From NCBI GenBank assembly GCA_913757435.1, contig CAJYDM010000003.1, positions 1-64,000 of the forward strand: a stretch of 64,000 nucleotides of DNA. Reading direction: 5' to 3'. This document shows, piece by piece, positions 1-64,000 of the stretch. The notes beneath the pieces were generated by a model, which saw nothing but the letters and a program-made list of their open reading frames with translations, was not told the DNA's origin and did not search any database. Within the stretch, counting starts at the first letter, position 1. Every line of letters begins with the position of its first letter. This DNA is from Syntrophomonas sp. DTU019. GTDB lineage: Bacteria; Bacillota; Syntrophomonadia; Syntrophomonadales; Syntrophomonadaceae. A program made the position numbers and the translations under genes.

Positions 1-251
1 GCCGAGGAGATAGATGAATTGTTAGGCCTCAAGGAAGAAGTAAAGGAAGATAACTTTGATGAGGAAGTGCCGGTTGAATCTATAACTCAGCCGGGAACTC
101 TTTGGTTTTTGGGAAGACATCGCCTACTCTGTGGAGATAGCACCGACATAGAAGCTGTAGAAAAACTGATGGCAGGGGAAAAAGCAAACTGCGTTATTAC
201 TTCCCCGCCTTATGCTATGCAGCGAAAAGATGATTATGGCGGCATTCCCCC
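1..251 (+). pseudogene. DNA methylase (ParB-methylase type), 3' truncated by IS21
   Basis: The frame is open at the window edge and runs until the IS21-family element begins. The visible part has the linker typical of ParB-like/DNA methylase proteins, with W-F-L-G-R-H-R-L-L-C-G-D-S, and then the TSPPY motif, the catalytic motif IV of N4-cytosine/N6-adenine amino-methyltransferases. Everything after TSPPY plus about 12 residues is lost, including the rest of the catalytic domain. Such fusions are common in prophages and mobile islands. What follows the IS is a piece of pgi and not the missing methylase half, so the gene is dead here. Its 5' part lies outside the window. Confidence 0.75.
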
Positions 252-314
252 TGTCTTTGATAACGTAAAAGTTGACCACATAAGTTAAAAACGATAACGA
301 AAAAGTTGACCACC
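252..314 (+). repeat. Left IS21 end with two terminal repeats
   Basis: The outer repeat is at 266-279 (TAAAAGTTGACCAC) and the inner repeat at 300-314 (AAAAAGTTGACCACC). They are the probable IstA binding sites. The outermost TGTCTTTG is at 252-259. Confidence 0.75.
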
Positions 315-376
315 CCAACCAACCTTTCCTGTAAGCTATGAGTTGTGCAAACACCAAAGCTGCAGGAGGAAAAGGA

Positions 377-1903
377 ATGATTGGGATGGCCACCAAAGAG
401 TATATCAGGAAAATGCATTTTGTTGAAGGAGCATCCATACGTTGGATATCCAAGGAGACCGGGCATTCCCGGCAGTACATACGCAAAGTGATTGCTGAGG
501 AAGTGCCCACCATACCCAAATACACACTGACAAAGATCAAAGAAAAGCCGGTCATGGGGCCATACCTGGACATCATCACTAGCTGGCTGCAAGAAGATGA
601 GAACCGGCCGAAAAAGCAGCGGCACACTGCCGCTAGGATATATGAACGACTGTGTGAAGAACATAGTTTTACCGGCAGCCAATCAACTGTCAGGCACTGT
701 GTCAGGGAAATTAAAAAGCAATTAGGGAACGATAAACAAGAAGTCTTCATTCCTTTGCAATTTGAACTTGGCAGCCACGCTCAGGTAGACTGGGGTGAAG
801 CCGAGGTCATTTTGCAGAGTAAAAGCCAGAAGGTCTATCTTTTCGTGATGAAACTATCGGGTAGCCGCGACCCGTTCATGGTAGCCTTTCCCTCAGCCCG
901 TCAGGAGGCATTTTTTGAAGGTCACAAGCAGGCTTTCGAATACTTCAGGGGAATCCCTAAAACTATCGTATACGACAATCTGAAAACTGCGGTAGCCCGA
1001 GTATTACAGGGAAAGGATCGTAAAGAACAGGATGCCTTTATGGCCTTCAAAGCCCATTACCTTTTCGAGGCTGAGTTCTGTAATGTGAGGCGGGGAAATG
1101 AAAAAGGCCAGGTCGAAAACGAGGTAGGCTATCTTAGACGAAACATCCTGGTTCCTATCCCCGAGGTAGCTTCCCTTGACGAGCTAAACCAGTTGATACT
1201 GATGAAGCTTTCAAAGTTACGCCAGACCAGGATAGTACCTCATACTAAAAAGACTATTGCGGAGGTGTTTAAAGAGGAGAAACAATTGTTGCTGCCCCTG
1301 CCCCGGTACCCCTTTGACTGTTGTGTAGTGGTGCCTGCCAAAAGCTCCAAGGAAAGCACGGTGCGTTTTGATAACAACCGTTATTCAGTACCCAGTCGTT
1401 ATGCCCGGTGCCGGATACATATCAAAAGCTATGTAAATGAAGTCCATATCTTCTACGAAGACCAGTTGATAGCAGTTCATCCTCGTTGTTACGAGCGAGG
1501 CCAGGATATACTCGACCTAAGTCACTATCTTGATGTACTGGAGCGCAAGCCATACGCCCTAAACCACGCCAAGGCTTTCAAAGAGGCGGGCTTGCCGGAG
1601 ATATACCACCAGTACCTGGCTATACTCAGACAAAATAACGATAAAGCCAACCTTGAGTTTGTAAAAATACTAAAACTTAGAGTTAAACATGGGCCGGAGG
1701 TGATTGATGAAATTCTGCAAATGGCCATGGACTGTTCCGTTTATCACTATGATGGCATTAAAGCCCTGTTCGACAGCTTTGCTACGGCAGAATACTCGCC
1801 CTGTAGCATGAGCTGGGAACAGGTAAAGGACATATCTGAATTTAGCGTCAAACCGCCCAATCTCAGTTGCTTTGACCAACTTTTAAAGGGAGGTGCAGCA
1901 TAG
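377..1903 (+). CDS. istA: IS21-family transposase IstA
   Basis: This is the DDE transposase of IS21-type elements, which acts with the AAA+ helper IstB. An N-terminal helix-turn-helix region (about residues 5-45) is followed by an RNase H-like catalytic core. Recognisable core blocks are A-Q-V-D-W-G-E (first Asp), V-Y-D-N-L-K-T-A (second Asp) and E-K-G-Q-V-E-N-E-V-G (Glu region), and the C-terminal part has the R-F-D-N-N-R-Y-S-V-P motif of IstA. The ATG at 377 is preferred because GGAGGA lies at 363-368; an upstream in-frame ATG at 338 would place this site inside the gene. The frame is intact, about 508 aa, which is normal. istB follows immediately. Confidence 0.9.
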   Translation: MIGMATKEYIRKMHFVEGASIRWISKETGHSRQYIRKVIAEEVPTIPKYTLTKIKEKPVMGPYLDIITSWLQEDENRPKKQRHTAARIYERLCEEHSFTGSQSTVRHCVREIKKQLGNDKQEVFIPLQFELGSHAQVDWGEAEVILQSKSQKVYLFVMKLSGSRDPFMVAFPSARQEAFFEGHKQAFEYFRGIPKTIVYDNLKTAVARVLQGKDRKEQDAFMAFKAHYLFEAEFCNVRRGNEKGQVENEVGYLRRNILVPIPEVASLDELNQLILMKLSKLRQTRIVPHTKKTIAEVFKEEKQLLLPLPRYPFDCCVVVPAKSSKESTVRFDNNRYSVPSRYARCRIHIKSYVNEVHIFYEDQLIAVHPRCYERGQDILDLSHYLDVLERKPYALNHAKAFKEAGLPEIYHQYLAILRQNNDKANLEFVKILKLRVKHGPEVIDEILQMAMDCSVYHYDGIKALFDSFATAEYSPCSMSWEQVKDISEFSVKPPNLSCFDQLLKGGAA

Positions 1904-2240
1904 TAGACATTGAGGCAAGGCTCAAGGAATATATTAAGACTTTAAAACTACCCACTGTTGGCCAGAACTATCAAGAACTGGCTCGGCAAGCGGAAAGCGA
2001 GTGCTTAAGCTATGAAGAATACCTTCTTAATCTTCTGGAACGCGAGGTGAATAAACGAGAAGAAAACCAGGTAAGAAGGTTAATCAACCAGGCTAGGTTT
2101 CCCTTGAAAAAGACTCTGGACAGCTTTGATTTCGAGCAAATACCAAGCCTTAACCAACCCAAAGTACTAACCCTTTCCCGGGGCCAATTCATAAAGGACA
2201 AGGAGAATGTTATCCTGGCTGGCAACTCCGGTACCGGCAA
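1903..2240 (+). pseudogene. istB: IstB helper ATPase, 5' part (interrupted at the Walker A motif)
   Basis: This encodes the N-terminal domain and the start of the AAA+ domain of IstB, the DnaA/DnaC-like ATPase that helps IstA choose targets. The frame overlaps the istA stop and reads V-D-I-E-A-R-L-K-E-Y, but the first codon is GTA; no ATG, GTG or TTG sits at the expected start, so initiation may already have been lost. The reading frame runs to A-G-N-S-G-T-G-K and then breaks inside the P-loop, where the RIT element is inserted. The rest of IstB resumes at 4827. Confidence 0.8.
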
Positions 2241-2728
2241 GGCTCGGCTTGCGGGCTGTAGACATCAAGGACCTGCGGCTGGAAAACCTTAAATGGGATA
2301 AGAACACCATCGAGTTCGTGCAGAGCAAGACCAAGAAGCCAATTGTGTTGCCCATGTTGGAAGATGTGGGCTGGGCAATTATCGATTACTTGAAAAACGC
2401 CCGTCCCGTAACAGACTCACCCTTCGTGTTCGTCCGGCACAACGCGCCGTTTGAGGCATTCGGCATTAATGCCGCTCTAAACAGGATCCTTGTCACGCAT
2501 ATCCGCAGGGCGGGGGTCAAGGTGCCACGCGATGTGCCCAAGGGATTACATTCGCTTCGGCATACACTGGCAAGCACCCTACTGGAACAGAACACACCGC
2601 TGCCGGTGATCTCTGAAATCCTCGGTCACATGAGTGTTAATTCAACCGATGTATACCTGCATATCGATATCAAGAGGCTACGTCAGTGTGCCCTGGATCC
2701 GGAGGAGGTGTTTGATAATGTCGGGTAG
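2241..2728 (+). pseudogene. Tyrosine recombinase 1 of the trio, N-terminally truncated
   Basis: Only the catalytic half remains. It starts at R-L-G-L-R-A-V-D-I, the region of the first catalytic Arg, continues through the second-box Arg in H-S-L-R-H-T, and ends with L-G-H-M-S-V-N-S-T-D-V-Y-L-H, which holds the His and the nucleophilic Tyr. The core-binding domain expected upstream is absent because the coding sequence abuts istB directly. An open frame can be read from 2207, but its first codons are istB in another frame. The end overlaps the next recombinase by 11 bp, as usual in RIT trios. Confidence 0.8.
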
Positions 2729-3686
2729 GACAAGCCTTCCGGATATCATCGGTGATTACATTGCAGAGCAGAGGGCACTCGGCTACAAGTGTGACAAGAA
2801 AGAACGCTCACTACGTGAGGTGGTGAAGCTGTACCATGAGATGGGCTATTCAGGGCCTACCTTTGATAAGGAACTTGTCCTGAAGTGGACGGAAAAGCGA
2901 TCCTACGAGTCCGAACGCAACCGTTCGCACAGGATCAGCATCGTACGGGGTCTGGCTGAATACATGATCAGACAGGGCTATACCGCCTATCTTTATCCGA
3001 AAAGATCGAGGCCATTTTGGCAAAGCAATTACCAGCCCTACATTTTTTCAAACAGGGAAATCGCCACTCTACTACAGCGGGCGGACAGTTGCACAGTCAG
3101 TATAGCATCTCCACACAAGCACTTGGTCCTGCCGCTGTTGTTCCGGATCCTGTATGGTTGCGGGCTAAGGGTGTCAGAAGCGTTAGCGTTGAAAAAGGAG
3201 GATGTGGATCTGGATGAAGGCATTCTGTTCATCAGGAAGGCCAAGTTCGGTAAGGAACGCCTAGTGCCATTGAGTCGTTCCGTACATGAGTGGTGCAGGG
3301 AATACGCGGCGGAGATGGAGAGATATCCTGTTTGGAAAGATTCCGCCTGTTTTTTCCCAGCGCCACATGGCGGAGAGTATTCCGGACGTACCGTGTATGC
3401 ATACTTCAGGAAGTTCTTGTGGGAAGCTGGAATATCACATGGAGGACGGGGGAAAGGCCCACGGATCCATGATCTTAGGCACACTTATGCGGTTCATTGC
3501 CTGCGCAACTGGGTCAAGGCTGGCACGGATCTGACCACGGCAATGCCTTGCCTTTCCGCATACCTGGGACATTCCGGAATCAGAGGTACCCAGCACTACC
3601 TGCGCCTTACGGCGGAACTGTACCCGGATATCGTCAAATGCACGGAAGAGAAATTCTCCTGGGTGATGCCGGAGGTGAATGCGTGA
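2718..3686 (+). CDS. Tyrosine recombinase 2 of the trio
   Basis: A 322-aa integrase-family protein. Residues 1-110 are the SAM-like core-binding domain (D-Y-I-A-E-Q-R-A-L-G-Y). The catalytic domain shows Y-G-C-G-L-R-V-S-E-A-L (Arg I), H-D-L-R-H-T-Y-A (His/Arg II) and Y-L-G-H-S-G-I-R-G-T-Q-H-Y-L-R (His III and Tyr). All key residues are present. The ATG at 2718 follows GGAGGAGG (2701-2708) and lies inside the end of gene 1. Gene 3 overlaps its stop (TGATG), so the trio is translationally coupled. Confidence 0.9.
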   Translation: MSGRTSLPDIIGDYIAEQRALGYKCDKKERSLREVVKLYHEMGYSGPTFDKELVLKWTEKRSYESERNRSHRISIVRGLAEYMIRQGYTAYLYPKRSRPFWQSNYQPYIFSNREIATLLQRADSCTVSIASPHKHLVLPLLFRILYGCGLRVSEALALKKEDVDLDEGILFIRKAKFGKERLVPLSRSVHEWCREYAAEMERYPVWKDSACFFPAPHGGEYSGRTVYAYFRKFLWEAGISHGGRGKGPRIHDLRHTYAVHCLRNWVKAGTDLTTAMPCLSAYLGHSGIRGTQHYLRLTAELYPDIVKCTEEKFSWVMPEVNA

Positions 3687-4708
3687 TGCCAGGCACGGAT
3701 TTCGCCAAATACCTGACGGAGTATCTATCCCTCTATCTCCCCGGCCAGCGCAACATGAGTCCGAACACAATCAAGTCGTACCGGGATACCTTTCGCCTGT
3801 TTATCCAGTTCTGCCGCGACAGAAAGAAGATCAGGCCGGAAAGTCTTTCTTTGGCTATGGTGACAGATAAACTGGTCTGCGAATTCCTCGACTGGGTTGA
3901 AAAGGAACGGTTATGCGGCATTAGTACACGGAACCAACGTCTGGCTGGAATCCAAGCCTTTTTCCGTTACTTGCAGGCAGAAGTCCCGGATGGGCTTTTA
4001 ATGTTCCAAAAAATCATCCATATTCCGGCCAAGAAGGGTTCCCATCAGCCGATGAATTATCTGTCGACCGAAGCTTTGAAGGAGATTCTGGCCAAACCGG
4101 ACACGAAAACCAGCAGCGGTAGGAGAGGTCTGGCATTGATGACCCTTCTCTATGACAGCGGTGCTCGTGTTCAGGAAATCATCGACCTATCCGTTAGGGA
4201 TATCCGTCTGGTAGAGCCCGCCACGGTCAAATTGACCGGGAAAGGAAGAAGAATACGATATGTTCCGCTTATGTCCAAAACCAAAAACATCATTGAATGC
4301 TATCTAAAAGAACAGAAACTTCTCGATAATACAGCATCTCTGGATAGACCGGTGTTTTTTAACCGGCAGGGCAAGAAGTTGACCAGGGCCGGAGTGACCC
4401 ACATCATCAAGAAGTATTTTGCCAAAGCAAAGCTGGATGGGAATGCCTTGTTTCCGGAGATCATTTCGCCGCATGTTTTTCGCCACACCAAGGCCATGCA
4501 TTTGCTTCAGGCCAATGTTAACCTTATCTACATCCGAGACTTTTTAGGTCATGTAAATGTCATCACAACGGAGATTTATGCGCGGGCTGATGCGGAGATC
4601 AAAAGAAAAGCTTTGGAACAGTCTTACCCTGAGTTGATTACCGAGGATATCCCCCAATGGAGTGAAGACAAGGATCTGATGAATTGGCTGCGGGACTTTT
4701 GCCGTTGA
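3686..4708 (+). CDS. Tyrosine recombinase 3 of the trio
   Basis: A 340-aa tyrosine recombinase. The core-binding domain includes N-M-S-P-N-T-I-K-S-Y-R-D-T-F. The catalytic domain shows Y-D-S-G-A-R-V-Q-E-I (Arg I), P-H-V-F-R-H-T-K-A-M-H (His/Arg II) and F-L-G-H-V-N-V-I-T-T-E-I-Y-A (Tyr). The start is the ATG that overlaps the preceding stop by one base; a longer open frame from 3497 is an artefact of another frame of gene 2. A stem-loop terminator and the element's end repeats follow. Confidence 0.9.
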   Translation: MPGTDFAKYLTEYLSLYLPGQRNMSPNTIKSYRDTFRLFIQFCRDRKKIRPESLSLAMVTDKLVCEFLDWVEKERLCGISTRNQRLAGIQAFFRYLQAEVPDGLLMFQKIIHIPAKKGSHQPMNYLSTEALKEILAKPDTKTSSGRRGLALMTLLYDSGARVQEIIDLSVRDIRLVEPATVKLTGKGRRIRYVPLMSKTKNIIECYLKEQKLLDNTASLDRPVFFNRQGKKLTRAGVTHIIKKYFAKAKLDGNALFPEIISPHVFRHTKAMHLLQANVNLIYIRDFLGHVNVITTEIYARADAEIKRKALEQSYPELITEDIPQWSEDKDLMNWLRDFCR

Positions 4709-4716
4709 ACTCTGAT

Positions 4717-4830
4717 CGTTATGCAAAGTTAACAAACAACAGCCGCATGAATCATCTGGGCTGTTGTTTTCTTCTTTACATAACGAATAACTTTGCATAA
4801 TTGCCGTTATGTAAAGCTTTACATAACGGC
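4717..4830. repeat. RIT right-end arms with a 28-bp perfect palindrome
   Basis: Five copies of a 10-12 bp arm of the form CTTT(A/G)CATAA(CG) lie here in alternating orientation: 4719-4728 (reverse), 4774-4785, 4791-4800, 4806-4817 (reverse) and 4816-4828. The last two form a perfect 28-bp palindrome at 4803-4830 that ends at the istB junction. The layout is that expected for recombinase-binding arms around a crossover site; the function is inferred. Confidence 0.7.
4734..4772 (+). terminator. Rho-independent terminator after the recombinase trio
   Basis: The stem AACAACAGCC (4735-4744) pairs with GGGCTGTTGTT (4758-4768) and is followed by a T-rich tract. Confidence 0.75.
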
Positions 4831-5256
4831 AAAACCCACTTGGCAATAGCCCTGGGCATCTGTGCCTGCCAGTTGCGCTACAAGGTTGGATTTTACACAG
4901 CCGCCGGATTGGTGAATGAGTTGACTGAAATGGAGAGTGAGAAAAGGCTACTAAAATACCAGAAACAATGGCTGCGCTACGATTTAGTGATCGTTGATGA
5001 GCTTGGCTATATCCCGTTTAACCGCCGTTCAGCAGAACTTCTGTTTCAATTCTTTTCTAGCCGTTATGAAAGAGGCAGTATGATCATTACCACCAACCTT
5101 GAATTCTCCGAGTGGAATCAGATCTTTGGTGATGAAAAGATGACTGCGGCTCTTTTGGATCGGATCACCCATAACGCCCATATCCTGATTACCAACGGCG
5201 AGAGTTTCCGGCTCAAACAGACCGTGAAGAGGCAGCGTCAGTCACGACCCGCCTAA
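4827..5256 (+). pseudogene. istB: IstB helper ATPase, 3' part
   Basis: Reading resumes at G-K-T-H-L-A-I-A-L-G, completing the Walker A motif broken at 2240. It continues through L-V-I-V-D-E-L-G-Y (Walker B) and I-I-T-T-N-L-E-F-S-E-W (sensor 1) to D-R-I-T-H-N-A-H-I-L near the C-terminus. Without the first half it cannot give a working IstB. Removing 2241-4832 would restore one continuous IstB of about 250 aa. The right IS21 end repeats follow. Confidence 0.85.
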
Positions 5257-5275
5257 CTATTATTTTTTTACCCTG

Positions 5276-5328
5276 GGTGGTCAACTTTTTCATGAGCGCG
5301 GTGGTAAACTTTTTAATTGACAAAGACA
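5276..5328 (-). repeat. Right IS21 end with two terminal repeats
   Basis: GGTGGTCAACTTTTT (5276-5290) and GGTGGTAAACTTTTT (5300-5314) are inverted copies of the left-end repeats. The element ends with CAAAGACA at 5321-5328. Confidence 0.75.
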
Positions 5329-5797
5329 ATATTTCGGGGAATGGTGGAAACAGCTTTTTGGCGAGAGTGAAGGCAAGCAAGGTAAGGGCCTATTTCCAGC
5401 TTGTCTGAACTATACCACCGATTTGCACTCTATGGGTCAGTATATTCAAGAGGGCAGAAGGGATGTCTTCGAAACCGTCCTGAGGATAGAGAAATCGCCA
5501 GCGGAACTCACCCTGAACAGAGCCCAAGAGGATACGGGACTTGGTTACCTGGCCGGTAAAACAATGGGCTTTGTCAATGAACAGGCCTTTGCCGGGACTC
5601 TGGCTGCTCACGTTGACGGCGGAGTACCTAATATTGTCATCAATATACCGGAGTTATCGCCGCATTACTTTGGCTACATGGTGTATTTCTTCGAAAAAGC
5701 CTGTGCCATGAGTGCATATCTGTTGGGAGTTAATCCCTTTGATCAGCCGGGGGTGGAAGCCTACAAACGCAATATGTTCAAGCTCTTGGGTAAATAA
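5329..5797 (+). pseudogene. pgi: Glucose-6-phosphate isomerase, C-terminal fragment
   Basis: The translation reads [16 protein letters not shown], then [21 protein letters not shown], the conserved last third of phosphoglucose isomerase. It ends with [12 protein letters not shown], a family hallmark. Pgi interconverts glucose-6-P and fructose-6-P. The first two thirds, about 300 residues, are gone; the fragment abuts the IS21 right end and has no start site of its own. The adjoining phosphomutase gene fits a former sugar-phosphate operon. Confidence 0.88.
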
Positions 5798-5859
5798 AAT
5801 GCGTTCTTTAATCTAATTCAGAAGATTTCACAATAAGGGTAAGCGGGGGAGTAGAATTT

Positions 5860-6088
5860 ATGATCAGTCCGAGTATTTTTCGCCAGTATGATATAAGGGG
5901 AAGGGTGGGCACAGAGCTGGATAATGATACGGCAGCCCAAATCACGGCTGCCTTTTGTGCCCATATTCATGACAACGGCAGACACACGCTGATTGTGGGC
6001 AGAGATAATCGTGCTTCTTCTCTGCAATTTCGAGATATCGTGGTAAAGGTTTGCCTGGAAAATGGTATTGATGTTGTAGATATAGGAG
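5860..6088 (+). pseudogene. Phosphomannomutase/phosphoglucomutase, 5' part
   Basis: This is the N-terminal 76 residues of an alpha-D-phosphohexomutase, with I-F-R-Q-Y-D-I-R-G-R-V-G-T-E-L near the start and V-G-R-D-N-R (a phosphate-loop neighbour). The reading frame stops at V-V-D-I-G, where an IS110/IS1111-type element enters. The remainder resumes at 7926. Joining the two halves at the shared GGAG gives D-I-G-E-V-I-T-P-V-F without a frame break, so the insertion looks recent and precise. RBS AAGCGGGGGAG precedes the ATG. Confidence 0.85.
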
Positions 6089-6203
6089 CATTCCTGTAAT
6101 GCTTAAGAACGATCTTTGAAAAAAGAGACGCCCATCAATACAATTGAATTGTGCTGATCCCCACAGAAAGGCACAAAACAAAAGATTGAGGAGGCGTCCC
6201 TAT

Positions 6204-7481
6204 ATGAAAAATACACAAAATCAAAAGATTTCGCAAATCAAATTTGAGACTCTGGTCGTTGGAATTGACATTGGCAAAGAGACCCACTACGCAAGAGCCT
6301 TTGATTACAGAGGGATGGAGCTAGCCAGGCTGCTGAAATTTAGCAACACAGACCAAGGATTTGAGCGATTGGGTCAGTGGATGCGTGATATATGCAAGCA
6401 GCAAGAAAAGACGGGTATCATCGTCGGCTTCGAACCCACAGGACATTATTGGTTTACGCTAGGGGATCATCTCAAACGCCAAGGCCATAAACTGGCCATA
6501 GTCAATCCGTTCCACGTCAAACGAACGAAGGAACTGGATGACAATAGCCCTACCAAGAACGATCGTAAAGACCCGAAAACAATCGCCATGTTAGTGAAAG
6601 ATGGGCGTTATCGGGAAGTGTACATACCCGACGACCTCTATCAAGAACTACGAGAGGCGGTATCGGAACGGGAAAGGCTGCAGAAGCAATTGACTTCTAT
6701 CTACAATCAGGTCGTTAGGTGGCTAGACATCCGGTTTCCAGAGTTTACAACAGTCTTTAAGGACTGGAGAAGAAACGCAGCATTGATAACTCTCAGAAGC
6801 TTTTCAACACCAGAGAAAGTTGTAAAACTAGGCGTAGATAGAATCGTAGAGACGTGGAGAAAGCAAATGAAGCGCGCCAGCCTTAAACGTGCAGAAGCAC
6901 TGGTTAAGGTGGCAAGCAGAAGCGTAGGCCGAGTTAGCGGTAAAGTGGCCTCCGAGGCCAGCTTGCAAAACCTGCTAGCAGAATATGACCTGTATTGCCA
7001 GCAATACGACAGGCTAGAACAACTAATGCAGGAACTGCTGATGCAAATACCCAATGCTGACAAACTTTTGGATATCAAAGGGGTTGGCCTAATCACAGCA
7101 GCCACCTTTGTCGGCGAAGTAGGCGATATCAGTAGATTTCAAGACCCTAGACAAATACAGAAGTTAGCTGGACTCAACCTGGTAGAGAACAGTTCTGGTA
7201 AGCACAAGGGAAAGACCACTATCAGCCGTAGGGGTAGAAGACGCCTGAGGCACAGCTTATTCTTTTCCATGATCGCCATGCTGGGGAAAAACCAAGAGTT
7301 TCGGCTACTTCATCAAAGAAACCTGATGCGGGAAAACAATCCGCTCAACAAGATGCAGTCCATAATCGCACTCTGCGGCAAACTGATTCGGGTTTTCTTT
7401 GCAATACTAACCAAAGGCGTTGATTACAGCCCAGAGAAGATGCTGGGCGACATGGAGCAGTCAATTAGGATAGCTGCTTAA
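6204..7481 (+). CDS. IS110/IS1111-family DEDD transposase
   Basis: A 425-aa transposase. The N-terminal RuvC-like DEDD domain has V-V-G-I-D-I-G-K-E-T-H (first Asp), G-F-E-P-T-G-H-Y-W (Glu) and N-D-R-K-D-P-K-T (Asp pair). A coiled-coil linker follows. The C-terminal transposase_20 domain has I-K-G-V-G-L-I-T-A-A and then N-S-S-G-K-H-K-G-K-T-T-I-S-R-R-G, which contains the candidate nucleophilic Ser. The ATG at 6204 is chosen for GAGGAGG at 6188-6194. Members of this family recombine DNA using an RNA guide encoded in the element's own non-coding end. The frame is intact. Confidence 0.92.
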   Translation: MKNTQNQKISQIKFETLVVGIDIGKETHYARAFDYRGMELARLLKFSNTDQGFERLGQWMRDICKQQEKTGIIVGFEPTGHYWFTLGDHLKRQGHKLAIVNPFHVKRTKELDDNSPTKNDRKDPKTIAMLVKDGRYREVYIPDDLYQELREAVSERERLQKQLTSIYNQVVRWLDIRFPEFTTVFKDWRRNAALITLRSFSTPEKVVKLGVDRIVETWRKQMKRASLKRAEALVKVASRSVGRVSGKVASEASLQNLLAEYDLYCQQYDRLEQLMQELLMQIPNADKLLDIKGVGLITAATFVGEVGDISRFQDPRQIQKLAGLNLVENSSGKHKGKTTISRRGRRRLRHSLFFSMIAMLGKNQEFRLLHQRNLMRENNPLNKMQSIIALCGKLIRVFFAILTKGVDYSPEKMLGDMEQSIRIAA

Positions 7482-7925
7482 AAGGCAATGGGGTCATTTA
7501 ACATAGCAATTGTTCCCACATCATTGCCAGCATGAAGAATGGCTACCCGCAGCCACTCAGTAAGTAGCGATGAATGAAGTTTCAAGAACCAAAAACACGA
7601 TAAAACGGGAGCCGGGACAGTCAGGTTGAATTTATCCATAAGGGCAACGACCCCGCTTAGGAGCATGACTGACGTTCCACCTCTTGGATAGGCAGGACGA
7701 AGGAATTAAGGGCTTTTAGACCCAGGAAGACATGGGAGGTTTGCTGCCAGGAGATGGTGTGGAATCCCACTGGCCACAATACAAGAAACCAAGCGGCTTA
7801 GGGAACCATACTCACCATTATCCATAATTACACAAAGATGTAACAAACAAGAGATGGGCTGTCCGTAATCAAAATGAAATTGTGAGAAAACAAGCGATAT
7901 CTAAAGTAAGGCTTAGTTTATTAAG
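7482..7925 (+). ncRNA. Candidate guide (bridge/seek) RNA region of the IS1111-type element
   Basis: This 440-bp stretch has no gene. In IS1111-type elements the guide RNA is encoded downstream of the transposase, in the right end (established for the family). Length and place fit. I did not fold it; exact RNA ends and guide loops are unknown, so only the region is marked. Confidence 0.4.
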
Positions 7926-9083
7926 GGAGAGGTTATTACTCCGGTTTTTTATTATGCTGCCATTCATCTGGGAATTGATGCCGGAATTATGATTACCGCC
8001 TCCCATAATCCTGGTCATGATAATGGTTTCAAACTGCTGCTGGGATCATCCACTATATATGGTGAAGAAATACAGCACATCGCCCGTATGGCAGAAGCGG
8101 GATCACACGTGAATAGCCTGACAAGCGGCCATCTGACGATTACGGATGTGACTGATGATTATTTGCAGGCTATTACTTCTCGCGTCCAATTGGGAGCGAA
8201 AAGCCTAAAGGTAGTAGTCGATTGTGGAAACGGAACCGCAGGGTATATTGCGCCCAAATTGCTACGTGGCCTGGGCTGTGAAGTGGTGGAACTGTATTGC
8301 GACTCTGATGCGTCTTTTCCGCATCATCATCCTGATCCGGTGAAGGTGGAGAACTGCCAGGACCTGATAAAAGTGGTACAGGAGGAGAATGCCGACCTGG
8401 GAGTGGGATTTGACGGAGATGGGGATCGGTTGGGAGTAGTGGCGCCTAATGGGGATATCGTCTGGGGTGACACCCTGATGATTTTGTTCTGGCGTGAAAT
8501 CCTGGCCAAAAACCCCGGATTGGATTGCATTGTGGAGGTGAAGTGCTCTCAGTCCTTAGTCGATGAGATCCAGCGCCTAGGGGGCAGGCCGATTATTTAT
8601 AAAACCGGGCATTCGCTGATAAAGGCCAAAATGAAGGAGATTGGAGCCATCTTCACCGGCGAGATGTCAGGGCACATGTTTTTTGCCGACGAGTATTATG
8701 GATATGATGATGTTCTGTACGCAGCAGCCCGTTTATTGCGGATTTTATCCAATAGTGAGCTGAACATTAGCGAATTGTTGTCCGATGTCCCGGTTTATTA
8801 TGCAACCCCGGAGATCCGGGTCAAGTGCGGTGATAAAGAGAAGTTTGCCATAGTCGAGAGTGTATTAAACCATTATCGTAGATCACATCAAGTCATAGAT
8901 ATTGACGGGGCGCGCATTATATTCCCCGGTGGTTGGGGACTGGTTAGGGCGTCAAATACTGGGCCGGAGCTGATTATTCGCTGTGAAGGCAACACCAAAG
9001 AGGCGTTAGAGGAAATCAAGTCTGATTTGTTTCAGTTCTTGGCCAGCAATACTGTGGCTGATCTATCAGGGTTAATGATATAA
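7926..9083 (+). pseudogene. Phosphomannomutase/phosphoglucomutase, 3' part
   Basis: The frame resumes at G-E-V-I-T-P-V-F-Y-Y-A-A and carries the main catalytic features: the phosphoserine loop T-A-S-H-N-P, the metal loop D-G-D-G-D-R-L-G, the sugar-binding loop G-E-M-S-G-H-M-F, and the C-terminal phosphate-binding R-A-S-N-T-G-P. The enzyme would interconvert hexose 6- and 1-phosphates for nucleotide-sugar synthesis. Together with 5860-6088 it would be about 460 aa, the normal length. A shorter protein from the internal ATG at 7989 would lack the N-terminal domain. Confidence 0.85.
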
Positions 9084-9110
9084 GATTTATTGGAAGCGGA
9101 CAGTTTGAAT

Positions 9111-9581
9111 ATGACATATAAACGTTTCATACTCTGGCTATTAGTAATATTTTGGATGGGGATTATTTGTTTTCTGTCGGCACAGACGGCAACTGAATCA
9201 AACCAACTTAGCGGTCATACTATCCGTATTCTGATTCCAATATTTATGCCGGAATTTATAGATATGTCGCAGGCTCAGCAGAAAGAAATAGTGGTTAATT
9301 TACAATATGTAGTCAGAAACATAGCCCACATTTTGATGTATTTTATACTGGGAATATTGTGCATGTGTACCCTAATTCCATATGAATTTAAGTTGAAAGT
9401 GAAGGTTATTACTGCCCTGCTAATTTGCACCGTTTATGCTGCGACCGATGAGTTACACCAACTTTTTATGGACGGCAGGGGGTTTCAGTTTTCAGACATT
9501 TTTCTCGATTTTTGTGGTGCACTTTTTGGGGTGCTTATGGTAGTGGGCCACCAATCCTTATGGCGAAAGCAAAGGGATTAG
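9111..9581 (+). CDS. VanZ-like family membrane protein
   Basis: About 156 aa with four hydrophobic helices. The first (L-W-L-L-V-I-F-W-M-G-I-I-C) is followed by F-L-S-A-Q, a VanZ family signature. The motif A-T-D-E-L-H-Q-L-F-M-D-G-R-G-F-Q-F-S-D-I-F-L-D before the last helix matches the family's D-E-x-H-Q...D...D-x-x-x-N/D region. VanZ proteins are small membrane proteins with an uncertain role; some give low-level teicoplanin resistance. The start is uncertain: the ATG at 9111 is chosen, with a TTG at 9090 possible, and neither has a strong ribosome site. Confidence 0.8.
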   Translation: MTYKRFILWLLVIFWMGIICFLSAQTATESNQLSGHTIRILIPIFMPEFIDMSQAQQKEIVVNLQYVVRNIAHILMYFILGILCMCTLIPYEFKLKVKVITALLICTVYAATDELHQLFMDGRGFQFSDIFLDFCGALFGVLMVVGHQSLWRKQRD

Positions 9582-9584
9582 TGC

Positions 9585-9947
<363 letters not shown>

Positions 9948-9949
<2 letters not shown>

Positions 9950-10101
9950 CAGATGGTGACAGATGATGACATATGATGACAGATGGGGTGACAGATGGTG
10001 ACAGATGATGACAGATGATGACAGATGGGGTGACAGATGGGGACGGTCCTTTTTTGTCAACGGTTAAGTTGACAAAAAAGGACCGTCCCCATCTGTCACC
10101 C
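9948..10101. repeat. GACAGATGG tandem tract plus 34-bp perfect inverted repeat
   Basis: Short direct repeats of (G)GACAGATG(G/A)T fill 9948-10027. A perfect inverted repeat follows (arms 10028-10061 and 10068-10101, 6-base loop) with the core GGGGACGGTCC. It belongs to the dispersed palindrome family found across the window. Confidence 0.85.
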
Positions 10102-10237
10102 CATTTCATGGGTCCTAGAAAGGTCCTTAATATTCAGACAAATAATTTTACCAAAATGAGACTGTCCGCCGGTTACAAAAAACAACAATATTCAATATAG
10201 TTGAGATAGAAAAATGTATTCATTAGGCGGAAAATAT

Positions 10238-11386
10238 ATGTCACATGAGGGGTTTGAAGATCTTAATAGCCAATATGCTGCAGAACGGCAAATGCATGTA
10301 ATTAAACAGCTGCGGGAATTAAGTCAGCAAATCGCGTTAAGAAAACACTTGCTGGAAAACTACATGCATGATGTTGTCAGCCAATTTAAGGAAATGAAAG
10401 AAACGCCAGGCCGCGGAGTCAATAGTGTGAGAAGCGAGATATACGGCATACTGAAGAACACTTGTATTCCCACCGTGGTCCTAAAGGGTATGGAGATGGT
10501 ACAGGGCAATTACAAAGCCCGTAGGATCTTTTGTGCGCCCCATGAATATTTGGAAGGAAAAAAGCTGGCCGATTATTTATCAGCACATGATGCGCGAAGT
10601 TTTTATGAGGCCTTTACCAACCGAGAATCATGCATAAATATTGAATTCGTCATAAACAGCTGGCAAGGCCTGCGCCATTGTCGGGGCAATCTGGTCTATA
10701 GCAGCATATTAGACGAGTTTGTTTTGCTTTTCAAGGATATTACCGCTAAAAACCGCATGGCGGAGCAGCTTGATCTGCAGTCATCATTCCACGATACATT
10801 GAGCCATGCTTTGACCAGTATACACACGGTTACCAACAACAATTTATTAAGGATATTTCTTGAGGACATTACTGCCGATATTGTGAAGTGGCTTAATATA
10901 GAACATTGCCACGTATGTATACTCAGTGATCATAAATTAATATATGCCAGTCATCCGCTCAAAGAAGACTTGAAGCAGAAATGCGACAAACAAATACTGA
11001 ATTACTGGCTTTCTAAATTGAGATATTTTCCGCTGCATTATATACATCGTGGTTTCACCACCTCATCGTTAGAAGACCAGTTCTTGGATGCCAATAAGCT
11101 GGGATCGGCCATAATTCTGCCTATTCCCATGGGCAGCCAGGTGCCCGGCTATTTATGTGTCGGTTCCAAGCATACCGGCAGCTGGGCTTCAGCGGAAAAA
11201 CTACTGCGCAATATTACCGCCATTATTTCCCTGGCGTTGCGCAAGACTGCTCTGCACACTCAAATCGAAGTGGCCAAGGGTTATTATGGCGCTGAAAAAC
11301 AGGACCAATACCCACGGGGTGAATCCATGCCGCATCAAAAAGAACCAGCTGAGTATAGGCATAACTCGTTGAATTTGTCGGTGTAG
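10238..11386 (+). CDS. PAS-GAF sensory protein without output domain
   Basis: About 382 aa. An N-terminal helical stretch is followed by a PAS-like domain (about residues 65-190, including A-P-H-E-Y-L-E-G-K-K-L-A-D-Y-L-S) and a GAF-like domain (about 205-365, with P-G-Y-L-C-V-G-S-K-H). No kinase, GGDEF, EAL or HD domain follows. The same PAS-GAF pair, with matching motifs (Y-E-H-L-E-G-K-K and L-G-Y-L-C-I-G-S-K), lies inside the HD-GYP protein at 14150, so this is either a stripped paralogue or a partner that senses the same signal. The start at ATG 10238 has AGGCGG at 10225-10230; ATG 10214 is the alternative. Confidence 0.75.
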   Translation: MSHEGFEDLNSQYAAERQMHVIKQLRELSQQIALRKHLLENYMHDVVSQFKEMKETPGRGVNSVRSEIYGILKNTCIPTVVLKGMEMVQGNYKARRIFCAPHEYLEGKKLADYLSAHDARSFYEAFTNRESCINIEFVINSWQGLRHCRGNLVYSSILDEFVLLFKDITAKNRMAEQLDLQSSFHDTLSHALTSIHTVTNNNLLRIFLEDITADIVKWLNIEHCHVCILSDHKLIYASHPLKEDLKQKCDKQILNYWLSKLRYFPLHYIHRGFTTSSLEDQFLDANKLGSAIILPIPMGSQVPGYLCVGSKHTGSWASAEKLLRNITAIISLALRKTALHTQIEVAKGYYGAEKQDQYPRGESMPHQKEPAEYRHNSLNLSV

Positions 11387-11594
11387 TCTAACCCCCCTCG
11401 ATAAATCCCTTTATATTCCGGAACCCTTTGGTTGCCGGAGAATTGCGCCATGTGGAAGTGTATTAAACAATAATCCTATCTAAGTCCTAAAACGACTGAT
11501 AAATTACTGCCCAAAATCACAACCTTTGGATATTTACGCTAGGACCAATAATGAAATATATATATGTCAAGATAGAAGTGCGAGGTACCATGGG

Positions 11595-13895
11595 ATGTCG
11601 AAAAATTCCTGTCACATATTGAGCTGTCATCAAAAGCTTATAAACACCCATCACAGACTGAACGAAGCCTTGCAGCAATTAGATAGAATCCAGCGAAAGC
11701 TTGGGGAATACCAAGAACTCTTTGATAATGCCCAGGAAATCATATATGTGCATGATTTGGAGGGGAAATTTCTTTCCCTGAACCGGGCCGGTGAAAACCT
11801 GCTGGGCTATAATCTGAAGGATACCCCGGATCTGTCAGTGTTTGATATTGTTCCTGAGGAATACTGGCCGGGAATAAAGGATTACATGCAGTGGGACCCG
11901 GGGAATCGCCGAAGCATTACCCATGAACTGGAGATTATTAATAGGGCTGGACAGAGAATACCCCTGGAGAATTGTCCGCATATTGTGATGCGGGACGGAA
12001 AACCCCACGTAGTGCAGGGTATCGCCCGCAACATAAGCAAGCGCAAACAAGCCGAAATGGCATGGAAGGAAAGCGAACAGCGTTTACACAGTATAATCAA
12101 TTTCCTCCCCGATGCCACTTTTGTTATTGACATAGAAGGCCGGGTCATTCACTGGAACCTGGCTATGGAGGAAATGACCGGCATAAAAGCGGAGCATATG
12201 GTGGGCAGAGGCCAATATGAATATGCCTTGCCGTTTTATGGGGAAAGGTGTCCCATTCTGATCGATGAGATTTTGGAGCAATACCAGCAGCAGAGTATGC
12301 ACTCCGCGCCGGCCGGACCTAACAGCAACGTTATCATTGGTGAACAATTCTGTCCTAATATCGGTCCCGAAGGGGCCAGATTGTTCGGCAAAGCTTCGAC
12401 ATTATTCGATGTGAACGGAAAAGTGACCGGGGCTATTGAATCAATCCGCGATGTAACCGCCCGATGGAAAACGGAAGCGGCTTTGCGCAGCAGTGAGGAG
12501 AATTTTAGAACCCTGGCTGCTTTAGCGCCGGCGATGATATTCGTCATTCAAAAAAGAAAAGTGATATACGTCAATAATGCCGCAGAAACTATTACCGGTT
12601 ACACCCGGGACGAGCTTTTGGCCTTATCTCCCCTCGATATCGTTCACAGCAATTACCGGCAACGGGTGCTTTCTGCCTTTAGAACCAGCCCTGACAAAAT
12701 CAAGCGTTTGCAGTTCGTGCTGGCGGCCAAGCATGGTAAAGATGTCTGGCTTGACCTGTCTACCACTATGGTTGAATTCGACGGCCAACCTTCTCTGCTT
12801 GGAGTAGCTGTAGACATTACCAAAGACAAAGAGGCGGAAAATGAGATACGTTATTTAAGCTATCACGACAAACTGACGGGTTTGTTTAACCGGGCCTATT
12901 GTGAAGAAATGATGAACCGCTTTGCGGAACCCCAATACATGCCGTTGAGCATGATCGTAGGCGATCTCAACGGATTGAAACTGATTAATGATGCTTTTGG
13001 CCACCACACCGGAGATCTGTTGCTTAAGGGGGTGGCCGAAGTCATGCAACGCTTCTGCCGCTCTCAGGACATAGTAGCCCGCTGGGGCGGCGACGAGTTC
13101 GTGATGCTGCTCCCCAACACTGATGAGATTAAGGCAGCAAGAATCGGCGCCGGCATCAGAACCGGCTGCCTTGAAGTGCCGGGGCTGCCGGTACAGGCAA
13201 GCATATCTCTGGGAATAAGTGCGCGCCGCGACCTGGAGCAGAGTGTGGAGGAGTTGAGCAAGGAAGCCGAAGACCGCATGTATCGGGCCAAGCTTTTGGA
13301 TAGTAAAAGCAACCGCAGCCATTTTATGCAATCCCTGGAAAATGCCCTGGAAATGAGAAGCCACGAAACCCAGGTTCATACCGAGAGGCTGAGCAGGCTG
13401 GTAGAAGCCATGGGGCAGGCTTTGGCATTACCGTCAGCAGAAATCCACAATTTAATTCTGCTGGCCAAGTTGCATGACATCGGAAAAATCGCCATACCCA
13501 GCAGCGTGCTGGAGAAACCCGAGCCGCTGACAGCGGAAGAATGGGAACTGATGAAGAAACATACGGAAATCGGATACCGTATTGCCTTATCCAGTCCAGA
13601 GCTGTCGATGATCGCTGAAGCAATTCTGACCCACCACGAACGTTGGGATGGGACCGGCTATCCACTCAAATTGAAAGCCGAAGAGATACCTCTGCCTGCC
13701 CGCGTTTTGTCCATTGCTGACGCTTATGACGTGATGATCAGTGGAAGGCTGTATCAACAGGCGGTGTCCTGTGCTGAGGCTTTGCAGGAGATCAGCAGAT
13801 GTGCCGGCACCCAATTTGACCCTGAACTGGCCCGGCGTTTCATTGATCTGGTGAAATACGATTTGGACATCCGTGCTGAAGCCCGGGGCTTATGA
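11595..13895 (+). CDS. PAS-PAS-PAS-GGDEF-HD-GYP cyclic-di-GMP turnover protein
   Basis: About 766 aa, probably cytoplasmic; no membrane segment was seen. Three PAS domains (about residues 39-155, 165-300, 300-415) precede a GGDEF domain with an intact R-W-G-G-D-E-F active site near residue 496 and an R-S-Q-D inhibitory (I-site) motif five residues upstream. The C-terminal HD-GYP domain has H-D-I-G-K and H-H-E-R-W-D-G-T-G-Y-P. Both synthesis and hydrolysis of c-di-GMP are therefore possible in one protein. The start at ATG 11595 follows GAGGT at 11582-11586; the frame stays open upstream to 11526. It sits between two other PAS proteins in the same direction. Confidence 0.92.
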   Translation: MSKNSCHILSCHQKLINTHHRLNEALQQLDRIQRKLGEYQELFDNAQEIIYVHDLEGKFLSLNRAGENLLGYNLKDTPDLSVFDIVPEEYWPGIKDYMQWDPGNRRSITHELEIINRAGQRIPLENCPHIVMRDGKPHVVQGIARNISKRKQAEMAWKESEQRLHSIINFLPDATFVIDIEGRVIHWNLAMEEMTGIKAEHMVGRGQYEYALPFYGERCPILIDEILEQYQQQSMHSAPAGPNSNVIIGEQFCPNIGPEGARLFGKASTLFDVNGKVTGAIESIRDVTARWKTEAALRSSEENFRTLAALAPAMIFVIQKRKVIYVNNAAETITGYTRDELLALSPLDIVHSNYRQRVLSAFRTSPDKIKRLQFVLAAKHGKDVWLDLSTTMVEFDGQPSLLGVAVDITKDKEAENEIRYLSYHDKLTGLFNRAYCEEMMNRFAEPQYMPLSMIVGDLNGLKLINDAFGHHTGDLLLKGVAEVMQRFCRSQDIVARWGGDEFVMLLPNTDEIKAARIGAGIRTGCLEVPGLPVQASISLGISARRDLEQSVEELSKEAEDRMYRAKLLDSKSNRSHFMQSLENALEMRSHETQVHTERLSRLVEAMGQALALPSAEIHNLILLAKLHDIGKIAIPSSVLEKPEPLTAEEWELMKKHTEIGYRIALSSPELSMIAEAILTHHERWDGTGYPLKLKAEEIPLPARVLSIADAYDVMISGRLYQQAVSCAEALQEISRCAGTQFDPELARRFIDLVKYDLDIRAEARGL

Positions 13896-14149
13896 TTAGA
13901 ATCTTAAGCCCAGGTGCTAATCAACAAAATATGATAAAATACAACGTTAAATGGCCCATTCATACCGTTATAATACAGTATGTATTGAAAATATTCCATA
14001 ATAGTAGTAAGATTGATCATTTAATGAGGAAAATCCTAAAAAAATCACATAAATTCGACGAAGTATAGGCCGGGAAAATGAGACCCATCGTAGATCAATA
14101 CAACAATATTTACCTATAGTTTGCCGATCATAATTAATTCGAAGCGACG

Positions 14150-16627
14150 GTGAAACTGATGAAAAACAAAAATCTGCATCTTTTGAATAACTCTATCCTG
14201 GAATTTGAAAATCCGGGAATATATTATGACAGAATAAAAAACAGCCTGTTAAATATGAACGACACCGTTGTTTTAGACCATTTAAAAGAACAGGTATGTA
14301 TATTCATAGAATTTGATGTTTACGCTTATGCCAATCTATCCCATAAACACTTCTTCGGTTCATCTATCGAAGACTTCACTGGAAAGACCATCAACCAGGT
14401 TTTTGAACCGGCTGCCGCAGAAATAATAATTGAAAAGCTCGATTTTGTGATTGAGCATAAAACAGAAATCTTTTTTAATGTGGAGTGTCAGGGCACACAG
14501 CCTCAGAGGCGCTGTCTGCAGATGAGATTGATTCCGGTTGTGGCCTTGAACAATACTGTCTCTTTCGTGATTTGCTTCGCCAGTGATATAACCGAGAAGG
14601 CGCTTATGGAAAATCAAGTGGAGCTTAAGGAACTGCGTTATCAGGATATTGTTGAGAATATGCAAGGTTTTATCATCCGCTGGCTGCCTGACACCACCAT
14701 ACTCTATGTAAATAATAGTTTAGCTTTACTTTTAGGCCATTCTCAGGAAGAATTGTTAGGCATTAAATTTATACACCAGGTAGATCAGATACAGCACCAA
14801 ACAGTTGCGGATGTATTAGAGTCAATAAACCCGGATTTATCCAGTAGTATGAGACAATTATCCCTGACCGACGCCAATGGTGAAATAAAATGGTTGTGCT
14901 GGAGACACAAGGGATTTTTCGATGAGAACGGCAATTTACAGGAAATACAGTCAGTCGGATGGGATATTACCGAACATAAATTAAAAGAAATTCATTTGTT
15001 AGATAATTATAAAGAATTGAACAAGGCCATGAAAAAGAAGTCCGGCAAGCTGTATAAATACAAAACAAATCTTTTATTGGCAAAAAATCGGATAGAAACC
15101 TTAACAAATGAACTAAAACATTTTCAAAGGTTATCAACAAGTGTATTTAATAATGCCTTTTTTCCTATTGTACTGCTGAATGCAGACATGGAAATAATGG
15201 AGGGAAATAATTGTGCTCATTCACTATTATGTTCTCCATATGAGCACTTAGAAGGAAAGAAAATATTTACTTATTTGTCAGCGGTTGATGCTGAGCATCT
15301 CAAACAGGCCTTGCAGCAGGGCTCTGACTGCATTACCATGAAATTTAGTCTCAATTCCTGGCTAGGTCCCAAGTACTGCCAGGGCAATTTGATTACTGAT
15401 CCCGAATTGAATGCAAAAATCTTTCAATTTCATGATATTTCAGCCACACATGAATTATCAGAACAGCTGGAATTACATACCGGCATTCAGGATATGGTTG
15501 GCAGCGTACTCACTAGGGCCAGGTTGGTTACCGACAACGATTTGCTGAAAAGGTTTCTGGAGGATACCATCAGGGAAATAACGGAATTGCTTACCATAGA
15601 ATACTGCCAGGTAAACATCATCAGTAACAGTGAGAAGATAGATGTTCAGTATCCAGCAATCGAAAACATTGAAGAAGATAATGAAAGTATTGTTGACCGC
15701 TGGCTTTTCCTGTTAAGGAATAATCCCCTGCACTATATTAATCAAAGCTCTACAATTTCTGATGCCGAGAGCCAATTTATGGAGCAAAGGGGATTGATGT
15801 CAGTTCTGGTTTTTCCAATAATGTCTGATAACCAGCTGCTGGGGTATTTATGCATCGGATCGAAAAATAATCTCAATCTTTCCTTGTATGCTGAAAAGGC
15901 CTTGCGAAACGTCGCTGACATAATTGGGCAGATCATGGAAACGGTAAAACTGCGTATTCAAGGCGAGGTACTAAATAGGTATTATCAGAGCATCAATGAA
16001 AAATCTGAACAGAAATCGCAGCGATTTTTGCAAGAAATTATACAATCACTGATTATTACCATGAAAATGTTTGATATTTACACGGCTGAACATTCGCTTA
16101 GGACAACCCAAAGGGCGATGGCGATTGCTAAGACATTGGGTATGCCTGAAAAGTCTGTCCAGGCCATTCAAGCCGCTGCATCGATACATGATATCGGGAA
16201 AATCTCCGTTCCCCTTAGCATTCTGAAAAAGCCCGGCAAATTGACGATGGAAGAACAAAATATCATCAAGCGACACAGTAAGGTCGGATATGAGATTACT
16301 AAGAACATTGAGTTTTCAGGGCCGGTCTCCCAGATTATTTTGCAGCACCACGAAAGAATGGATGGAAGCGGTTACCCGGCGGGTCTGCGAGGAAGTGACA
16401 TATTAATGGAAGCGCGTATTTTAGCTGTTGCCGATGTCTTCGATACCATATTGTTCCATGCCCCGTACCGTGATGGCTGGGGCAACAGGGCCGCACTAAA
16501 AGAGATTATTAAAGAAAAGGGCATTTTGTTCGATGAAGACGTGGTGGACGCCTTTATTGAGGTTGCGAGAACCGATGCTTACCTCCTCAATGTAAATAAT
16601 AAAAAGGAGATTCGTATTGATGCGTAA
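14150..16627 (+). CDS. PAS-PAS-PAS-GAF-HD-GYP phosphodiesterase
   Basis: 825 aa. Two N-terminal PAS domains (about 40-160 and 165-280) and a helical linker precede a third PAS (about 330-445) and a GAF domain (about 455-620), then a C-terminal HD-GYP domain with A-S-I-H-D-I-G-K and H-H-E-R-M-D-G-S-G-Y-P. HD-GYP enzymes hydrolyse c-di-GMP. No GGDEF is present. The PAS3-GAF part is paralogous to 10238-11386. The start is the GTG at 14150 or the ATG at 14159. The end overlaps the next gene by 8 bp, so the two are coupled. Confidence 0.9.
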   Translation: MKLMKNKNLHLLNNSILEFENPGIYYDRIKNSLLNMNDTVVLDHLKEQVCIFIEFDVYAYANLSHKHFFGSSIEDFTGKTINQVFEPAAAEIIIEKLDFVIEHKTEIFFNVECQGTQPQRRCLQMRLIPVVALNNTVSFVICFASDITEKALMENQVELKELRYQDIVENMQGFIIRWLPDTTILYVNNSLALLLGHSQEELLGIKFIHQVDQIQHQTVADVLESINPDLSSSMRQLSLTDANGEIKWLCWRHKGFFDENGNLQEIQSVGWDITEHKLKEIHLLDNYKELNKAMKKKSGKLYKYKTNLLLAKNRIETLTNELKHFQRLSTSVFNNAFFPIVLLNADMEIMEGNNCAHSLLCSPYEHLEGKKIFTYLSAVDAEHLKQALQQGSDCITMKFSLNSWLGPKYCQGNLITDPELNAKIFQFHDISATHELSEQLELHTGIQDMVGSVLTRARLVTDNDLLKRFLEDTIREITELLTIEYCQVNIISNSEKIDVQYPAIENIEEDNESIVDRWLFLLRNNPLHYINQSSTISDAESQFMEQRGLMSVLVFPIMSDNQLLGYLCIGSKNNLNLSLYAEKALRNVADIIGQIMETVKLRIQGEVLNRYYQSINEKSEQKSQRFLQEIIQSLIITMKMFDIYTAEHSLRTTQRAMAIAKTLGMPEKSVQAIQAAASIHDIGKISVPLSILKKPGKLTMEEQNIIKRHSKVGYEITKNIEFSGPVSQIILQHHERMDGSGYPAGLRGSDILMEARILAVADVFDTILFHAPYRDGWGNRAALKEIIKEKGILFDEDVVDAFIEVARTDAYLLNVNNKKEIRIDA

Positions 16628-17966
16628 TATTATTGGGAAGTTAAAAAACAAGGTGTTATCCGGTGTATATACGGATACAGACTTTGCCGCCCAGAAGATA
16701 ATGCAGCTTGCGGACCGCTACCGTTCAATTATCGACAGCCAATCTGATTTGATTTGCAGATTCGCATCTGATGGCACGATTACTTTTGCCAATGCAGCTT
16801 TTTGTGATTATTTCCATAAGGAGCAGGAAGAAATCTTAGGTATTAATGTTATGTCACTGCTGAACAAGAGTCGGGATGAATTATCCAGGCTGGTGGGAAC
16901 TTTGGACAACAAACCTTCTGTGACTGAACTGCGGTGCGATAATAAGGGCTCCAGTGGGGAAATAAACTGGTGCCGTTTCATTTATACCAAAGTCTCTGAT
17001 TCGGTCATAAAGGAAATACAGCTTATAGGTCATAAGGTGGATTGGGAAATAATGGGCGTTTCCTTGGACATGCACCACATTGAAAAGGCTGATCATATCG
17101 ATGAGGCGCACGGTATTGAAGAGATTAATCATATCGATGAGGCGCGCGGTATTGATAAGGTTGATTATATCGATGAGGCGCGCGGTATTGAAGAGATTGA
17201 TCATATCGGTGAGGCACACGGTATTGATAAGTTTGATCATATCGATGAGGCGCAAAAATTTAGCAACAACCCAGAGGCCGAATCTGAAGTATTTGAAGGA
17301 AACGTCTATGATATGGTTAGTTGGCCTGTAGTGGTGTTGGAGCCTGATTTGACAATATGCAGCTGTAATAAGATGTTTGCGGCCTTTTCCGGTTATTCGC
17401 GGGATGAAGCCATCGGTCAGGAACTGTTCTCTATTCTCGTTCTGCCGGATTTCTTGGAAATGCTGTCATACAGCGAATTGGCCAAGAAACCAGGTGATGC
17501 TGAACTTCAATGCGTTGACCGGTTTGGCAATATTCGTGACGTTATCATAAACACTTCCCGCCTTAGAAAAGATGGCAAGCTGGTTTTGTCATTTGTGGAT
17601 GTTACCAAGAAATATGTTGATAATGATTTGATTAAAACCCTTAATAATGAGTCTATTATTGTGATTTGTAAGATTACTGGTACTGTCTTGGCCATAAATC
17701 GCAACTGTGAAAATGCTACCGGTCTTTACTGCGAACAGGTCAAAGGTATGAAGTATTGGGATGCTCTCTGCCTCGAAAGTGAAAGAAAGATTACTCAGCA
17801 TATATTCAAGAATATCGTTGTTGATAAGGGGATGATAGAATCCAAACAGAACTGGAAAACTGCTACCGGAAGAGCACAAGCAATGGAACTGAAGAATTTT
17901 GCGCTGCTTGATCTGAATGGTAATATCGAGTACATTGTCATAGCCGGTAAAGTAGCGATCGATTAG
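16620..17966 (+). CDS. Triple-PAS protein with a 12-residue repeat linker
   Basis: 448 aa. PAS1 is at about residues 30-140 (Q-S-D-L-I-C-R-F-A-S-D-G-T-I-T-F), PAS2 at about 225-340 (P-V-V-V-L-E-P-D-L-T-I-C) and PAS3 at about 345-445 (E-S-I-I-V-I-C-K-I-T-G-T-V-L). There is no output domain. PAS1 and PAS2 are joined by about 4.5 copies of a 12-residue repeat (H-I-D-E-A-x-G-I-E/D-x-I/V/F-D) that is probably helical and charged. The start overlaps the end of the HD-GYP gene with RBS AAAAAGGAG, so it may be a dedicated partner of that protein. An alternative role is as a regulator of the ATPase that follows. Confidence 0.8.
   Translation: MRNIIGKLKNKVLSGVYTDTDFAAQKIMQLADRYRSIIDSQSDLICRFASDGTITFANAAFCDYFHKEQEEILGINVMSLLNKSRDELSRLVGTLDNKPSVTELRCDNKGSSGEINWCRFIYTKVSDSVIKEIQLIGHKVDWEIMGVSLDMHHIEKADHIDEAHGIEEINHIDEARGIDKVDYIDEARGIEEIDHIGEAHGIDKFDHIDEAQKFSNNPEAESEVFEGNVYDMVSWPVVVLEPDLTICSCNKMFAAFSGYSRDEAIGQELFSILVLPDFLEMLSYSELAKKPGDAELQCVDRFGNIRDVIINTSRLRKDGKLVLSFVDVTKKYVDNDLIKTLNNESIIVICKITGTVLAINRNCENATGLYCEQVKGMKYWDALCLESERKITQHIFKNIVVDKGMIESKQNWKTATGRAQAMELKNFALLDLNGNIEYIVIAGKVAID
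17091..17252 (+). repeat. 36-bp in-frame tandem repeat, about 4.5 copies
   Basis: Units begin at 17091, 17127, 17163, 17199 and 17235 (partial), each starting (G/A)AT(C/T)ATATCG(A/G)TGAGGC. They encode 12-residue repeats between two PAS domains. Units differ by a few bases. Confidence 0.9.
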
Positions 17967-18094
17967 ATCTCGAAGCTGATTCCGAGTGCCGGTGCTTTCG
18001 TTAATTTTAGCAAATGATGTATGGTGTTGATGAGATCGGTTGATGTTACTGGAATTCCGTACCAACCGGTGAGGAGGGGCTGAGTATTTCATAA

Positions 18095-18832
18095 ATGGCA
18101 ATCATTATTAAACGCCTTCACTCTATAAATGCACTAGGCCATTTGCAATCCGATCAAGAATCCTTCTGTCCTTATATGGATTTAAAAAGCAGAACCGTTA
18201 TCACTGGTTTTTCCCAAAGCGGCAAAACTGCCTTGACTAGACTTTTCAGAGTCTTGGAGCACCGGGATAGTCTAAGCGAATTCCCGGGGGCTGAATATGT
18301 ATTTGAGTTGTCTGATGGAACCCTGGTCAACCAGTCGGCTGATTTAATTCCCCGTATAAGTGTCAAGGTGTTTAATGAGCAGTTCGTTGCTGAGCATATA
18401 AGCTGGGACGAAACAGACCATACCTTTACCTTGAAGGAATCAATCGACATCGATTTGTTTAATGAAAAGATGAGGTTTTTTTCGGGGTGCCAGGATATCA
18501 AGGTGTATCGTGACAAATGGGGTTTTAAATACTGGATTGGAAACGATGCCACCACCGGTGCAACCAAAGCCAGTTTGGAACGGCATCCTTTGGATGTGAT
18601 TAACAAGACCGCCATAGCATTCGTATATTTTGCGGTAAGGTTGCATCAACAGGATATTATTGAAGACAGCGTTATTGTAATTGACGATCTGATCAACCCC
18701 CGGCATTTGGCCAATGTATTTGCCGCTTACCGGTTTGTGAAGGAAGAATTCTGGAACGCCGCCCAGTTGATTATTTTCGCTCATTATCCACTATTCTACA
18801 AACTGATCCTAAATTGGTTCGAAAAAGAGTGA
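18095..18832 (+). CDS. Miniature AAA_13 (RloC/PrrC-type) ATPase-like protein
   Basis: 245 aa. The Walker A motif G-F-S-Q-S-G-K-T (residues 38-45) is followed by A-L-T-R-L-F-R-V-L-E, as in AAA_13 ABC-type ATPases. Other AAA_13 landmarks are V-K-V-F-N-E-Q-F-V, K-T-A-I-A-F-V-Y-F, Walker B V-I-V-I-D-D, and a C-terminal I-I-F-A-H-Y-P-L-F-Y. Two departures stand out: the long coiled-coil insert normally between the two halves is cut to about 100 residues, and the LSxGE signature before K-T-A-I-A-F is replaced by P-L-D-V-I-N. The D-loop and switch His region (S-S-L-D, T-H) are also changed. ATP binding seems likely; hydrolysis is doubtful. The stop codon lies in the first bases of a dispersed repeat. 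The RBS (GAGGAGG, 18070s) is rather far from the ATG. Confidence 0.7.
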   Translation: MAIIIKRLHSINALGHLQSDQESFCPYMDLKSRTVITGFSQSGKTALTRLFRVLEHRDSLSEFPGAEYVFELSDGTLVNQSADLIPRISVKVFNEQFVAEHISWDETDHTFTLKESIDIDLFNEKMRFFSGCQDIKVYRDKWGFKYWIGNDATTGATKASLERHPLDVINKTAIAFVYFAVRLHQQDIIEDSVIVIDDLINPRHLANVFAAYRFVKEEFWNAAQLIIFAHYPLFYKLILNWFEKE

Positions 18833-18917
18833 CAGATGGGGGTGACAGATGGGGACGGTCCTTTTTTGTCTACTTTGAAAAAGTTGACAAAAAAAAAGGA
18901 CCGTCCTCATCTGTCAC
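18829..18917. repeat. Dispersed palindrome, GACAGATGGGGACGGTCC type
   Basis: Arms run from 18842 to 18870 and from 18886 to 18917 with a GGGGACGGTCC core. It is a near copy of the palindrome at 10028-10101 and includes the stop codon of the preceding gene. Confidence 0.85.
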
Positions 18918-19123
18918 ATTTGCATTCATATTGCAAGTTTAAGTTCATTAAGTGGTACGTTCAATGATATTGTAGTATTGTTTAACAGTGGAGCATTTGG
19001 TTGACAGTGATTTAGAATTACTTGAATGTGAAGCATAGAGAGCTAGTGTTATCGTGTTTTATTATAAAAAAACTATATTTGTATTATATTTATATTTTTT
19101 GGGGGGGAAAAGGAGGAAGAATC

Positions 19124-19431
19124 ATGTACAAGATTGCAGTAGTTGGAACAGGCTATGTAGGCTTGGAAGGGGAGCTATGACCTATGCTGAAAACCCGGAA
19201 GCAGCCTTAAAAAGTGCTAATGTATGCTTTCTCTTTACGGAATGGGGAGAGATCCAGGCAGTAGAGCCTATTACATACAAGCGACTCATGAGAACGCCTC
19301 TGGTATATGACGGAAGAAATATATATAACGTAGAAGATATGTATAGAGCTGGAATAGAGTACTATTCTATAGGAAGACCTAATATTAATATTTCTAATGC
19401 GTTTTCTGAAGCTGCAGTAGCTAGTGAATAA
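19124..19431 (+). pseudogene. ugd: UDP-glucose 6-dehydrogenase, internally deleted
   Basis: An excellent RBS (AGGAGGA 19111-19117) and ATG start the Rossmann motif M-Y-K-I-A-V-V-G-T-G-Y-V-G-L. The sequence then jumps straight to the C-terminal domain (L-K-S-A-N-V-C-F-L-F-T-E-W, then P-L-V-Y-D-G-R-N-I-Y-N), in another frame. About 300 residues, including the catalytic Cys, are missing. Ugd would make UDP-glucuronate. This is a deletion relic in the sugar locus. Confidence 0.85.
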
Positions 19432-19600
19432 CAACACTCATTAGGATCGAACCCACCGTTATTAGGGCATTAAAATGAATTACAGAGAAATTTTGAGCAA
19501 GCTGCACGGTAATTGGGATAAATGATTTTTGAAATATACCTATTAAATCCTTTGAGACTTGCAGATGCCATCCTCTAGTCCGTTTGGTTTATGCATCCTA

Positions 19601-19852
19601 AAGTTCAGTTCATGGAACAATCCCGATAAGCTGTCAACAGCGATTGAGTTAATAGAACAGTACACCGACAAAAATGCCGATAAGATTTATAAGGAGTTCC
19701 ACAAGGCCGATATATTAGCTACTTGGGCAGATATCAGCAAGGCCAAACGGCTTTTGGATTGGGAGCCTACGGTTAGCCAGGCTGAAGGGATCAGTCGCTC
19801 GGTTGAGTGGGCTAAGGAGAATTGGGAGTGGGTGAGTACGCTGACACTTTAG
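19601..19852 (+). pseudogene. NAD-dependent sugar epimerase, C-terminal remnant
   Basis: The translation N-P-D-K-L-S-T-A-I-E-L-I-E-Q, then A-D-I-L-A-T-W-A-D-I-S-K-A-K-R-L-L-D-W-E-P, is the C-terminal end of UDP-glucuronate 4-epimerase/GalE-like SDR proteins. The Rossmann and catalytic parts are absent. The preceding bases (19432-19600) show no gene. Confidence 0.7.
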
Positions 19853-20044
19853 TCAATTAGCCATATAAGTCTCCATATGAATGAATTTGGCTTTGGTATC
19901 GTCTCTTATATCCGGCTATATGGCTGGCCTTGAGTGAAGCTGGTTCTCCGGAAATCCGAAGTGATATTACCCTTGTTACGAGGATAGCATTTATGTAGAG
20001 AACTTAGAGAGTATTTAATACAAGGCTTAATGAGGTGACTGATA

Positions 20045-21064
20045 ATGTTCAAAAACAAAACCCTCTTGATTACCGGTGGCACCGGTTCATTTGGCAACGC
20101 GGTGTTGAAGAGATTTCTTGACACTGAGATCGGTGAGATCCGCATTTTCTCCCGCGATGAGAAGAAGCAGGATGATATGCGCAAAACCTTTAAGAATGAT
20201 AAGATCAAGTTCTATATCGGGGATGTGCGCGACCTGCAGAGTGTAAAGAACGCTATGCATGGGGTCGATTACATATTCCATGCGGCTGCTTTAAAACAGG
20301 TGCCTTCCTGCGAGTTTTTTCCCATGGAGGCGGTCAAGACTAATATACTGGGTACGGACAACGTCCTGACCGCAGCCATAGCCGAAGGGGTCAAGAAGGT
20401 GATCTGCCTGTCTACCGACAAGGCGGCTTATCCGATCAATGCCATGGGAATGTCCAAGGCCTTGATGGAAAAGGTGATGCGGGCCAGATCGGCCACGGTG
20501 TCACCGGAGCGCACCTTGATTTGCGGCACCAGGTACGGCAATGTAATTGCCTCACGGGGCTCGGTGATTCCGCTGTTCATCGAGCAGATCAAAAATGGAC
20601 AGGCCCTGACGGTGACCGACCCTAATATGACGCGGTTTCTGATGAGTTTGGATGCCGCCGTGAACCTGGTCATTTTCGCCTTTTATAAGGCTCAGGCCGG
20701 TGATATCATGGTGCAGAAGTCCCCGGCTAGCACCGTGGGGGATCTGGCCCAGGCGGTTAAAGAGGTGTTTGCGGCTGAAAATGAGATCCGCATCATCGGG
20801 ACCCGCCACGGGGAGAAGCTGTATGAGACTCTGCTAACAAAGGAGGAGTATCTGCAGGCCGAGGATTTGGGCGATTTCTACCGGGTGCCGGCCGATAAGC
20901 GCGACCTCAATTATGACAAGTATTTCTATGACGGCGATGTGCAGTTGTCTGCTGCGGAGGAATATACCTCTCACAATACCCGGCGTTTGACCGTGGAAGA
21001 GGTGAAACAGATTCTGCTGTCGCTCGCATTTGTGCAGGACGAGCTGAGGAACTGGAGGCATTAG
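20045..21064 (+). CDS. capE: UDP-GlcNAc 4,6-dehydratase/5-epimerase (CapE/FnlA type)
   Basis: 339 aa, extended short-chain dehydrogenase. The NAD(P) motif G-G-T-G-S-F-G is at residues 11-17. The active-site segment reads S-T-D-K-A-A-Y-P-I-N-A-M-G-M-S-K, with Met in the place of the usual Tyr of YxxxK. It matches the inverting UDP-GlcNAc dehydratases that start UDP-L-FucNAc synthesis, and the two genes downstream are the exact next enzymes of that route. RBS GAGGTGA precedes the ATG. Cytoplasmic. The PseB-type dehydratase of pseudaminic acid synthesis is the main alternative, less likely given capF and capG. Confidence 0.9.
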   Translation: MFKNKTLLITGGTGSFGNAVLKRFLDTEIGEIRIFSRDEKKQDDMRKTFKNDKIKFYIGDVRDLQSVKNAMHGVDYIFHAAALKQVPSCEFFPMEAVKTNILGTDNVLTAAIAEGVKKVICLSTDKAAYPINAMGMSKALMEKVMRARSATVSPERTLICGTRYGNVIASRGSVIPLFIEQIKNGQALTVTDPNMTRFLMSLDAAVNLVIFAFYKAQAGDIMVQKSPASTVGDLAQAVKEVFAAENEIRIIGTRHGEKLYETLLTKEEYLQAEDLGDFYRVPADKRDLNYDKYFYDGDVQLSAAEEYTSHNTRRLTVEEVKQILLSLAFVQDELRNWRH

Positions 21065-21066
21065 TT

Positions 21067-22176
21067 TTGAAAATACTTGTTACCGGTGCTAATGGGTTTG
21101 TGGGCAGGAATATCATAGCTGAATTGCGCAACCGGGGTTACAGCGATATCTATCCCTTTGACCTGGATACTGATCCTGCCCTGCTGGACAGATATACCGG
21201 GGATTGTGAGTTCGTATTCCACCTGGCCGGGGTCAACCGCCCGTCAGAGACCTGGGAGTTCATGGCGGGAAATCGCGGTTTTACCGCACAGTTGTTGAAT
21301 TCGCTGAAGAATAACCGTAACCCCTGCCCGGTTTTGATGAGCTCATCTATACAGGCTAGACTCGACAACCCTTACGGTCAGAGCAAGAAGGCCGGCGAAG
21401 ACCTGCTGTTCGCTTATGGCCAGGCCAGCGGGGCTAGAGTCCTTATATATCGCCTCCCAAATGTTTTCGGCAAATGGTGCCGCCCCAATTATAACAGCGC
21501 GGTGGCTACGTTCTGCCACAATATCGCCCGTGATCTTCCTATTACAGTGAATGACCCTGGGGTGGTATTGAACCTGGTTTACATAGACGATGTGGTCGAT
21601 GAGTTTATAAAGGCATTGAGCGGCAATGAGACCAGGCACGGGGATTTCTGCTCGGTGCCGACCGTTTATACCGTCAAACTGGGAGAGATTGCGGAACTGA
21701 TATATTCATTTAAGAAGAGCCGCAAAGATCTTGCTATTCCTAATATGGCCGATGGCTTCACCAAAAAACTCTATGCCACTTACCTGAGCTACTTGCCGAT
21801 TGATCAGTTCAGCTATCCGCTAAAGATGAACGTTGATGATCGCGGCAGCTTCACTGAGATGATACGCACCCCGGATAGAGGTCAGGTGTCGGTCAACATA
21901 AGCAGGCCGGGGATTACTAAGGGCAATCACTGGCACCACACCAAGAATGAGAAGTTTCTGGTGGTCAGCGGGACCGGGGTAATTCGTTTCCGCAAAGTGG
22001 ACTCCTCTGAGGTTATTGAGTATAGGGTCAGCGGGGAAAAGCTAGAGGTAGTGGATATCCCGCCGGGCTACACCCACAATATCGAGAACCTGGGCGACAC
22101 GGATATGGTGACTATTATGTGGGCTAATGAGCCGTTTGATCCGGAGAGGCCGGATACGTACTTTTTGGGGGTTTAA
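21067..22176 (+). CDS. capF: CapF: SDR-cupin bifunctional enzyme of UDP-L-FucNAc synthesis
   Basis: 369 aa, the same length as Staphylococcus CapF. The N-terminal Rossmann domain (V-T-G-A-N-G-F-V-G-R-N) reduces the C4 keto group. The C-terminal cupin (from about residue 255) has G-N-H-W-H-H-T-K-N-E-K-F, the metal-binding His/Glu cluster of the epimerase domain. The start is TTG at 21067, with GGAGG at 21054-21058, two bases after the capE stop. Its stop codon lies in the first heptad of the phased repeat array that separates it from capG. Confidence 0.92.
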   Translation: MKILVTGANGFVGRNIIAELRNRGYSDIYPFDLDTDPALLDRYTGDCEFVFHLAGVNRPSETWEFMAGNRGFTAQLLNSLKNNRNPCPVLMSSSIQARLDNPYGQSKKAGEDLLFAYGQASGARVLIYRLPNVFGKWCRPNYNSAVATFCHNIARDLPITVNDPGVVLNLVYIDDVVDEFIKALSGNETRHGDFCSVPTVYTVKLGEIAELIYSFKKSRKDLAIPNMADGFTKKLYATYLSYLPIDQFSYPLKMNVDDRGSFTEMIRTPDRGQVSVNISRPGITKGNHWHHTKNEKFLVVSGTGVIRFRKVDSSEVIEYRVSGEKLEVVDIPPGYTHNIENLGDTDMVTIMWANEPFDPERPDTYFLGV

Positions 22177-22271
22177 CAGTGGTTGAACGGTAGTTTAACA
22201 TGGTTTAACATGGTTAAACCATGGTTAAACAACATTAAACAACCGTTAAACAATGTTAAACCACGTTAAAC
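22171..22271. repeat. Helically phased array of ten GTTTAAC/GTTAAAC heptads
   Basis: Heptads begin at 22171, 22182, 22193, 22203, 22213, 22224, 22234, 22245, 22255 and 22265, a mean step of 10.4 bp. The first four read GTTTAAC (one GTTGAAC) and the last six GTTAAAC (one ATTAAAC), the reverse complement, so the whole array is also an inverted repeat. It fills the capF-capG gap. Confidence 0.9.
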
Positions 22272-22307
22272 CATATTGGACCATGTTTTAAGCGGGAGGT
22301 TGTCTTA

Positions 22308-23432
22308 ATGCATAAATTACGACTGATGACCATAATAGGAACCAGGCCAGAGATCATCCGCCTGTCCGAGGTTATTAAGAAAGCGGATAAGTATTTCGAG
22401 CATGTGCTGGTGCATACCGGGCAGAATTGGGATTATACCCTCAACCAGATTTTTTTCAAAGATTTGGGCTTGAGGGAACCGGATCATTACCTGGACGCGG
22501 TGGGCGAGGATCTGGGTGAGACCATTGGAAACATCATTGCGAGGAGCTACCGGCTGATAGGTGATGTGAAGCCTGATGCCCTATTGATATTGGGTGATAC
22601 CAACTCGGCATTGTCAGCCATAGCCGCCAAGAGGCTGAAGGTGCCGATTTTCCATATGGAGGCCGGTAACCGTTGTTTTGACGAGAATCTGCCCGAGGAG
22701 ACCAATCGGCGCATCGTTGATCATATTGCCGATGTGAATTTGTGCTATAGCGAGCATGCCCGGCGCTATTTGAATTATGAGGGAGTGGCTAAGGAGCGGA
22801 CTTTTGTGACCGGCTCTCCGATGGCCGAGGTGTTAAACGCCAATATAGATAAGATTTTACACAGCAAGATCTTGGATGATTTGGGATTGGAACCAGGCCG
22901 CTACATCCTGCTCTCTGCTCACCGGGAGGAGAATATCGACCTGGAGAAAAACTTTTTTGCTCTGATGGAGGCAGTTAATGCCATGGCCGAAAAATATGAT
23001 ATGCCAGTCATCTACAGCACCCATCCCCGCAGCGCAAAATTCATCGAGCAGCGCCAGTTTAAATTCCACCCTCTGGTAAAAAGTCTAAAGCCTTTCGGTT
23101 TTTCTGATTACAACCACCTGCAGCTGCATGCTTTCTGTGTAGTATCAGACAGCGGGACCCTGCCGGAGGAAGCCTCATATTTCAAGTTCCCGGCGGTGTG
23201 TGTGCGCACCAGCACCGAGCGCCCCGAGGCCTTGGATAAGGGGAATTTTGTATTGGGTGGTTTGAGCGCGGTCGAATTACTGCAAGCCGTGGATCTGGCA
23301 GTTGCCACAGGCCAGAACGGTGACCTGGGAGCAGATGTCCCCGACTATGTGGACGAAAATGTCAGCACCAAGGTGGTTAAGATAATTCAAGGCTATACGG
23401 GGATCGTTAATCGCAGGGTTTGGGGGAAGTAG
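22308..23432 (+). CDS. capG: UDP-N-acetylglucosamine 2-epimerase family (CapG/FnlC type)
   Basis: 374 aa, the length of CapG. Non-hydrolysing UDP-GlcNAc 2-epimerase fold, with T-I-I-G-T-R-P-E-I-I-R at the N-terminus, H-T-G-Q-N-W-D, H-M-E-A-G-N-R, E-E-T-N-R-R-I-V-D, S-A-H-R-E-E-N and D-S-G-T-L-P-E-E in order. In the capEFG context it makes UDP-L-FucNAc from UDP-L-PneNAc by C2 epimerisation. RBS GGGAGG lies before ATG 22308. The product is a capsule or surface-glycan precursor. Confidence 0.92.
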   Translation: MHKLRLMTIIGTRPEIIRLSEVIKKADKYFEHVLVHTGQNWDYTLNQIFFKDLGLREPDHYLDAVGEDLGETIGNIIARSYRLIGDVKPDALLILGDTNSALSAIAAKRLKVPIFHMEAGNRCFDENLPEETNRRIVDHIADVNLCYSEHARRYLNYEGVAKERTFVTGSPMAEVLNANIDKILHSKILDDLGLEPGRYILLSAHREENIDLEKNFFALMEAVNAMAEKYDMPVIYSTHPRSAKFIEQRQFKFHPLVKSLKPFGFSDYNHLQLHAFCVVSDSGTLPEEASYFKFPAVCVRTSTERPEALDKGNFVLGGLSAVELLQAVDLAVATGQNGDLGADVPDYVDENVSTKVVKIIQGYTGIVNRRVWGK

Positions 23433-23524
23433 AAACCTGCTCGATCGGAGCTTCGAGCGGAGCACTGTAGCGGCCATTGAGTGGTATCGGGAGAGTTTGT
23501 AGTGAGCTGTATGGATATTGAAAT

Positions 23525-24166
23525 ATGAAGAACCCCAAGAAACTTTTTATTACCTTAGCCATTATATTGGCTGTAATACTTTTGGGCAGATTATCTTTAC
23601 CTGCATTGGGCACTTATCTGGTAGCACAGGATGAACCACAGCAAAGCGATATCATTGTCCTACTCATGGGAAGCGGCCCGGATCGGATGCTTGGCGCGGT
23701 GGATCTTTATAAGCAGGGGTATGCTGACGAAATAGTGATGGCCAGAAATATGGTTAGTGGCTATGATCTGGTTGTGAGTCAAGGGATTAAAATTCCGCAT
23801 GATACCGGCATTGCTAAGGAAGTGGCGGTGCAGATGGGAGTACCGGCAAAAAAGATAATTATCCTGCCCGGTGATGCATCAAGCACCCTGGATGAAGCGA
23901 TAGCGGTGAGGGAATACCTGAAGAGCGAGTCAGGTATAGATTCTTTAATTATTGTGACTTCTAAATCACATTCCGGGCGGGCAAAGAAGATTTTTGATAA
24001 AGCAATGAATTCCCTAGATAGGGAAATAAGGGTCATATCTTGCCCCACAAGGTATGATAATTTTAATGCCGAGAGATGGTGGCAAAACCGAGAGGATTTG
24101 GAAAGGGGAGCTTTGGAGTATTTGAAATTGTTTTACTTTTTCGTAAGGGGGCAATTTGAGCTGTAA
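23525..24166 (+). CDS. YdcF/DUF218-family membrane-anchored protein
   Basis: 213 aa. One N-terminal membrane anchor (residues 7-30) is followed by a DUF218 domain (about 40-200), with D-I-I-V-L-L-M-G-S-G near the start and the conserved middle block S-S-T-L-D-E-A and T-S-K-S-H. The family includes SanA/ElyC-type proteins linked to envelope polysaccharide handling. A broken copy of its C-terminus lies at 9798-9949. It is probably in one transcription unit with capEFG; the gap of 92 bp has no terminator. Confidence 0.8.
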   Translation: MKNPKKLFITLAIILAVILLGRLSLPALGTYLVAQDEPQQSDIIVLLMGSGPDRMLGAVDLYKQGYADEIVMARNMVSGYDLVVSQGIKIPHDTGIAKEVAVQMGVPAKKIIILPGDASSTLDEAIAVREYLKSESGIDSLIIVTSKSHSGRAKKIFDKAMNSLDREIRVISCPTRYDNFNAERWWQNREDLERGALEYLKLFYFFVRGQFEL

Positions 24167-24255
24167 GTAGAGCGGGGGCGAGCCACCAAGTTCTAATAAC
24201 CAATCCTTTCCAGCAGCATACGATATAACAAATCTGCTTAAAGAGGGGAACGGTT

Positions 24256-25030
24256 GTGAATTACCGGGTATGTTTTACAGCCTATCTGCGGCGTCACGGG
24301 CGCAGGGAATCCACGGTGAGGATTTATATTCGAGCTTTGGATGAGTTCTGTAAATATAGTGAACGCGCGGGAAGGCGTTTGTCCATGCAGGCTCGGTTAA
24401 GGCCAGAACAGGTGGAATTATATAAACAATATCTGTTGCGTGAAAGGGGGCCTGCGGCCAGCGACGGTAAATCAGCGTCTGTCGGCTTTGTCGGCCTTTG
24501 CACGTTTTCTGATCTACCGGGGCATCTTAAGCGGCAACCCCCTGGAGCTTATAAGCCGGGTAGGGAGAGCGTCGCGTAACCCGGCTGCCGTGAAATCGTC
24601 GTGGGAAGATGTTCAACGGGTTCGTGCCCAGGTTCACAGCGATATGCTCAATTTACGCGACCGGGCAATAATTGAGCTGCTATACGCCGGATTGACGGTG
24701 CGGGAATTGTGCAGTTTGAGGTATGACCGGCTCTGGAGCCCGGATAACAGCAGGCTTACGGTAGGGGAGCGAGTGGTGACGCTTCATGCCCGGGCTTGTT
24801 TGGCCTTGGCGCATTATTTGATCTTAAGGCCTATTTTAAAGGGCTGCTATCTAATGGTGGGAAACGGAGCGGAGAATGCTCTTAAACGCAGTAGTGTTTA
24901 CAGCACGGTGCGGCGTTTAGCCAGGCTAGCCGGGGTGAGGGTAAAGGTTAAAGACCTGCGCCAAGGCCGTTATATAGCCGAGGTGTTAGGTTTCAGCCCG
25001 GTATTTATTGCTGCTGGCGTGGCGGCATAA
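24256..25030 (+). pseudogene. Tyrosine recombinase/integrase, frameshifted and catalytically degenerate
   Basis: The GTG start at 24256 gives a SAM-like core-binding domain (S-T-V-R-I-Y-I-R-A-L-D-E-F). The frame breaks near 24446 in the run GAAAGGGGG and continues in the next frame as L-R-P-A-T-V-N-Q-R-L-S-A-L-S-A-F through a catalytic-domain fold. The key residues are gone: G-L-T-V-R-E-L has Thr where Arg I should be, the H-x-L-R-H box is D-L-R-Q-G-R, and no Tyr occurs in the final segment. It is an inactive relic, or a DNA-binding protein made by frameshifting; the first is likelier. Confidence 0.7.
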
Positions 25031-25118
25031 AGAACGGGATATACTCATCATGGTTTAAGGGATGGTTTTCCGAACGGTCGCCTGACATAGGCTTTTCGGC
25101 AATTTAGCCAGGCGTTAT

Positions 25119-25170
25119 AAGGGGACAGGTAGTTGTGTAACTATGACGTTACACAACCACCTGTCCCTTT
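25119..25170. terminator. Long hairpin of GGGGACAGGT type (terminator or dispersed palindrome)
   Basis: Arms at 25119-25141 and 25148-25169 pair almost perfectly (one mismatch) around a six-base loop, and three Ts follow. It ends the sugar locus. Confidence 0.75.
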
Positions 25171-25270
25171 GTTATGTCGCTTCCTTTTATTAGATGCAGT
25201 GGTAAAAAGGCTGGTTCATGTCAAATAAAGGCAACCGGAATATACTACATTAGGAAAGGAGTGATAAAAC

Positions 25271-25957
25271 ATGCATAAAAGGCCGAGCTGTGATTCAGAG
25301 CGAGACCTTATAGTTAAACCGGAATGTAATCCTATAAACAACATAAACAATCAGATAACCGTATTCACTAAAGAGCAAGAAAGATGTATGCCGCCAGCCT
25401 GTTGCTGCGCAACCGGAGAGCTGATTAGAAATGGGGGTTTTGAGATCCCCGGCTTTACAGCCGGCGTACCATTTGCCGATTGGACATCTCAAGCTGCTCC
25501 CGAATCACGTGTGGTCAGAACCAACACTAATGTTTTCCAGGGCTGCTACGCAGCCAGCATTGAGACCAATGTTATACAAGACCCTATAACCAGGTCAGTG
25601 CGGCTTTTCCAACCTGTTCTTGTGACACCTGGATGTCTGTACAGGCTGACATTCGCCGAAAAATTAATCACGCCAGGTACTCTTGACAGCGCCCTGCCAA
25701 CCCTTATTGCGAAAGTCATTTATGTCTACCAGGGCTCTGCATTCGAACTTTTAACTCACACTATTCAAAAATCCAGAGCAGATGCGAAATATAACCTTCA
25801 CATCGCCGCGGCCAAGATTCCCGTACCCTGTAATATATCCGGAGTTATAGTGCGGTTTGAATTCTTTTTACCTGGTTTCGGAGGCGCGGTATGGAATTTG
25901 GATGCTGTGTCATTGCGAACCATTTCCAAGACTTCTGCCTGCTGCTGTAAGGAGTGA
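25271..25957 (+). CDS. Beta-sandwich (NTTRR-F1-like) Cys-rich protein, copy A
   Basis: 228 aa. A polar N-terminus and a Cys cluster (P-P-A-C-C-C-A-T-G-E-L) lead into one domain that begins L-I-R-N-G-G-F-E-I-P-G. It has V-T-P-G-C-L-Y-R-L-T-F-A-E in the middle and W-N-L-D-A-V-S-L-R near the end, then C-C-C-K-E. This pattern resembles galactose-binding-like jelly rolls and the NTTRR-F1 domain of Firmicutes surface proteins. No signal peptide is visible. It is the first gene of a tandem family and the near twin of 28246-28929. RBS AAAGGAG lies before ATG 25271. Spore-coat or surface use is only a guess. Confidence 0.75.
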   Translation: MHKRPSCDSERDLIVKPECNPINNINNQITVFTKEQERCMPPACCCATGELIRNGGFEIPGFTAGVPFADWTSQAAPESRVVRTNTNVFQGCYAASIETNVIQDPITRSVRLFQPVLVTPGCLYRLTFAEKLITPGTLDSALPTLIAKVIYVYQGSAFELLTHTIQKSRADAKYNLHIAAAKIPVPCNISGVIVRFEFFLPGFGGAVWNLDAVSLRTISKTSACCCKE

Positions 25958-25962
25958 TTGAT

Positions 25963-26613
25963 ATGATGATAAGAAAACCGCGGATAAACCCGCTTTACAG
26001 AAACTATGGCGTATATGGAACCGTTTCACCCAGCAGAGAGAAGTGCATTCCGCCAGCCTGTTTTTGCGAAAGAGGAGAACTGCTTAAAAACGGGGGATTT
26101 GAAACCCTCAGCCCAAACCCCTTCGAGTTGTTTGCTGGCTGGATATTACAAAGCCGGACCCTGGATATAGGTCTGACCCAAGCTACCGTAAATGTATACC
26201 AGGGCAATTCCGCCGCAAGCGTCCAGACAACCGCGCCGCCGGTGGTAGGGGTTTCAATCCTGGTTCTGCGGCAGTATGTTGATGTGACGCCCGGCTGCCT
26301 GTACAGATTGAAGTTTGCTGAAAGAATGGTAACTTTCGTCGGGGATGACGGCCACCTGCCACTGCTGGTAGCCAGGGTCGTTTACCTGGACAGAAACTTA
26401 AATGAATACGAGCTTTTAAATATCCCTATTCAAAAGACCGCAGCAGATACAGAATACAACCTTCACGAACAGACTACCAACCTTCCCGTGCCCTGTGACG
26501 TGCCAGGAATTGTTGTGCAGTTCAGCTTCTATATAACGGATGCCCCAGGCTCGGTGTGGAATCTGGATGCCGTCTCGCTGCAGTCGGTTGCGCGGATTTC
26601 CGCCTGCTGCTGA
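25963..26613 (+). CDS. Beta-sandwich (NTTRR-F1-like) Cys-rich protein, copy B
   Basis: 216 aa, same domain plan as copy A: C-I-P-P-A-C-F-C-E-R-G-E-L-L-K-N-G-G-F-E, then V-T-P-G-C-L-Y-R-L-K-F-A-E, then W-N-L-D-A-V-S-L and a terminal C-C. The ATG at 25963 is chosen because AAGGAG (25949-25954) is well spaced; a GTG at 25954 overlaps copy A. It is the twin of 28935-29585. It probably forms a transcription unit with copy A. Confidence 0.75.
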   Translation: MMIRKPRINPLYRNYGVYGTVSPSREKCIPPACFCERGELLKNGGFETLSPNPFELFAGWILQSRTLDIGLTQATVNVYQGNSAASVQTTAPPVVGVSILVLRQYVDVTPGCLYRLKFAERMVTFVGDDGHLPLLVARVVYLDRNLNEYELLNIPIQKTAADTEYNLHEQTTNLPVPCDVPGIVVQFSFYITDAPGSVWNLDAVSLQSVARISACC

Positions 26614-26700
26614 AAAGTCTAAGGAAGCCTTTAAAGGGCAAAAGTCGGTGAAGGTTTATCCATGCATATGGTCAATGATGAGTAGAAAGGAGTGTCGGAT

Positions 26701-28023
26701 TTGATAAGGAGAGATTTGGAAGACTGCTTCCCTGGACCGCCCTGTCCCGGCGGCAGTCTGGTAAACCACAATAAAGATAACCATCTGAAGATAGAAATAG
26801 ATGGGCCAAAATGCTGCCCTATAACGGAATGTCCCTGTGAGGGTGGAGAACTTATAAAAAATGGCGGGTTTGAAATGCGCAACGCTGACCTTACCCAGGA
26901 ATTTGCATACTGGAGAGCGGTGAACCCGGTTTCGAATACGACTGTAACTACCTATTCAAATATGCCGGTATACGAGGGATATAAGGCGGCACAGTTTCAA
27001 ACTAATACTACCCCCGCGGAACTGCATGCCATATCCCTTCAGCAGCATATCACTGTAACCCCGGGCTGTATTTATCGGTTCAGCTTTGCGGAAAACTTTC
27101 TTGGTGGGCCGGCAGGCGCCGTTCTTCAACCCAGCCTTATAGGGAGGGTATATTATACCGATTGTGCCGGCAGCCAATTTGACCTCATAAATATTCCTAT
27201 TGTAAAGGAGAATATTCCCCTTAATATTGATAAGGGTTATAGCTACCATCAAAAAACCGCTGATATACCTGTACCATGCGATGTTTCAAAAGTTACGGTA
27301 CAGTTTGATTTTATCAGCAGTAATGATTCCGGGGGTACCCGGTGGCTCTTAGACGGTGTAAGCCTGCGAGCCATATCTTCCGCATCTTCCTGTTCCAAAG
27401 ATGGGTGTGTTTCTTCCATGGGCATTTGCAGGCCGGGAAACCTGATTAAAAACGGCGATTTTGAGGATTTTACCGAGATTAACCGTGGCTCGCCATTCCT
27501 ATACTGGTATCAAATTCCGGAAGATAGCGACCTGGCAATAGTAGAAACCTTTTCCAGCGCGGGTTATGAAGGGCTTAATCAAGCATTATTCGTGACATTT
27601 CCCGGTGCTCAACCCAAATCAGTATCCCTTCGCCAAATCGTTACGGTAACACCAGGCTGTAGATTGGAGCTCAGCTTTGCGGAGTACTTTATTACCCGTG
27701 GTGAATCTGCCGAAAATACCCCCCGGCTTATAGGGAGGGTCTTTTGGGTAGACGACAGTGGCACTGAGTTTGACCTTATAAATGTTGCGATTGCTAAGTT
27801 CGACCATGAAAGCGATGAAGAAAAGGGTTATTCCTTCCACACCGGGACCGCAGATGTCCCTGTGCCCTGTAATGTAAGCAGCGTCTACGTACAGTTTGAT
27901 TTTTCCGTAACTGATAATGGAGGCACCCAATGGGCTTTGGACGCGGTACAGCTGAGGGCAGTCCTCTGGGAATCGATTTGCTGCCAGTGTTTTAAGGAGG
28001 TGGCTTTAAATGCCAAATTGTAG
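26701..28023 (+). CDS. Two-domain beta-sandwich (NTTRR-F1-like) protein, copy C
   Basis: 440 aa, twice the size of its neighbours. Domain 1 (about residues 40-230) starts C-P-C-E-G-G-E-L-I-K-N-G-G-F-E. Domain 2 (about 245-435) starts I-C-R-P-G-N-L-I-K-N-G-D-F-E. Both contain V-T-P-G-C and end in W-x-L-D-x-V. The start is likely TTG at 26701, by analogy with the spacing in copy B and its AAAGGAG at 26685-26691; GTG 26692 is the alternative. Its last codons overlap the start of the next, truncated copy by 14 bp. It lacks a counterpart in the second block of the array. Confidence 0.75.
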   Translation: MIRRDLEDCFPGPPCPGGSLVNHNKDNHLKIEIDGPKCCPITECPCEGGELIKNGGFEMRNADLTQEFAYWRAVNPVSNTTVTTYSNMPVYEGYKAAQFQTNTTPAELHAISLQQHITVTPGCIYRFSFAENFLGGPAGAVLQPSLIGRVYYTDCAGSQFDLINIPIVKENIPLNIDKGYSYHQKTADIPVPCDVSKVTVQFDFISSNDSGGTRWLLDGVSLRAISSASSCSKDGCVSSMGICRPGNLIKNGDFEDFTEINRGSPFLYWYQIPEDSDLAIVETFSSAGYEGLNQALFVTFPGAQPKSVSLRQIVTVTPGCRLELSFAEYFITRGESAENTPRLIGRVFWVDDSGTEFDLINVAIAKFDHESDEEKGYSFHTGTADVPVPCNVSSVYVQFDFSVTDNGGTQWALDAVQLRAVLWESICCQCFKEVALNAKL

Positions 28024-28212
28024 ATTCTCAGGCTGCCGCTGTGAAACTGGGGATCTGATTAAAAACGGGGGGGTTGAGGTGACCAGCACCGAACCAGGAT
28101 TACCTTTTCAGTACTGGAAAGAAATTAATCCGAGCTTTGCCAGGGTAGCTAATGAGCCGGTCCTCACCAATATTGCCTACGAGAAACTGGCCGCAGCCAG
28201 GTTTGAAGCTCC
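28010..28212 (+). pseudogene. Beta-sandwich copy D', truncated by tandem duplication
   Basis: The first 67 residues match the gene at 29610 nearly exactly (C-R-C-E-T-G-D-L-I-K-N-G-G, then S-F-A-R-V-A-N-E-P-V-L-T-N-I-A-Y-E). The match stops at about 28211, where the upstream leader of copy A begins (CCGAATATACTACATTGGGA). The junction marks the end point of a block duplication. The open frame continues to 28288 but the tail is leader sequence read as protein. Confidence 0.85.
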
Positions 28213-28245
28213 GAATATACTACATTGGGAAAGGAGTGATAGAAC

Positions 28246-28929
28246 ATGTATAAAAGGCCGAGCTGTGATTCAGAGCGGGACCTTATAGTTAAACCGGAAT
28301 GTAATCCTATCAACAACATTAACAATCAAATAACTGTATTTACTAAAGGAGACAGGTGTCTGCCGATAAGCTGTTGCTGCGCAACCGAAGAGCTGATTAG
28401 AAATGGGGGTTTCGAGATCCCCGGCGTTCAAACCGGCGCCCAATTTGCCAATTGGGCAGCGTTCCCTTCTTCCGATTCAAGTGTGGTCAGAACCAACACT
28501 AATGTTTACCAGGGTTACAGCGCTGCCAGCATTGAGACTAATGTGTTACCCGAACCTGTAACCAGGACAATACTTCTTTTCCAACCTGTCACGGTGACGC
28601 CCGGCTGTTTGTATAGGCTGGCATTCGCCGAGAAATTGGTGGCGTCAGGTACTATTGACACCGACCTGCTAACCCTTATAGCGAGGGTTACTTATCTCTA
28701 CCAGGGCTCGGAATTCGCACTTTTAACCGAGACTATTCAAAAATCCGGAGCAGATGCGAAATATAACCTTCACATCACCGCAGCCAAGTTTCCCGTACCC
28801 TGTAATGTGTCAGGAGTTTTAGTGCAGTTTGATTTCATAATGCCTGGCCTCGGAGGCGCGGTATGGAATTTGGATGCTGTGTCATTGCGAGCCATATCCA
28901 AGACTTCTGTCTGCTGCTGTAAGGAGTGA
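28246..28929 (+). CDS. Beta-sandwich (NTTRR-F1-like) Cys-rich protein, copy A2
   Basis: 227 aa, a close duplicate of the protein at 25271, with the same first 30 residues except one. The domain begins E-L-I-R-N-G-G-F-E-I-P-G-V and ends in W-N-L-D-A-V-S-L-R-A-I-S. Differences cluster in the loop after G-G-F-E-I-P and in the middle strands, which may reflect selection on a binding face. RBS AAAGGAG lies before the ATG, copied from the A leader. Confidence 0.78.
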   Translation: MYKRPSCDSERDLIVKPECNPINNINNQITVFTKGDRCLPISCCCATEELIRNGGFEIPGVQTGAQFANWAAFPSSDSSVVRTNTNVYQGYSAASIETNVLPEPVTRTILLFQPVTVTPGCLYRLAFAEKLVASGTIDTDLLTLIARVTYLYQGSEFALLTETIQKSGADAKYNLHITAAKFPVPCNVSGVLVQFDFIMPGLGGAVWNLDAVSLRAISKTSVCCCKE

Positions 28930-28934
28930 TTGAT

Positions 28935-29585
28935 ATGATAAGAACTCCAGGGTTAAACCCCCTTTACAGAAATTATGGCGTATGTGGAACGGTTTCACCT
29001 AAAGGAGGGGAGAAGTGCATTCCACAGGTCTGTTTTTGCGAAAGGGGAGAACTGCTTAAAAACGGGGGATTTGAAATTCCCGGCCCAAACCAATTAGACC
29101 TGTTTGCTAGCTGGCTATTACAAGCCCATACACCGGATATAGATCTGTTCAGAGATACGGTAAATGTTTATCAAGGCAACGCCGCCGCAAGCGTTCAGAC
29201 AAACGATCTGCCGATTGTTGGGGCTTCAACCCTCATTCTGCGCCAGCATGTAGATGTGACGCCTGGCTGTCTGTACAATTTGAAGTTTGCTGAAAGAATG
29301 GTCACTTTCATCGGGGATAACGGCCACCTGCCACTGCTGGCAGCCAGGGTTGTTTACCTGGACAGAATCCATAATGAATACGAGCTTTTGAATATCACCA
29401 TTCAAAAGACTGCAGCAGATGAAGAATACAACCTTCACGAACAGACCGCCGACCTTCCCGTGCCCTGTGACGTACCGGGAATTATTGTGCAGTTCAGTTT
29501 CTATATAACGGATGCCCCGGGCTCAGTGTGGAACCTGGATGCCGTATCGCTGCAGTCGGTTGCGCAGATTTCCGCCTGCTGCTGA
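28935..29585 (+). CDS. Beta-sandwich (NTTRR-F1-like) Cys-rich protein, copy B2
   Basis: 216 aa, a close duplicate of the protein at 25963: C-I-P-Q-V-C-F-C-E-R-G-E-L-L-K-N-G-G-F-E, V-T-P-G-C-L-Y-N-L-K-F-A-E, W-N-L-D-A-V-S-L. The ATG at 28935 is preferred over GTG 28926 for its spacing to AAGGAG at 28921-28926. It follows A2 with the same overlap geometry as A and B, so gene order was duplicated with the sequence. Confidence 0.78.
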   Translation: MIRTPGLNPLYRNYGVCGTVSPKGGEKCIPQVCFCERGELLKNGGFEIPGPNQLDLFASWLLQAHTPDIDLFRDTVNVYQGNAAASVQTNDLPIVGASTLILRQHVDVTPGCLYNLKFAERMVTFIGDNGHLPLLAARVVYLDRIHNEYELLNITIQKTAADEEYNLHEQTADLPVPCDVPGIIVQFSFYITDAPGSVWNLDAVSLQSVAQISACC

Positions 29586-29609
29586 AAAGTTGAATGGAGG
29601 TGGCTTTAA

Positions 29610-30236
29610 ATGCCAAATTGTAAATTCTCAAGCTGCCGTTGTGAAAGCGGGGAATTGATTAAAAACGGGGGTTTTGAGGTGCCTAGCGCCGAACCAGGAT
29701 TCCCTTTTCAGTACTGGGAAGAGATTAATCCGAGCTTTGCCAGGGTAGCGAATGAGCCGGTCCTCACCAATATTGCCTACGAGGGACTGGCCGCAGCCAG
29801 GTTTGATAGTTTGACTACCGTTACCGAAGAAGATAAGTCAGTAACATTGCAGCAGACCGTAATTGTAACCCCTGGCTGCACCTATAGGTTAAGCTTCGCG
29901 GAAAACCTTTTCGCTAAGGGCAATGGTACAGCCACAGCGATACCTTTCCTAACCGCCAGGGTCATATACGTGGATAACTTTGGCAACGATGTTGACCTCA
30001 TTATAATACCCATAGCAAAATTCAGCCAGGACCACGATCCCAACCGGGGTTATACCTTCCGCCAGGCGGTGACTGATGTGCCTGTGCCATGCGATGTAGC
30101 AGAGCTTATAGTCCGTTTTGAATATTTTGAAAACAGCACCACTGGAAGCTCCTGGTTATTAGACGGCGTATCTTTGAGGGCAGTATTCCCCATATCAGCC
30201 TGCTGCGACCATAATAAAAACTGTGTAATAAAGTAA
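29610..30236 (+). CDS. Beta-sandwich (NTTRR-F1-like) Cys-rich protein, copy D
   Basis: 208 aa, full-length form of the copy broken at 28010. It starts M-P-N-C-K-F-S-S-C-R-C-E-S-G-E-L-I-K-N-G-G-F-E, has V-T-P-G-C-T-Y-R-L-S-F-A-E and ends W-L-L-D-G-V-S-L-R-A-V then a C-C-D-H tail. RBS GGAGG lies 11 bases before the ATG. It is the last member of the array, and a palindrome follows. The function is unknown; the Cys-rich ends suggest disulfide or metal cross-linking into a surface layer. Confidence 0.75.
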   Translation: MPNCKFSSCRCESGELIKNGGFEVPSAEPGFPFQYWEEINPSFARVANEPVLTNIAYEGLAAARFDSLTTVTEEDKSVTLQQTVIVTPGCTYRLSFAENLFAKGNGTATAIPFLTARVIYVDNFGNDVDLIIIPIAKFSQDHDPNRGYTFRQAVTDVPVPCDVAELIVRFEYFENSTTGSSWLLDGVSLRAVFPISACCDHNKNCVIK

Positions 30237-30272
30237 TTCCCAATATAAAGCCAGTACAGCGACACTCGGGGC

Positions 30273-30299
30273 GACAGAAGGGGACCGTCCCCTTCTGTC
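30273..30299. repeat. Dispersed palindrome, GACAGAAGGGGAC type
   Basis: GACAGAAGGGGA (30273-30284) pairs with TCCCCTTCTGTC (30288-30299), giving a 27-bp near-perfect palindrome after the array. It may also terminate transcription. Confidence 0.75.
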
Positions 30300-30374
30300 A
30301 TGTTCAGTTATTGAATTATTGCTTAATAACTGAATAACTGTTGTGCCTGGCACATAAGTAGGACCTTGCCCGAT

Positions 30375-30746
30375 TTATCGATGCTGATCAAAAAGAATAG
30401 GGTTGCCATCAGGATCTATTACCATAAAACTGCCTGGCCCATTTGTTTCCGGATCAACCTCGTTTATTATCTCAATTCCTGCTTTGCGGAGGCTTTCTTG
30501 TATGACTCTAATATCATCAAAAGGATTTACTTCTTCAGCATTATTGTTCCATCCCGGATTAAATGTGAGGATATTTCTCTCAAACATACCTTGAAATAAA
30601 CCAATTACGCAATCACCATGTTTCATAATCAACCACTTCTCATCGATGTTACCCAAGAAGACCTGAAATCCTAATTTTTCATAAAAACTTTTAGAAGCTT
30701 GAATATCTTTTACAGTTAAACTTAATGAGTTTGCTCCTAAGTGCAT
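30375..30746 (-). CDS. VOC-family (glyoxalase/bleomycin-resistance fold) protein
   Basis: 123 aa. The beta-alpha-beta-beta-beta pattern of one vicinal-oxygen-chelate unit is clear: N-S-L-S-L-T-V-K-D-I-Q-A-S-K-S-F-Y-E-K-L-G-F at the start, D-P-D-G-N-P-I-L-F at the end. The substrate cannot be read from sequence. It lies opposite to its neighbours, alone, with a good RBS (AAAGGAGG) before ATG 30746. Confidence 0.85.
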   Translation of the reverse strand: MHLGANSLSLTVKDIQASKSFYEKLGFQVFLGNIDEKWLIMKHGDCVIGLFQGMFERNILTFNPGWNNNAEEVNPFDDIRVIQESLRKAGIEIINEVDPETNGPGSFMVIDPDGNPILFDQHR

Positions 30747-30845
30747 AATATTCCTCCTTTAAAAGCGCTGCTGTTCGGTTCATCGCTATTTGGTTCGATC
30801 CACTGTGAATGCATGGGACGTTAGGCCTAATCCTGTAGGTTAATC

Positions 30846-30878
30846 TTGACATATTCTGCATGTGGGTATTACTATAAT
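30846..30878 (+). promoter_or_regulatory. Possible promoter of the riboswitch-led transcript
   Basis: TTGACA (30846-30851) and TATAAT (30873-30878) are perfect hexamers, but the 21-bp gap is longer than the usual 17, so the -35 assignment is unsure. The first riboswitch follows about 12 bp downstream. Confidence 0.45.
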
Positions 30879-30889
30879 ATGTATCAGGA

Positions 30890-30970
30890 GAAAAGGCAAA
30901 CTCGCCGAAAGGCGGGGACGCAAAGCCACGGGTCTAAAGACGCCAGGTCAATGATAGCCGGGTTGCCAGG
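30890..30970 (+). ncRNA. Cyclic-di-GMP-I (GEMM) riboswitch, first copy
   Basis: AAAAGGCAAACTCGCCGAAA, then GGGGACGCAAAGCCACGGG, then AGCCGGGTTGCC match the conserved parts of the class I c-di-GMP riboswitch: the GGCAAAC strand, the GNRA tetraloop stem, the GACGCAAAGCCA joining region with the ligand pocket, and the closing strand. A strong terminator follows at 30995. Confidence 0.88.
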
Positions 30971-30994
30971 AATAAGTGTTCTTGAGGATATTTG

Positions 30995-31027
30995 ATCTGC
31001 TTGGCATCCAGCTTAAGCAGATTTTTT
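30995..31027 (+). terminator. Terminator/expression platform of the first riboswitch
   Basis: ATCTGCTT (30995-31002) pairs perfectly with AAGCAGAT (31015-31022), followed by six Ts. This is a likely ligand-controlled terminator. Confidence 0.75.
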
Positions 31028-31073
31028 AATTTAATACTGGTCAGGACGGCGGGGCCTTAAAGCCCCTCACCGA

Positions 31074-31150
31074 TAAAGGCAAACTCGCCGAAAGGCGAGG
31101 ACGCAAAGCCATGGGTCTACTGACGCAAGTCTATGATCGCCAGGCCGCCG
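31074..31150 (+). ncRNA. Cyclic-di-GMP-I (GEMM) riboswitch, second copy
   Basis: It repeats the conserved parts of the first copy (AAAGGCAAACTCGCCGAAA, GAGGACGCAAAGCCATGGG) with an altered closing strand (CGCCAGGCCGCC). A weak stem with a six-T run (31158-31176) follows, so it may have its own terminator. The transglutaminase ATG is about 70 bp downstream. Confidence 0.85.
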
Positions 31151-31218
31151 AAGAAGAGGATTTAAGTATCCGCCTTTTTTATACGGTCCGTCCTTAATGA
31201 CAAAGGAGGACCTGCATA

Positions 31219-32046
31219 ATGCCAGCATCAACAGACCGTATTGGAAGTCTAAAAATCAAAGCCTTGGTACTTTTATTATGCTTCGTCTTCACTTCCTTCC
31301 CCGCGGTTGCTTTTGCATCTCCACAAGATGTAATCATAGACACCGGGGCAATACAATTGGGGATCGTTGACATTGCTTATCTAAGTGACAGCCCCAACAA
31401 GGTAAAGGTTATGATCGAAAAGGGTTCTGAAAGACGTACCTATGATCTGAGAGCCGATGGTTCCACGCAAAGCTTTCCTCTTCAAATGGGCAATGGCGAT
31501 TATACGGTAAGTGTACTGCAAAATAAACAGGGGACGAAATACAAGTATCTGAAGAAAGAATACGTTTCTTTAGCTCTGCAAGACCAGAGCGTGCTGTTTT
31601 TGAACTCCATACAGAATATCGATTTTAGCAGTGGATCAGTTGCAGATCAGGCAGATGAACTTACCCGGGGGCTGGCTAGCGATCAGGCTAAGGCAGAAGC
31701 CATATACAACTACATCGTAAACAACTGCGGCTACGACTATGACAAAAAGAGAACCGTGCAAACTGGCTATATCCCCGATCCCATTGATACAATGCTTACT
31801 AAAAAGGGCATCTGCTATGATTATGCCTCACTTTATGCTTCAATGACGCGAAGTGTTGGCATACCGTGCAAATTGGTGAAAGGATATGCAGATAATGTGA
31901 ACGGCTATCATGCCTGGAATGAAGTAGGTATAGACGGAAAATGGGTCGTTGTGGACACTACCTCCGATATGCAGCTGAGAGCGGTTGGGAAGGCATACAC
32001 TATGGAAAAACCGACAGCATCTTATTCAAAAACATACGAGTATTAA
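31219..32046 (+). CDS. Secreted transglutaminase-like protein under c-di-GMP riboswitch control
   Basis: 275 aa. A signal peptide (residues 1-34: positive start, A-L-V-L-L-L-C-F-V-F core, ending A-F-A-S) directs export. The transglutaminase-like core shows the catalytic order Cys in K-G-I-C-Y-D-Y-A, His in N-G-Y-H-A-W-N-E, and Asp in V-V-D-T-T. Members cut or cross-link peptides, often on cell-surface proteins. Two tandem c-di-GMP-I riboswitches precede it, and the c-di-GMP enzymes at 11.6-16.6 kb could set the signal. RBS AAAGGAGG lies before ATG 31219. Confidence 0.88.
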   Translation: MPASTDRIGSLKIKALVLLLCFVFTSFPAVAFASPQDVIIDTGAIQLGIVDIAYLSDSPNKVKVMIEKGSERRTYDLRADGSTQSFPLQMGNGDYTVSVLQNKQGTKYKYLKKEYVSLALQDQSVLFLNSIQNIDFSSGSVADQADELTRGLASDQAKAEAIYNYIVNNCGYDYDKKRTVQTGYIPDPIDTMLTKKGICYDYASLYASMTRSVGIPCKLVKGYADNVNGYHAWNEVGIDGKWVVVDTTSDMQLRAVGKAYTMEKPTASYSKTYEY

Positions 32047-32076
32047 AATTGTATTAAAAGCCCTGTAAATCGACAG

Positions 32077-32107
32077 AAAACCTGCACATTGTATGCAGGT
32101 TTTTGTT
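32077..32107 (+). terminator. Rho-independent terminator after the transglutaminase
   Basis: AAAACCTGCA (32079 on) pairs with TGCAGGTTTT, followed by a T-rich tail. Confidence 0.8.
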
Positions 32108-32120
32108 TTCCATTTTCGTA

Positions 32121-32149
32121 TTGGTGGATATGGCACTTTTTAGTATAAT
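32121..32149 (+). promoter_or_regulatory. Promoter of the SARP regulator gene
   Basis: TTGGTG (32121-32126) and TATAAT (32144-32149) with a 17-bp gap form a good sigma-A-type promoter about 60 bp before the ATG. Confidence 0.65.
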
Positions 32150-32207
32150 TGTATGCACAGTTGTCATTGATCTGTCAGTTCCAACCAGGTTCACAGGAGT
32201 TGATTGA

Positions 32208-33437
32208 ATGAACGTACAACAACATAATGATAATATTTCAAATCGAATAAAGATCGTTACGCTGGGTGAATTTAGAATAATACCAAAAAATGGAGAGGCA
32301 TACAATACTTCAAGCAGATCGAATCGGCTTTGGAGCTTGTTTAAGTATCTTCTCAATAATTTAAATAAAGGAATCACTCCGGAAATCCTTCTAGAGAACG
32401 TCTCCCCCGAAGCAGACTATATTGATCCAAGCAATGCGGTCAATAACATGATTTACCGTTTACGAAAGCTCTTGTCCAATGATTCAATTTTTGAGAATAG
32501 AAAAGATATCATTCTATTTACAAATGGATGCTATATGTTGAATTTGAGAGAAGACGTCTGGATCGATTTCATCGAACTGGAAAGATCATTTAATACTGCT
32601 GAAGCCTTAAAAAGAGAAGATCCTAAGCAAGCTATCGAATATTACCTAAATGCTTTTGATATCTATGGCGGGGAACTCTTGCCGGAGCTGGTTTATGAGA
32701 GCTGGATTTTCCCCAAAAGAACCTATTACCGCAATTTATATCTTAAAATTATTGCGAATTTGACGAAGCTGTATGCGGATCAAAAGTCATATGGGGCTAT
32801 CGTGGAAATATGCCAAAAGGCAATTTCTATTGAGCCATATGAAGAAGAGCTCTATGTGCGATTGATGGAAAATTTGATTCTTATGGGGAAAATTAAAGAA
32901 GCCAAAGACTACTATGAGAAGACTGTCAGCATTCTTGAAAAGGAATTTGGTATTCGATCAACCCCCGAACTGCAAAGGATAGCGCAAATGCTGAAAACAG
33001 AGTATGTACAGATCAAGACCGACAGCCAGGTCATGTCCCAGCTCCTGGGCGAGATGGACGGGGCTTTTTTCTGTGACTATAGGGACTTTTATACGATTTA
33101 TGTATTGGAAAAAAGGAAATGTGAAAGGTCGGGAAATGGCCTTTGTCCGGTTTGTATCGAATTTGAAAACGGCCAGAATGTTTTCAAATCGAATGCTCAG
33201 AAGAATTCTGCCATAAAGGAATTTAAGGAAACGCTGATCAACGGCTTGAGAAAAGGGGATTTGGTCAGTTTGGTCAATAAAACCCGGTTTTTGATTTTGC
33301 TGGACAATGCCGAATATCAGACCGTTAAGTTGGTCATGAGCAGAATGATCGACCAGTTTCTTAAAAAGAGTGCTTTTAAAGATATTGTCCTGGAGATACA
33401 AGTTTGCCCTTCCCTACCTAAGCCGAAAAGCAACTGA
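32208..33437 (+). CDS. SARP/AfsR-type transcriptional regulator with degenerate GGDEF-like tail
   Basis: 409 aa. An OmpR-like winged-helix DNA-binding domain (about residues 12-105) opens with I-V-T-L-G-E-F-R-I and has W-S-L-F-K-Y-L-L and N-M-I-Y-R-L-R-K-L-L. A bacterial transcriptional activation (BTAD, TPR-like) domain follows (about 115-265). The C-terminal 140 residues look like a GGDEF fold: L-R-K-G-D-L-V-S-L-V-N-K-T-R-F-L-I-L-L takes the place of the active-site hairpin, so no catalysis is expected. Cytoplasmic. It may control the downstream surface genes (33.8-42 kb); this is an inference from position. Confidence 0.82.
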   Translation: MNVQQHNDNISNRIKIVTLGEFRIIPKNGEAYNTSSRSNRLWSLFKYLLNNLNKGITPEILLENVSPEADYIDPSNAVNNMIYRLRKLLSNDSIFENRKDIILFTNGCYMLNLREDVWIDFIELERSFNTAEALKREDPKQAIEYYLNAFDIYGGELLPELVYESWIFPKRTYYRNLYLKIIANLTKLYADQKSYGAIVEICQKAISIEPYEEELYVRLMENLILMGKIKEAKDYYEKTVSILEKEFGIRSTPELQRIAQMLKTEYVQIKTDSQVMSQLLGEMDGAFFCDYRDFYTIYVLEKRKCERSGNGLCPVCIEFENGQNVFKSNAQKNSAIKEFKETLINGLRKGDLVSLVNKTRFLILLDNAEYQTVKLVMSRMIDQFLKKSAFKDIVLEIQVCPSLPKPKSN

Positions 33438-33854
33438 CAACCCCTGCCTATAATGCTTCATCGTTTAACCGACTGCTCCCGTTCTGCGCCTAACCGATGC
33501 AAACGACTCCGCTCGCACCGAACATAGTCATCGTATCCGACTGTTCCCGTTCGCGTCTAACTGCATCCCCACGTTCCGCTTCAACAATACCCTCAATTAA
33601 ACAGCAGCCCCCGTTTAGGTCCAGCGGGGTCTCCAGTCCTTGTGCAAAAACTGCCAGGTGTAAAGCACGCTGCTCTATCCAATAAAACTCCGCACTTAAG
33701 AAGAACCCCCTGTGAATTGTACCCCGTAAAGCAAGCTACTCTATCCGATAAAATTATATATCTCAACGTAGGCTCCGGTCCTGATAAGTGTGATTGAACT
33801 GTGAGTAATATATGGTAATTTTGGATAAAGATCTGATTGATGTGAGGACATGGT
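33438..33854. other. Intergenic region with imperfect direct repeats, no gene
   Basis: Two pairs of degenerate direct repeats are seen: CCGACTGCTCCCGTT / CCGACTGTTCCCGTT at about 33467 and 33538, and GTAAAGCACGCTGCTCTATC / GTAAAGCAAGCTACTCTATC at 33660 and 33726. The short open frames here have no plausible start or family. Confidence 0.5.
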
Positions 33855-34118
33855 ATGAAAAAGGACAACAAAGAGCCAGTATACGCAGGAGAGCAGTCTG
33901 GTCAGTCCCAAGGGGATAGAACCTTCATTGTCAAGGTTAAATATAATCAGAACTTTAGCATGCAAGGTTCTATTCAGTGGATCGAGAAAGGCAAAATCGT
34001 CAATTTCCGGAGTGAGATGGAGTTGCTTTCTCTTTTGAGCGAATCTATGGACAACAATGAAATCAGAAGTTGGGAGGATGACAAGCAGGTACTATCAGTT
34101 GTTAAAGGCGACACTTAA
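33855..34118 (+). CDS. Small conserved hypothetical protein
   Basis: 87 aa with a polar N-terminal 20 residues. The core T-F-I-V-K-V-K-Y-N-Q-N-F-S-M-Q-G-S-I-Q-W then F-R-S-E-M-E-L-L-S-L-L looks like a small beta-strand-rich fold seen in many Firmicutes small proteins of unknown role. RBS TGAGGA lies before ATG 33855. It directly precedes the repeat-rich surface protein gene and could be co-transcribed with it. Confidence 0.65.
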   Translation: MKKDNKEPVYAGEQSGQSQGDRTFIVKVKYNQNFSMQGSIQWIEKGKIVNFRSEMELLSLLSESMDNNEIRSWEDDKQVLSVVKGDT

Positions 34119-34257
34119 CCTTTATCAGGTTGGTGGCGTATAGGAGGGGATGCGATGAAGCGTGTTTTTATGTGGGCACTTTAGACACGATGGAGCAAGT
34201 AGTGCAACCGGCCTTTTCTTTATTTACATAGGGCAAATGAAGAGAGGAGCGATAATA

Positions 34258-35883
34258 ATGTCAAAGAAGTTTTTTAAACAACTTGAGAACAAGCAAAAGA
34301 ACTGGGAAAAGAACCAGGCCAGAAAACGTAAGCTAATAACGCACTTTTTGCTGGGCTCATTGGTTGTGAGCAGAGTATTTGTGCCTGGTATAGCCGCTGC
34401 GGATAATGATAAACACGATTTCAATAGTCCTGCTGCGGTATACAGCTCTATGATGGACTCTGACGATGGCTTGGATGACGACACCGACGCAGACGCCGAT
34501 GCTGACGCAGATGCTGACGCAGACGCTGATGCTGACGCAGATGCAGACGCTGACGCAGATGCGGATGCAGACGACGATGGTGATGCGTTTACTTTTATGA
34601 AGATGTCAGCAGGTACAATGGATGTGCTTTCAGGCGGCGATGTAGCGAATCTGGAAAAAGGCGAGATTTTTGTAATTAAACAAGCACAGGGTGTTCTGAT
34701 TTGGATAGAAAATGAGCCGGCAGACCTTGCCGAGCTGATTCAGTTCGTGAATGATAATGACCCCTCATCCGTCGGCAGAATGATAGAAGTAGTATCTGGA
34801 CCTGGAACGTTTTACTTAAAAGATTACTTTGAAGGAAATCCATATAAGGAGACATCGATTACCGTAACTGCGTCTGGCGATGGATTTTCGATAGAAGTAT
34901 TCGGAGATTATAGTCATTTTGAAGACTATGACTATGATGACGGAGACGCCGACGCGGATTGCGATGCCGACGCCGATTGTGACGCCGACGCGGATTGCGA
35001 TGCCGACGCCGATTGTGACGCCGACGCGGATTGCGATGCCGACGCTGACGCCGATGCCGATGCTGACGCAGACGCTGACGCCGATGCCGATGCTGACGCC
35101 GATGCTGACGCTGATGCTGACGCCGATGCTGACGCCGATGCCGATGCTGACGCTGACGCCGATGCTGACGCAGATGCCGATGCCGACGCCGACGCTGACG
35201 CTGACGCCGATGCTGACGCTGACGCCGATGCTGACGCAGATGCCGATGCCGACGCCGATGCTGACGCCGATGCTGACGCCGACGCTGACGCAGATGCCGA
35301 TGCCGACGCCGATGCTGACGCCGATGCTGACGCCGATGCTGACGCCGATGCCGATGCTGACGCTGACGCCGATGCTGACGCAGATGCCGATGCCGACGCC
35401 GACGCTGACGCTGACGCCGATGCTGACGCTGACGCCGATGCTGACGCAGATGCCGATGCTGACGCCGATGCTGACGCCGATGCTGACGCCGACGCTGACG
35501 CAGATGCCGACGCTGACGCCGACAGTGACTCAGATTCTGACAGCGATTCCGACTCCGACTCCGACAGCGACTCTGATTCAGATAGCGACAGCGATTCCGA
35601 CTCCGACAGTGACTCCGACTCAGACAGTGACAGTGATGCCGATGCCGACGCAGACGCCGATGCCGACGCCGACGCTGATGCCGACGCCGACGCTGACGCA
35701 GATGCCGATGCAGATACTGATGTCGATACGGATATCGATATAGTGGATGAGGAAGTGCCCTTGGGCGATTTGGATCCCGAGTTGCCGAAAACAGGAGGTG
35801 CGGTCAGTTTACTCTCTTTGGCCGGACTGGGGATGCTTCTCTCCGGACTGGGATTGAGAAGAAAAGCTGATAAGAAAGAATAG
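34258..35883 (+). CDS. LPXTG surface protein with Asp-Ala and Ser-Asp dipeptide repeats
   Basis: 541 aa. An N-terminal signal segment ([15 protein letters not shown]) is followed by a first (Asp-Ala)n run, a folded domain of about 110 residues (from [11 protein letters not shown] to F-G-D-Y-S-H-F), and a very long (Asp-Ala)n run. The long run opens with five Cys at six-residue steps (D-A-D-C-D-A) and includes a (Ser-Asp)n block near its end. The C-terminus has L-P-K-T-G (35782-35796), a hydrophobic helix and R-R-K-A-D-K-K-E, a complete sortase signal. The stalk would be strongly acidic, as in Clf/Sdr proteins, and may bind Ca2+. ATG 34258 has AGAGGAG upstream. The likely sortase is at 41405. 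Confidence 0.9.
34477..34575 (+). repeat. First (Asp-Ala) GAYGCN hexamer repeat tract
   Basis: An in-frame run of GA(C/T)GC(N) hexamers encoding alternating Asp and Ala. Confidence 0.9.
34945..35725 (+). repeat. Long GAYGCN/AGYGAY hexamer tract with a 210-bp higher-order repeat
   Basis: About 780 bp of hexamers encode (Asp-Ala)n with a Ser-Asp block at 35521-35636. 35131-35300 recurs at 35341-35510, offset exactly 210 bp (70 codons), with one mismatch seen. The +2-frame open reading frame across it is a repeat artefact. Confidence 0.9.
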
Positions 35884-35915
35884 TTGACTGCTTAAGAGCA
35901 TAGCAGATTTATCAT

Positions 35916-35954
35916 CAGAGCCTGATTCTTTATAATAGAATCAGGCTCTGTTTT
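35916..35954 (+). terminator. Rho-independent terminator after the LPXTG gene
   Basis: CAGAGCCTGATTCT (35916-35929) pairs perfectly with AGAATCAGGCTCTG (35937-35950), then TTTT. Confidence 0.9.
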
Positions 35955-36060
35955 GGGTGTTCCCTGATTGATGCCATGAAGCAGAAGTTGCTTAAGCAAA
36001 GAACTTTATTTATATTTCTTCATAGGCGATACATACAAAAAGGCGGAAAGGGATATTTTC

Positions 36061-37785
36061 ATGCATTTTAATAACAGTGAAGCTATTGCACTTAAGGCAA
36101 GGCTGGAGGAATTGAAACAACGCATCTATTTGCATGCTGAAGCGGTATCGGACAATATGAAGCTATTTTTTGATAACAAGCCGAGGTATATTGTTTTTCT
36201 GTCTTTCAGCGATGGAGAATCACGTGCCCACGTTTGCAATGGCAGCGGCAATTCAATTGAATCGAGCTGGAAAAATGCTGTAAATAGCATGAATAAAAAA
36301 GTCAAAAAGCTGAAGCTGCAGCCTTTGTGGATAAAAGCAGATCTTGTCAAAGATATTAAAGAGTGTTCATTTGATGCCTTTATCGATTATGTTTCCAGTA
36401 TCAAAACCAATTATTTCAGAGAAGGCATTGCCCTGGACGAAATGTTTAATATCGCCTTTTTGGAACAGGAAGTCAATGCCAATGTATTTATATACGACAA
36501 CAAAGTATCGCCCCAAAAGCAAATCTCCTGGAAGAACATGATGGCCTATATTAAATATAACCTGGGGATTAAATTGGAGTTGGATGAGAAATCCCTCAAG
36601 AGAGTATGGCTGTTTACGACGCTTGGTTTTTTCCATGATGGAACAGAGTGCCATGACCTGAACCATGGCAGGCTAAACAATGGGCGACGGGTCATAGAGG
36701 TCATCGATGAAAAATTACTGCGGTCGGTAATCGAAAAATCCTCAGGCTTTTTAGCCACTCAAGTTGACGAATCAGGTAAGTTTCGTTACGGATATTTTCC
36801 CTGTTTTAACAAGGAAATCCCCGGCTACAATACACTGCGGCACGCCAGCACCACCTACTCTATGATCGAGGCGTTTGAGGTGACCAGAGATGAAGAGTTG
36901 GGGCGGGCCATCATCCGGGCTTTGGAATATTTGGCCCGGGAGGGAATAGAAGTGGTAGAGGATGAAGAGGGGATTACCCGGGCCTTTGTGATTGAACGAA
37001 CCATGGACAACGAAATTAAGCTGGGTGCCAATGCTACCGCTATTTTGGCATTTTCCAAATATACCACCGTATTTGATGACCAGAAGTATGTTCAGTTGAT
37101 GAAGCAGCTCGCTGAGGGCATCAGTTATTTTCAGAATAAACAAGACGGTTCCTATGTCCATGTCTTGAATTTCCCCGACCTGTCCATCAAGGAAGAATTC
37201 CGCACCGTATACTATAACGGCGAGGCGGCTTTTGCCTTGATGCGGTTGTATGACATAGATAAAGACCAGCGCTGGCTTAATATGGTGGAATCAGCCTTTG
37301 AATATTTTATCGACAATGAGTTTTGGCGCCAAAAGGATCACTGGCTCAGCTATTGCTCCAATGAGCTCTTTAAACACAGACCGGAGAAAAAATACATAGA
37401 ATTCAACCTGAAAAATGCCAGTGGCATTTTAGACTTCTGTTTGAGCAGGGAAACCACCTATCCAACCTTGCTGGAATTATTAATGGCTACCTACAGCATG
37501 ATAGAGAAAATGAAAAGAGACCAGTACGGTCTGGACCTTTTGGACTCTTTTGATCAAAAGAAATTGATGGCCGCAATCGAACATCGCGTGGAGCATCAAT
37601 TGAATGGCTTGTATTTCCCGGAAGTGGCTATGTATTATAAAGCACCTCAGAATATTTTGTGGGCATTTTACATTCGCCATCATTCTTTCCGGTCCCGAAT
37701 CGATGATATTGAGCACAATATTTCCGGATATTGCAGTTATTTGAATCAGATCCTGCTCAAACGCGGGGACGGTTCTGGGGATTGA
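36061..37785 (+). CDS. Alpha/alpha-barrel (six-hairpin-like) protein of unknown activity
   Basis: 574 aa, no signal peptide. Residues 1-190 form an alpha/beta region I do not recognise (R-Y-I-V-F-L-S-F-S-D-G-E-S). Residues about 230-560 look like repeated helical hairpins: G-K-F-R-Y-G-Y-F-P-C-F, then H-A-S-T-T-Y-S-M-I-E-A-F, L-G-A-N-A-T-A-I-L-A-F, G-E-A-A-F-A-L-M-R-L-Y. This is the style of (alpha/alpha)6 glycosidases, epimerases and prenyl-cyclases. It precedes the Mur ligase-CapA fusion in the same direction, so a role on the same polymer is likely. The last residues (R-G-D-G-S-G-D) are encoded by a dispersed repeat. RBS GGCGGAAAGGG lies before ATG 36061. Confidence 0.65.
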   Translation: MHFNNSEAIALKARLEELKQRIYLHAEAVSDNMKLFFDNKPRYIVFLSFSDGESRAHVCNGSGNSIESSWKNAVNSMNKKVKKLKLQPLWIKADLVKDIKECSFDAFIDYVSSIKTNYFREGIALDEMFNIAFLEQEVNANVFIYDNKVSPQKQISWKNMMAYIKYNLGIKLELDEKSLKRVWLFTTLGFFHDGTECHDLNHGRLNNGRRVIEVIDEKLLRSVIEKSSGFLATQVDESGKFRYGYFPCFNKEIPGYNTLRHASTTYSMIEAFEVTRDEELGRAIIRALEYLAREGIEVVEDEEGITRAFVIERTMDNEIKLGANATAILAFSKYTTVFDDQKYVQLMKQLAEGISYFQNKQDGSYVHVLNFPDLSIKEEFRTVYYNGEAAFALMRLYDIDKDQRWLNMVESAFEYFIDNEFWRQKDHWLSYCSNELFKHRPEKKYIEFNLKNASGILDFCLSRETTYPTLLELLMATYSMIEKMKRDQYGLDLLDSFDQKKLMAAIEHRVEHQLNGLYFPEVAMYYKAPQNILWAFYIRHHSFRSRIDDIEHNISGYCSYLNQILLKRGDGSGD

Positions 37786-37878
37786 GCTCCATAAAGCCAA
37801 CGCGGACAGCCAACGCGAGCAGACGCGGGGACGGTTCTGGTGTTTAAAAAGCGAACGCGGGGGCGGTTCTAGTGTTTA
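37761..37878 (+). repeat. Three direct copies of ACGCGGGGACGGTTCTGG
   Basis: Copies lie at 37761-37778, 37823-37840 and 37855-37872, the last with two changes. The first one encodes the C-terminus of the preceding gene. The core GGGGACGGTTCT is shared with the window's palindromes. Confidence 0.8.
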
Positions 37879-38021
37879 AGGTGGCACTCTCACCGGTTCG
37901 CCTTTACCCCCTTTTGCTGCACAGTAGCAGCCACTGCCGCAGAGATCGGCTCAAGGGGGCCAGATCCCATGGTCCCGCTATTCCTCACGTTTTAAGGTAT
38001 ACGATTATAGGAGAGAGCAAC

Positions 38022-41000
38022 ATGCAAAAAGGTTGGTCGAAAAACGAGCTGACCGATATTATCGGCGGAAAATGGATTGTTGAGCCAGCAGATGACTGGC
38101 GCTGCTGGAATCTGGCAGTTTCGTCCGCCGGCTGTGTTGGCCAGGGTACTCTATTTGTTGCCATTGATAGGGAGAGATGGCTGCAGGGCACAGGCAACAC
38201 CGGAGTGTATGCGGATTGGACCGATACTCACACCACTTTGCATAGCTTCCAGAACAAAATTATCGGCGCAGTAGTGGAGCGTCACATAAAGGAACTGGAT
38301 CCATTCATACCTCAGCTTCTGGTGGAAAATTCTTATGATGTGATCAAAAAGCTGGGTTCCACCGCACGCGAAGCCTATGCGGGAAAGATTCTTGCTATTA
38401 CTGGCACGGTAGGTAAATCAACCACTAAAATGATGTTGGATCATTTGCTGAAGGGAAAAGGTGCAGTTGAATCTACCTATGGAAATCACAACTCCAGAAC
38501 AGGTGTAGCCCTGACTTTGGGGCGGTGCGTTACACAGCCTGATTTTACGGTTATTGAAGTGGCACTTTCGGCATTATGGATGCGTTCTGGGGGTATTTGC
38601 CAACTGGCTCGTCCCGACATCGCCGTTATTACCGAAATCGCTTTGGGGCAAACCGGTGGAAATTTCAATACGGTTCACGAAACAGCCCGAATGAAGGCCC
38701 GTATCGCCCAGGGCATCCAACCTGGGGGAACAGCGGTATTAAACCGTGATATGCTGGAGTATGATTTGGTTAAATCCGAGGTGATATCCTACGGAGCAAA
38801 AGTAATTAGTTATGGTTTTCATGAAGAGGCTGATTTCCGAGTGGTAGAATGGCATCCGGTGGATGATGGTTCCTGGGTTAACGCGGTTATCGCTGATCAG
38901 CAAATCAAATATCATTTGCCGGCAGCAGGACGAGCTATGGTCTCTAATTCACTGGCAGCGCTGGCTGCGGTATATGCTCTAGGTATAGATCCAGCTGAGG
39001 TAATGGAGCGTTTGGAAACGATCCATTTAAATGAAGCGGTGTTGGAACCGCTCAGCGTAGAATTACCCCAGGGCGGAAAGGTTCACCTACTTGATGACAG
39101 CTACAATGCGGAGGTCGCTTCGATGTATGCGGCCTTTGAAGTGTTTAAATTAAATGCAGCGCAGCATAAGGGGAAAAGAATTTGCATTTTAGGGAGGATT
39201 GTGAACTTAGGCGTCAATGCCGAGGCAGTTCATAGACAACTGGCGAAGCCTTTGATCGATACCGGCGTTGACCTGGTATTTCTTTATGGGGACGAAATGA
39301 GATATTTGCTGGAAGAATTACCGGGGAAAATGGTAGCCGGTTTCTACACGGACATTGAGTCCTGTGCTCGGGATGCGGCCAGCATACTGGAAGCGGATGA
39401 TTATGTGTTGTTGAAAGGGTCCCGCCGGGCTAATGATTTCGGGCAGATTCGATCTAGATTGTTATCCGCAATAAAGAGGCAGCCTGAGTTGCCGCCATTC
39501 ACGCCTGGCAAATGGGGATTCTCGTCCCATGCCAGGTATAGGCTGGAGGCGGTTGACTTGGAAAGCGGAGAGACGCTTTTGAGCACAGGAAACCCTAGTA
39601 TTCAAGTGAACCGTGGTCTGGGAAGCCTCTTGTTGCTGGCTCGGTTGCTGGAGGATATCGCCAGGGGGAAAATGGCATTTAATGAGTATGTAACCATGAG
39701 TGTTGTACCAGCCAGGGAGGCAAAAGCAACCAATGCTATTGGTTTTGAAGAAGGGGAGCAGGTGTCGCTTTATACATTGCTGAGCTTATTAGTCTGCCGC
39801 AATGCGCCTGATGTGGCGTTAGCCCTGGCGGAAAAACTGTCCGGTAAAACTGGGGAAGCTTTGAAAGCTATAAAGGCTTTGGCCACTAAACTGGATTTGA
39901 ATAACAGTGCCGTCGAGAATATTAGCGGCAGGCCCACAACTAAGCCACAGCACTTTACGGTAACAGATCTAAGCAAGCTGGGAAGATATTTGTTTTCTAT
40001 GCCTCCCAAATATTCAAAGATGCTGAATACAACCATGGTGGAGTATAAAGGCAAGTTATTTGAGTCTACCAGTAGCCTGGTGGCCAGCGGGAAAATAATT
40101 GGAGGCTTTTTTTTTGGACAGAACCATGGGGAAGGCACGGTATTGACCTATATAAGGGGAAGAAAGGTCGTAGTCTCAGTGTGCGGCGCCAGGGATAATT
40201 TTCAGCGCGATTACTTGCTTGCCGAGGTCATAGATCGGCTTGCAGGGGCGGGTGATACGGCGGATAACCCGACTATCAAAAGGGAATTTAAACTTGGGTC
40301 TGCAGAGCCAGCCGTTATTCAGTTCATTGGGGACACTTATTATGGAGAGGATTATACAGCCAGACGGCTGAGAAGAGGCCAGGAAGATGCGCTTACGAAA
40401 TACGGTTATGATTATTGTTTTGCGGCATTGAAGCCTTTCCTGGCACAGGGAAGCCTGAATATCGCCAATTTCGAAGGCGTATTGACTGATTTGACCTCTT
40501 CACACCTGAAAGGCATCAAACCATTTGTGCTGGGCGGGAGGATTCAAGAAAGCATCCGATCTTTAAAGAACAACCATATTCATGCCGTGACATTAGGCAA
40601 TAACCATGCCATGGACTATGGTGCGGCTGGATTAAAATCAACTTTGCAGGCCTTCAATGAAGCAGATATTCCATGGGCAGGGGCGGGATTTACGGGCCGA
40701 GATGCCAGCCAACCACTGCGGATCAGGCATGGAGATCATAAAATTGTAATTTTCAGCGGCTATTGGTATAGGCGCCCGGCTCATTATGAATTTGATTCAT
40801 ATGCCATGGGTAATAAACCGGGCGTAGCTTGCCTGAATGGCGAGCTGATGGCAAGGATCACTAAAGAAAAACTCACCAAATCCTCTAAAATTTTTATCAT
40901 TTTAGTGGCCCATTGGGGCACGGATTACGGACCGATACTGAATCAACAAAGAAATTATGCCAAAACCTTTATAGACTCTGGGGCTGATCTGATTATCGGC

Positions 41001-41339
41001 CATGGTGCACATTTAATGCAGGGAATTGAGCAAATAAACGGAAAATGGGTGATCTATAGCATCGGGAACGGCGTCTTTAACAGTAACGGGGAGTACCAAC
41101 AGAGAAAGCTGCCGCCTTACAGTTACCTGCTGCAGCTGAGACTTGAGGAAGATGGTGCCAAGTGTATCAGGCTTTATCCGATATTTACTGATAATTTGAA
41201 AACATTCTGGCAGCCCCGTTTTGTTACTGAAGAGGAATTCAGGGATGTTCTGGCATATCAGACGCAGTTGGGTACACCGACTGATCACTTCGATATCGGG
41301 ATGGACGCATATGGTTATTATACTGAAGTGAAAATTTGA
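38022..41339 (+). CDS. Mur ligase / inactive DD-peptidase-like / CapA three-part fusion
   Basis: 1105 aa. Part 1 (about residues 20-480) is a MurF-like Mur ligase: A-I-T-G-T-V-G-K-S-T-T-K (about 125-136) binds ATP, G-N-H-N follows, and L-L-D-D-S-Y-N-A-E matches MurF's D-D-x-Y-N-A. Part 2 (about 499-745) follows the DD-carboxypeptidase (DacF-like) layout but has V-N-R-G-L-G in place of the S-x-x-K box and no K-T-G, so it should be inactive. Part 3 (from about 760) is CapA/PgsA-type metallophosphoesterase: F-I-G-D-T-Y-Y-G, A-N-F-E-G, G-N-N-H-A-M-D-Y-G, H-W-G-T-D-Y-G, G-H-G-A-H. CapA proteins serve poly-gamma-glutamate synthesis. A polymer of amino acids is a reasonable guess. ATG 38022 has AGGAGAG upstream; the frame is open from 37872. 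Confidence 0.85.
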   Translation: MQKGWSKNELTDIIGGKWIVEPADDWRCWNLAVSSAGCVGQGTLFVAIDRERWLQGTGNTGVYADWTDTHTTLHSFQNKIIGAVVERHIKELDPFIPQLLVENSYDVIKKLGSTAREAYAGKILAITGTVGKSTTKMMLDHLLKGKGAVESTYGNHNSRTGVALTLGRCVTQPDFTVIEVALSALWMRSGGICQLARPDIAVITEIALGQTGGNFNTVHETARMKARIAQGIQPGGTAVLNRDMLEYDLVKSEVISYGAKVISYGFHEEADFRVVEWHPVDDGSWVNAVIADQQIKYHLPAAGRAMVSNSLAALAAVYALGIDPAEVMERLETIHLNEAVLEPLSVELPQGGKVHLLDDSYNAEVASMYAAFEVFKLNAAQHKGKRICILGRIVNLGVNAEAVHRQLAKPLIDTGVDLVFLYGDEMRYLLEELPGKMVAGFYTDIESCARDAASILEADDYVLLKGSRRANDFGQIRSRLLSAIKRQPELPPFTPGKWGFSSHARYRLEAVDLESGETLLSTGNPSIQVNRGLGSLLLLARLLEDIARGKMAFNEYVTMSVVPAREAKATNAIGFEEGEQVSLYTLLSLLVCRNAPDVALALAEKLSGKTGEALKAIKALATKLDLNNSAVENISGRPTTKPQHFTVTDLSKLGRYLFSMPPKYSKMLNTTMVEYKGKLFESTSSLVASGKIIGGFFFGQNHGEGTVLTYIRGRKVVVSVCGARDNFQRDYLLAEVIDRLAGAGDTADNPTIKREFKLGSAEPAVIQFIGDTYYGEDYTARRLRRGQEDALTKYGYDYCFAALKPFLAQGSLNIANFEGVLTDLTSSHLKGIKPFVLGGRIQESIRSLKNNHIHAVTLGNNHAMDYGAAGLKSTLQAFNEADIPWAGAGFTGRDASQPLRIRHGDHKIVIFSGYWYRRPAHYEFDSYAMGNKPGVACLNGELMARITKEKLTKSSKIFIILVAHWGTDYGPILNQQRNYAKTFIDSGADLIIGHGAHLMQGIEQINGKWVIYSIGNGVFNSNGEYQQRKLPPYSYLLQLRLEEDGAKCIRLYPIFTDNLKTFWQPRFVTEEEFRDVLAYQTQLGTPTDHFDIGMDAYGYYTEVKI

Positions 41340-41346
41340 GGTGGGT

Positions 41347-41371
41347 GTGTCAGGGGACGGTTCTCTGACAC
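41347..41371. repeat. Dispersed palindrome, GTGTCAGGGGACGGTTCTC type
   Basis: GTGTCAGGGGA (41347-41357) pairs with TCTCTGACAC; GGACGGTTC lies in the centre. The inverse copy is at 42297-42321. Confidence 0.85.
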
Positions 41372-41404
41372 TTATCGATTGGATTATGGAGGGTTGGTAG
41401 TAGC

Positions 41405-42004
41405 ATGAAAAAGCAGAGACGAAAATTAAATTACAAGCTTTTGGGCAGCCTCTTGGTCTTGGGCGGTTTGTTCCTGTTTGTTTTTCCATATGCTGAAAGC
41501 CTGTATCAGCAATGGACCCAGCCAAATGTCGGCATTCAGCCCGCAGAACCGACTCCCGTACTTCCAGAAAGTGAAGCTGCACCATCTTCGGCGGAACAGC
41601 CCCGAGAATTCCTGCCGATTTCCGGCCGCCTGGTTATTCCCAGCCTGCAACTCGATCTGCAGGTCGGCTATGGGGTCGGAGAAGCAGATCTGAAGCAGGG
41701 GCCTGGTTTCTATCCCCAAAGCGGCTATCCCAGCCTTGGCAATGTAAGCATCGCCGGTCACCGCAATGCCTATGGCAGTCCCTTCCTGCATTTAGATAAA
41801 CTGAAACCTGGCGATACCATCGAGCTAGAATACGACAATGCTCATTATACTTACCGTGTGGATAAAGTCTATGTTACTCATAGCCGGGACTGGAGCGTTG
41901 TCGATCCCACCAGTCAGCCAGCCATCACGCTGACCACCTGCACTCCTCTGATTCCGGTGGATGGCCATTACGACCGCCTCATCGTGCGGGGCTACCTGCA
42001 ATAA
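41405..42004 (+). CDS. Sortase (class D/E-like transpeptidase)
   Basis: 199 aa. An N-terminal membrane anchor (L-L-G-S-L-L-V-L-G-G-L-F-L-F-V) and a Pro/Glu-rich linker precede the sortase barrel. Catalytic residues are visible: His in S-I-A-G-H-R-N, Cys in T-L-T-T-C-T-P, Arg in Y-D-R-L-I-V-R-G. Sortases cut LPXTG-type signals and join the protein to the wall; the only substrate seen here is the L-P-K-T-G protein at 34258. The gene is intact, with GGAGG before ATG 41405. Class D or E is judged from length and the TLTTC-x-P style. Confidence 0.92.
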   Translation: MKKQRRKLNYKLLGSLLVLGGLFLFVFPYAESLYQQWTQPNVGIQPAEPTPVLPESEAAPSSAEQPREFLPISGRLVIPSLQLDLQVGYGVGEADLKQGPGFYPQSGYPSLGNVSIAGHRNAYGSPFLHLDKLKPGDTIELEYDNAHYTYRVDKVYVTHSRDWSVVDPTSQPAITLTTCTPLIPVDGHYDRLIVRGYLQ

Positions 42005-42025
42005 AGAACAGATAAAGGACGTAAA

Positions 42026-42321
42026 GGGGGGACGTTCTTTCTGTTTCCTTTTCTAAGCGCATATTTTGCACATGACCGCATAGCTGTCCGGCGCTAGACC
42101 TGAAAGAACAAGCGGGCACAGGTATTTCTCTGGGGATCTGCTTCAGTAGGGGAGCTCTGCCCAGCCCGCCTAGAGTCGCCCCAAATTGGTGGTGGTAGGG
42201 GAGACGACTCTGTCTGCCCTGGAGGGTCTTGCGACAAGGATTTTCATCACCCTTGTGAAACAACGGTTCACGGTAGTTTTGCTTCTGCCTGTAAGTGTGT
42301 CAGAGAACCGTCCCCTGACAC
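42026..42321. repeat. Dispersed-repeat pieces downstream of the sortase
   Basis: GGGGGGACGTTCTTTCTG (42026-42043) and the palindrome GTGTCAGAGAACCGTCCCC... (42297-42321) share the GGGACG core. The rest of 42005-42425 shows no gene. Confidence 0.6.
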
Positions 42322-42425
42322 TGTTAGTAAAATTTACATATGGGGTAATCCTTAGGATAAACAATCTACTATTTCCATGTACTATGAAGTTATTGTACAA
42401 AATTTGGCCATAATAGCCGATTTGT

Positions 42426-42480
42426 CCCGGTTTGCCTAAGACTCCTAATTAACATATATTAGATAGTAGAACAAACCGGG
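42426..42480. repeat. Inverted repeat CCCGGTTTG...CAAACCGGG before the CuAO-N gene
   Basis: CCCGGTTTG (42426-42434) and CAAACCGGG (42472-42480) are perfect inverted arms with a 37-base AT-rich spacer, 54 bp before the gene. It is a possible operator or mRNA leader stem. Confidence 0.5.
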
Positions 42481-42533
42481 AATATTTGTTTAAGCTGTAC
42501 GGAGGGTCCTGGAAAAAGTTTTAGGAGGTCATT

Positions 42534-43142
42534 ATGAGGCAGAAATTAATACTGGTATTTGCTATTTTAATGGTGGGTTTGTTTGCCATGCAGGCAGTAG
42601 CGGTAGACATCCCAGTTGTTATTGATGGACAGGCCGTGGAATTTGTGGATCAAAAGCCATACATAGATGAGAATAACCGTACCCTGGTTCCGATGAGAGC
42701 CCCAATGGAAGCCTTAGGGGCAACGGTTAGCTGGGATGCTGATAAATATCAGGCTATCCTGGAAAAAGATGGGGTTGTTGTAGTATTCACCATTGGGAAC
42801 AATGTGTACACGGTTAATGACGAGGCCATGGAAATGGATACCAAGGCAGCCTTGACCGGAGACCGGACCTGCATTCCCATTCGTTACGCTGCTGAAGCAT
42901 TTGGTTATACGGTTTTATGGGACAGCGAAACCTATACAGTGGATATAACCTCTGCTGCGGTGCCTGAAGATGGCGATGTAATCGTTCCCGATGAGGATGC
43001 TGTCGATGAAGGCGCTGTCGATGAAGATGGCCTGGATGATGGATCCGTCGAGGAGAACGGTGATGACCAAGAAGTTGTAGACGATGAGAATTTGGATGAA
43101 GGTGCAGAAGATCCCATTTTGGATGAGTCTGTACTTGAATAA
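42534..43142 (+). CDS. Secreted copper-amine-oxidase N-terminal-like domain protein with acidic tail
   Basis: 202 aa. A signal peptide (residues 1-24, ending A-V-A) is followed by a Cu_amine_oxidN1-like domain (about 27-140): D-E-N-N-R-T-L-V-P-M-R-A-P-M-E-A-L-G-A and I-P-I-R-Y-A-A-E-A-F-G repeat the stalk-like unit. The last 60 residues are Asp/Glu-rich (D-E-G-A-V-D-E). In Firmicutes these units occur in many surface proteins and do not imply copper chemistry. RBS TTAGGAGG lies before the ATG. A terminator follows at 43252. Confidence 0.85.
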   Translation: MRQKLILVFAILMVGLFAMQAVAVDIPVVIDGQAVEFVDQKPYIDENNRTLVPMRAPMEALGATVSWDADKYQAILEKDGVVVVFTIGNNVYTVNDEAMEMDTKAALTGDRTCIPIRYAAEAFGYTVLWDSETYTVDITSAAVPEDGDVIVPDEDAVDEGAVDEDGLDDGSVEENGDDQEVVDDENLDEGAEDPILDESVLE

Positions 43143-43251
43143 GAAGTTCAGACAAATACCCGAAGCAGCAAAACACTGAAATAATAGTCTGCTGACTTAT
43201 GAAATAACCCGGTTAATTAAAACGGACCCTGTTTGAACAGCAATAGTATTT

Positions 43252-43282
43252 AAAAACCGCCCGTTATGCGGGCGGTTTTGCA
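43252..43282 (+). terminator. Rho-independent terminator
   Basis: AAAACCGCCCG pairs with CGGGCGGTTTT over a short TTATG loop, and a T-rich tail follows. The remaining space to nhaA holds a GCTACAATGTTGTAGC palindrome (about 43372) and no gene. Confidence 0.8.
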
Positions 43283-43492
43283 TTACTCACAAACGGTTTT
43301 GGCGTGTTAACAGCAATCCCTTATCCATGCAGGTTTAGATGAGCTAGTGGTATGATAATGCTGGCTCTCTGGCTACAATGTTGTAGCTACATGAATACAC
43401 TGGAAGAAAAGGGCGAGCGAAGCAAACCTGGAATCGGTACAGGTGGGGGCATGCAACGTTTTTTTGGTCTGGTACAAACATGGGGCAGTTGT

Positions 43493-43525
43493 TTGACAAG
43501 TTTTGCCGTAAATAATTAGTATAGT
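43493..43525 (+). promoter_or_regulatory. Possible nhaA promoter
   Basis: TTGACA (43493-43498) with TAGTAT (43517-43522) 18 bp on, or TATAGT (43520-43525) 21 bp on. The start codon is 55-60 bp downstream. Confidence 0.5.
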
Positions 43526-43580
43526 ATACATCAATAGATAGTAAAGGTGTTGTTGCTGGGCATGCTATAAAGGAGAGGGA

Positions 43581-44915
43581 ATGCAAGAAGATACTAAGCG
43601 ACTGAGAACACTTCTGATAAAGCCGGTTTCCCAATTCATATCTGGACAAATGTTAGGCGGCACACTGTTGCTACTGGCCACCATTGTAGCGCTGTTTTGG
43701 GCCAATTCTCCTTGGGCCGCCAGCTATTTCCACTTATGGAATACAAATATCGAGATCAGCGTAGGCAACTTCAAACTGGCTGAATCCCTGGGTCTTTGGA
43801 TTAACGACGGCCTTATGGTCATCTTCTTTTTTGTGGTTGGCTTGGAAATCAAGCGCGAATTCCTGGTGGGAGAATTGTCTACAGCGCAAAAAGCAACCCT
43901 GCCGATCATAGCTGCCCTCGGAGGCATGATCGTGCCGGCTGCTATCTACACTGCATTTAATTTTGGCGGAGATGGGGCCCACGGCTGGGGTATTCCCATG
44001 GCTACGGACATTGCTTTTGCCCTGGGCTGCGTCATCGCTCTGGGTCGGCTGATCCCGCTGTCATTGAAGGTATTCCTGCTGGCCCTGGCAATTGTTGATG
44101 ATCTGGGGGCTATCCTGGTAATTGCTCTGTTTTATACTGATCATATAAGCCTGATCAGCCTGACTATTGGCATTATTATCCTATCTGTGTCGTGGCTGCT
44201 TAATATCAGAGGGGTTAGGCGGACGTTTCCTTATGCCCTTCTGGGAATTGCCTTATGGCTGGCCTTCCTGCTGTCAGGAATTCATGCCACTATTGCAGGA
44301 GTTTTACTGGCTTTCACGATTCCCGCCAGGGCTCGTTATCATCCCGATCAATTCGTGGGCGAAACCAGCAGTCTATTAATGAACTTCCCGGAAAGAGACT
44401 TCAACATCATGGTGGTCGACGAAACCCAGAAGCAAATCCTTAAAGAGTTGAAATGCGCTGTCGACAATGTCAACACCCCTCTGCAGAAACTCGAAGACGC
44501 ACTGTACCCCTTTGTCTCTTATTTCATAATACCGGTCTTCGCCCTGGCCAATGCAGGAGTGAGTTTTGTGGGCGGTGGTGAGGAAGTCGGGTTTATCAAC
44601 CCGGTCACCATGGGCGTGGTGTTAGGCCTTGTTCTGGGCAAACAAATAGGCATAACGTTGTTTTCATGGCTGGCGGTCAGAGCCGGTATTGCCGTGTTAG
44701 GGGAAGAGGTGCGCTGGAGTCAACTATGGGGTATAGCAGGGCTGGCCGGCATTGGCTTTACTATGTCGCTGTTTATTACCAATCTGGCCTTTACAGACCC
44801 GCTGCTCACTTATCAGGCTAAAACTGGCATTCTCTCTGCATCTGTGATCGCGGCGATCGGGGGCACGATTATACTGCTTGCGGATCATCTTATCCAGCGC
44901 AGGAAGTCCAGCTGA
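43581..44915 (+). CDS. nhaA: Na+/H+ antiporter NhaA
   Basis: 444 aa, about 11-12 membrane helices. NhaA hallmarks are present: F-F-F-V-V-G-L-E-I-K-R-E in the early part, the ion-site pair in A-L-A-I-V-D-D-L-G-A-I-L, and G-I-G-F-T-M-S-L-F-I near the end. It exports Na+ in exchange for protons and helps with pH and salt balance. A soluble loop of about 50 residues (N-I-M-V-V-D-E-T) lies between the halves, longer than in E. coli. RBS AAAGGAGAGG lies before ATG 43581. Confidence 0.95.
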   Translation: MQEDTKRLRTLLIKPVSQFISGQMLGGTLLLLATIVALFWANSPWAASYFHLWNTNIEISVGNFKLAESLGLWINDGLMVIFFFVVGLEIKREFLVGELSTAQKATLPIIAALGGMIVPAAIYTAFNFGGDGAHGWGIPMATDIAFALGCVIALGRLIPLSLKVFLLALAIVDDLGAILVIALFYTDHISLISLTIGIIILSVSWLLNIRGVRRTFPYALLGIALWLAFLLSGIHATIAGVLLAFTIPARARYHPDQFVGETSSLLMNFPERDFNIMVVDETQKQILKELKCAVDNVNTPLQKLEDALYPFVSYFIIPVFALANAGVSFVGGGEEVGFINPVTMGVVLGLVLGKQIGITLFSWLAVRAGIAVLGEEVRWSQLWGIAGLAGIGFTMSLFITNLAFTDPLLTYQAKTGILSASVIAAIGGTIILLADHLIQRRKSS

Positions 44916-44947
44916 AGAACAACAGGCTGTTAAGACCGGCTGATAGC

Positions 44948-45397
44948 TTAAACATAAGAAACATCTTTTATAATAAGTACCGGGCACTTGACCGCTCTGC
45001 TCACTCGTTCGCTCACACTGCCGAGAAGCAGACCTTTGATAGCACCCAGGCCTCTGTTCCCCATGACAACCAAGTCGTGTTTTTTTTCGGCCACTTCTTC
45101 TATAATGATGTTGGCCGGATTGCCCCATGATAATATTGCGTCGATATTGGCAGCATCTCTGTCAATGCTCTTGAGGGCTTGGTTTAAGATCTCGCAGCCC
45201 TCGGCGCGCAAGGCTTCGATTTGTTGAGCCTGAATTTCCGGCCCATCCTTTCCTTTTGATTCTATCTCCGGGCTTTTAGTGATCACATGGAGCAAGGTCA
45301 CCCGGCCCTCAAACTTCTCTCCAATAGCTACAGCAGCTTTGACGGCACTAAGGGCGTATGCTGATCCGTCAATGGGAACCAGGATGTTCTTAAACAT
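44948..45397 (-). CDS. Universal stress protein (UspA family)
   Basis: 149 aa. It opens M-F-K-N-I-L-V-P-I-D-G-S and has the C-terminal ATP-binding motif G-N-R-G-L-G-A-I-K-G-L-L-L-G-S-V-S, matching G-x2-G-x9-G-S/T-S of ATP-binding Usp proteins. Stress survival role, cytoplasmic. It faces nhaA tail to tail. RBS AAGGAGG lies before ATG 45397. Confidence 0.93.
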   Translation of the reverse strand: MFKNILVPIDGSAYALSAVKAAVAIGEKFEGRVTLLHVITKSPEIESKGKDGPEIQAQQIEALRAEGCEILNQALKSIDRDAANIDAILSWGNPANIIIEEVAEKKHDLVVMGNRGLGAIKGLLLGSVSERVSRAVKCPVLIIKDVSYV

Positions 45398-45710
45398 AGG
45401 TACCTCCTTGTAATACCGGCCACATCAGATGGAATTAGCCATGATCCAGCGAGATTAAACCTCTATTATTTGCGCGTTCTGTGCTTAATTTTTCCTGAAT
45501 TGAGTGCAAGTGATTCTCTATCTAGCCTTAGTCTACTATGGAACGCTGATTTCATCTAGCGCAAGATATCGGGAAACAGCGGGAAGCAAGGAGATATGCC
45601 CATACTGCATCTCATCAAAACCATCTTACCTATTGCCAAAACACCTCGGAACGAATAGAATATTCTATATACCATACCCGGTATGGGTATCATAAAGAGG
45701 AGGTAAGGCT
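45398..45710. other. Divergent intergenic region
   Basis: It separates uspA (minus) from the Fe-S gene (plus). Apart from the inverted repeat at 45674-45690 no gene or repeat is seen. Confidence 0.5.
45674..45690. promoter_or_regulatory. Inverted repeat ATACCC-n5-GGGTAT, CsoR/CstR-like operator
   Basis: Perfect half-sites ATACCC and GGGTAT, five bases apart, sit just upstream of the RBS of the Fe-S gene. Their form resembles operators of CsoR-family metal or persulfide sensors. No such regulator gene is in the window. Confidence 0.45.
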
Positions 45711-46724
45711 ATGTCTATGACTGTGACGCGAAGGACATTTCTAAAGCGGGCGGCGGCATCAGGGATCGCAGCAGCCAGCATTATGACCGGGGCGCGCAAA
45801 GTTCTGGCCGAGTCTAAGTCGACTGGCAAATACGCTATGCTGCACGATTTGAATAAATGTGATGGTTGTGAACATCAGGATACCCCCGAGTGTGTTCTGG
45901 CATGTCGAATTAAAAATGAAACCAATTACCCTCAGCCCCAGCATCCTATTAAGAATTATTGGCCTCAGCCCAAACACGAGGACTGGTCCGAAAAAAGGCA
46001 TATTACCGACCGGCTCACCCCTTACAACTGGACCTATGTCCAGCGTCTGGAGGTGGAATGGCAGGGGAAAAAGATCAAGGTGAATGTTCCCCGCAAGTGT
46101 ATGCATTGTGACAACCCGCCCTGTTCGACCTTGTGTCCTTTCGGGGTTAATGATAAGACCGCCGAAGGTCCAGTGGTGATAAATCCTAAGGGGTGTTTCG
46201 GCGGGGCTAAATGCCGGGATGTTTGCCCCTGGCATATCCCTCAGCGGCAGGGCGGGGTAGGGCTTTATCTGGAGGTAGCTCCCGACCTGGCGGGAGGCGG
46301 AGTTATGTACAAATGCGATATGTGTCACGATTTGATCAAACAGGGACAGCAACCGGCCTGTGTAACTGCCTGCCCCAGAGATGCTATCAAGTTCGGCCTG
46401 CAGCATGAAATGCGCCAATATGCCCGCAACTGGGCGCAGGAAAACCAGGGGTATGTATACGGAGATGTAGAGAATGGTGGCACAGCCAATTTCTATATTT
46501 CAAAAATACCTTTTGAGGCCATCAATGCGGCAATTATTGAGCAGGATCTGGACGGCAAGACCGGTCGGATAAATATGGCGGTAAATATTGAAAACCCGCT
46601 TGACGAGCCGGGCACTATGCTGAGCGGCTTTGTGATGGCTCCAATTGCCGGTATACTGGCGGCCGGAATAAGCACTTACCATATCATGAAAGGGGGTGCT
46701 GATGATGAAGATCAAACGCCATAA
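45711..46724 (+). CDS. Tat-exported ferredoxin-type electron-transfer subunit (four 4Fe-4S)
   Basis: 337 aa. The Tat signal R-R-T-F-L-K-R with an Ala-rich core (residues 1-32) shows export of the folded protein. Four Cys groups follow: C-D-G-C-E-H-Q-D-T-P-E-C-V-L-A-C, C-M-H-C-D-N-P-P-C-S-T-L-C-P, C-F-G-G-A-K-C-R-D-V-C-P and C-D-M-C-H-D...C-V-T-A-C-P, enough for four clusters as in DmsB/FdnH-type subunits. A C-terminal hydrophobic helix (M-A-P-I-A-G-I-L-A-A-G-I) may anchor it. It is coupled to the cytochrome b gene by overlap. No molybdopterin catalytic subunit is nearby, so the partner enzyme is unknown. Confidence 0.9.
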   Translation: MSMTVTRRTFLKRAAASGIAAASIMTGARKVLAESKSTGKYAMLHDLNKCDGCEHQDTPECVLACRIKNETNYPQPQHPIKNYWPQPKHEDWSEKRHITDRLTPYNWTYVQRLEVEWQGKKIKVNVPRKCMHCDNPPCSTLCPFGVNDKTAEGPVVINPKGCFGGAKCRDVCPWHIPQRQGGVGLYLEVAPDLAGGGVMYKCDMCHDLIKQGQQPACVTACPRDAIKFGLQHEMRQYARNWAQENQGYVYGDVENGGTANFYISKIPFEAINAAIIEQDLDGKTGRINMAVNIENPLDEPGTMLSGFVMAPIAGILAAGISTYHIMKGGADDEDQTP

Positions 46725-47388
46725 TCTAGCTATACGCTTTACTCATTGGGTCACGGCAACGTCGATATTTATATTGTTCTTTTCCGGCTTTGGCCAGATG
46801 CCGGTGTATAAGAGGTATTTTGTCGACCAACTCCCGGGGCTGGCCTGGTCGAGCGATTTTTTAGCAACATTGCATCTGCATTATCTGGCAGCTATGGCAT
46901 TGATATTTGTAAGTGTCTATTATGTGACCTATTTGATAGTGAGCAAAAGATGGGACATCATACCCCGTAGGGGTGATTTCAAGGAATCCTTACAAATTTT
47001 TGCTTCCATGGTGGGGTTGGCCGAGGAGCCGGAAAATGACAAATATCTGGCTGAACAACGCCTAGCCTTCGAGGTGACTGCTTTCTCAGTAATGGCCTTG
47101 ATCGTCACCGGGATATTTAAGGTGTATAAGAATCTGCCCGGAGTGGAGTTTTCGTCGGGTGCGGTGTTCTGGCTGGCACAGATCCATAACCTGTTCACAG
47201 TTATTTTGCTGTTTTCGATCATAGTTCATCTAGCGGCGTTTTTCATCAAGGCCAACCGCCCCCTGGTTATCAGTATGTTCACCGGCTATATCGATAAGGG
47301 ATATGTGGAACGTCGCCATGCGGTGTGGTGGGCTAAGCTGAATCAGGAGCAAGACCGCAGCGAGGCCGAAGTGCTCTCAGCGGAATAG
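46702..47388 (+). CDS. Formate-dehydrogenase gamma-type cytochrome b subunit
   Basis: About 228 aa with four membrane helices. The first has R-F-T-H-W-V-T-A-T-S-I-F-I, with a haem-ligand His as in FdnI/Ni-Fe hydrogenase cytochromes; further His residues lie in L-H-L-H-Y-L-A-A-M and I-V-H-L-A-A-F. It would pass electrons between the outer Fe-S protein and menaquinone. The ATG at 46702 or 46705 is likely (AGGGGG at 46691); GTG 46696 is also open. It overlaps the Fe-S gene by about 20 bp. Confidence 0.85.
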   Translation: MMKIKRHNLAIRFTHWVTATSIFILFFSGFGQMPVYKRYFVDQLPGLAWSSDFLATLHLHYLAAMALIFVSVYYVTYLIVSKRWDIIPRRGDFKESLQIFASMVGLAEEPENDKYLAEQRLAFEVTAFSVMALIVTGIFKVYKNLPGVEFSSGAVFWLAQIHNLFTVILLFSIIVHLAAFFIKANRPLVISMFTGYIDKGYVERRHAVWWAKLNQEQDRSEAEVLSAE

Positions 47389-47390
47389 AA

Positions 47391-47421
47391 AGCGAGGGGC
47401 AGCTTTTGCTTCCCCTCGCTT
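47391..47421. terminator. Hairpin after the cytochrome b gene
   Basis: AGCGAGGGG pairs with CCCCTCGCT. The T-run is weak, so it may serve converging genes from both sides. Confidence 0.6.
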
Positions 47422-47445
47422 CACCATGTGCCTGCTAATAATACA

Positions 47446-47727
47446 TCAAAATTCTGGGAAACCCGATTTAGGCGCATTCATGAATTCTTCATCATTGTAC
47501 CACGGAGGGATTGCCATGCCTGTTTGAGGCTCAAATTGAATGCCATTATCCCCTGGATAAGGTTTGCGATGATCATAGTATTTCCACATCAATTCCTCTG
47601 GGACTCCGTCAGGGAAAGCCTCGCAAGTATACCCGAATCCCTGGCATTTGGCACCGGTTCTTTTAGCCGGTGAGTACGGCGTGTAATGTTTGCAGACCAT
47701 GCACATAGGCATCAAACATTGAGTCAT
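47446..47727 (-). CDS. Small Cys-containing hypothetical protein
   Basis: 93 aa, no membrane segment. C-M-V-C-K-H-Y near the start and C-Q-G-F-G-Y-T-C-E-A-F give four Cys in two pairs, a possible zinc or iron site. The rest is rich in Pro, Tyr and acidic residues (Y-D-H-R-K-P-Y-P-G-D). RBS AGGAGG lies before ATG 47727. I do not recognise a family with certainty. Confidence 0.65.
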   Translation of the reverse strand: MTQCLMPMCMVCKHYTPYSPAKRTGAKCQGFGYTCEAFPDGVPEELMWKYYDHRKPYPGDNGIQFEPQTGMAIPPWYNDEEFMNAPKSGFPEF

Positions 47728-48082
47728 CCCTAATTTCCTCCTCTTCCCTTTGTTTCTCTATATATTTAGAATGGAAAGTTTATACACTATATTCCATATC
47801 TAAAACAAATTATCCTGTTTATTATATGATTGGAGAGTTTTGTATAATAAGCTTCTCTAGTATTTATAAAGCACTTTTTACTGTAATCCTGACGCGAAGC
47901 CGAAGGTTTCAAAGATTCTTCGCTAACGCTTCGAATGGCAAATCTGAAATTTTGGAATCAGCCAAACTCGCGATTAATTTGTATTTAGTCATGGTGGGGA
48001 ATTTTTGACACCTGTAAGACGCATCATCTAATATTAAAGCAAGGTTATCTATAATCTAGAAACGGCGGAAAAAGGAGGTCTT
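47728..48082. other. Intergenic region without a supported gene
   Basis: AT-rich. A 60-codon open frame (47826-48008) has no ribosome site and no family pattern. Confidence 0.5.
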
Positions 48083-48433
48083 GTGGTGAGCGAAAAGGAA
48101 TTTCGGAATCGGGCTTCGACAGCAGATAAGATTGCCCTGGGAATAGGGACGGCAGCTGCTCTAGGGGTGGCCGCAGGGATTTATATCGCCAAGAAATCGG
48201 CGGCATCGGTGCGGCGCTTCGCGCTTGGCAGAGGCAGCGTACCCAAGGAGTACTGGCAGGCTGACTACGTCAAGGACTCTGTTCCGCAGACGCGCTATTT
48301 CCATGGTACTTTGGATGCGGTCAATCGGCGCCTCAAGCATTACCAAGCCGAGGTGACGTCGATAACCAGGCTTGACAAAGCCGAGGTTGATTCTCTCATA
48401 GCACAACATTACACCCATCTAATTGAATTGTGA
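48083..48433 (+). CDS. Small membrane-anchored hypothetical protein
   Basis: 116 aa. One Ala/Gly-rich helix (residues 16-36, I-A-L-G-I-G-T-A-A-A-L-G) is followed by a basic segment and a polar C-terminal region (Q-T-R-Y-F-H-G-T-L-D-A-V). The start is GTG at 48083 with AAAGGAGG at 48071-48078. No family is recognised; only a membrane association is supported. Confidence 0.6.
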   Translation: MVSEKEFRNRASTADKIALGIGTAAALGVAAGIYIAKKSAASVRRFALGRGSVPKEYWQADYVKDSVPQTRYFHGTLDAVNRRLKHYQAEVTSITRLDKAEVDSLIAQHYTHLIEL

Positions 48434-48652
48434 GGAAGCAGAGGGATTATAATTAACCAAGCCGGGGAAGTGCTTTTTTCTGCGCCTTTTAAAGAGGGTC
48501 AATAAAGGCAAGGCAGCAATAAGAACTGTGGCCGTGCCGATGTGTTTGCTCCCTGGGTTTGGCAGGAATGCCAAACTGTATCACTGCTGCGTATCATAGT
48601 ACAGAAACGTTATCTTCCAAAAATGGTAATAGCAGCAAAGGAGGGGAGCGTA

Positions 48653-48946
48653 ATGCATACTATTGGGGCCATTATTATAGCTGCCATGCTGTCTGAGGCG
48701 GTCTGGGAGACCGGTAAAATGGTGTGGCAAAAAGGCAAGATCTCGGTGGATAGGGTTGGCGCTCTGGTGGTAGGGATATTGTTTGCGGTAGGAGCCAATC
48801 TGGATCTATTTCACCTGGTGGAGATACACTTTTCCCACCCGTTTATCGGCCAGGTTCTGACCGGCATACTTTTATCACGGGGTGCCAATTTCGTACATGA
48901 CATACTGAAGTCAGCCGAAGGAATAATGCAGGGCCAGAAGCAATAA
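48653..48946 (+). CDS. Small hydrophobic membrane protein
   Basis: 97 aa with two or three helices (T-I-G-A-I-I-I-A-A-M-L, V-G-A-L-V-V-G-I-L-F-A-V). The length and helix pattern recall small holin-like or spore-membrane proteins, but no signature is present. ATG 48653 follows GAGGGGAG at 48641-48648; the frame is open upstream from 48542. It abuts the remnant at 48960. Confidence 0.6.
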   Translation: MHTIGAIIIAAMLSEAVWETGKMVWQKGKISVDRVGALVVGILFAVGANLDLFHLVEIHFSHPFIGQVLTGILLSRGANFVHDILKSAEGIMQGQKQ

Positions 48947-48959
48947 TAGCCGACCATGC

Positions 48960-49280
48960 TCAGTTTACCAAAACTGACAGCGAGGATGGATATATCGAAA
49001 TTGACAACGTAGTATTTGCACGTTTGATTTAATTATTTCTGAATCACATATAAAAACTATTACTTCAATTAAAGATACCCATTAGCCGGTGGGTATCTTT
49101 TTGTCTATGTTAACCTTAGGGAAGCAAAGGACGTTTCTTTTTGCCTCCTCCTGCTTCCAAAAAACTTTCACATAGGATGATGTGCCATTGCATCCTGCGG
49201 TTACATTTTTCCCTGCTTTTAACGTTCCCTGTCACATGCCGCGATAGTTTTATGTGTGTTACAGAACCGTCCTCGGTCAC
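48960..49280 (+). repeat. 320-bp direct repeat, left copy (with gene 3' end remnant)
   Basis: It matches 50889-51210 with scattered differences. It holds the last 23 codons of an NTTRR-F1-like gene (Q-F-T-K-T-D-S, stop at 49030-49032), a terminator, and part of a palindrome cluster. The rest of that gene copy is missing. Confidence 0.88.
49070..49102 (+). terminator. Terminator in the left direct repeat
   Basis: AAAGATACCC pairs with GGGTATCTTT, with more Ts after it. Confidence 0.8.
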
Positions 49281-49405
49281 ATGCAGAAACGTCTGCGGTC
49301 ACACATTCGTGTTACAGAACCGTCCCCTGACACCCTGCAGAACCGTCCCCTGACACCCTGTTATGTGTGTCACAGAACCGTCCCCTGTCACACCGCCGGC
49401 ACAGT
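49228..49405. repeat. Cluster of CAGAACCGTCCCCTGTCACA-type repeats
   Basis: At least four head-to-tail units of (CA)GAACCGTCC(C/T)C(T/G)G(T/A)CAC are present, some forming stems with neighbours. They share the GGGACGGTTC core, reversed. Confidence 0.8.
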
Positions 49406-49461
49406 CACTCTATACTGGCAAAAGCCATAAGATGGAATATAAGCCAGGAAAGGATGATTGT

Positions 49462-50961
49462 GTGAAAATCTCTAGATGCCAACATCAAGTAAACGTGACT
49501 ACTCCCAATGTTGTTTCAAATACTGCTCAAGGCTGCGGCTTCCCGGTTTCCAAACCGCCAAAGCCGGAGCCCTGCGTGCGCTGTGGCAATCTGGTGCAGG
49601 ACCCTAGTTTTGAAGCCAGCGGTGCCTACTGGTGGTTCAGTGATGCTTCCATTTCAGATACCAGTGTCTTTGAGGGCACCGCTGTGGCTAGCATGGGCCC
49701 AGGTGTGTCAAGCGTGTTCCAAGAACTGTCTTTAAAAGGAATCAATCAATATCCGCTGTTCTTCAGCTTCAACGCGTTTTCTCCATCGGCTAGCAATAAC
49801 AATGGTACCCTGACAGCTGAGGTGGTGTGGCTCGATAAGGAAAACCAGGCTATCGGCACTGGGGTAAGGATGTTTGTTCCTAATGACCGGATCAATGATT
49901 GGGCGCGCATCACTTTCTTCACCATCACCGACTGCCCTCCTGCCGGGACCGCCTCAGCCCGGGTTATGTTCAGTAAAGGGCAGGGTATAGAAAATGATAT
50001 CATTTTAATTGACGGGGTAGTATTAGCAGCCATCAATAAGCCAGATCTAGTGCGCAATGGCGATTTTGAGGCCGGTCTCTTGGGATGGGACCCAGACCCG
50101 AATACCGCGTTTATTTCCGATCATAAGCTGTCTCTGGAAGGGGCCGGTCATGTGCGCACCCATTTCAACGGCACCTTGACTCAGGATATACCCATCGGCC
50201 AGTTTTCCAAAATGCCGTTCCTGTTCAGCTTTGCGGTGTTAGGAGAGGGACTGGTAAGCCTGAATGTGCGCATTGAATGGTTGGACCGCAACAACAATGC
50301 CATCGGGTCGGGATTGAGCATATCCATTCCCAATAATACGCTGCCTTCACAGGGTAATTATCTAAGCTACTTGAATATCACCGAGCCGGCCATATCTGGT
50401 ACTAAAACCGCGCGGATAATCTTCACGGCCCAGGTTCCCAACTCGCAATACTACCTGGCCTTGGATCAGGTGCTGTTTGCCCCGGTTCTTACCGACAATC
50501 TCATCCAGAACCCCAGCTTTGAAGACGGTTTCAATCAATGGGTGCAGACCTATGTTACCCTGGTGCCTTTAAACGATGTCTATGAGGGCACTGCCGCTGC
50601 CGGGATCGGGCAGATCGGCGGGTCACTGTGGCAGGATGTCTACCTCAAAAAGGCTCCCGGACAATGCTACCTTTTCAGCACCGGGTTGGGTTTCCGCCGC
50701 ACTAATCCGGAGGCTACTTTCGGGACTATGTTGATGAAAGTGATCTGGTTGGATCGGGATGAAAATGAGATTGGACTGGGACTATGCCTCATCGCTACCA
50801 GCGACAATGTGTCACGGAGCGATCATCAGTGGGTGCCTTACGCCGGTGTTACAGAACCGGCACCTCCCGGAACCGCAAAAGCCCGCATTCAGTTTACCAA
50901 AACTGACAGCACCGATGGATATATCGAAATTGACAACGTAGTATTTGCACGTTTGATTTAA
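49462..50961 (+). CDS. Three-domain NTTRR-F1-like (jelly-roll) protein
   Basis: 499 aa. Three related domains are seen: about 40-195 (from L-V-Q-D-P-S-F-E-A-S-G), about 195-345 (L-V-R-N-G-D-F-E-A-G-L) and about 345-499 (L-I-Q-N-P-S-F-E-D-G-F). Each has V-x-W-L-D-x-x-N/E in the middle and P-P/A-x-G-T...A-R-I/V near the end, the NTTRR-F1 pattern. No signal peptide is seen. GTG 49462 has AGGAAAGGA upstream; ATG 49432 and further upstream frame are open but run into the repeats. Its 3' end lies in the right copy of a 320-bp direct repeat. Related to the array at 25-30 kb. Confidence 0.8.
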   Translation: MKISRCQHQVNVTTPNVVSNTAQGCGFPVSKPPKPEPCVRCGNLVQDPSFEASGAYWWFSDASISDTSVFEGTAVASMGPGVSSVFQELSLKGINQYPLFFSFNAFSPSASNNNGTLTAEVVWLDKENQAIGTGVRMFVPNDRINDWARITFFTITDCPPAGTASARVMFSKGQGIENDIILIDGVVLAAINKPDLVRNGDFEAGLLGWDPDPNTAFISDHKLSLEGAGHVRTHFNGTLTQDIPIGQFSKMPFLFSFAVLGEGLVSLNVRIEWLDRNNNAIGSGLSISIPNNTLPSQGNYLSYLNITEPAISGTKTARIIFTAQVPNSQYYLALDQVLFAPVLTDNLIQNPSFEDGFNQWVQTYVTLVPLNDVYEGTAAAGIGQIGGSLWQDVYLKKAPGQCYLFSTGLGFRRTNPEATFGTMLMKVIWLDRDENEIGLGLCLIATSDNVSRSDHQWVPYAGVTEPAPPGTAKARIQFTKTDSTDGYIEIDNVVFARLI

Positions 50962-51210
50962 TTAGTTCTGAATCACATATAAAAATTATTACTTCAATTA
51001 AAGATACCCATTAGCCGATGGGTGTCTTTTTGTCTATGTTTACCTATGGGAAGCAAAGGCCGTTTCTTCTTGCCTCCTCCTGCTTCCAAAAAACTTTCAC
51101 ATAGGATGATGTGCCATTGCATCCTGCGGTTACATTTTTCCCTGCTGTTAACGTTCCCTGTCACATGCCGCAATGGTATTATGTGTGTCACAGAACCGTC
51201 CCCTGTCACA
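50889..51210 (+). repeat. 320-bp direct repeat, right copy
   Basis: Pair of 48960-49280. It includes the end of the three-domain gene, a terminator (51000-51031) and palindrome units. Confidence 0.88.
51000..51031 (+). terminator. Terminator of the three-domain gene
   Basis: AAAGATACCCA and TGGGTGTCTTTT pair around a short loop, with Ts following. Confidence 0.8.
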
Positions 51211-51303
51211 CCCTGTCACATCAAATAACATTTTTCTCACCCGTAAATAAATATAATGTTTAAAATAAAACAGTGTGTTAACATGAATTTGAGGTGATTT
51301 GCA

Positions 51304-51819
51304 ATGGAAATTAAAATCGAAAGCCTGGTATCGTACGAGAAGATTAAAAAGCAAACAGACGCCGTTTTTAAGTTGGTTGACCGCAATGATACTGTTGTGG
51401 TTTTAAAAAACAATCAGCCTGCGTATTTGATTCTGAAATATGAGGCTGGGATTACAACAGCAGAAAAGAATATCGTTATAAGCGAGTCTGCAACTATAGA
51501 AGAAAAGGTTCCCAAAAAGCGGGGCCGTAAACCCAAAGATGAAGCAGCACAGAAAACCAAAACTGCTGCCAAGAAGACGGAAGACAAAAAACCGCGCATG
51601 AAGCTTCAGGAAGCGATGCAACTGGTGCTGGCAGAAACCGAGGACCAACAGCTGCATGCCGGTGAGTTGGCGGAGGCAGTTTATCAGCGCGGCTTGTATA
51701 CCAAAAGGGATGGCAGCAAGGCTCCGGCCAATCAGCTCCGCTCCAGCTGCAATAATTATAAAGATTTGTTTGAGGTGCTGCCGGGCAACATCATCAAACT
51801 TAAGACCAGCGATCAGTAG
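51304..51819 (+). CDS. Phd-like N-terminus fused to a winged-helix (HARE-type) domain
   Basis: 171 aa. Residues 1-50 resemble the Phd/YefM antitoxin DNA-binding unit (D-R-N-D-T-V-V-V-L-K-N-N-Q-P-A-Y-L-I-L). A basic linker with the AT-hook-like K-K-R-G-R-K-P-K follows, then a C-terminal winged-helix (about 95-165: M-K-L-Q-E-A-M-Q-L-V-L, L-H-A-G-E-L-A-E-A-V-Y, N-Q-L-R-S-S-C). No toxin gene is adjacent, so it is more likely a DNA-binding regulator than an antitoxin. RBS GAGGTGA lies before ATG 51304. The tail overlaps the next, opposite gene by 20 bp. Confidence 0.7.
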   Translation: MEIKIESLVSYEKIKKQTDAVFKLVDRNDTVVVLKNNQPAYLILKYEAGITTAEKNIVISESATIEEKVPKKRGRKPKDEAAQKTKTAAKKTEDKKPRMKLQEAMQLVLAETEDQQLHAGELAEAVYQRGLYTKRDGSKAPANQLRSSCNNYKDLFEVLPGNIIKLKTSDQ

Positions 51820-52306
51820 AAAAGTAATTAACTCCCACTTGGAACTGTTTAGGAAACAGCTCCAGTATGATATAAGAGCACCACTTCTCGCTGCGCCTAT
51901 TGGTCATGGACCCCGGGTTTAACATCAGGACGCCTCTTTTGCTCTGCACCATGGGCTGATGGCTGTGTCCGAAGATGATAATATCCACGTTGTCACTGAC
52001 GAACTGGTCATAAGCCCGGTCCAGAGTGGTCTTATCGCGTCCATGGCCATGGACGAGGCCGATCCTGTAGCCCATTGCTGTGATGATGTCTTTTTCTTTG
52101 AGGGTGCGTTGGATTTTTGCATCGTCGCAGTTTCCCCACACGCTATACAGCCTTTTGAAATTTCTTAAGAATTCAAAGGTCTCGTAGCAAACAAAATCGC
52201 CGGCATGAATCAGCATATCAACGTCCTGGAAGGTTGTCTCGATGTAACCCAACCAGTTGCTATCCGGCTTGCTTATATGAGTGTCGGCTATAACGCCTAT
52301 TTTCAT
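51800..52306 (-). CDS. Calcineurin-type phosphoesterase, YfcE/MJ0936 family
   Basis: 168 aa. Metal-binding motifs in order: D-T-H-I near residue 8, H-A-G-D-F, G-N-C-D, L-V-H-G-H, and G-H-S-H-Q. The last block, L-N-P-G-S, is typical of the YfcE/MJ0936 family of small phosphodiesterases. Dinuclear-metal phosphodiesterase activity is likely; the natural substrate is unknown. Starts at ATG 52306 with a modest RBS (AAAGG). Confidence 0.92.
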   Translation of the reverse strand: MKIGVIADTHISKPDSNWLGYIETTFQDVDMLIHAGDFVCYETFEFLRNFKRLYSVWGNCDDAKIQRTLKEKDIITAMGYRIGLVHGHGRDKTTLDRAYDQFVSDNVDIIIFGHSHQPMVQSKRGVLMLNPGSMTNRRSEKWCSYIILELFPKQFQVGVNYFSTDRWS

Positions 52307-52435
52307 GGATGTATCAACCTTTCAGAGCATCATCTCGGGCCTCTCTCTGGGAGTATGAAGCAATTCCCCAAAGAGCGGGCTTTTTCATCTGGCAGAGGGT
52401 TTGCAGGTTGACCAACCCAGCAGATCATATACAAT

Positions 52436-52612
52436 TCAGTAAGCTAACAGTGCCTCAATGATCATAGCTACACCCATAATGCCGAAGAGGATGCTCACCC
52501 AGCCGCCCATGGCCACCGCATCAAAGATTGCCATATAGAGCAGCACGGTGCCGATGACGACTCTGGCAATGCGGTCGGTATTTCCCAGATTACGGCGGAA
52601 AGACAGATGCAT
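52436..52612 (-). CDS. Small DUF2892-type membrane protein
   Basis: 58 aa. R-R-N-L-G-N-T-D-R-I-A-R-V-V-I-G precedes a two-helix hairpin (G-T-V-L-L-Y-M-A-I-F, then I-L-F-G-I-M-G-V-A-M), the DUF2892/YgaP-membrane pattern. ATG 52612 follows GGAGG; a longer frame (to 52645) is less likely. The function is unknown. Confidence 0.75.
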   Translation of the reverse strand: MHLSFRRNLGNTDRIARVVIGTVLLYMAIFDAVAMGGWVSILFGIMGVAMIIEALLAY

Positions 52613-52707
52613 AGCATCAAACCTCCATATTGCCATTATGCGCAAATATTGGCGGGGTGATTCACCCCGCCAACCTGAAGTCCATAGTTATTTATGGCGG
52701 TTCAGTC

Positions 52708-53280
52708 TCATTCATCCTGCCGCACTACCAAAACATCCTGGGATCTGGCGCAGCAGCCATTGGTGCAAGCCACCACATAAACCCGGCCTAGAGTGCCCGG
52801 CGGCACTTCCCAGAGGATTTCGGCCACTCCGGTCACTGCGCTGGGGCAATCGATGCCGATAAGGCTGGCAAATTCGCAAGTTCCGGTACCGGTTGGCTCT
52901 AGGAGGAATAAGGCCCGGGAGACTACCCGGTTGAAGTTGGCCCTCACTATGGTGCGGGCATTCAACTGCACGAATCCTCCCATTACAGGCAAAATCTGGC
53001 CGGTCTCGCTCAGGAATCTGAGATTGGTAACTCTGAGGTCGCAAACCGGCTGAGCCACGGGCGGAACGCAGATCACCTGGTCTATGAAAATTATGTCCGG
53101 GTCGGTGATCTGCGGGTTGGCGTTCCGGATGGCCTCTACGGTCACCCCGAAGCGGAGGGAAATGAGGAAGAGAGTATCCCCAGCCCTCACGGTGTAGAGC
53201 TGGCCGCTGCAGTTATTTGGCGGGGGCGGTACCTGCTGGCCTTCAACTGGCATGGCCGCCCGTCCGATATTACTAGACAA
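52708..53280 (-). CDS. LysM-domain protein with a unique C-terminal beta domain
   Basis: 190 aa. One LysM (about residues 28-75: L-Y-T-V-R-A-G-D-T-L-F-L-I-S, then N-P-Q-I-T-D-P-D-I-I) binds peptidoglycan-like glycans. The C-terminal about 115 residues (D-L-R-V-T-N-L-R-F-L-S-E-T-G to C-C-A-R-S-Q-D) form a beta-rich domain I do not recognise. No signal peptide is seen, as in spore-coat LysM proteins such as SafA. Start is probably TTG 53280 with AGAGGTG upstream; GTG 53289 overlaps the RBS. Confidence 0.8.
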   Translation of the reverse strand: MSSNIGRAAMPVEGQQVPPPPNNCSGQLYTVRAGDTLFLISLRFGVTVEAIRNANPQITDPDIIFIDQVICVPPVAQPVCDLRVTNLRFLSETGQILPVMGGFVQLNARTIVRANFNRVVSRALFLLEPTGTGTCEFASLIGIDCPSAVTGVAEILWEVPPGTLGRVYVVACTNGCCARSQDVLVVRQDE

Positions 53281-53336
53281 AACTATCACCTCTAGCTATT
53301 TTATTGCTACATTATATGCAAGCAGGGCCACCAGGG

Positions 53337-53418
53337 GGCCAACAGGCCAACAGGGCCAACGAAGGGACGATCTTTTGTTGGGTTTAAAAACCCAACAAAA
53401 GATCGTCCCTCTGTTGGC
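53337..53418. repeat. Dispersed palindrome, AGGGACGATCTTTTGTTGGG type
   Basis: Perfect 23-bp arms at 53363-53385 and 53388-53410. Flanking GGCCAAC and GTTGGCC extend the symmetry. Confidence 0.88.
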
Positions 53419-53467
53419 CTTAAAATTTTGATTTTACAAATTCGTTAGATGGAGGCATTTCAGTTCA

Positions 53468-53989
53468 TTACTTGGAAGGGTTGAGCAAAGCGTGGAGTTC
53501 CTCCAACTTCTGCAGGGATTGTCCGTAATCCTTAATGTTTCCGTTAACGAAAGCATTGGCCTCCTCCACTGTCATGCGTAAATTGTAAGCCTCAAAGCGC
53601 ACTTCCACGTAATCTAGGTTTTCAACCAAAGCCAGGATATAATAAGCCTCGTCTACCTGGCCTTTTTCGCGGTATTTCAGGAGATCTGCGCTGATGTGGA
53701 TATCGGAGAAGTTGACGATTAGGCCGTAAGGTTCTTTTTCTGTTTCCAAGGCAATGGTGTAGACTCCGAAACGGTTGAGCTGAAGTTTATTCAAAAGATT
53801 GCCTACTTCGGAGTTGTTGCCTACATATTTTACCCGAGCATCGTAGAGGGCTTGAAAGTCTGGCTTGTTTTGCATAACTGGAGTGGTTCCGGGATGGGGG
53901 GCATTAAAGCTGTTCGCTACCGACCATCCAGCATAAGCCATTATCGCCGCAATCACCACAAATATCAAGGCAGGACCGAGTTTTTTCAC
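53468..53989 (-). CDS. Membrane-anchored DUF4825-type protein
   Basis: 173 aa. An N-terminal helix (A-L-I-F-V-V-I-A-A-I-M-A-Y-A) anchors it. K-Y-V-G-N-N-S-E-V-G-N-L-L-N-K-L then L-E-T-E-K-E-P-Y-G-L-I-V-N match the DUF4825 pattern (Y-V-G-D/N-N-S, T-x-x-E-P-Y-G-L). Role unknown; the family is often found beside regulators and peptidase genes. Start is GTG 53989 with GAGGTAAA upstream. Confidence 0.75.
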   Translation of the reverse strand: MKKLGPALIFVVIAAIMAYAGWSVANSFNAPHPGTTPVMQNKPDFQALYDARVKYVGNNSEVGNLLNKLQLNRFGVYTIALETEKEPYGLIVNFSDIHISADLLKYREKGQVDEAYYILALVENLDYVEVRFEAYNLRMTVEEANAFVNGNIKDYGQSLQKLEELHALLNPSK

Positions 53990-54347
53990 TTTAATTTACC
54001 TCCCCAACCGCTCCACTTTGGAGCAGATATTTCATTTGGGCCTTGATCTTTACCTTTATGCACTGAACTTCCATGTTCTTTCCTCCTGCATATTTTGCGA
54101 TAATTTTATAACACCATAAACCTGGTTATCAAGGTACAATCAGCAACAGCCACTATGGCAGAACTTTGCTCGCACTTGGTAAGTCCCATCCCCGCGTTTG
54201 GTGTGAATGTTTTTACCCAGAAATTATCAGTCAAAAGCTTATCGGTTTTAAGGCCTGTTTATGTTAATATTTTGGGTAGGGTTTTTTCTAACCCATTCCA
54301 TAGAATCATAATATTATAATAGATTATTATCGGAGCTATTTATATAA
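53990..54347. other. Intergenic region, no gene seen
   Basis: AT-rich in its right half; no supported gene or RNA. Confidence 0.4.
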
Positions 54348-55708
54348 ATGAAGCAGATCATGACTCGATTTATATACAGTTCGCATTTTTCAGGCCAACA
54401 GAGGGACGTTCCTTTTGTTGGTTTCAAAAACCCAACAAAAAGAACATCCCTCTGTTGGCCCCTTTGGCCCTGTTGGCCTTGTCGGCATCTGTTGGCACTT
54501 TGCCTGGCCTTGATATTTATGTTCGGCCTTCTGCCGGTCCCGGTCCAGGCCGCCGACGAAGCCAGTTCCACTCCGCAGTTGGTGTCCGAATCGGCAGTTT
54601 TAATGGACGCTAAAACCGGACAGATTCTCTACGAAAAGAATATGCACACCCAGTTGTACCCGGCTTCCATTACTAAAATACTGACTATTCTGTTGGGGTT
54701 GGAACACGGCCAACTGCAGGATACAGTGATTATGTCGCGTGAAGCGGTATTTAGCATTCTGCGGGGATCATCTCATATCGCCCTTACCGACGGGGAGGAG
54801 ATTACCCTGGAACAAGCCTTGATGGCGGCCATGCTGCCTTCGGCAAATGATGCCAGCAACGGCATCGCTGAGCACATCAGCGGCAGCGTGAAGGATTTCG
54901 CGGTGTTGATGAATCAGCGCGCCCAGGAGGCTGGAGCGATAAATAGCAATTTTGCCAATCCCCACGGACTGCCTGATGAGGAGCATGTGAGCACTGCCTA
55001 TGATATGGCGATGATCACCCGGGCCGCCTTGCAGAACGATAAATTGGAGAAATACTGGGTACAGGTGCGCTATACTTAAATACCCCCTACATCAAACAGT
55101 CTGAGTCCCGCGATCTGGTGGTCGGAACATCGTAGCGCTACCACCAAACGCTTCTACTACGAAGGTGATTGGTAAAGACCGGATATACCAGCATTTCGCA
55201 GAATACTTGGTTGATTGGGTACAGATGCGGCGACCGGGAACTGATCGGGTGAGATGAAAAGTTCCCGGTTACGGTACCGACACCATTGCCCTGTTGTTTG
55301 AATTGGGTTGGTTTAACAGTTCACCGAAGCCAGCTTTGCCATCCTGCTCATTCCATCCCAAAGACAATAAATTGGGTGATATTGACGATCAGAATAGGAT
55401 TAGTTTTCACCTGGCCGCATTAAGAGCATCAATTGGCCTGGCCGATGAAGCGAGATTACCACCTGGTGGAGGTGGACCCAATCAACCACGTCTGACCTAC
55501 GCTGATTTCGGTCTAAAAAACTCAGCCTGCAATGCCGACCTGGGTACGGTGGTTCATCTCTACAATTTGCACCTGCAGGGAGGACACTCCGCGTTGGCTA
55601 AGCCTCCTGATTACCGCTGCCAAAATTCTGGTAATTATGGTTGTGGGCATTATAGCTTTTCTATACGGGCTGCGCTTTGCTATCAGGGCCCGCCGCAGGC
55701 CGAGATGA
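54348..55708 (+). pseudogene. dacF: D-Ala-D-Ala carboxypeptidase (DacF/PBP5-like), decayed
   Basis: A signal segment (L-L-A-L-C-L-A-L-I-F-M-F-G) and the DD-peptidase core are clear: S-x-x-K in L-Y-P-A-S-I-T-K, S-x-N in P-S-A-N-D-A-S-N, and H-G-L. The frame stops at 55079. Later pieces in other frames give F-Y-Y-E-G, the K-T-G motif in K-T-G-Y-T-S, D-Y-H-L-V-E-V-D-P-I-N, and a C-terminal anchor (I-L-V-I-M-V-V-G-I-I-A-F) ending at 55708. Several frameshifts and stops make it dead. A dispersed palindrome lies in frame near its 5' end (54393-54460). The protein would have trimmed peptidoglycan stems. Confidence 0.85.
54393..54460. repeat. Dispersed palindrome, GGCCAACAGAGGGACGTTCC type, inside dacF leader
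   Basis: GGCCAACAGAGGGA (54393-54406) pairs with TCCCTCTGTTGGCC (54447-54460). Open frame is kept through it. Confidence 0.85.
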
Positions 55709-55757
55709 AATTTAATTGGGGCGCAGCCCTAATCATAACATAAGAATGGTTGATTCT

Positions 55758-55805
55758 GTGTAACCTCCAACAGAACGTTATCTGTCAGGAGGTTATATTA
55801 TTTCA
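55758..55805 (+). terminator. Hairpin after the dacF relic
   Basis: TAACCTCC pairs with GGAGGTTA around CAACAGAACG...; AT-rich tail. Confidence 0.6.
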
Positions 55806-55942
55806 ACATGGTTGAGTGGTGATTAATAGTCTGAACGCCTGAAAGCATTCAGGATGCCTATTGTTTCCCAGGTTGAGTTGCGATAGTAAAATTTGCTGCT
55901 CAGGTATAATATATAGTAAATCCTATAGCAAGGTGAAAACAA

Positions 55943-56461
55943 ATGAGCATTATCGGGTGGACTGTAAAGGGAACTGTAGGGCTGGTAGCCAATAGCCTGG
56001 AATTTATTATAAAGCGGGGCGCCCGTAGCGTCGGCAAACGGTATGGAGAAAACCAGATTGTTAAAACCGCTTCGGAAATTGGTACGAGCACCGTGAGGGT
56101 GACGGAAAGTACGGTCAAAACCCTCACTGACGTTGTTGACGGAGGCATCGAGGCGGGAAGCGGCTATCTGGCCAAGGACGAGACCAAGGTTGCCCAGGGT
56201 TGGCAGAAGTCCAAAAGTGCAGGTAAGGAACTGGTCTCAGGGGTCAAGCAGGGGCTCTTGGACACCTATGAGGCTGGAGCCACCACCACCGGCAGTGCAG
56301 TGCAGGCCGGCAAACACTATATTAAAGGAGACAAAAGAGCGGCTACTCAGGCCCTGGCCAATACCAAGGCATATGCCCTGGAACTGGGCAAGCTAGTAGT
56401 CATCGGCCTTCTGGCAGTGGGCACTCCCACTAAGAACGGTGAAACCTCGAAGAGGGAATAG
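55943..56461 (+). CDS. Hypothetical amphipathic helical protein
   Basis: 172 aa, rich in Ala, Lys, Thr and Gly. Repeating amphipathic pieces (T-V-K-G-T-V-G-L-V-A-N-S, S-G-V-K-Q-G-L-L-D-T-Y-E-A-G-A-T-T-T) resemble LEA-like or phasin-like proteins, though no family is certain. A hydrophobic stretch lies near the C-terminus (L-V-V-I-G-L-L-A-V-G). RBS AAGGTGA lies before ATG 55943. Confidence 0.65.
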   Translation: MSIIGWTVKGTVGLVANSLEFIIKRGARSVGKRYGENQIVKTASEIGTSTVRVTESTVKTLTDVVDGGIEAGSGYLAKDETKVAQGWQKSKSAGKELVSGVKQGLLDTYEAGATTTGSAVQAGKHYIKGDKRAATQALANTKAYALELGKLVVIGLLAVGTPTKNGETSKRE

Positions 56462-56638
56462 GCGATGTAACAGATAGGCCGTTAAACTTTTATTTAGAAG
56501 GTGCTGACTTAACCGTCCCAGATAAGCCTCGGATAACTAAACACATGCTCAGGCACCATATCAAAACCGTCCCCCCTTACTCGCAACCTGCTGTGGTATC
56601 ATTAAGGAGAATTTAAGCTTCATTGCGGAGGGAGCAAG

Positions 56639-57553
56639 ATGAAATATCTAGTTATCGGAGCCGGAGGAACGGGGGGAAGCATCGCGGCCTTCATGACTGA
56701 AACCGGCCACGATGTAACCGTCATCGACAGGGGGCAGCATCTGGAGGCTATTCAGAAAGGCGGCCTTCAGATGAAGACGACCCGCAAAGGCAATTATACC
56801 GTGTTTCCAGTGAAAGCCAGCCATATGGAAGGTTATCAGGAAGAGCCAGATGTGATTTTCACCTGTGTAAAAGGTTATTCCCTGGATGACACCATCCCTT
56901 TTATTAAAAGAGTGGTTCACAGAGATACGGTGGTGATACCCCTGCTGAACATCTACGGCACCGGGAGCAGAATGCAAGCCATGCTGCCGGGAACTCTGGT
57001 AACCGATGGGTGCATTTACATAGCCGCCGAGATTAGGGAACCAGGCACCATCCTGCAAGCTGGGGACATATTCCGGGTTGTGTACGGGGTAAGAAAAAGG
57101 GAAGATTTTCGGCCGATCCTGGAACAGGTAGCCCGCGACCTGACGGACAGCGGCATCGCCGCGATCGTATCCGATGATATCCGCAGAGACGCACTGCAAA
57201 AATTCTCCTATGTTTCTCCCATGGCCGCATGCGGTGCCTATTATGACATAGATGCCGGAGAAGCTCAAAAGCCAGGGTTAGCCCGGGATACCTTCATTGC
57301 TTTGATGAAGGAGATAGATGCCCTGGCTCAGGCCATGGGGATAAACTTTACAGTGGACATTGTCCAGACTAATCTGAACATTCTCGACAACCTGTCACCC
57401 ATAGCCTCCACTTCTATGCAGAGGGATTTGCGGCAAGGCCGGAAATCGGAGATAGATGGGCTAATTTTTGAAGTGGTGCGCCTGGGCCGACAGTATGGTG
57501 TGCCTGTGCCCACTTATAAAATGATCGCAGCTAGATTTGGCTTCACAGTATAA
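56639..57553 (+). CDS. Ketopantoate reductase-family (PanE/ApbA) oxidoreductase
   Basis: 304 aa. The NADP motif G-A-G-G-T-G-G-S-I is at residues 7-15. T-C-V-K-G-Y-S-L-D-D-T-I fits the family's K-x-Y...pattern near the first catalytic region, and the second helical domain has S-T-S-M-Q-R-D-L-R-Q-G-R-K-S-E-I-D, a signature of PanE. It would reduce 2-dehydropantoate or a related 2-keto acid with NADPH. RBS GGAGGGAG lies before the ATG. No pantothenate genes are near, so the substrate is open. Confidence 0.88.
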   Translation: MKYLVIGAGGTGGSIAAFMTETGHDVTVIDRGQHLEAIQKGGLQMKTTRKGNYTVFPVKASHMEGYQEEPDVIFTCVKGYSLDDTIPFIKRVVHRDTVVIPLLNIYGTGSRMQAMLPGTLVTDGCIYIAAEIREPGTILQAGDIFRVVYGVRKREDFRPILEQVARDLTDSGIAAIVSDDIRRDALQKFSYVSPMAACGAYYDIDAGEAQKPGLARDTFIALMKEIDALAQAMGINFTVDIVQTNLNILDNLSPIASTSMQRDLRQGRKSEIDGLIFEVVRLGRQYGVPVPTYKMIAARFGFTV

Positions 57554-57556
57554 AAA

Positions 57557-57594
57557 ATGCGACAGGGGACAGGAGCGACTGTCTCCTGTCGCAT
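57557..57594. terminator. Hairpin ATGCGACAGG...CCTGTCGCAT
   Basis: Near-perfect stem-loop after the reductase gene, similar in form to other dispersed palindromes (GACAGGGGACAG core). Confidence 0.65.
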
Positions 57595-57915
57595 TCACAT
57601 TTCCGGGCTCTTGCCCTTCATCCTCTGGCTTTGGTCCCGTTACCTGGCCTGCCTACGCTTAAACGCTTCTGTTGTCAGTTGCTCTCCAAGGCTGGCTGCT
57701 TGGTTTACTAGTCCCTCGGTGGGCTTCCCAACTCACTATATGTCACCATCTTTCTCAGTCGGTCCCGTCTCGTGAATCCGCTTCGTTTCCTTCAAAACCT
57801 TCCGTTCAACCCCATGACATTTAATCCCCCCAGAATGTGAAAGTTGAGCAACGCAAAAAATATAGAATTGTTATTGCAGGGATTTGCTCATTCAGATCGT
57901 TATTATATTAGGGGG
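57595..57915. other. Intergenic region with no recognised feature
   Basis: No supported gene is seen. The first 180 bp are GC-rich and do not resemble their surroundings; no origin could be assigned. A TTG start for the sigma factor at 57844 would use its right end. Confidence 0.4.
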
Positions 57916-58470
57916 GTGGTCACAGTTCACAACAATGAAATAGATCAGAAGCGCTTGATGAACGGTGACCTGCAGGCATTTGAATGCTTTATTGAGCAGT
58001 ATAAGGCCTATGTATTCGCTATCATCCTCCGTTTTGTGAGCGACCCTGATGATGCCCAGGATATAGCTCAAGAAGTTTTTGTGCAGCTATATCGTTCGTT
58101 GCCGCAGTATCGACCCGATAACCTGAGGGCCTGGGTAGGGAAGATCGCCACCAACAAGGCCATCGATGGGAAGCGAAGCAGGGCGCGGCAAGGCCAATAT
58201 CTGCAGGCCAATGTGGACACGTCGCTGGCCCTACAGCCATCAGACATGAACCCGGAGCAGATGTTGATCAAGCTGGAAAAACAGGAACGCATCAAGACCT
58301 TGTGCAAAGGCCTTCCCCCAGGCTACAGGCGGGTTTTGATGAGGTACTATTTCGAACATCAGTCATACCAACAGATAGCCCGTGAAGAGGGCATCAGCCT
58401 CAAAACCGTAGAATCCCGATTGTACCGGGCACGTAAGCTTTTGAGAGAACGATGGGAGGAGGGAACGTAA
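57916..58470 (+). CDS. ECF-type RNA polymerase sigma factor
   Basis: About 184 aa. Region 2 (about 20-85) has F-E-C-F-I-E-Q-Y-K-A-Y-V-F-A and D-P-D-D-A-Q-D-I-A-Q-E-V-F. Region 4 (about 125-180) has L-P-P-G-Y-R-R-V-L-M-R-Y-Y and the helix-turn-helix S-Y-Q-Q-I-A-R-E-E-G-I-S-L-K-T-V-E-S-R-L. Start choice is GTG 57916; a TTG at 57844 keeps the frame open upstream. The anti-sigma gene starts two bases after the stop, the standard pairing. It probably controls this operon and envelope genes. Confidence 0.92.
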   Translation: MVTVHNNEIDQKRLMNGDLQAFECFIEQYKAYVFAIILRFVSDPDDAQDIAQEVFVQLYRSLPQYRPDNLRAWVGKIATNKAIDGKRSRARQGQYLQANVDTSLALQPSDMNPEQMLIKLEKQERIKTLCKGLPPGYRRVLMRYYFEHQSYQQIAREEGISLKTVESRLYRARKLLRERWEEGT

Positions 58471-58471
58471 A

Positions 58472-58951
58472 ATGCAGCATTTCAGCAAAGTAGAGTGGCA
58501 GCAGTTTTCCCAGGGTCAAAACACAGATAAAGCGCTGGCAATGGAAACCCACTTAGAGATCTGTGACCAATGCCGCCAGTTGTTTTTAGAATCGATCGAC
58601 GCGGCAGAGATGAAAAGAGCAGAGGCAGCCATCGTTCCCGGTTTTGCGGCTCAGACTATTGATCTGATAGAAAAAAGCACCAGGCCTAAACGCCCCAACT
58701 CACAGCGGTCCAACACTCGAAGCCTCTTGCTCTATTACACCGCTGCGGCAGTGTTGACCTTAGCCTTGACAGGCGGGGGGATCATTCAAGATGTGAATCA
58801 GAGACTGGCCACCCTGCCTCAGGATGCTTACTCCATTGATTATTCCAGATATGAGAGCATCCTCTGGAATTGGCCTGCCCAGCTGCAAGAAATGACGAGC
58901 AGTTGGTTGAACCATTTCGATAATATCAATAGGAGGAATAGTAGTGAATAA
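58472..58951 (+). CDS. Zinc-finger anti-sigma factor
   Basis: 159 aa. E-T-H-L-E-I-C-D-Q-C-R (His-x3-Cys-x2-Cys) is the ZAS zinc site that holds an ECF sigma factor. One membrane helix follows (about 93-110: Y-T-A-A-A-V-L-T-L-A-L), with a short outer domain. It should bind and hold the sigma factor of 57916 at the membrane until a signal arrives. RBS GGGAGGAGG lies before ATG 58472. It overlaps the next gene by 8 bp. Confidence 0.9.
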   Translation: MQHFSKVEWQQFSQGQNTDKALAMETHLEICDQCRQLFLESIDAAEMKRAEAAIVPGFAAQTIDLIEKSTRPKRPNSQRSNTRSLLLYYTAAAVLTLALTGGGIIQDVNQRLATLPQDAYSIDYSRYESILWNWPAQLQEMTSSWLNHFDNINRRNSSE

Positions 58952-59828
58952 AAAGAGCAAATTACTGGTTTTCCTACTGTCACCGCTTCCCGGCCTGAGT
59001 CACCTTTATCTTGGTTGGACCAGGCGAGCCTTGGTATTCTTTGCGGTCTTTTTAGGATTATGCATCAGCGGTATAACCATCAACAATATGAGCTATCATT
59101 ACTCGCTTTCCAACAGTTTTGGCCCCCTGATGTTTTTTGTCATCGCTCTGGTTTGGTTTATGGCCCTGGCGGAAGCCTTGGGTCTGGCCGGTCAGGAAAT
59201 AGATCTAAACAGCCTGGAAGGATATGACAGCAGCCCTGGTTCAGATGTGCGGAGCCCGGTGTTGATCAGCAATCGCAAGATGATCGCTCTGGCTTTAGCC
59301 ACCATACCCGGTGCCGGGCACATGTTTTTAGGCCTGATTAAGCAGGGCGCTCAATTGATGGCTGGGTTTTTCCTGATTCTGGTCCTGACGGACTGGCTGA
59401 ACGTGAGCGTGCTCGGCTTTGTGCTGCCGGTGATCTGGTTTTACAGCGTTTTTGATATCTATCACCTATTAGAGGATGAGCGCGAACTGCATCTGGATTC
59501 ATCCAGCTTGTTCGATTGGTTTTCCAATCGCCCCCAAACCCTGGGATGGGGTCTGATCGGTTTGGGTGTGATAGTAATGTTACAGCGTATCATAACCCCT
59601 TTGCTGTCCACATTTATCGGACCAAGCCTGCGCGCTTATCTAGGCACCAGCCTGGTGGCTATTATCTTGATCGCGGGAGGCATCAAACTTCTCATGGGCA
59701 GCAAAGTTGAAAAACAGGTCCTGCACCAGGCGCTGCCGCCCGTCCCGGATGTGCTGACCGGCCAGAATGATCAGAACGCGGACCAAGATTCACAGGATTC
59801 ACAGGATTCAAAGGAGGAAGTGCTATGA
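58944..59828 (+). CDS. Multi-helix membrane protein of the ECF operon
   Basis: 294 aa with about seven or eight membrane helices in two similar halves, each starting with P-L-P-G-L-S-H-L-Y-L-G or I-P-G-A-G-H-M-F-L-G-L, a TM2-like motif. A polar, Asp/Gln/Ser-rich C-terminus (D-Q-N-A-D-Q-D-S-Q) follows. GTG 58944 has AGGAGG upstream. The overlap with both neighbours shows close coupling. It may sense envelope state together with the LiaF-like protein; this is an inference. Confidence 0.75.
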   Translation: MNKKSKLLVFLLSPLPGLSHLYLGWTRRALVFFAVFLGLCISGITINNMSYHYSLSNSFGPLMFFVIALVWFMALAEALGLAGQEIDLNSLEGYDSSPGSDVRSPVLISNRKMIALALATIPGAGHMFLGLIKQGAQLMAGFFLILVLTDWLNVSVLGFVLPVIWFYSVFDIYHLLEDERELHLDSSSLFDWFSNRPQTLGWGLIGLGVIVMLQRIITPLLSTFIGPSLRAYLGTSLVAIILIAGGIKLLMGSKVEKQVLHQALPPVPDVLTGQNDQNADQDSQDSQDSKEEVL

Positions 59829-60793
59829 GACAATGGCGGGTCGGAACATTTTCCATGGGGTTGCTCTTGCTTGCGACTGGCATAGGGCTTTTATACGGTC
59901 AGTTTCAACCATACCCGGTAGCTGAATACCTCTTGCAATGGTGGCCGCTGATATTTATACTGCTTGGTTTGGAAGTCCTGCTGCAGGCGTATTTTAACAA
60001 GGTTGAAGATGGCAGAGTCAAGTATGATGTTTTCAGCATTTTCATTGTCTTTATTATTGTCATGACAGGCCTGAGCCTGCAAGCTGCCAGCCACTTTGGA
60101 CTGACCAGCTATGTTCAGAAGAATATCACCGCTGAGCGGTTCCACCTGCAAGCTGACCAAGAAATAGCGGTGGACAGTAGCATTCAAAAGTTGGTCATAC
60201 AAACTGAGCGCTGCTCTCAGCTGGATATAAAAACTGCTGGGGGCAATGTTATTCTCAGCAATGCCAGGGTGGCTATACGTGCCGGTTCCAAGATTGAAGC
60301 TGAGCAGGAGTTGAAAAACACGGTTCAACTGACTACCAGCACCAGTGGTAATACCATGTACTTAAGACTGGGGTTTGGGGGCAGCGACTATGACGCCAGG
60401 TTCGCTCTGGTGCTTCCGGAGAGGCTGGCGGTGGAAGTAGATCATAACACTGCCAGGCTGCAGATTTCGAATGCCAGGCTGATGAATGACTGGCTGATCA
60501 GGGGTACAGGGTCTGCTGATGTATCCCTGCCTTCCTCCACTGATGCATTGGTTTCTGTTTTGCTGCCTCAGGACCAGAATGTGGCGGGTAATCTAAACTG
60601 GGAGACCAGTGATAGCCAGGCGGCAGCAAAGGATACGGGGAATGAAGATAGCAACGGTAAGCCGAACGATACTCATACACCGAGCAGCGATCAGTCGGTC
60701 AAAACGATGGCAAGTAAAATGGGCCAAGGAAAGCACAAAATGACCATCATTCGGCAAGGCGGCGGGCAAATAACCATAAACCAGCTGCCATAG
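59825..60793 (+). CDS. LiaF-like membrane protein
   Basis: 322 aa. N-terminal helices (G-L-L-L-L-A-T-G-I-G-L-L, L-Q-W-W-P-L-I-F-I-L-L-G-L-E) match the LiaI/LiaF-type membrane part, with the W-P-x-x-x-I-L-x-G motif. The outer part (about 105-275) is beta-helix-like (toast-rack/DUF4097 style): I-D-S-S-I-Q-K-L-V-I-Q and repeated strands. LiaF inhibits cell-envelope stress signalling in Bacillus. ATG 59825 overlaps the preceding stop. Last gene of the sigma operon; a palindrome follows. Confidence 0.8.
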   Translation: MRQWRVGTFSMGLLLLATGIGLLYGQFQPYPVAEYLLQWWPLIFILLGLEVLLQAYFNKVEDGRVKYDVFSIFIVFIIVMTGLSLQAASHFGLTSYVQKNITAERFHLQADQEIAVDSSIQKLVIQTERCSQLDIKTAGGNVILSNARVAIRAGSKIEAEQELKNTVQLTTSTSGNTMYLRLGFGGSDYDARFALVLPERLAVEVDHNTARLQISNARLMNDWLIRGTGSADVSLPSSTDALVSVLLPQDQNVAGNLNWETSDSQAAAKDTGNEDSNGKPNDTHTPSSDQSVKTMASKMGQGKHKMTIIRQGGGQITINQLP

Positions 60794-60829
60794 CCTACAG
60801 AAGATGCATTTGCCAACAGGCCAACAGAG

Positions 60830-60897
60830 GGCCAACAGAGGGACGTTCTTATTGTTGGGTTAAAAAACCCAACAATAAGAACGTCCCTCTATTGGCC
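60830..60897. repeat. Dispersed palindrome, GGCCAACAGAGGGACGTTC type
   Basis: 32-bp arms (60830-60861 and 60866-60897) with one mismatch. Core AGGGACGTTCT. It may terminate the sigma operon. 60898-61129 has no gene. Confidence 0.88.
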
Positions 60898-61129
60898 CCT
60901 AACAAAAACCGTAATAAGCAACTACTGGCTGTAGGAGTATACGGATTGTGTTAAACTAAAAAAGTCGATCAACACTGTGCCGCACGATTTGCGATGAAAT
61001 GCTTTGCAGCCTTCATGAGCCGGTGTTGGATGATGATGTTGGCGCTGTTGTTCACTCGATCGAGTTTTTCGTGAATCGACATAGCCGGCTGTTCAACAGG
61101 CAGCATTTTCTGAGATAAGGGGATGGAAT

Positions 61130-62305
61130 GTGGAGAATAGCGCAGCGCTGCAAAAAGAACCTCTGTGGACCAAAGAATTCATCATAATATTTATAGTCAA
61201 CCTTTTTACCTTTTTAGGTTTTCAGATGCTTTTGCCCACTTTGCCTATTTATGCCAAATATCTGGGCGGCAGCGATACTTCAGCAGGCCTGGTGGTAGGT
61301 ATTTTCACTGTTTCCGCCTTATTGATCCGGCCTTTCGTCGGACAAGCCCTGGATATATACGGGCGCAAAGGAATATTCCTCAGCGGATTGGTGATATTCG
61401 CAGTCTGCGTGTTCGGTTATATTTGGGCACCGTCACTCCTGGTTCTGCTGATTATACGTTTTATTCACGGATTCGGCTGGGGCCTTTCCAGCACCTCGGC
61501 TAGCACAGTGGCGGCCGATATTATCCCCAAGTCGAGATTGGGAGAGGGCATGGGGTATTACGGCCTGGCCGCAACCATCTCGATGGCCATGGCTCCGGCT
61601 CTTGGCTTGTACCTGTTTAACCGCTTCGGCTTCGATATTCTATTTGTAGTCTCAGCGGTGATGGTGTCGATTGCCATCATTATAGCCAACCTGATAAAGT
61701 ACCATAACGTCGAACTTCACCCCCGGCAGGCGAAATTGAGCCTTATCGAGAGGGCTGCCCTACGCCCCACCTTAGTGGTATTTTTCATGACCATGACTTT
61801 CGGAGCCATAGTGGCCTTTATCGCCCTTTATGCCCAGCAGCGGGGCATTAGCAACATCGGCCTCTTTTTTACGCTGCATGCCCTGGCCGTGGCCGTTTCC
61901 CGGCCTTTGGCAGGGCGGATTGCCGACATGCGCGGATTCGATGTGGTGGTCATCCCCGGCATCATACTGGTGGCTATCGCCATGGTATTGTTGTCCAGGG
62001 CGGAAGATCTGTCTGGATTCCTTCTGGCGGCAGTGATCTATGGGGCAGGTTTTGGGGCCGTCCAGCCCAGCCTGATGGCTATGGCCATTGTGTTGTCCCC
62101 CCCGCAGCGACGCGGTGCCGCCAATGCCACTTTCTTCACCGGTTTTGACCTGGGGATAGGACTGAGTTCTATCATGTGGGGAGCGGTGGCGGAACTAACT
62201 GGCTACAGTCTTATGTATTTGCTGTCGGTGATACCGGTCCTGCTTGCGCTTTTCAGTTACCTCCTGGGTCGCCAGCCGGCTAAAGAGGCTCAACCAGGAC
62301 AATAA
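61130..62305 (+). CDS. Major facilitator superfamily transporter
   Basis: 391 aa, 12 predicted helices. The first loop has G-Q-A-L-D-I-Y-G-R-K-G, the MFS motif G-x-x-x-D-x-x-G-R-K, and the equivalent R-I-A-D-M-R-G-F-D lies in the second half. The first helix region (L-P-T-L-P-I-Y-A-K) is like drug/sugar efflux carriers of the YttB/MdtG group. The substrate is not readable. GTG 61130 follows AAGGGGATGG. It stands alone, with a palindrome at each side. Confidence 0.9.
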   Translation: MENSAALQKEPLWTKEFIIIFIVNLFTFLGFQMLLPTLPIYAKYLGGSDTSAGLVVGIFTVSALLIRPFVGQALDIYGRKGIFLSGLVIFAVCVFGYIWAPSLLVLLIIRFIHGFGWGLSSTSASTVAADIIPKSRLGEGMGYYGLAATISMAMAPALGLYLFNRFGFDILFVVSAVMVSIAIIIANLIKYHNVELHPRQAKLSLIERAALRPTLVVFFMTMTFGAIVAFIALYAQQRGISNIGLFFTLHALAVAVSRPLAGRIADMRGFDVVVIPGIILVAIAMVLLSRAEDLSGFLLAAVIYGAGFGAVQPSLMAMAIVLSPPQRRGAANATFFTGFDLGIGLSSIMWGAVAELTGYSLMYLLSVIPVLLALFSYLLGRQPAKEAQPGQ

Positions 62306-62337
62306 CGAGGCTTTTTAGGGTCTATAGTGCCAATAGT

Positions 62338-62368
62338 GCCAACAGAAAGAACGTCCCCTCTGTTGGCC
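62338..62368. repeat. Dispersed palindrome, GCCAACAGA...TCTGTTGGC type
   Basis: It separates the MFS gene and the CoA-transferase gene (convergent), with a GAACGTCCCC core. Confidence 0.8.
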
Positions 62369-62375
62369 TGTTGGT

Positions 62376-63788
62376 TTATTTATGGCTGCGACGCCAGATA
62401 TTCATCTTTTCAGCCTCGGCAACTAATTCATCTCTAAGCTCAGGATGAGCGATATTGATCAAGGCTTCTGCCCGCTGCCAGGTTGAAAGACCCGCCAGAT
62501 CGGCTATGCCGTATTCTGTCACCACGCAATGGGTGAGTGAACGAGGGACGGTCACAATTGACCCCGGCGTAAATGTGGGTACAATTCGGGATTTGAGATT
62601 CCCATCCTTATCCTGATAGGCAGAATTGCAGCAAATAAAGGACATGCCACCCTCCGACAAATATGCCCCAGCCGCAAAATCAAGTTGGCCGCCGGTTCCG
62701 CTGATCTGGCGGGGCCCGGTTGACTCTGAGGATACCTGCCCGAACAGGTCCACCTCCAGGCAGGCATTAATGGATACGGTATTGGGGTTTTGCGCGATCA
62801 CCCTGGAGTTATTGGTGTACGAGGAAGGGTAGGTGATGCAGGAAGGATTATGATCCAACCAATCATAGAGGAACTTGCTCCCGGCAACGAAAGTGAAGGT
62901 CGATTTGCCTTTGTCTACCACTTTCTTACGATTGGTCAATTTGCCGGCTTCATGCAGATGATAATAAGCATCCGCCAGCATCTCCGAATGGCAACCCAGG
63001 TCTTTTATGTCCGATTCAGCCAGCATGGTGCCAACAATGTTGGGCAGACCGCCGATACCCAATTGAATGCAGGCACCGTCGCGAATTAAGGGAACAATGT
63101 GGTTGGCAATCCGCCGGTCCATTTCCGTGGGTGTAAGCGCAGGAATCTCTTCCACTTTGGATTGAGCTTCAACGATGTAATCAACCTCGGAAATATGGAT
63201 AACCTCATCGGCTCCCCCCATAGCCCAGGGAAGTTGATCATTGACCTCCACCAACACTGTTTTGGCTGCCTTCATGATCGAATAACAGCAAGTACAGGCA
63301 CAGTGAAGATTGAAAAAGCCCTCCTGGTTCATTTTGGTGACTCGAAACATGGCTACATCGACCAGGTCTGTGATACTTTTTTGGTAATAGAGATTCTGAT
63401 TGCTAAAAACCATGGGCTGATGATAAGCCAATCCGCGATCATGTAATTTGCGATCGTAACCGGAAAAGAACCACGAATTGAGAACAAACACCTCTCCTTT
63501 AGGATCAGCCTCTATGCATGCGTGCGGACTCAGGCTTAAAACCTGGCGAATTTTTATGTCCTGCAATTCTTCTTTACGGAGTGACAGTGCCCGATCTAAG
63601 GCTATTGGTTTGGAATGGCCAAAACCATAATCGACCCAGTCACCGCTTTTGACAACTTTTACAGCTTCTGCCGGGCTGACCAGCTTGGCTTGGTATGCCT
63701 TCAAATGACTAATATGAATACGCCCCCTCGATGCTTTTATGTCCCAGGCAACGCCACATATTGTCAGAAATTGGAGTAAATTGGGCAT
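62376..63788 (-). CDS. Acetyl-CoA hydrolase/CoA-transferase family (butyryl-CoA:acetate type)
   Basis: Up to 470 aa. K-L-V-S-P-A-E-A-V-K-V-V-K-S-G-D-W-V-D-Y-G-F-G is a close match to the N-terminus of 4-hydroxybutyrate/butyryl-CoA:acetate CoA-transferases. G-I-G-G-L-P-N, then G-Q-V-S-S-E-S with the Glu that forms the CoA thioester, and I-S-G-T-G-G-Q-L-D-F complete the active site. It would move CoA between acetate and butyrate or a similar acid. The family usually starts about 30 residues later than ATG 63788, so the true start may be a non-ATG codon near 63704-63720; no clear RBS supports ATG 63788. Confidence 0.88.
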   Translation of the reverse strand: MPNLLQFLTICGVAWDIKASRGRIHISHLKAYQAKLVSPAEAVKVVKSGDWVDYGFGHSKPIALDRALSLRKEELQDIKIRQVLSLSPHACIEADPKGEVFVLNSWFFSGYDRKLHDRGLAYHQPMVFSNQNLYYQKSITDLVDVAMFRVTKMNQEGFFNLHCACTCCYSIMKAAKTVLVEVNDQLPWAMGGADEVIHISEVDYIVEAQSKVEEIPALTPTEMDRRIANHIVPLIRDGACIQLGIGGLPNIVGTMLAESDIKDLGCHSEMLADAYYHLHEAGKLTNRKKVVDKGKSTFTFVAGSKFLYDWLDHNPSCITYPSSYTNNSRVIAQNPNTVSINACLEVDLFGQVSSESTGPRQISGTGGQLDFAAGAYLSEGGMSFICCNSAYQDKDGNLKSRIVPTFTPGSIVTVPRSLTHCVVTEYGIADLAGLSTWQRAEALINIAHPELRDELVAEAEKMNIWRRSHK

Positions 63789-63931
63789 GGCCTATTATTA
63801 ATAATACTATATTTCGAGCTGGCACAATTAGGTGGGGCAGGAAAAAAACCGGTGAATAAGATGCCACACCCGGCTGATCAATCCTCTTTGCCCAATCCCA
63901 GGCAAAACTATTACTCGTACAGAAATAGTGT

Positions 63932-63937
63932 TATAAT
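63932..63937 (+). promoter_or_regulatory. -10 element of the last gene
   Basis: TATAAT at 63932-63937, 20 bp before the start codon; no clear -35 was found. 63789-63931 has no gene. Confidence 0.45.
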
Positions 63938-63957
63938 ATTCAGGTTTGGGAGGTATT

Positions 63958-64000
63958 TTGGCTGCAATCAACGAAGATGCTGGGTGGGAAATGTTGTATT
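63958..64000 (+). CDS. Start of an unidentified gene (runs off the window)
   Basis: TTG at 63958 with GGGAGG (63948-63953) just upstream opens a frame M-A-A-I-N-E-D-A-G-W-E-M-L-Y that is open to the window end. Too short to name. Confidence 0.4.
   Translation, partial: MAAINEDAGWEMLY

Follow-up and report, generated by a model that had tools for sequence, protein, structure and literature searches.

REP elements and BIMEs are dispersed palindromic units of 20-40 bp, inverted with respect to one another and located in transcribed intergenic DNA. PHO boxes, the direct repeats of PhoB/PhoP, proceed at an 11-bp step made up of seven conserved and four variable bases and are rich in GTT. MIRUs, the mycobacterial interspersed repetitive units, are tandem repeats that lie between co-directional genes and meet their stop and start codons, vary in copy number and are absent from relatives with tight junctions, as at rnc-fpg (PMC2734929); insertion of a MIRU at a start codon has also been described (PMC12548453). 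In the 64,000-nucleotide stretch of DNA analysed here (the window), the junction between a capF-like and a capG-like gene holds an array of short palindromic heptads that is probably one copy of a dispersed intergenic repeat family at operon junctions. The family is apparently undescribed: an earlier note on this DNA knew of no element like it, and the paper library, searched under the heptad sequences and the genus name, likewise returned no description of such arrays.

That note had read ten heptads at the starts listed in Table 1, with steps of 11, 11, 10, 10, 11, 10, 11, 10 and 10 bp (mean 10.44), inside an operon and with the capF stop codon within the first unit, all of which the sequence bears out (22171-22271; stop TAA at 22174-22176). 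Its division into four GTTTAAC followed by six GTTAAAC heptads is close, in that eight of the ten are exact GTTWAAC, the exceptions being unit 2 (GTTGAAC) and unit 7 (ATTAAAC). The large inverted repeat that it described is right as an account of the organisation but partly automatic, because GTTNAAC self-pairs; the real asymmetry resides in the spacers, which are of RRTR type in the 5' half (F units) and of YAYY type in the 3' half (R units), the switch being the CATG spacer after heptad 22213 and the later spacers AAC, AACC, AAT and CAC. Eight consecutive exact heptads at 10/11-bp steps have an expectation of about 1e-22 per 64 kb, and in 20 shuffles the detector picked up no array; chance is excluded. 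The window's genome contains this one array only, as judged by a pattern search for three 11-bp units with up to two mismatches. An exact 18-mer contig scan recovered one true relative, along with two short matches taken as chance, and no plasmid relatives of the junction were found. Rfam covariance models gave no match at 22171-22271, and no convincing promoter was seen at the array, which is overlapped by one weak promoter-like match. The sequence GCGGGAGGTT is found in the congeneric genome G001 too, behind the orthologous array.

Table 1. Features of the capF-capG junction in the window, and loci of an array-flanked gene in other genomes
Feature	Position	Strand	Details
capF-like gene (epimerase + Polysacc_synt_C)	21067..22176	+	
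5' (F) part of array	22171..22212	+	heptads 22171, 22182, 22193, 22203; spacers AGTG, GGTA, ATG, ATG
3' (R) part of array	22213..22271	+	heptads 22213, 22224, 22234 (ATTAAAC), 22245, 22255, 22265
Two decayed units in register	22272..22291	+	ATTGGAC 22275, GTTTTAA 22285; sequence reading
Probable capG ribosome-binding site GCGGGAGG	22292..22299	+	inferred from position
capG-like UDP-GlcNAc 2-epimerase	22308..23432	+	start at 22308
S23-type gene with arrays on both sides	L029 5451-5902; L339 3778-4229		shared by distant genomes

Other repetitive features occur elsewhere in the window. A 10-bp TGACAGATGG tandem repeat runs into a REP-like inverted repeat (GGGGACGGTCC...GGACCGTCCCC) at 9947-10044 and 18829-18854, a 36-bp tandem repeat lies within a long ORF at 17079-17254, where both strands are open (overlapping ORFs), and a long GAYGCN repeat region at 34945-35740 is a coding repeat of Asp/Ala type. 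An Rfam search located two tandem c-di-GMP-I riboswitches and one c-di-GMP-II riboswitch (30885-31153 and 34139-34222).

A search of the genome and its relatives for GTT-type arrays, as the earlier note had suggested, recovered arrays of 11-bp period in scattered syntrophic and related bacteria. Within the family, GTTNAAC-N4-GTTNAAC is found mainly in Syntrophomonas (G023, G036, G072) and the window's genus (G000, G001), with a few instances in G011 and G074; the unit is shared by three genera of the family. Only seven of 398 genomes of the phylum have three exact units in register; the distant G104, G155 and G214 are among them, and G214 gave 123 hits. Reversed-pattern controls were near zero in both the family and the phylum searches, and genomes broken into contigs undercount arrays. 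In G155 (L340-L346) several arrays lie within longer dispersed repeats ending CGTTACCGTGGCCAATTAGG.

From 334 eleven-bp units the family consensus is GTT-D-AAC-RRTR or its reverse complement; in the genome searches the core is GTTNAAC, its centre position being free. Array detection ignored the spacers, and 281 of the 334 are RRTR or YAYY (6% expected); once units are oriented by spacer, 99% carry T at position 10. The units, palindromic and found in either orientation, lie in intergenic DNA; within mixed-type arrays F precedes R at 21 switches and follows it at two. Among spacers of neither type RATY is the most frequent, which is what a dyad centre would predict. Stop codons occur in most heptads, the detector being one that favours intact heptads. 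Between cleanly aligned orthologous arrays, differences number 39 of 539 at the outer heptad bases, 46 of 263 in the spacers and 32 of 90 at the centres. The slower change of the outer bases retains a p value of 0.03 after thinning, and its strength is modest because rows overlap between pairs; the pattern is more regular than simple neutral decay would give.

The arrays sit at the junctions of cap genes, spoVB-mazG, murT-gatD, fliL-fliM, hemL-cheR, pcrA-ligA, rplQ-ecfA, pyrG-femX, uvrA-uvrC and others, flanking genes being ORF-based and their names read from sequence, with only some checked against Pfam. By the ORF rule 37 of 39 array junctions are co-directional, and 38 of 39 after hand correction of fliL-fliM, where a spurious ORF lies over fliL; other junctions are co-directional in 226 of 272 cases (83%; Fisher p 0.016). 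This excess is modest because the genomes are strongly operonic, and the flanking genes are probably co-transcribed. In 23 of 37 cases no more than 20 bp separate the array start from the upstream stop codon, and some arrays encode the last residues of the upstream protein (...TMVEQ* in hemL; ...LRTIVKQ* in G104).

Arrays come and go between close relatives. The same-genus genome G003 has a tight capF-capG junction without an array, whereas in G001 the array at this junction is longer and more degenerate than that of the window and further cap junctions carry arrays too; capE and capF are 2 bp apart in G000 but separated by about 300 bp, array included, in G001. At 16 orthologous junctions compared among three Syntrophomonas, the number of species with an array ranges from one to three, and unit and copy number differ between the arrays of close relatives. 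The earlier note would have counted a relative with an unrelated capFG gap against its reading, and G003, array-free at this junction, is such a relative. As arrays also occur in many unrelated operons and are optional at housekeeping operons, a locus-specific regulatory role, capG included, is unlikely.

The same Syntrophomonas junctions also hold other repeats, namely GGAAGACGGA, GTGAGGGGTGAGG and an element of about 300 bp ending TTTTTGCAGTGGAGTC, which at the gatD junction lies inside an array. Operon junctions in G036 (L107, L109, L111, L115, L120) and other genomes contain an inverted-end element of about 300 bp and short GGAAGACGGA / GTGAGGGG repeats. A gene for a 23S-rRNA-intervening-sequence-type protein (S23-type, PF05635) is flanked by arrays on both sides in genomes of distant families; the G023 and G104 copies are 79.7% identical over 453 bp, both array ends included. 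This likeness suggests transfer, judging from sequence comparison, possibly as an array-gene-array cassette. As to an enzyme of movement, the array-rich G001 has no Y1_Tnp gene and no array flanks ten Y1_Tnp loci in other genomes; a REP transposase was rejected as the mover on this lack of association.

The earlier note had placed all heptads on one DNA face. Syntrophomonas arrays, however, keep to 11.0 bp in 106 of 108 steps, and over 14 units they fall 6.5 bp out of register with a helix of 10.5 bp; helical phasing was therefore rejected as the principle behind the arrays. A mean of 10.4 bp is peculiar to the window copy, in which 91 of 126 orderings of its own steps lie as near 10.5n as the actual order. 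As for bending, T3A2 tracts belong to the TnAn class, in which curvature is slight.

A repressor, roadblock or nucleoid protein might use the arrays as landing strips, covering successive GTTNAAC palindromes, as the free-centred palindromic core, the strict 11-bp step in Syntrophomonas, the slowly changing outer bases and the F-before-R polarity with RATY at the switch would lead one to expect. Against this, an orthologous junction of an essential operon may carry an array or lack it, and the arrays share no common regulon, lie inside operons away from promoters, and take steps of 11.0 bp or a 10/11 mixture, not a single helical repeat; we regard such a role as unlikely. Quite unlikely, too, is a specific form of this idea, an undescribed array-coating protein, patchy in Bacillota and perhaps related to the reader of the phage repeats described below, that would shape transcription, replication or recombination.

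At the RNA level, hairpins after the stop codon could uncouple or adjust translation or stabilise the upstream mRNA. The RNA stems foreseen in the earlier note do form, between probably co-transcribed genes, with z scores of -3.1 for the window array and -4 to -6 for some others, but shuffles of unit order fold equally well (window z +0.36; most arrays near 0), and the hairpin as a selected feature was rejected on this ground. For several long arrays, folding does not exceed that of dinucleotide shuffles, and the window array has no intrinsic terminator (GC-rich stem plus T run), leaving this reading very unlikely. Plain minisatellite decay, with tandem repeats born locally and lacking common origin or constraint, would suit the differing unit numbers of orthologues and the recently expanded look of the 14-unit spoVB-mazG array in G023, but a single consensus, spacers included, unites dozens of unrelated loci from several families, an outcome that independent local birth cannot produce, which makes this reading highly improbable.

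The optional presence of the arrays, the failure of one-face phasing and the order-independent folding together favour a dispersed repeat. Its arrays, F units with R units behind them, occupy junctions of co-directional genes that are probably transcribed together, and they usually begin at or supply the upstream stop. Under this preferred reading, copies may spread by horizontal transfer and by recombination between arrays, and would lengthen or shorten by unit slippage. Operons presumably tolerate them between their genes because stop codons occur in most heptads, no promoter is disrupted and the gene downstream retains a ribosome-binding site; hairpins would be a by-product of self-complementary heptads. 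One odd gap has thereby led to a family of repeats that settle where operon genes meet, provide stop codons and differ from one sister species to the next. As S. wolfei can be cultivated, the family offers a tractable case of how DNA is gained and lost between co-transcribed genes while the operon stays intact. With its regular unit and fixed dyad order it calls for either a protein that reads the arrays or a mechanism that copies them, and each would be new.

Among known systems, similar repeats appear in phage contigs, where GTTNAAC recurs at 11-bp steps, as in the chromosomal arrays, in at least 120 contigs versus 42 with the reversed pattern and seven at a 13-bp step. In the phages, unlike the chromosomes, the repeats lie inside ORFs, the spacers are GC-rich (GCCC, GGTC, GACC) and the centre is C/G; two ORFs were tested and both match DUF1376 (PF07120). 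In the IMG/VR contigs L136-L215, three to nine units with GC-rich spacers occupy the middle of a phage ORF. These repeats may be the iterons of a phage's origin, placed inside its initiator-like gene. The 7+4 unit, 11-bp step and GTT-rich sequence of the arrays recall PHO boxes; a PHO-box regulon was rejected, as the arrays surveyed lie at junctions of unrelated housekeeping operons and not at the promoters of a regulon. The arrays resemble REP/BIMEs in being intergenic and in combining palindromic units of either orientation, but their unit is about 11 bp and they have no link to the REP-associated transposase (Y1_Tnp). Like MIRUs, they lie between co-directional genes at stop/start junctions and vary in copy number between close relatives, but a MIRU unit is 40-100 bp with a small coupled ORF, whereas the array unit is 11 bp, palindromic and stop-rich. 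The unit length, the absent ORF and the absent transposase link therefore place the arrays outside both groups; in behaviour they are nearest to MIRUs and in form to REP/BIMEs.
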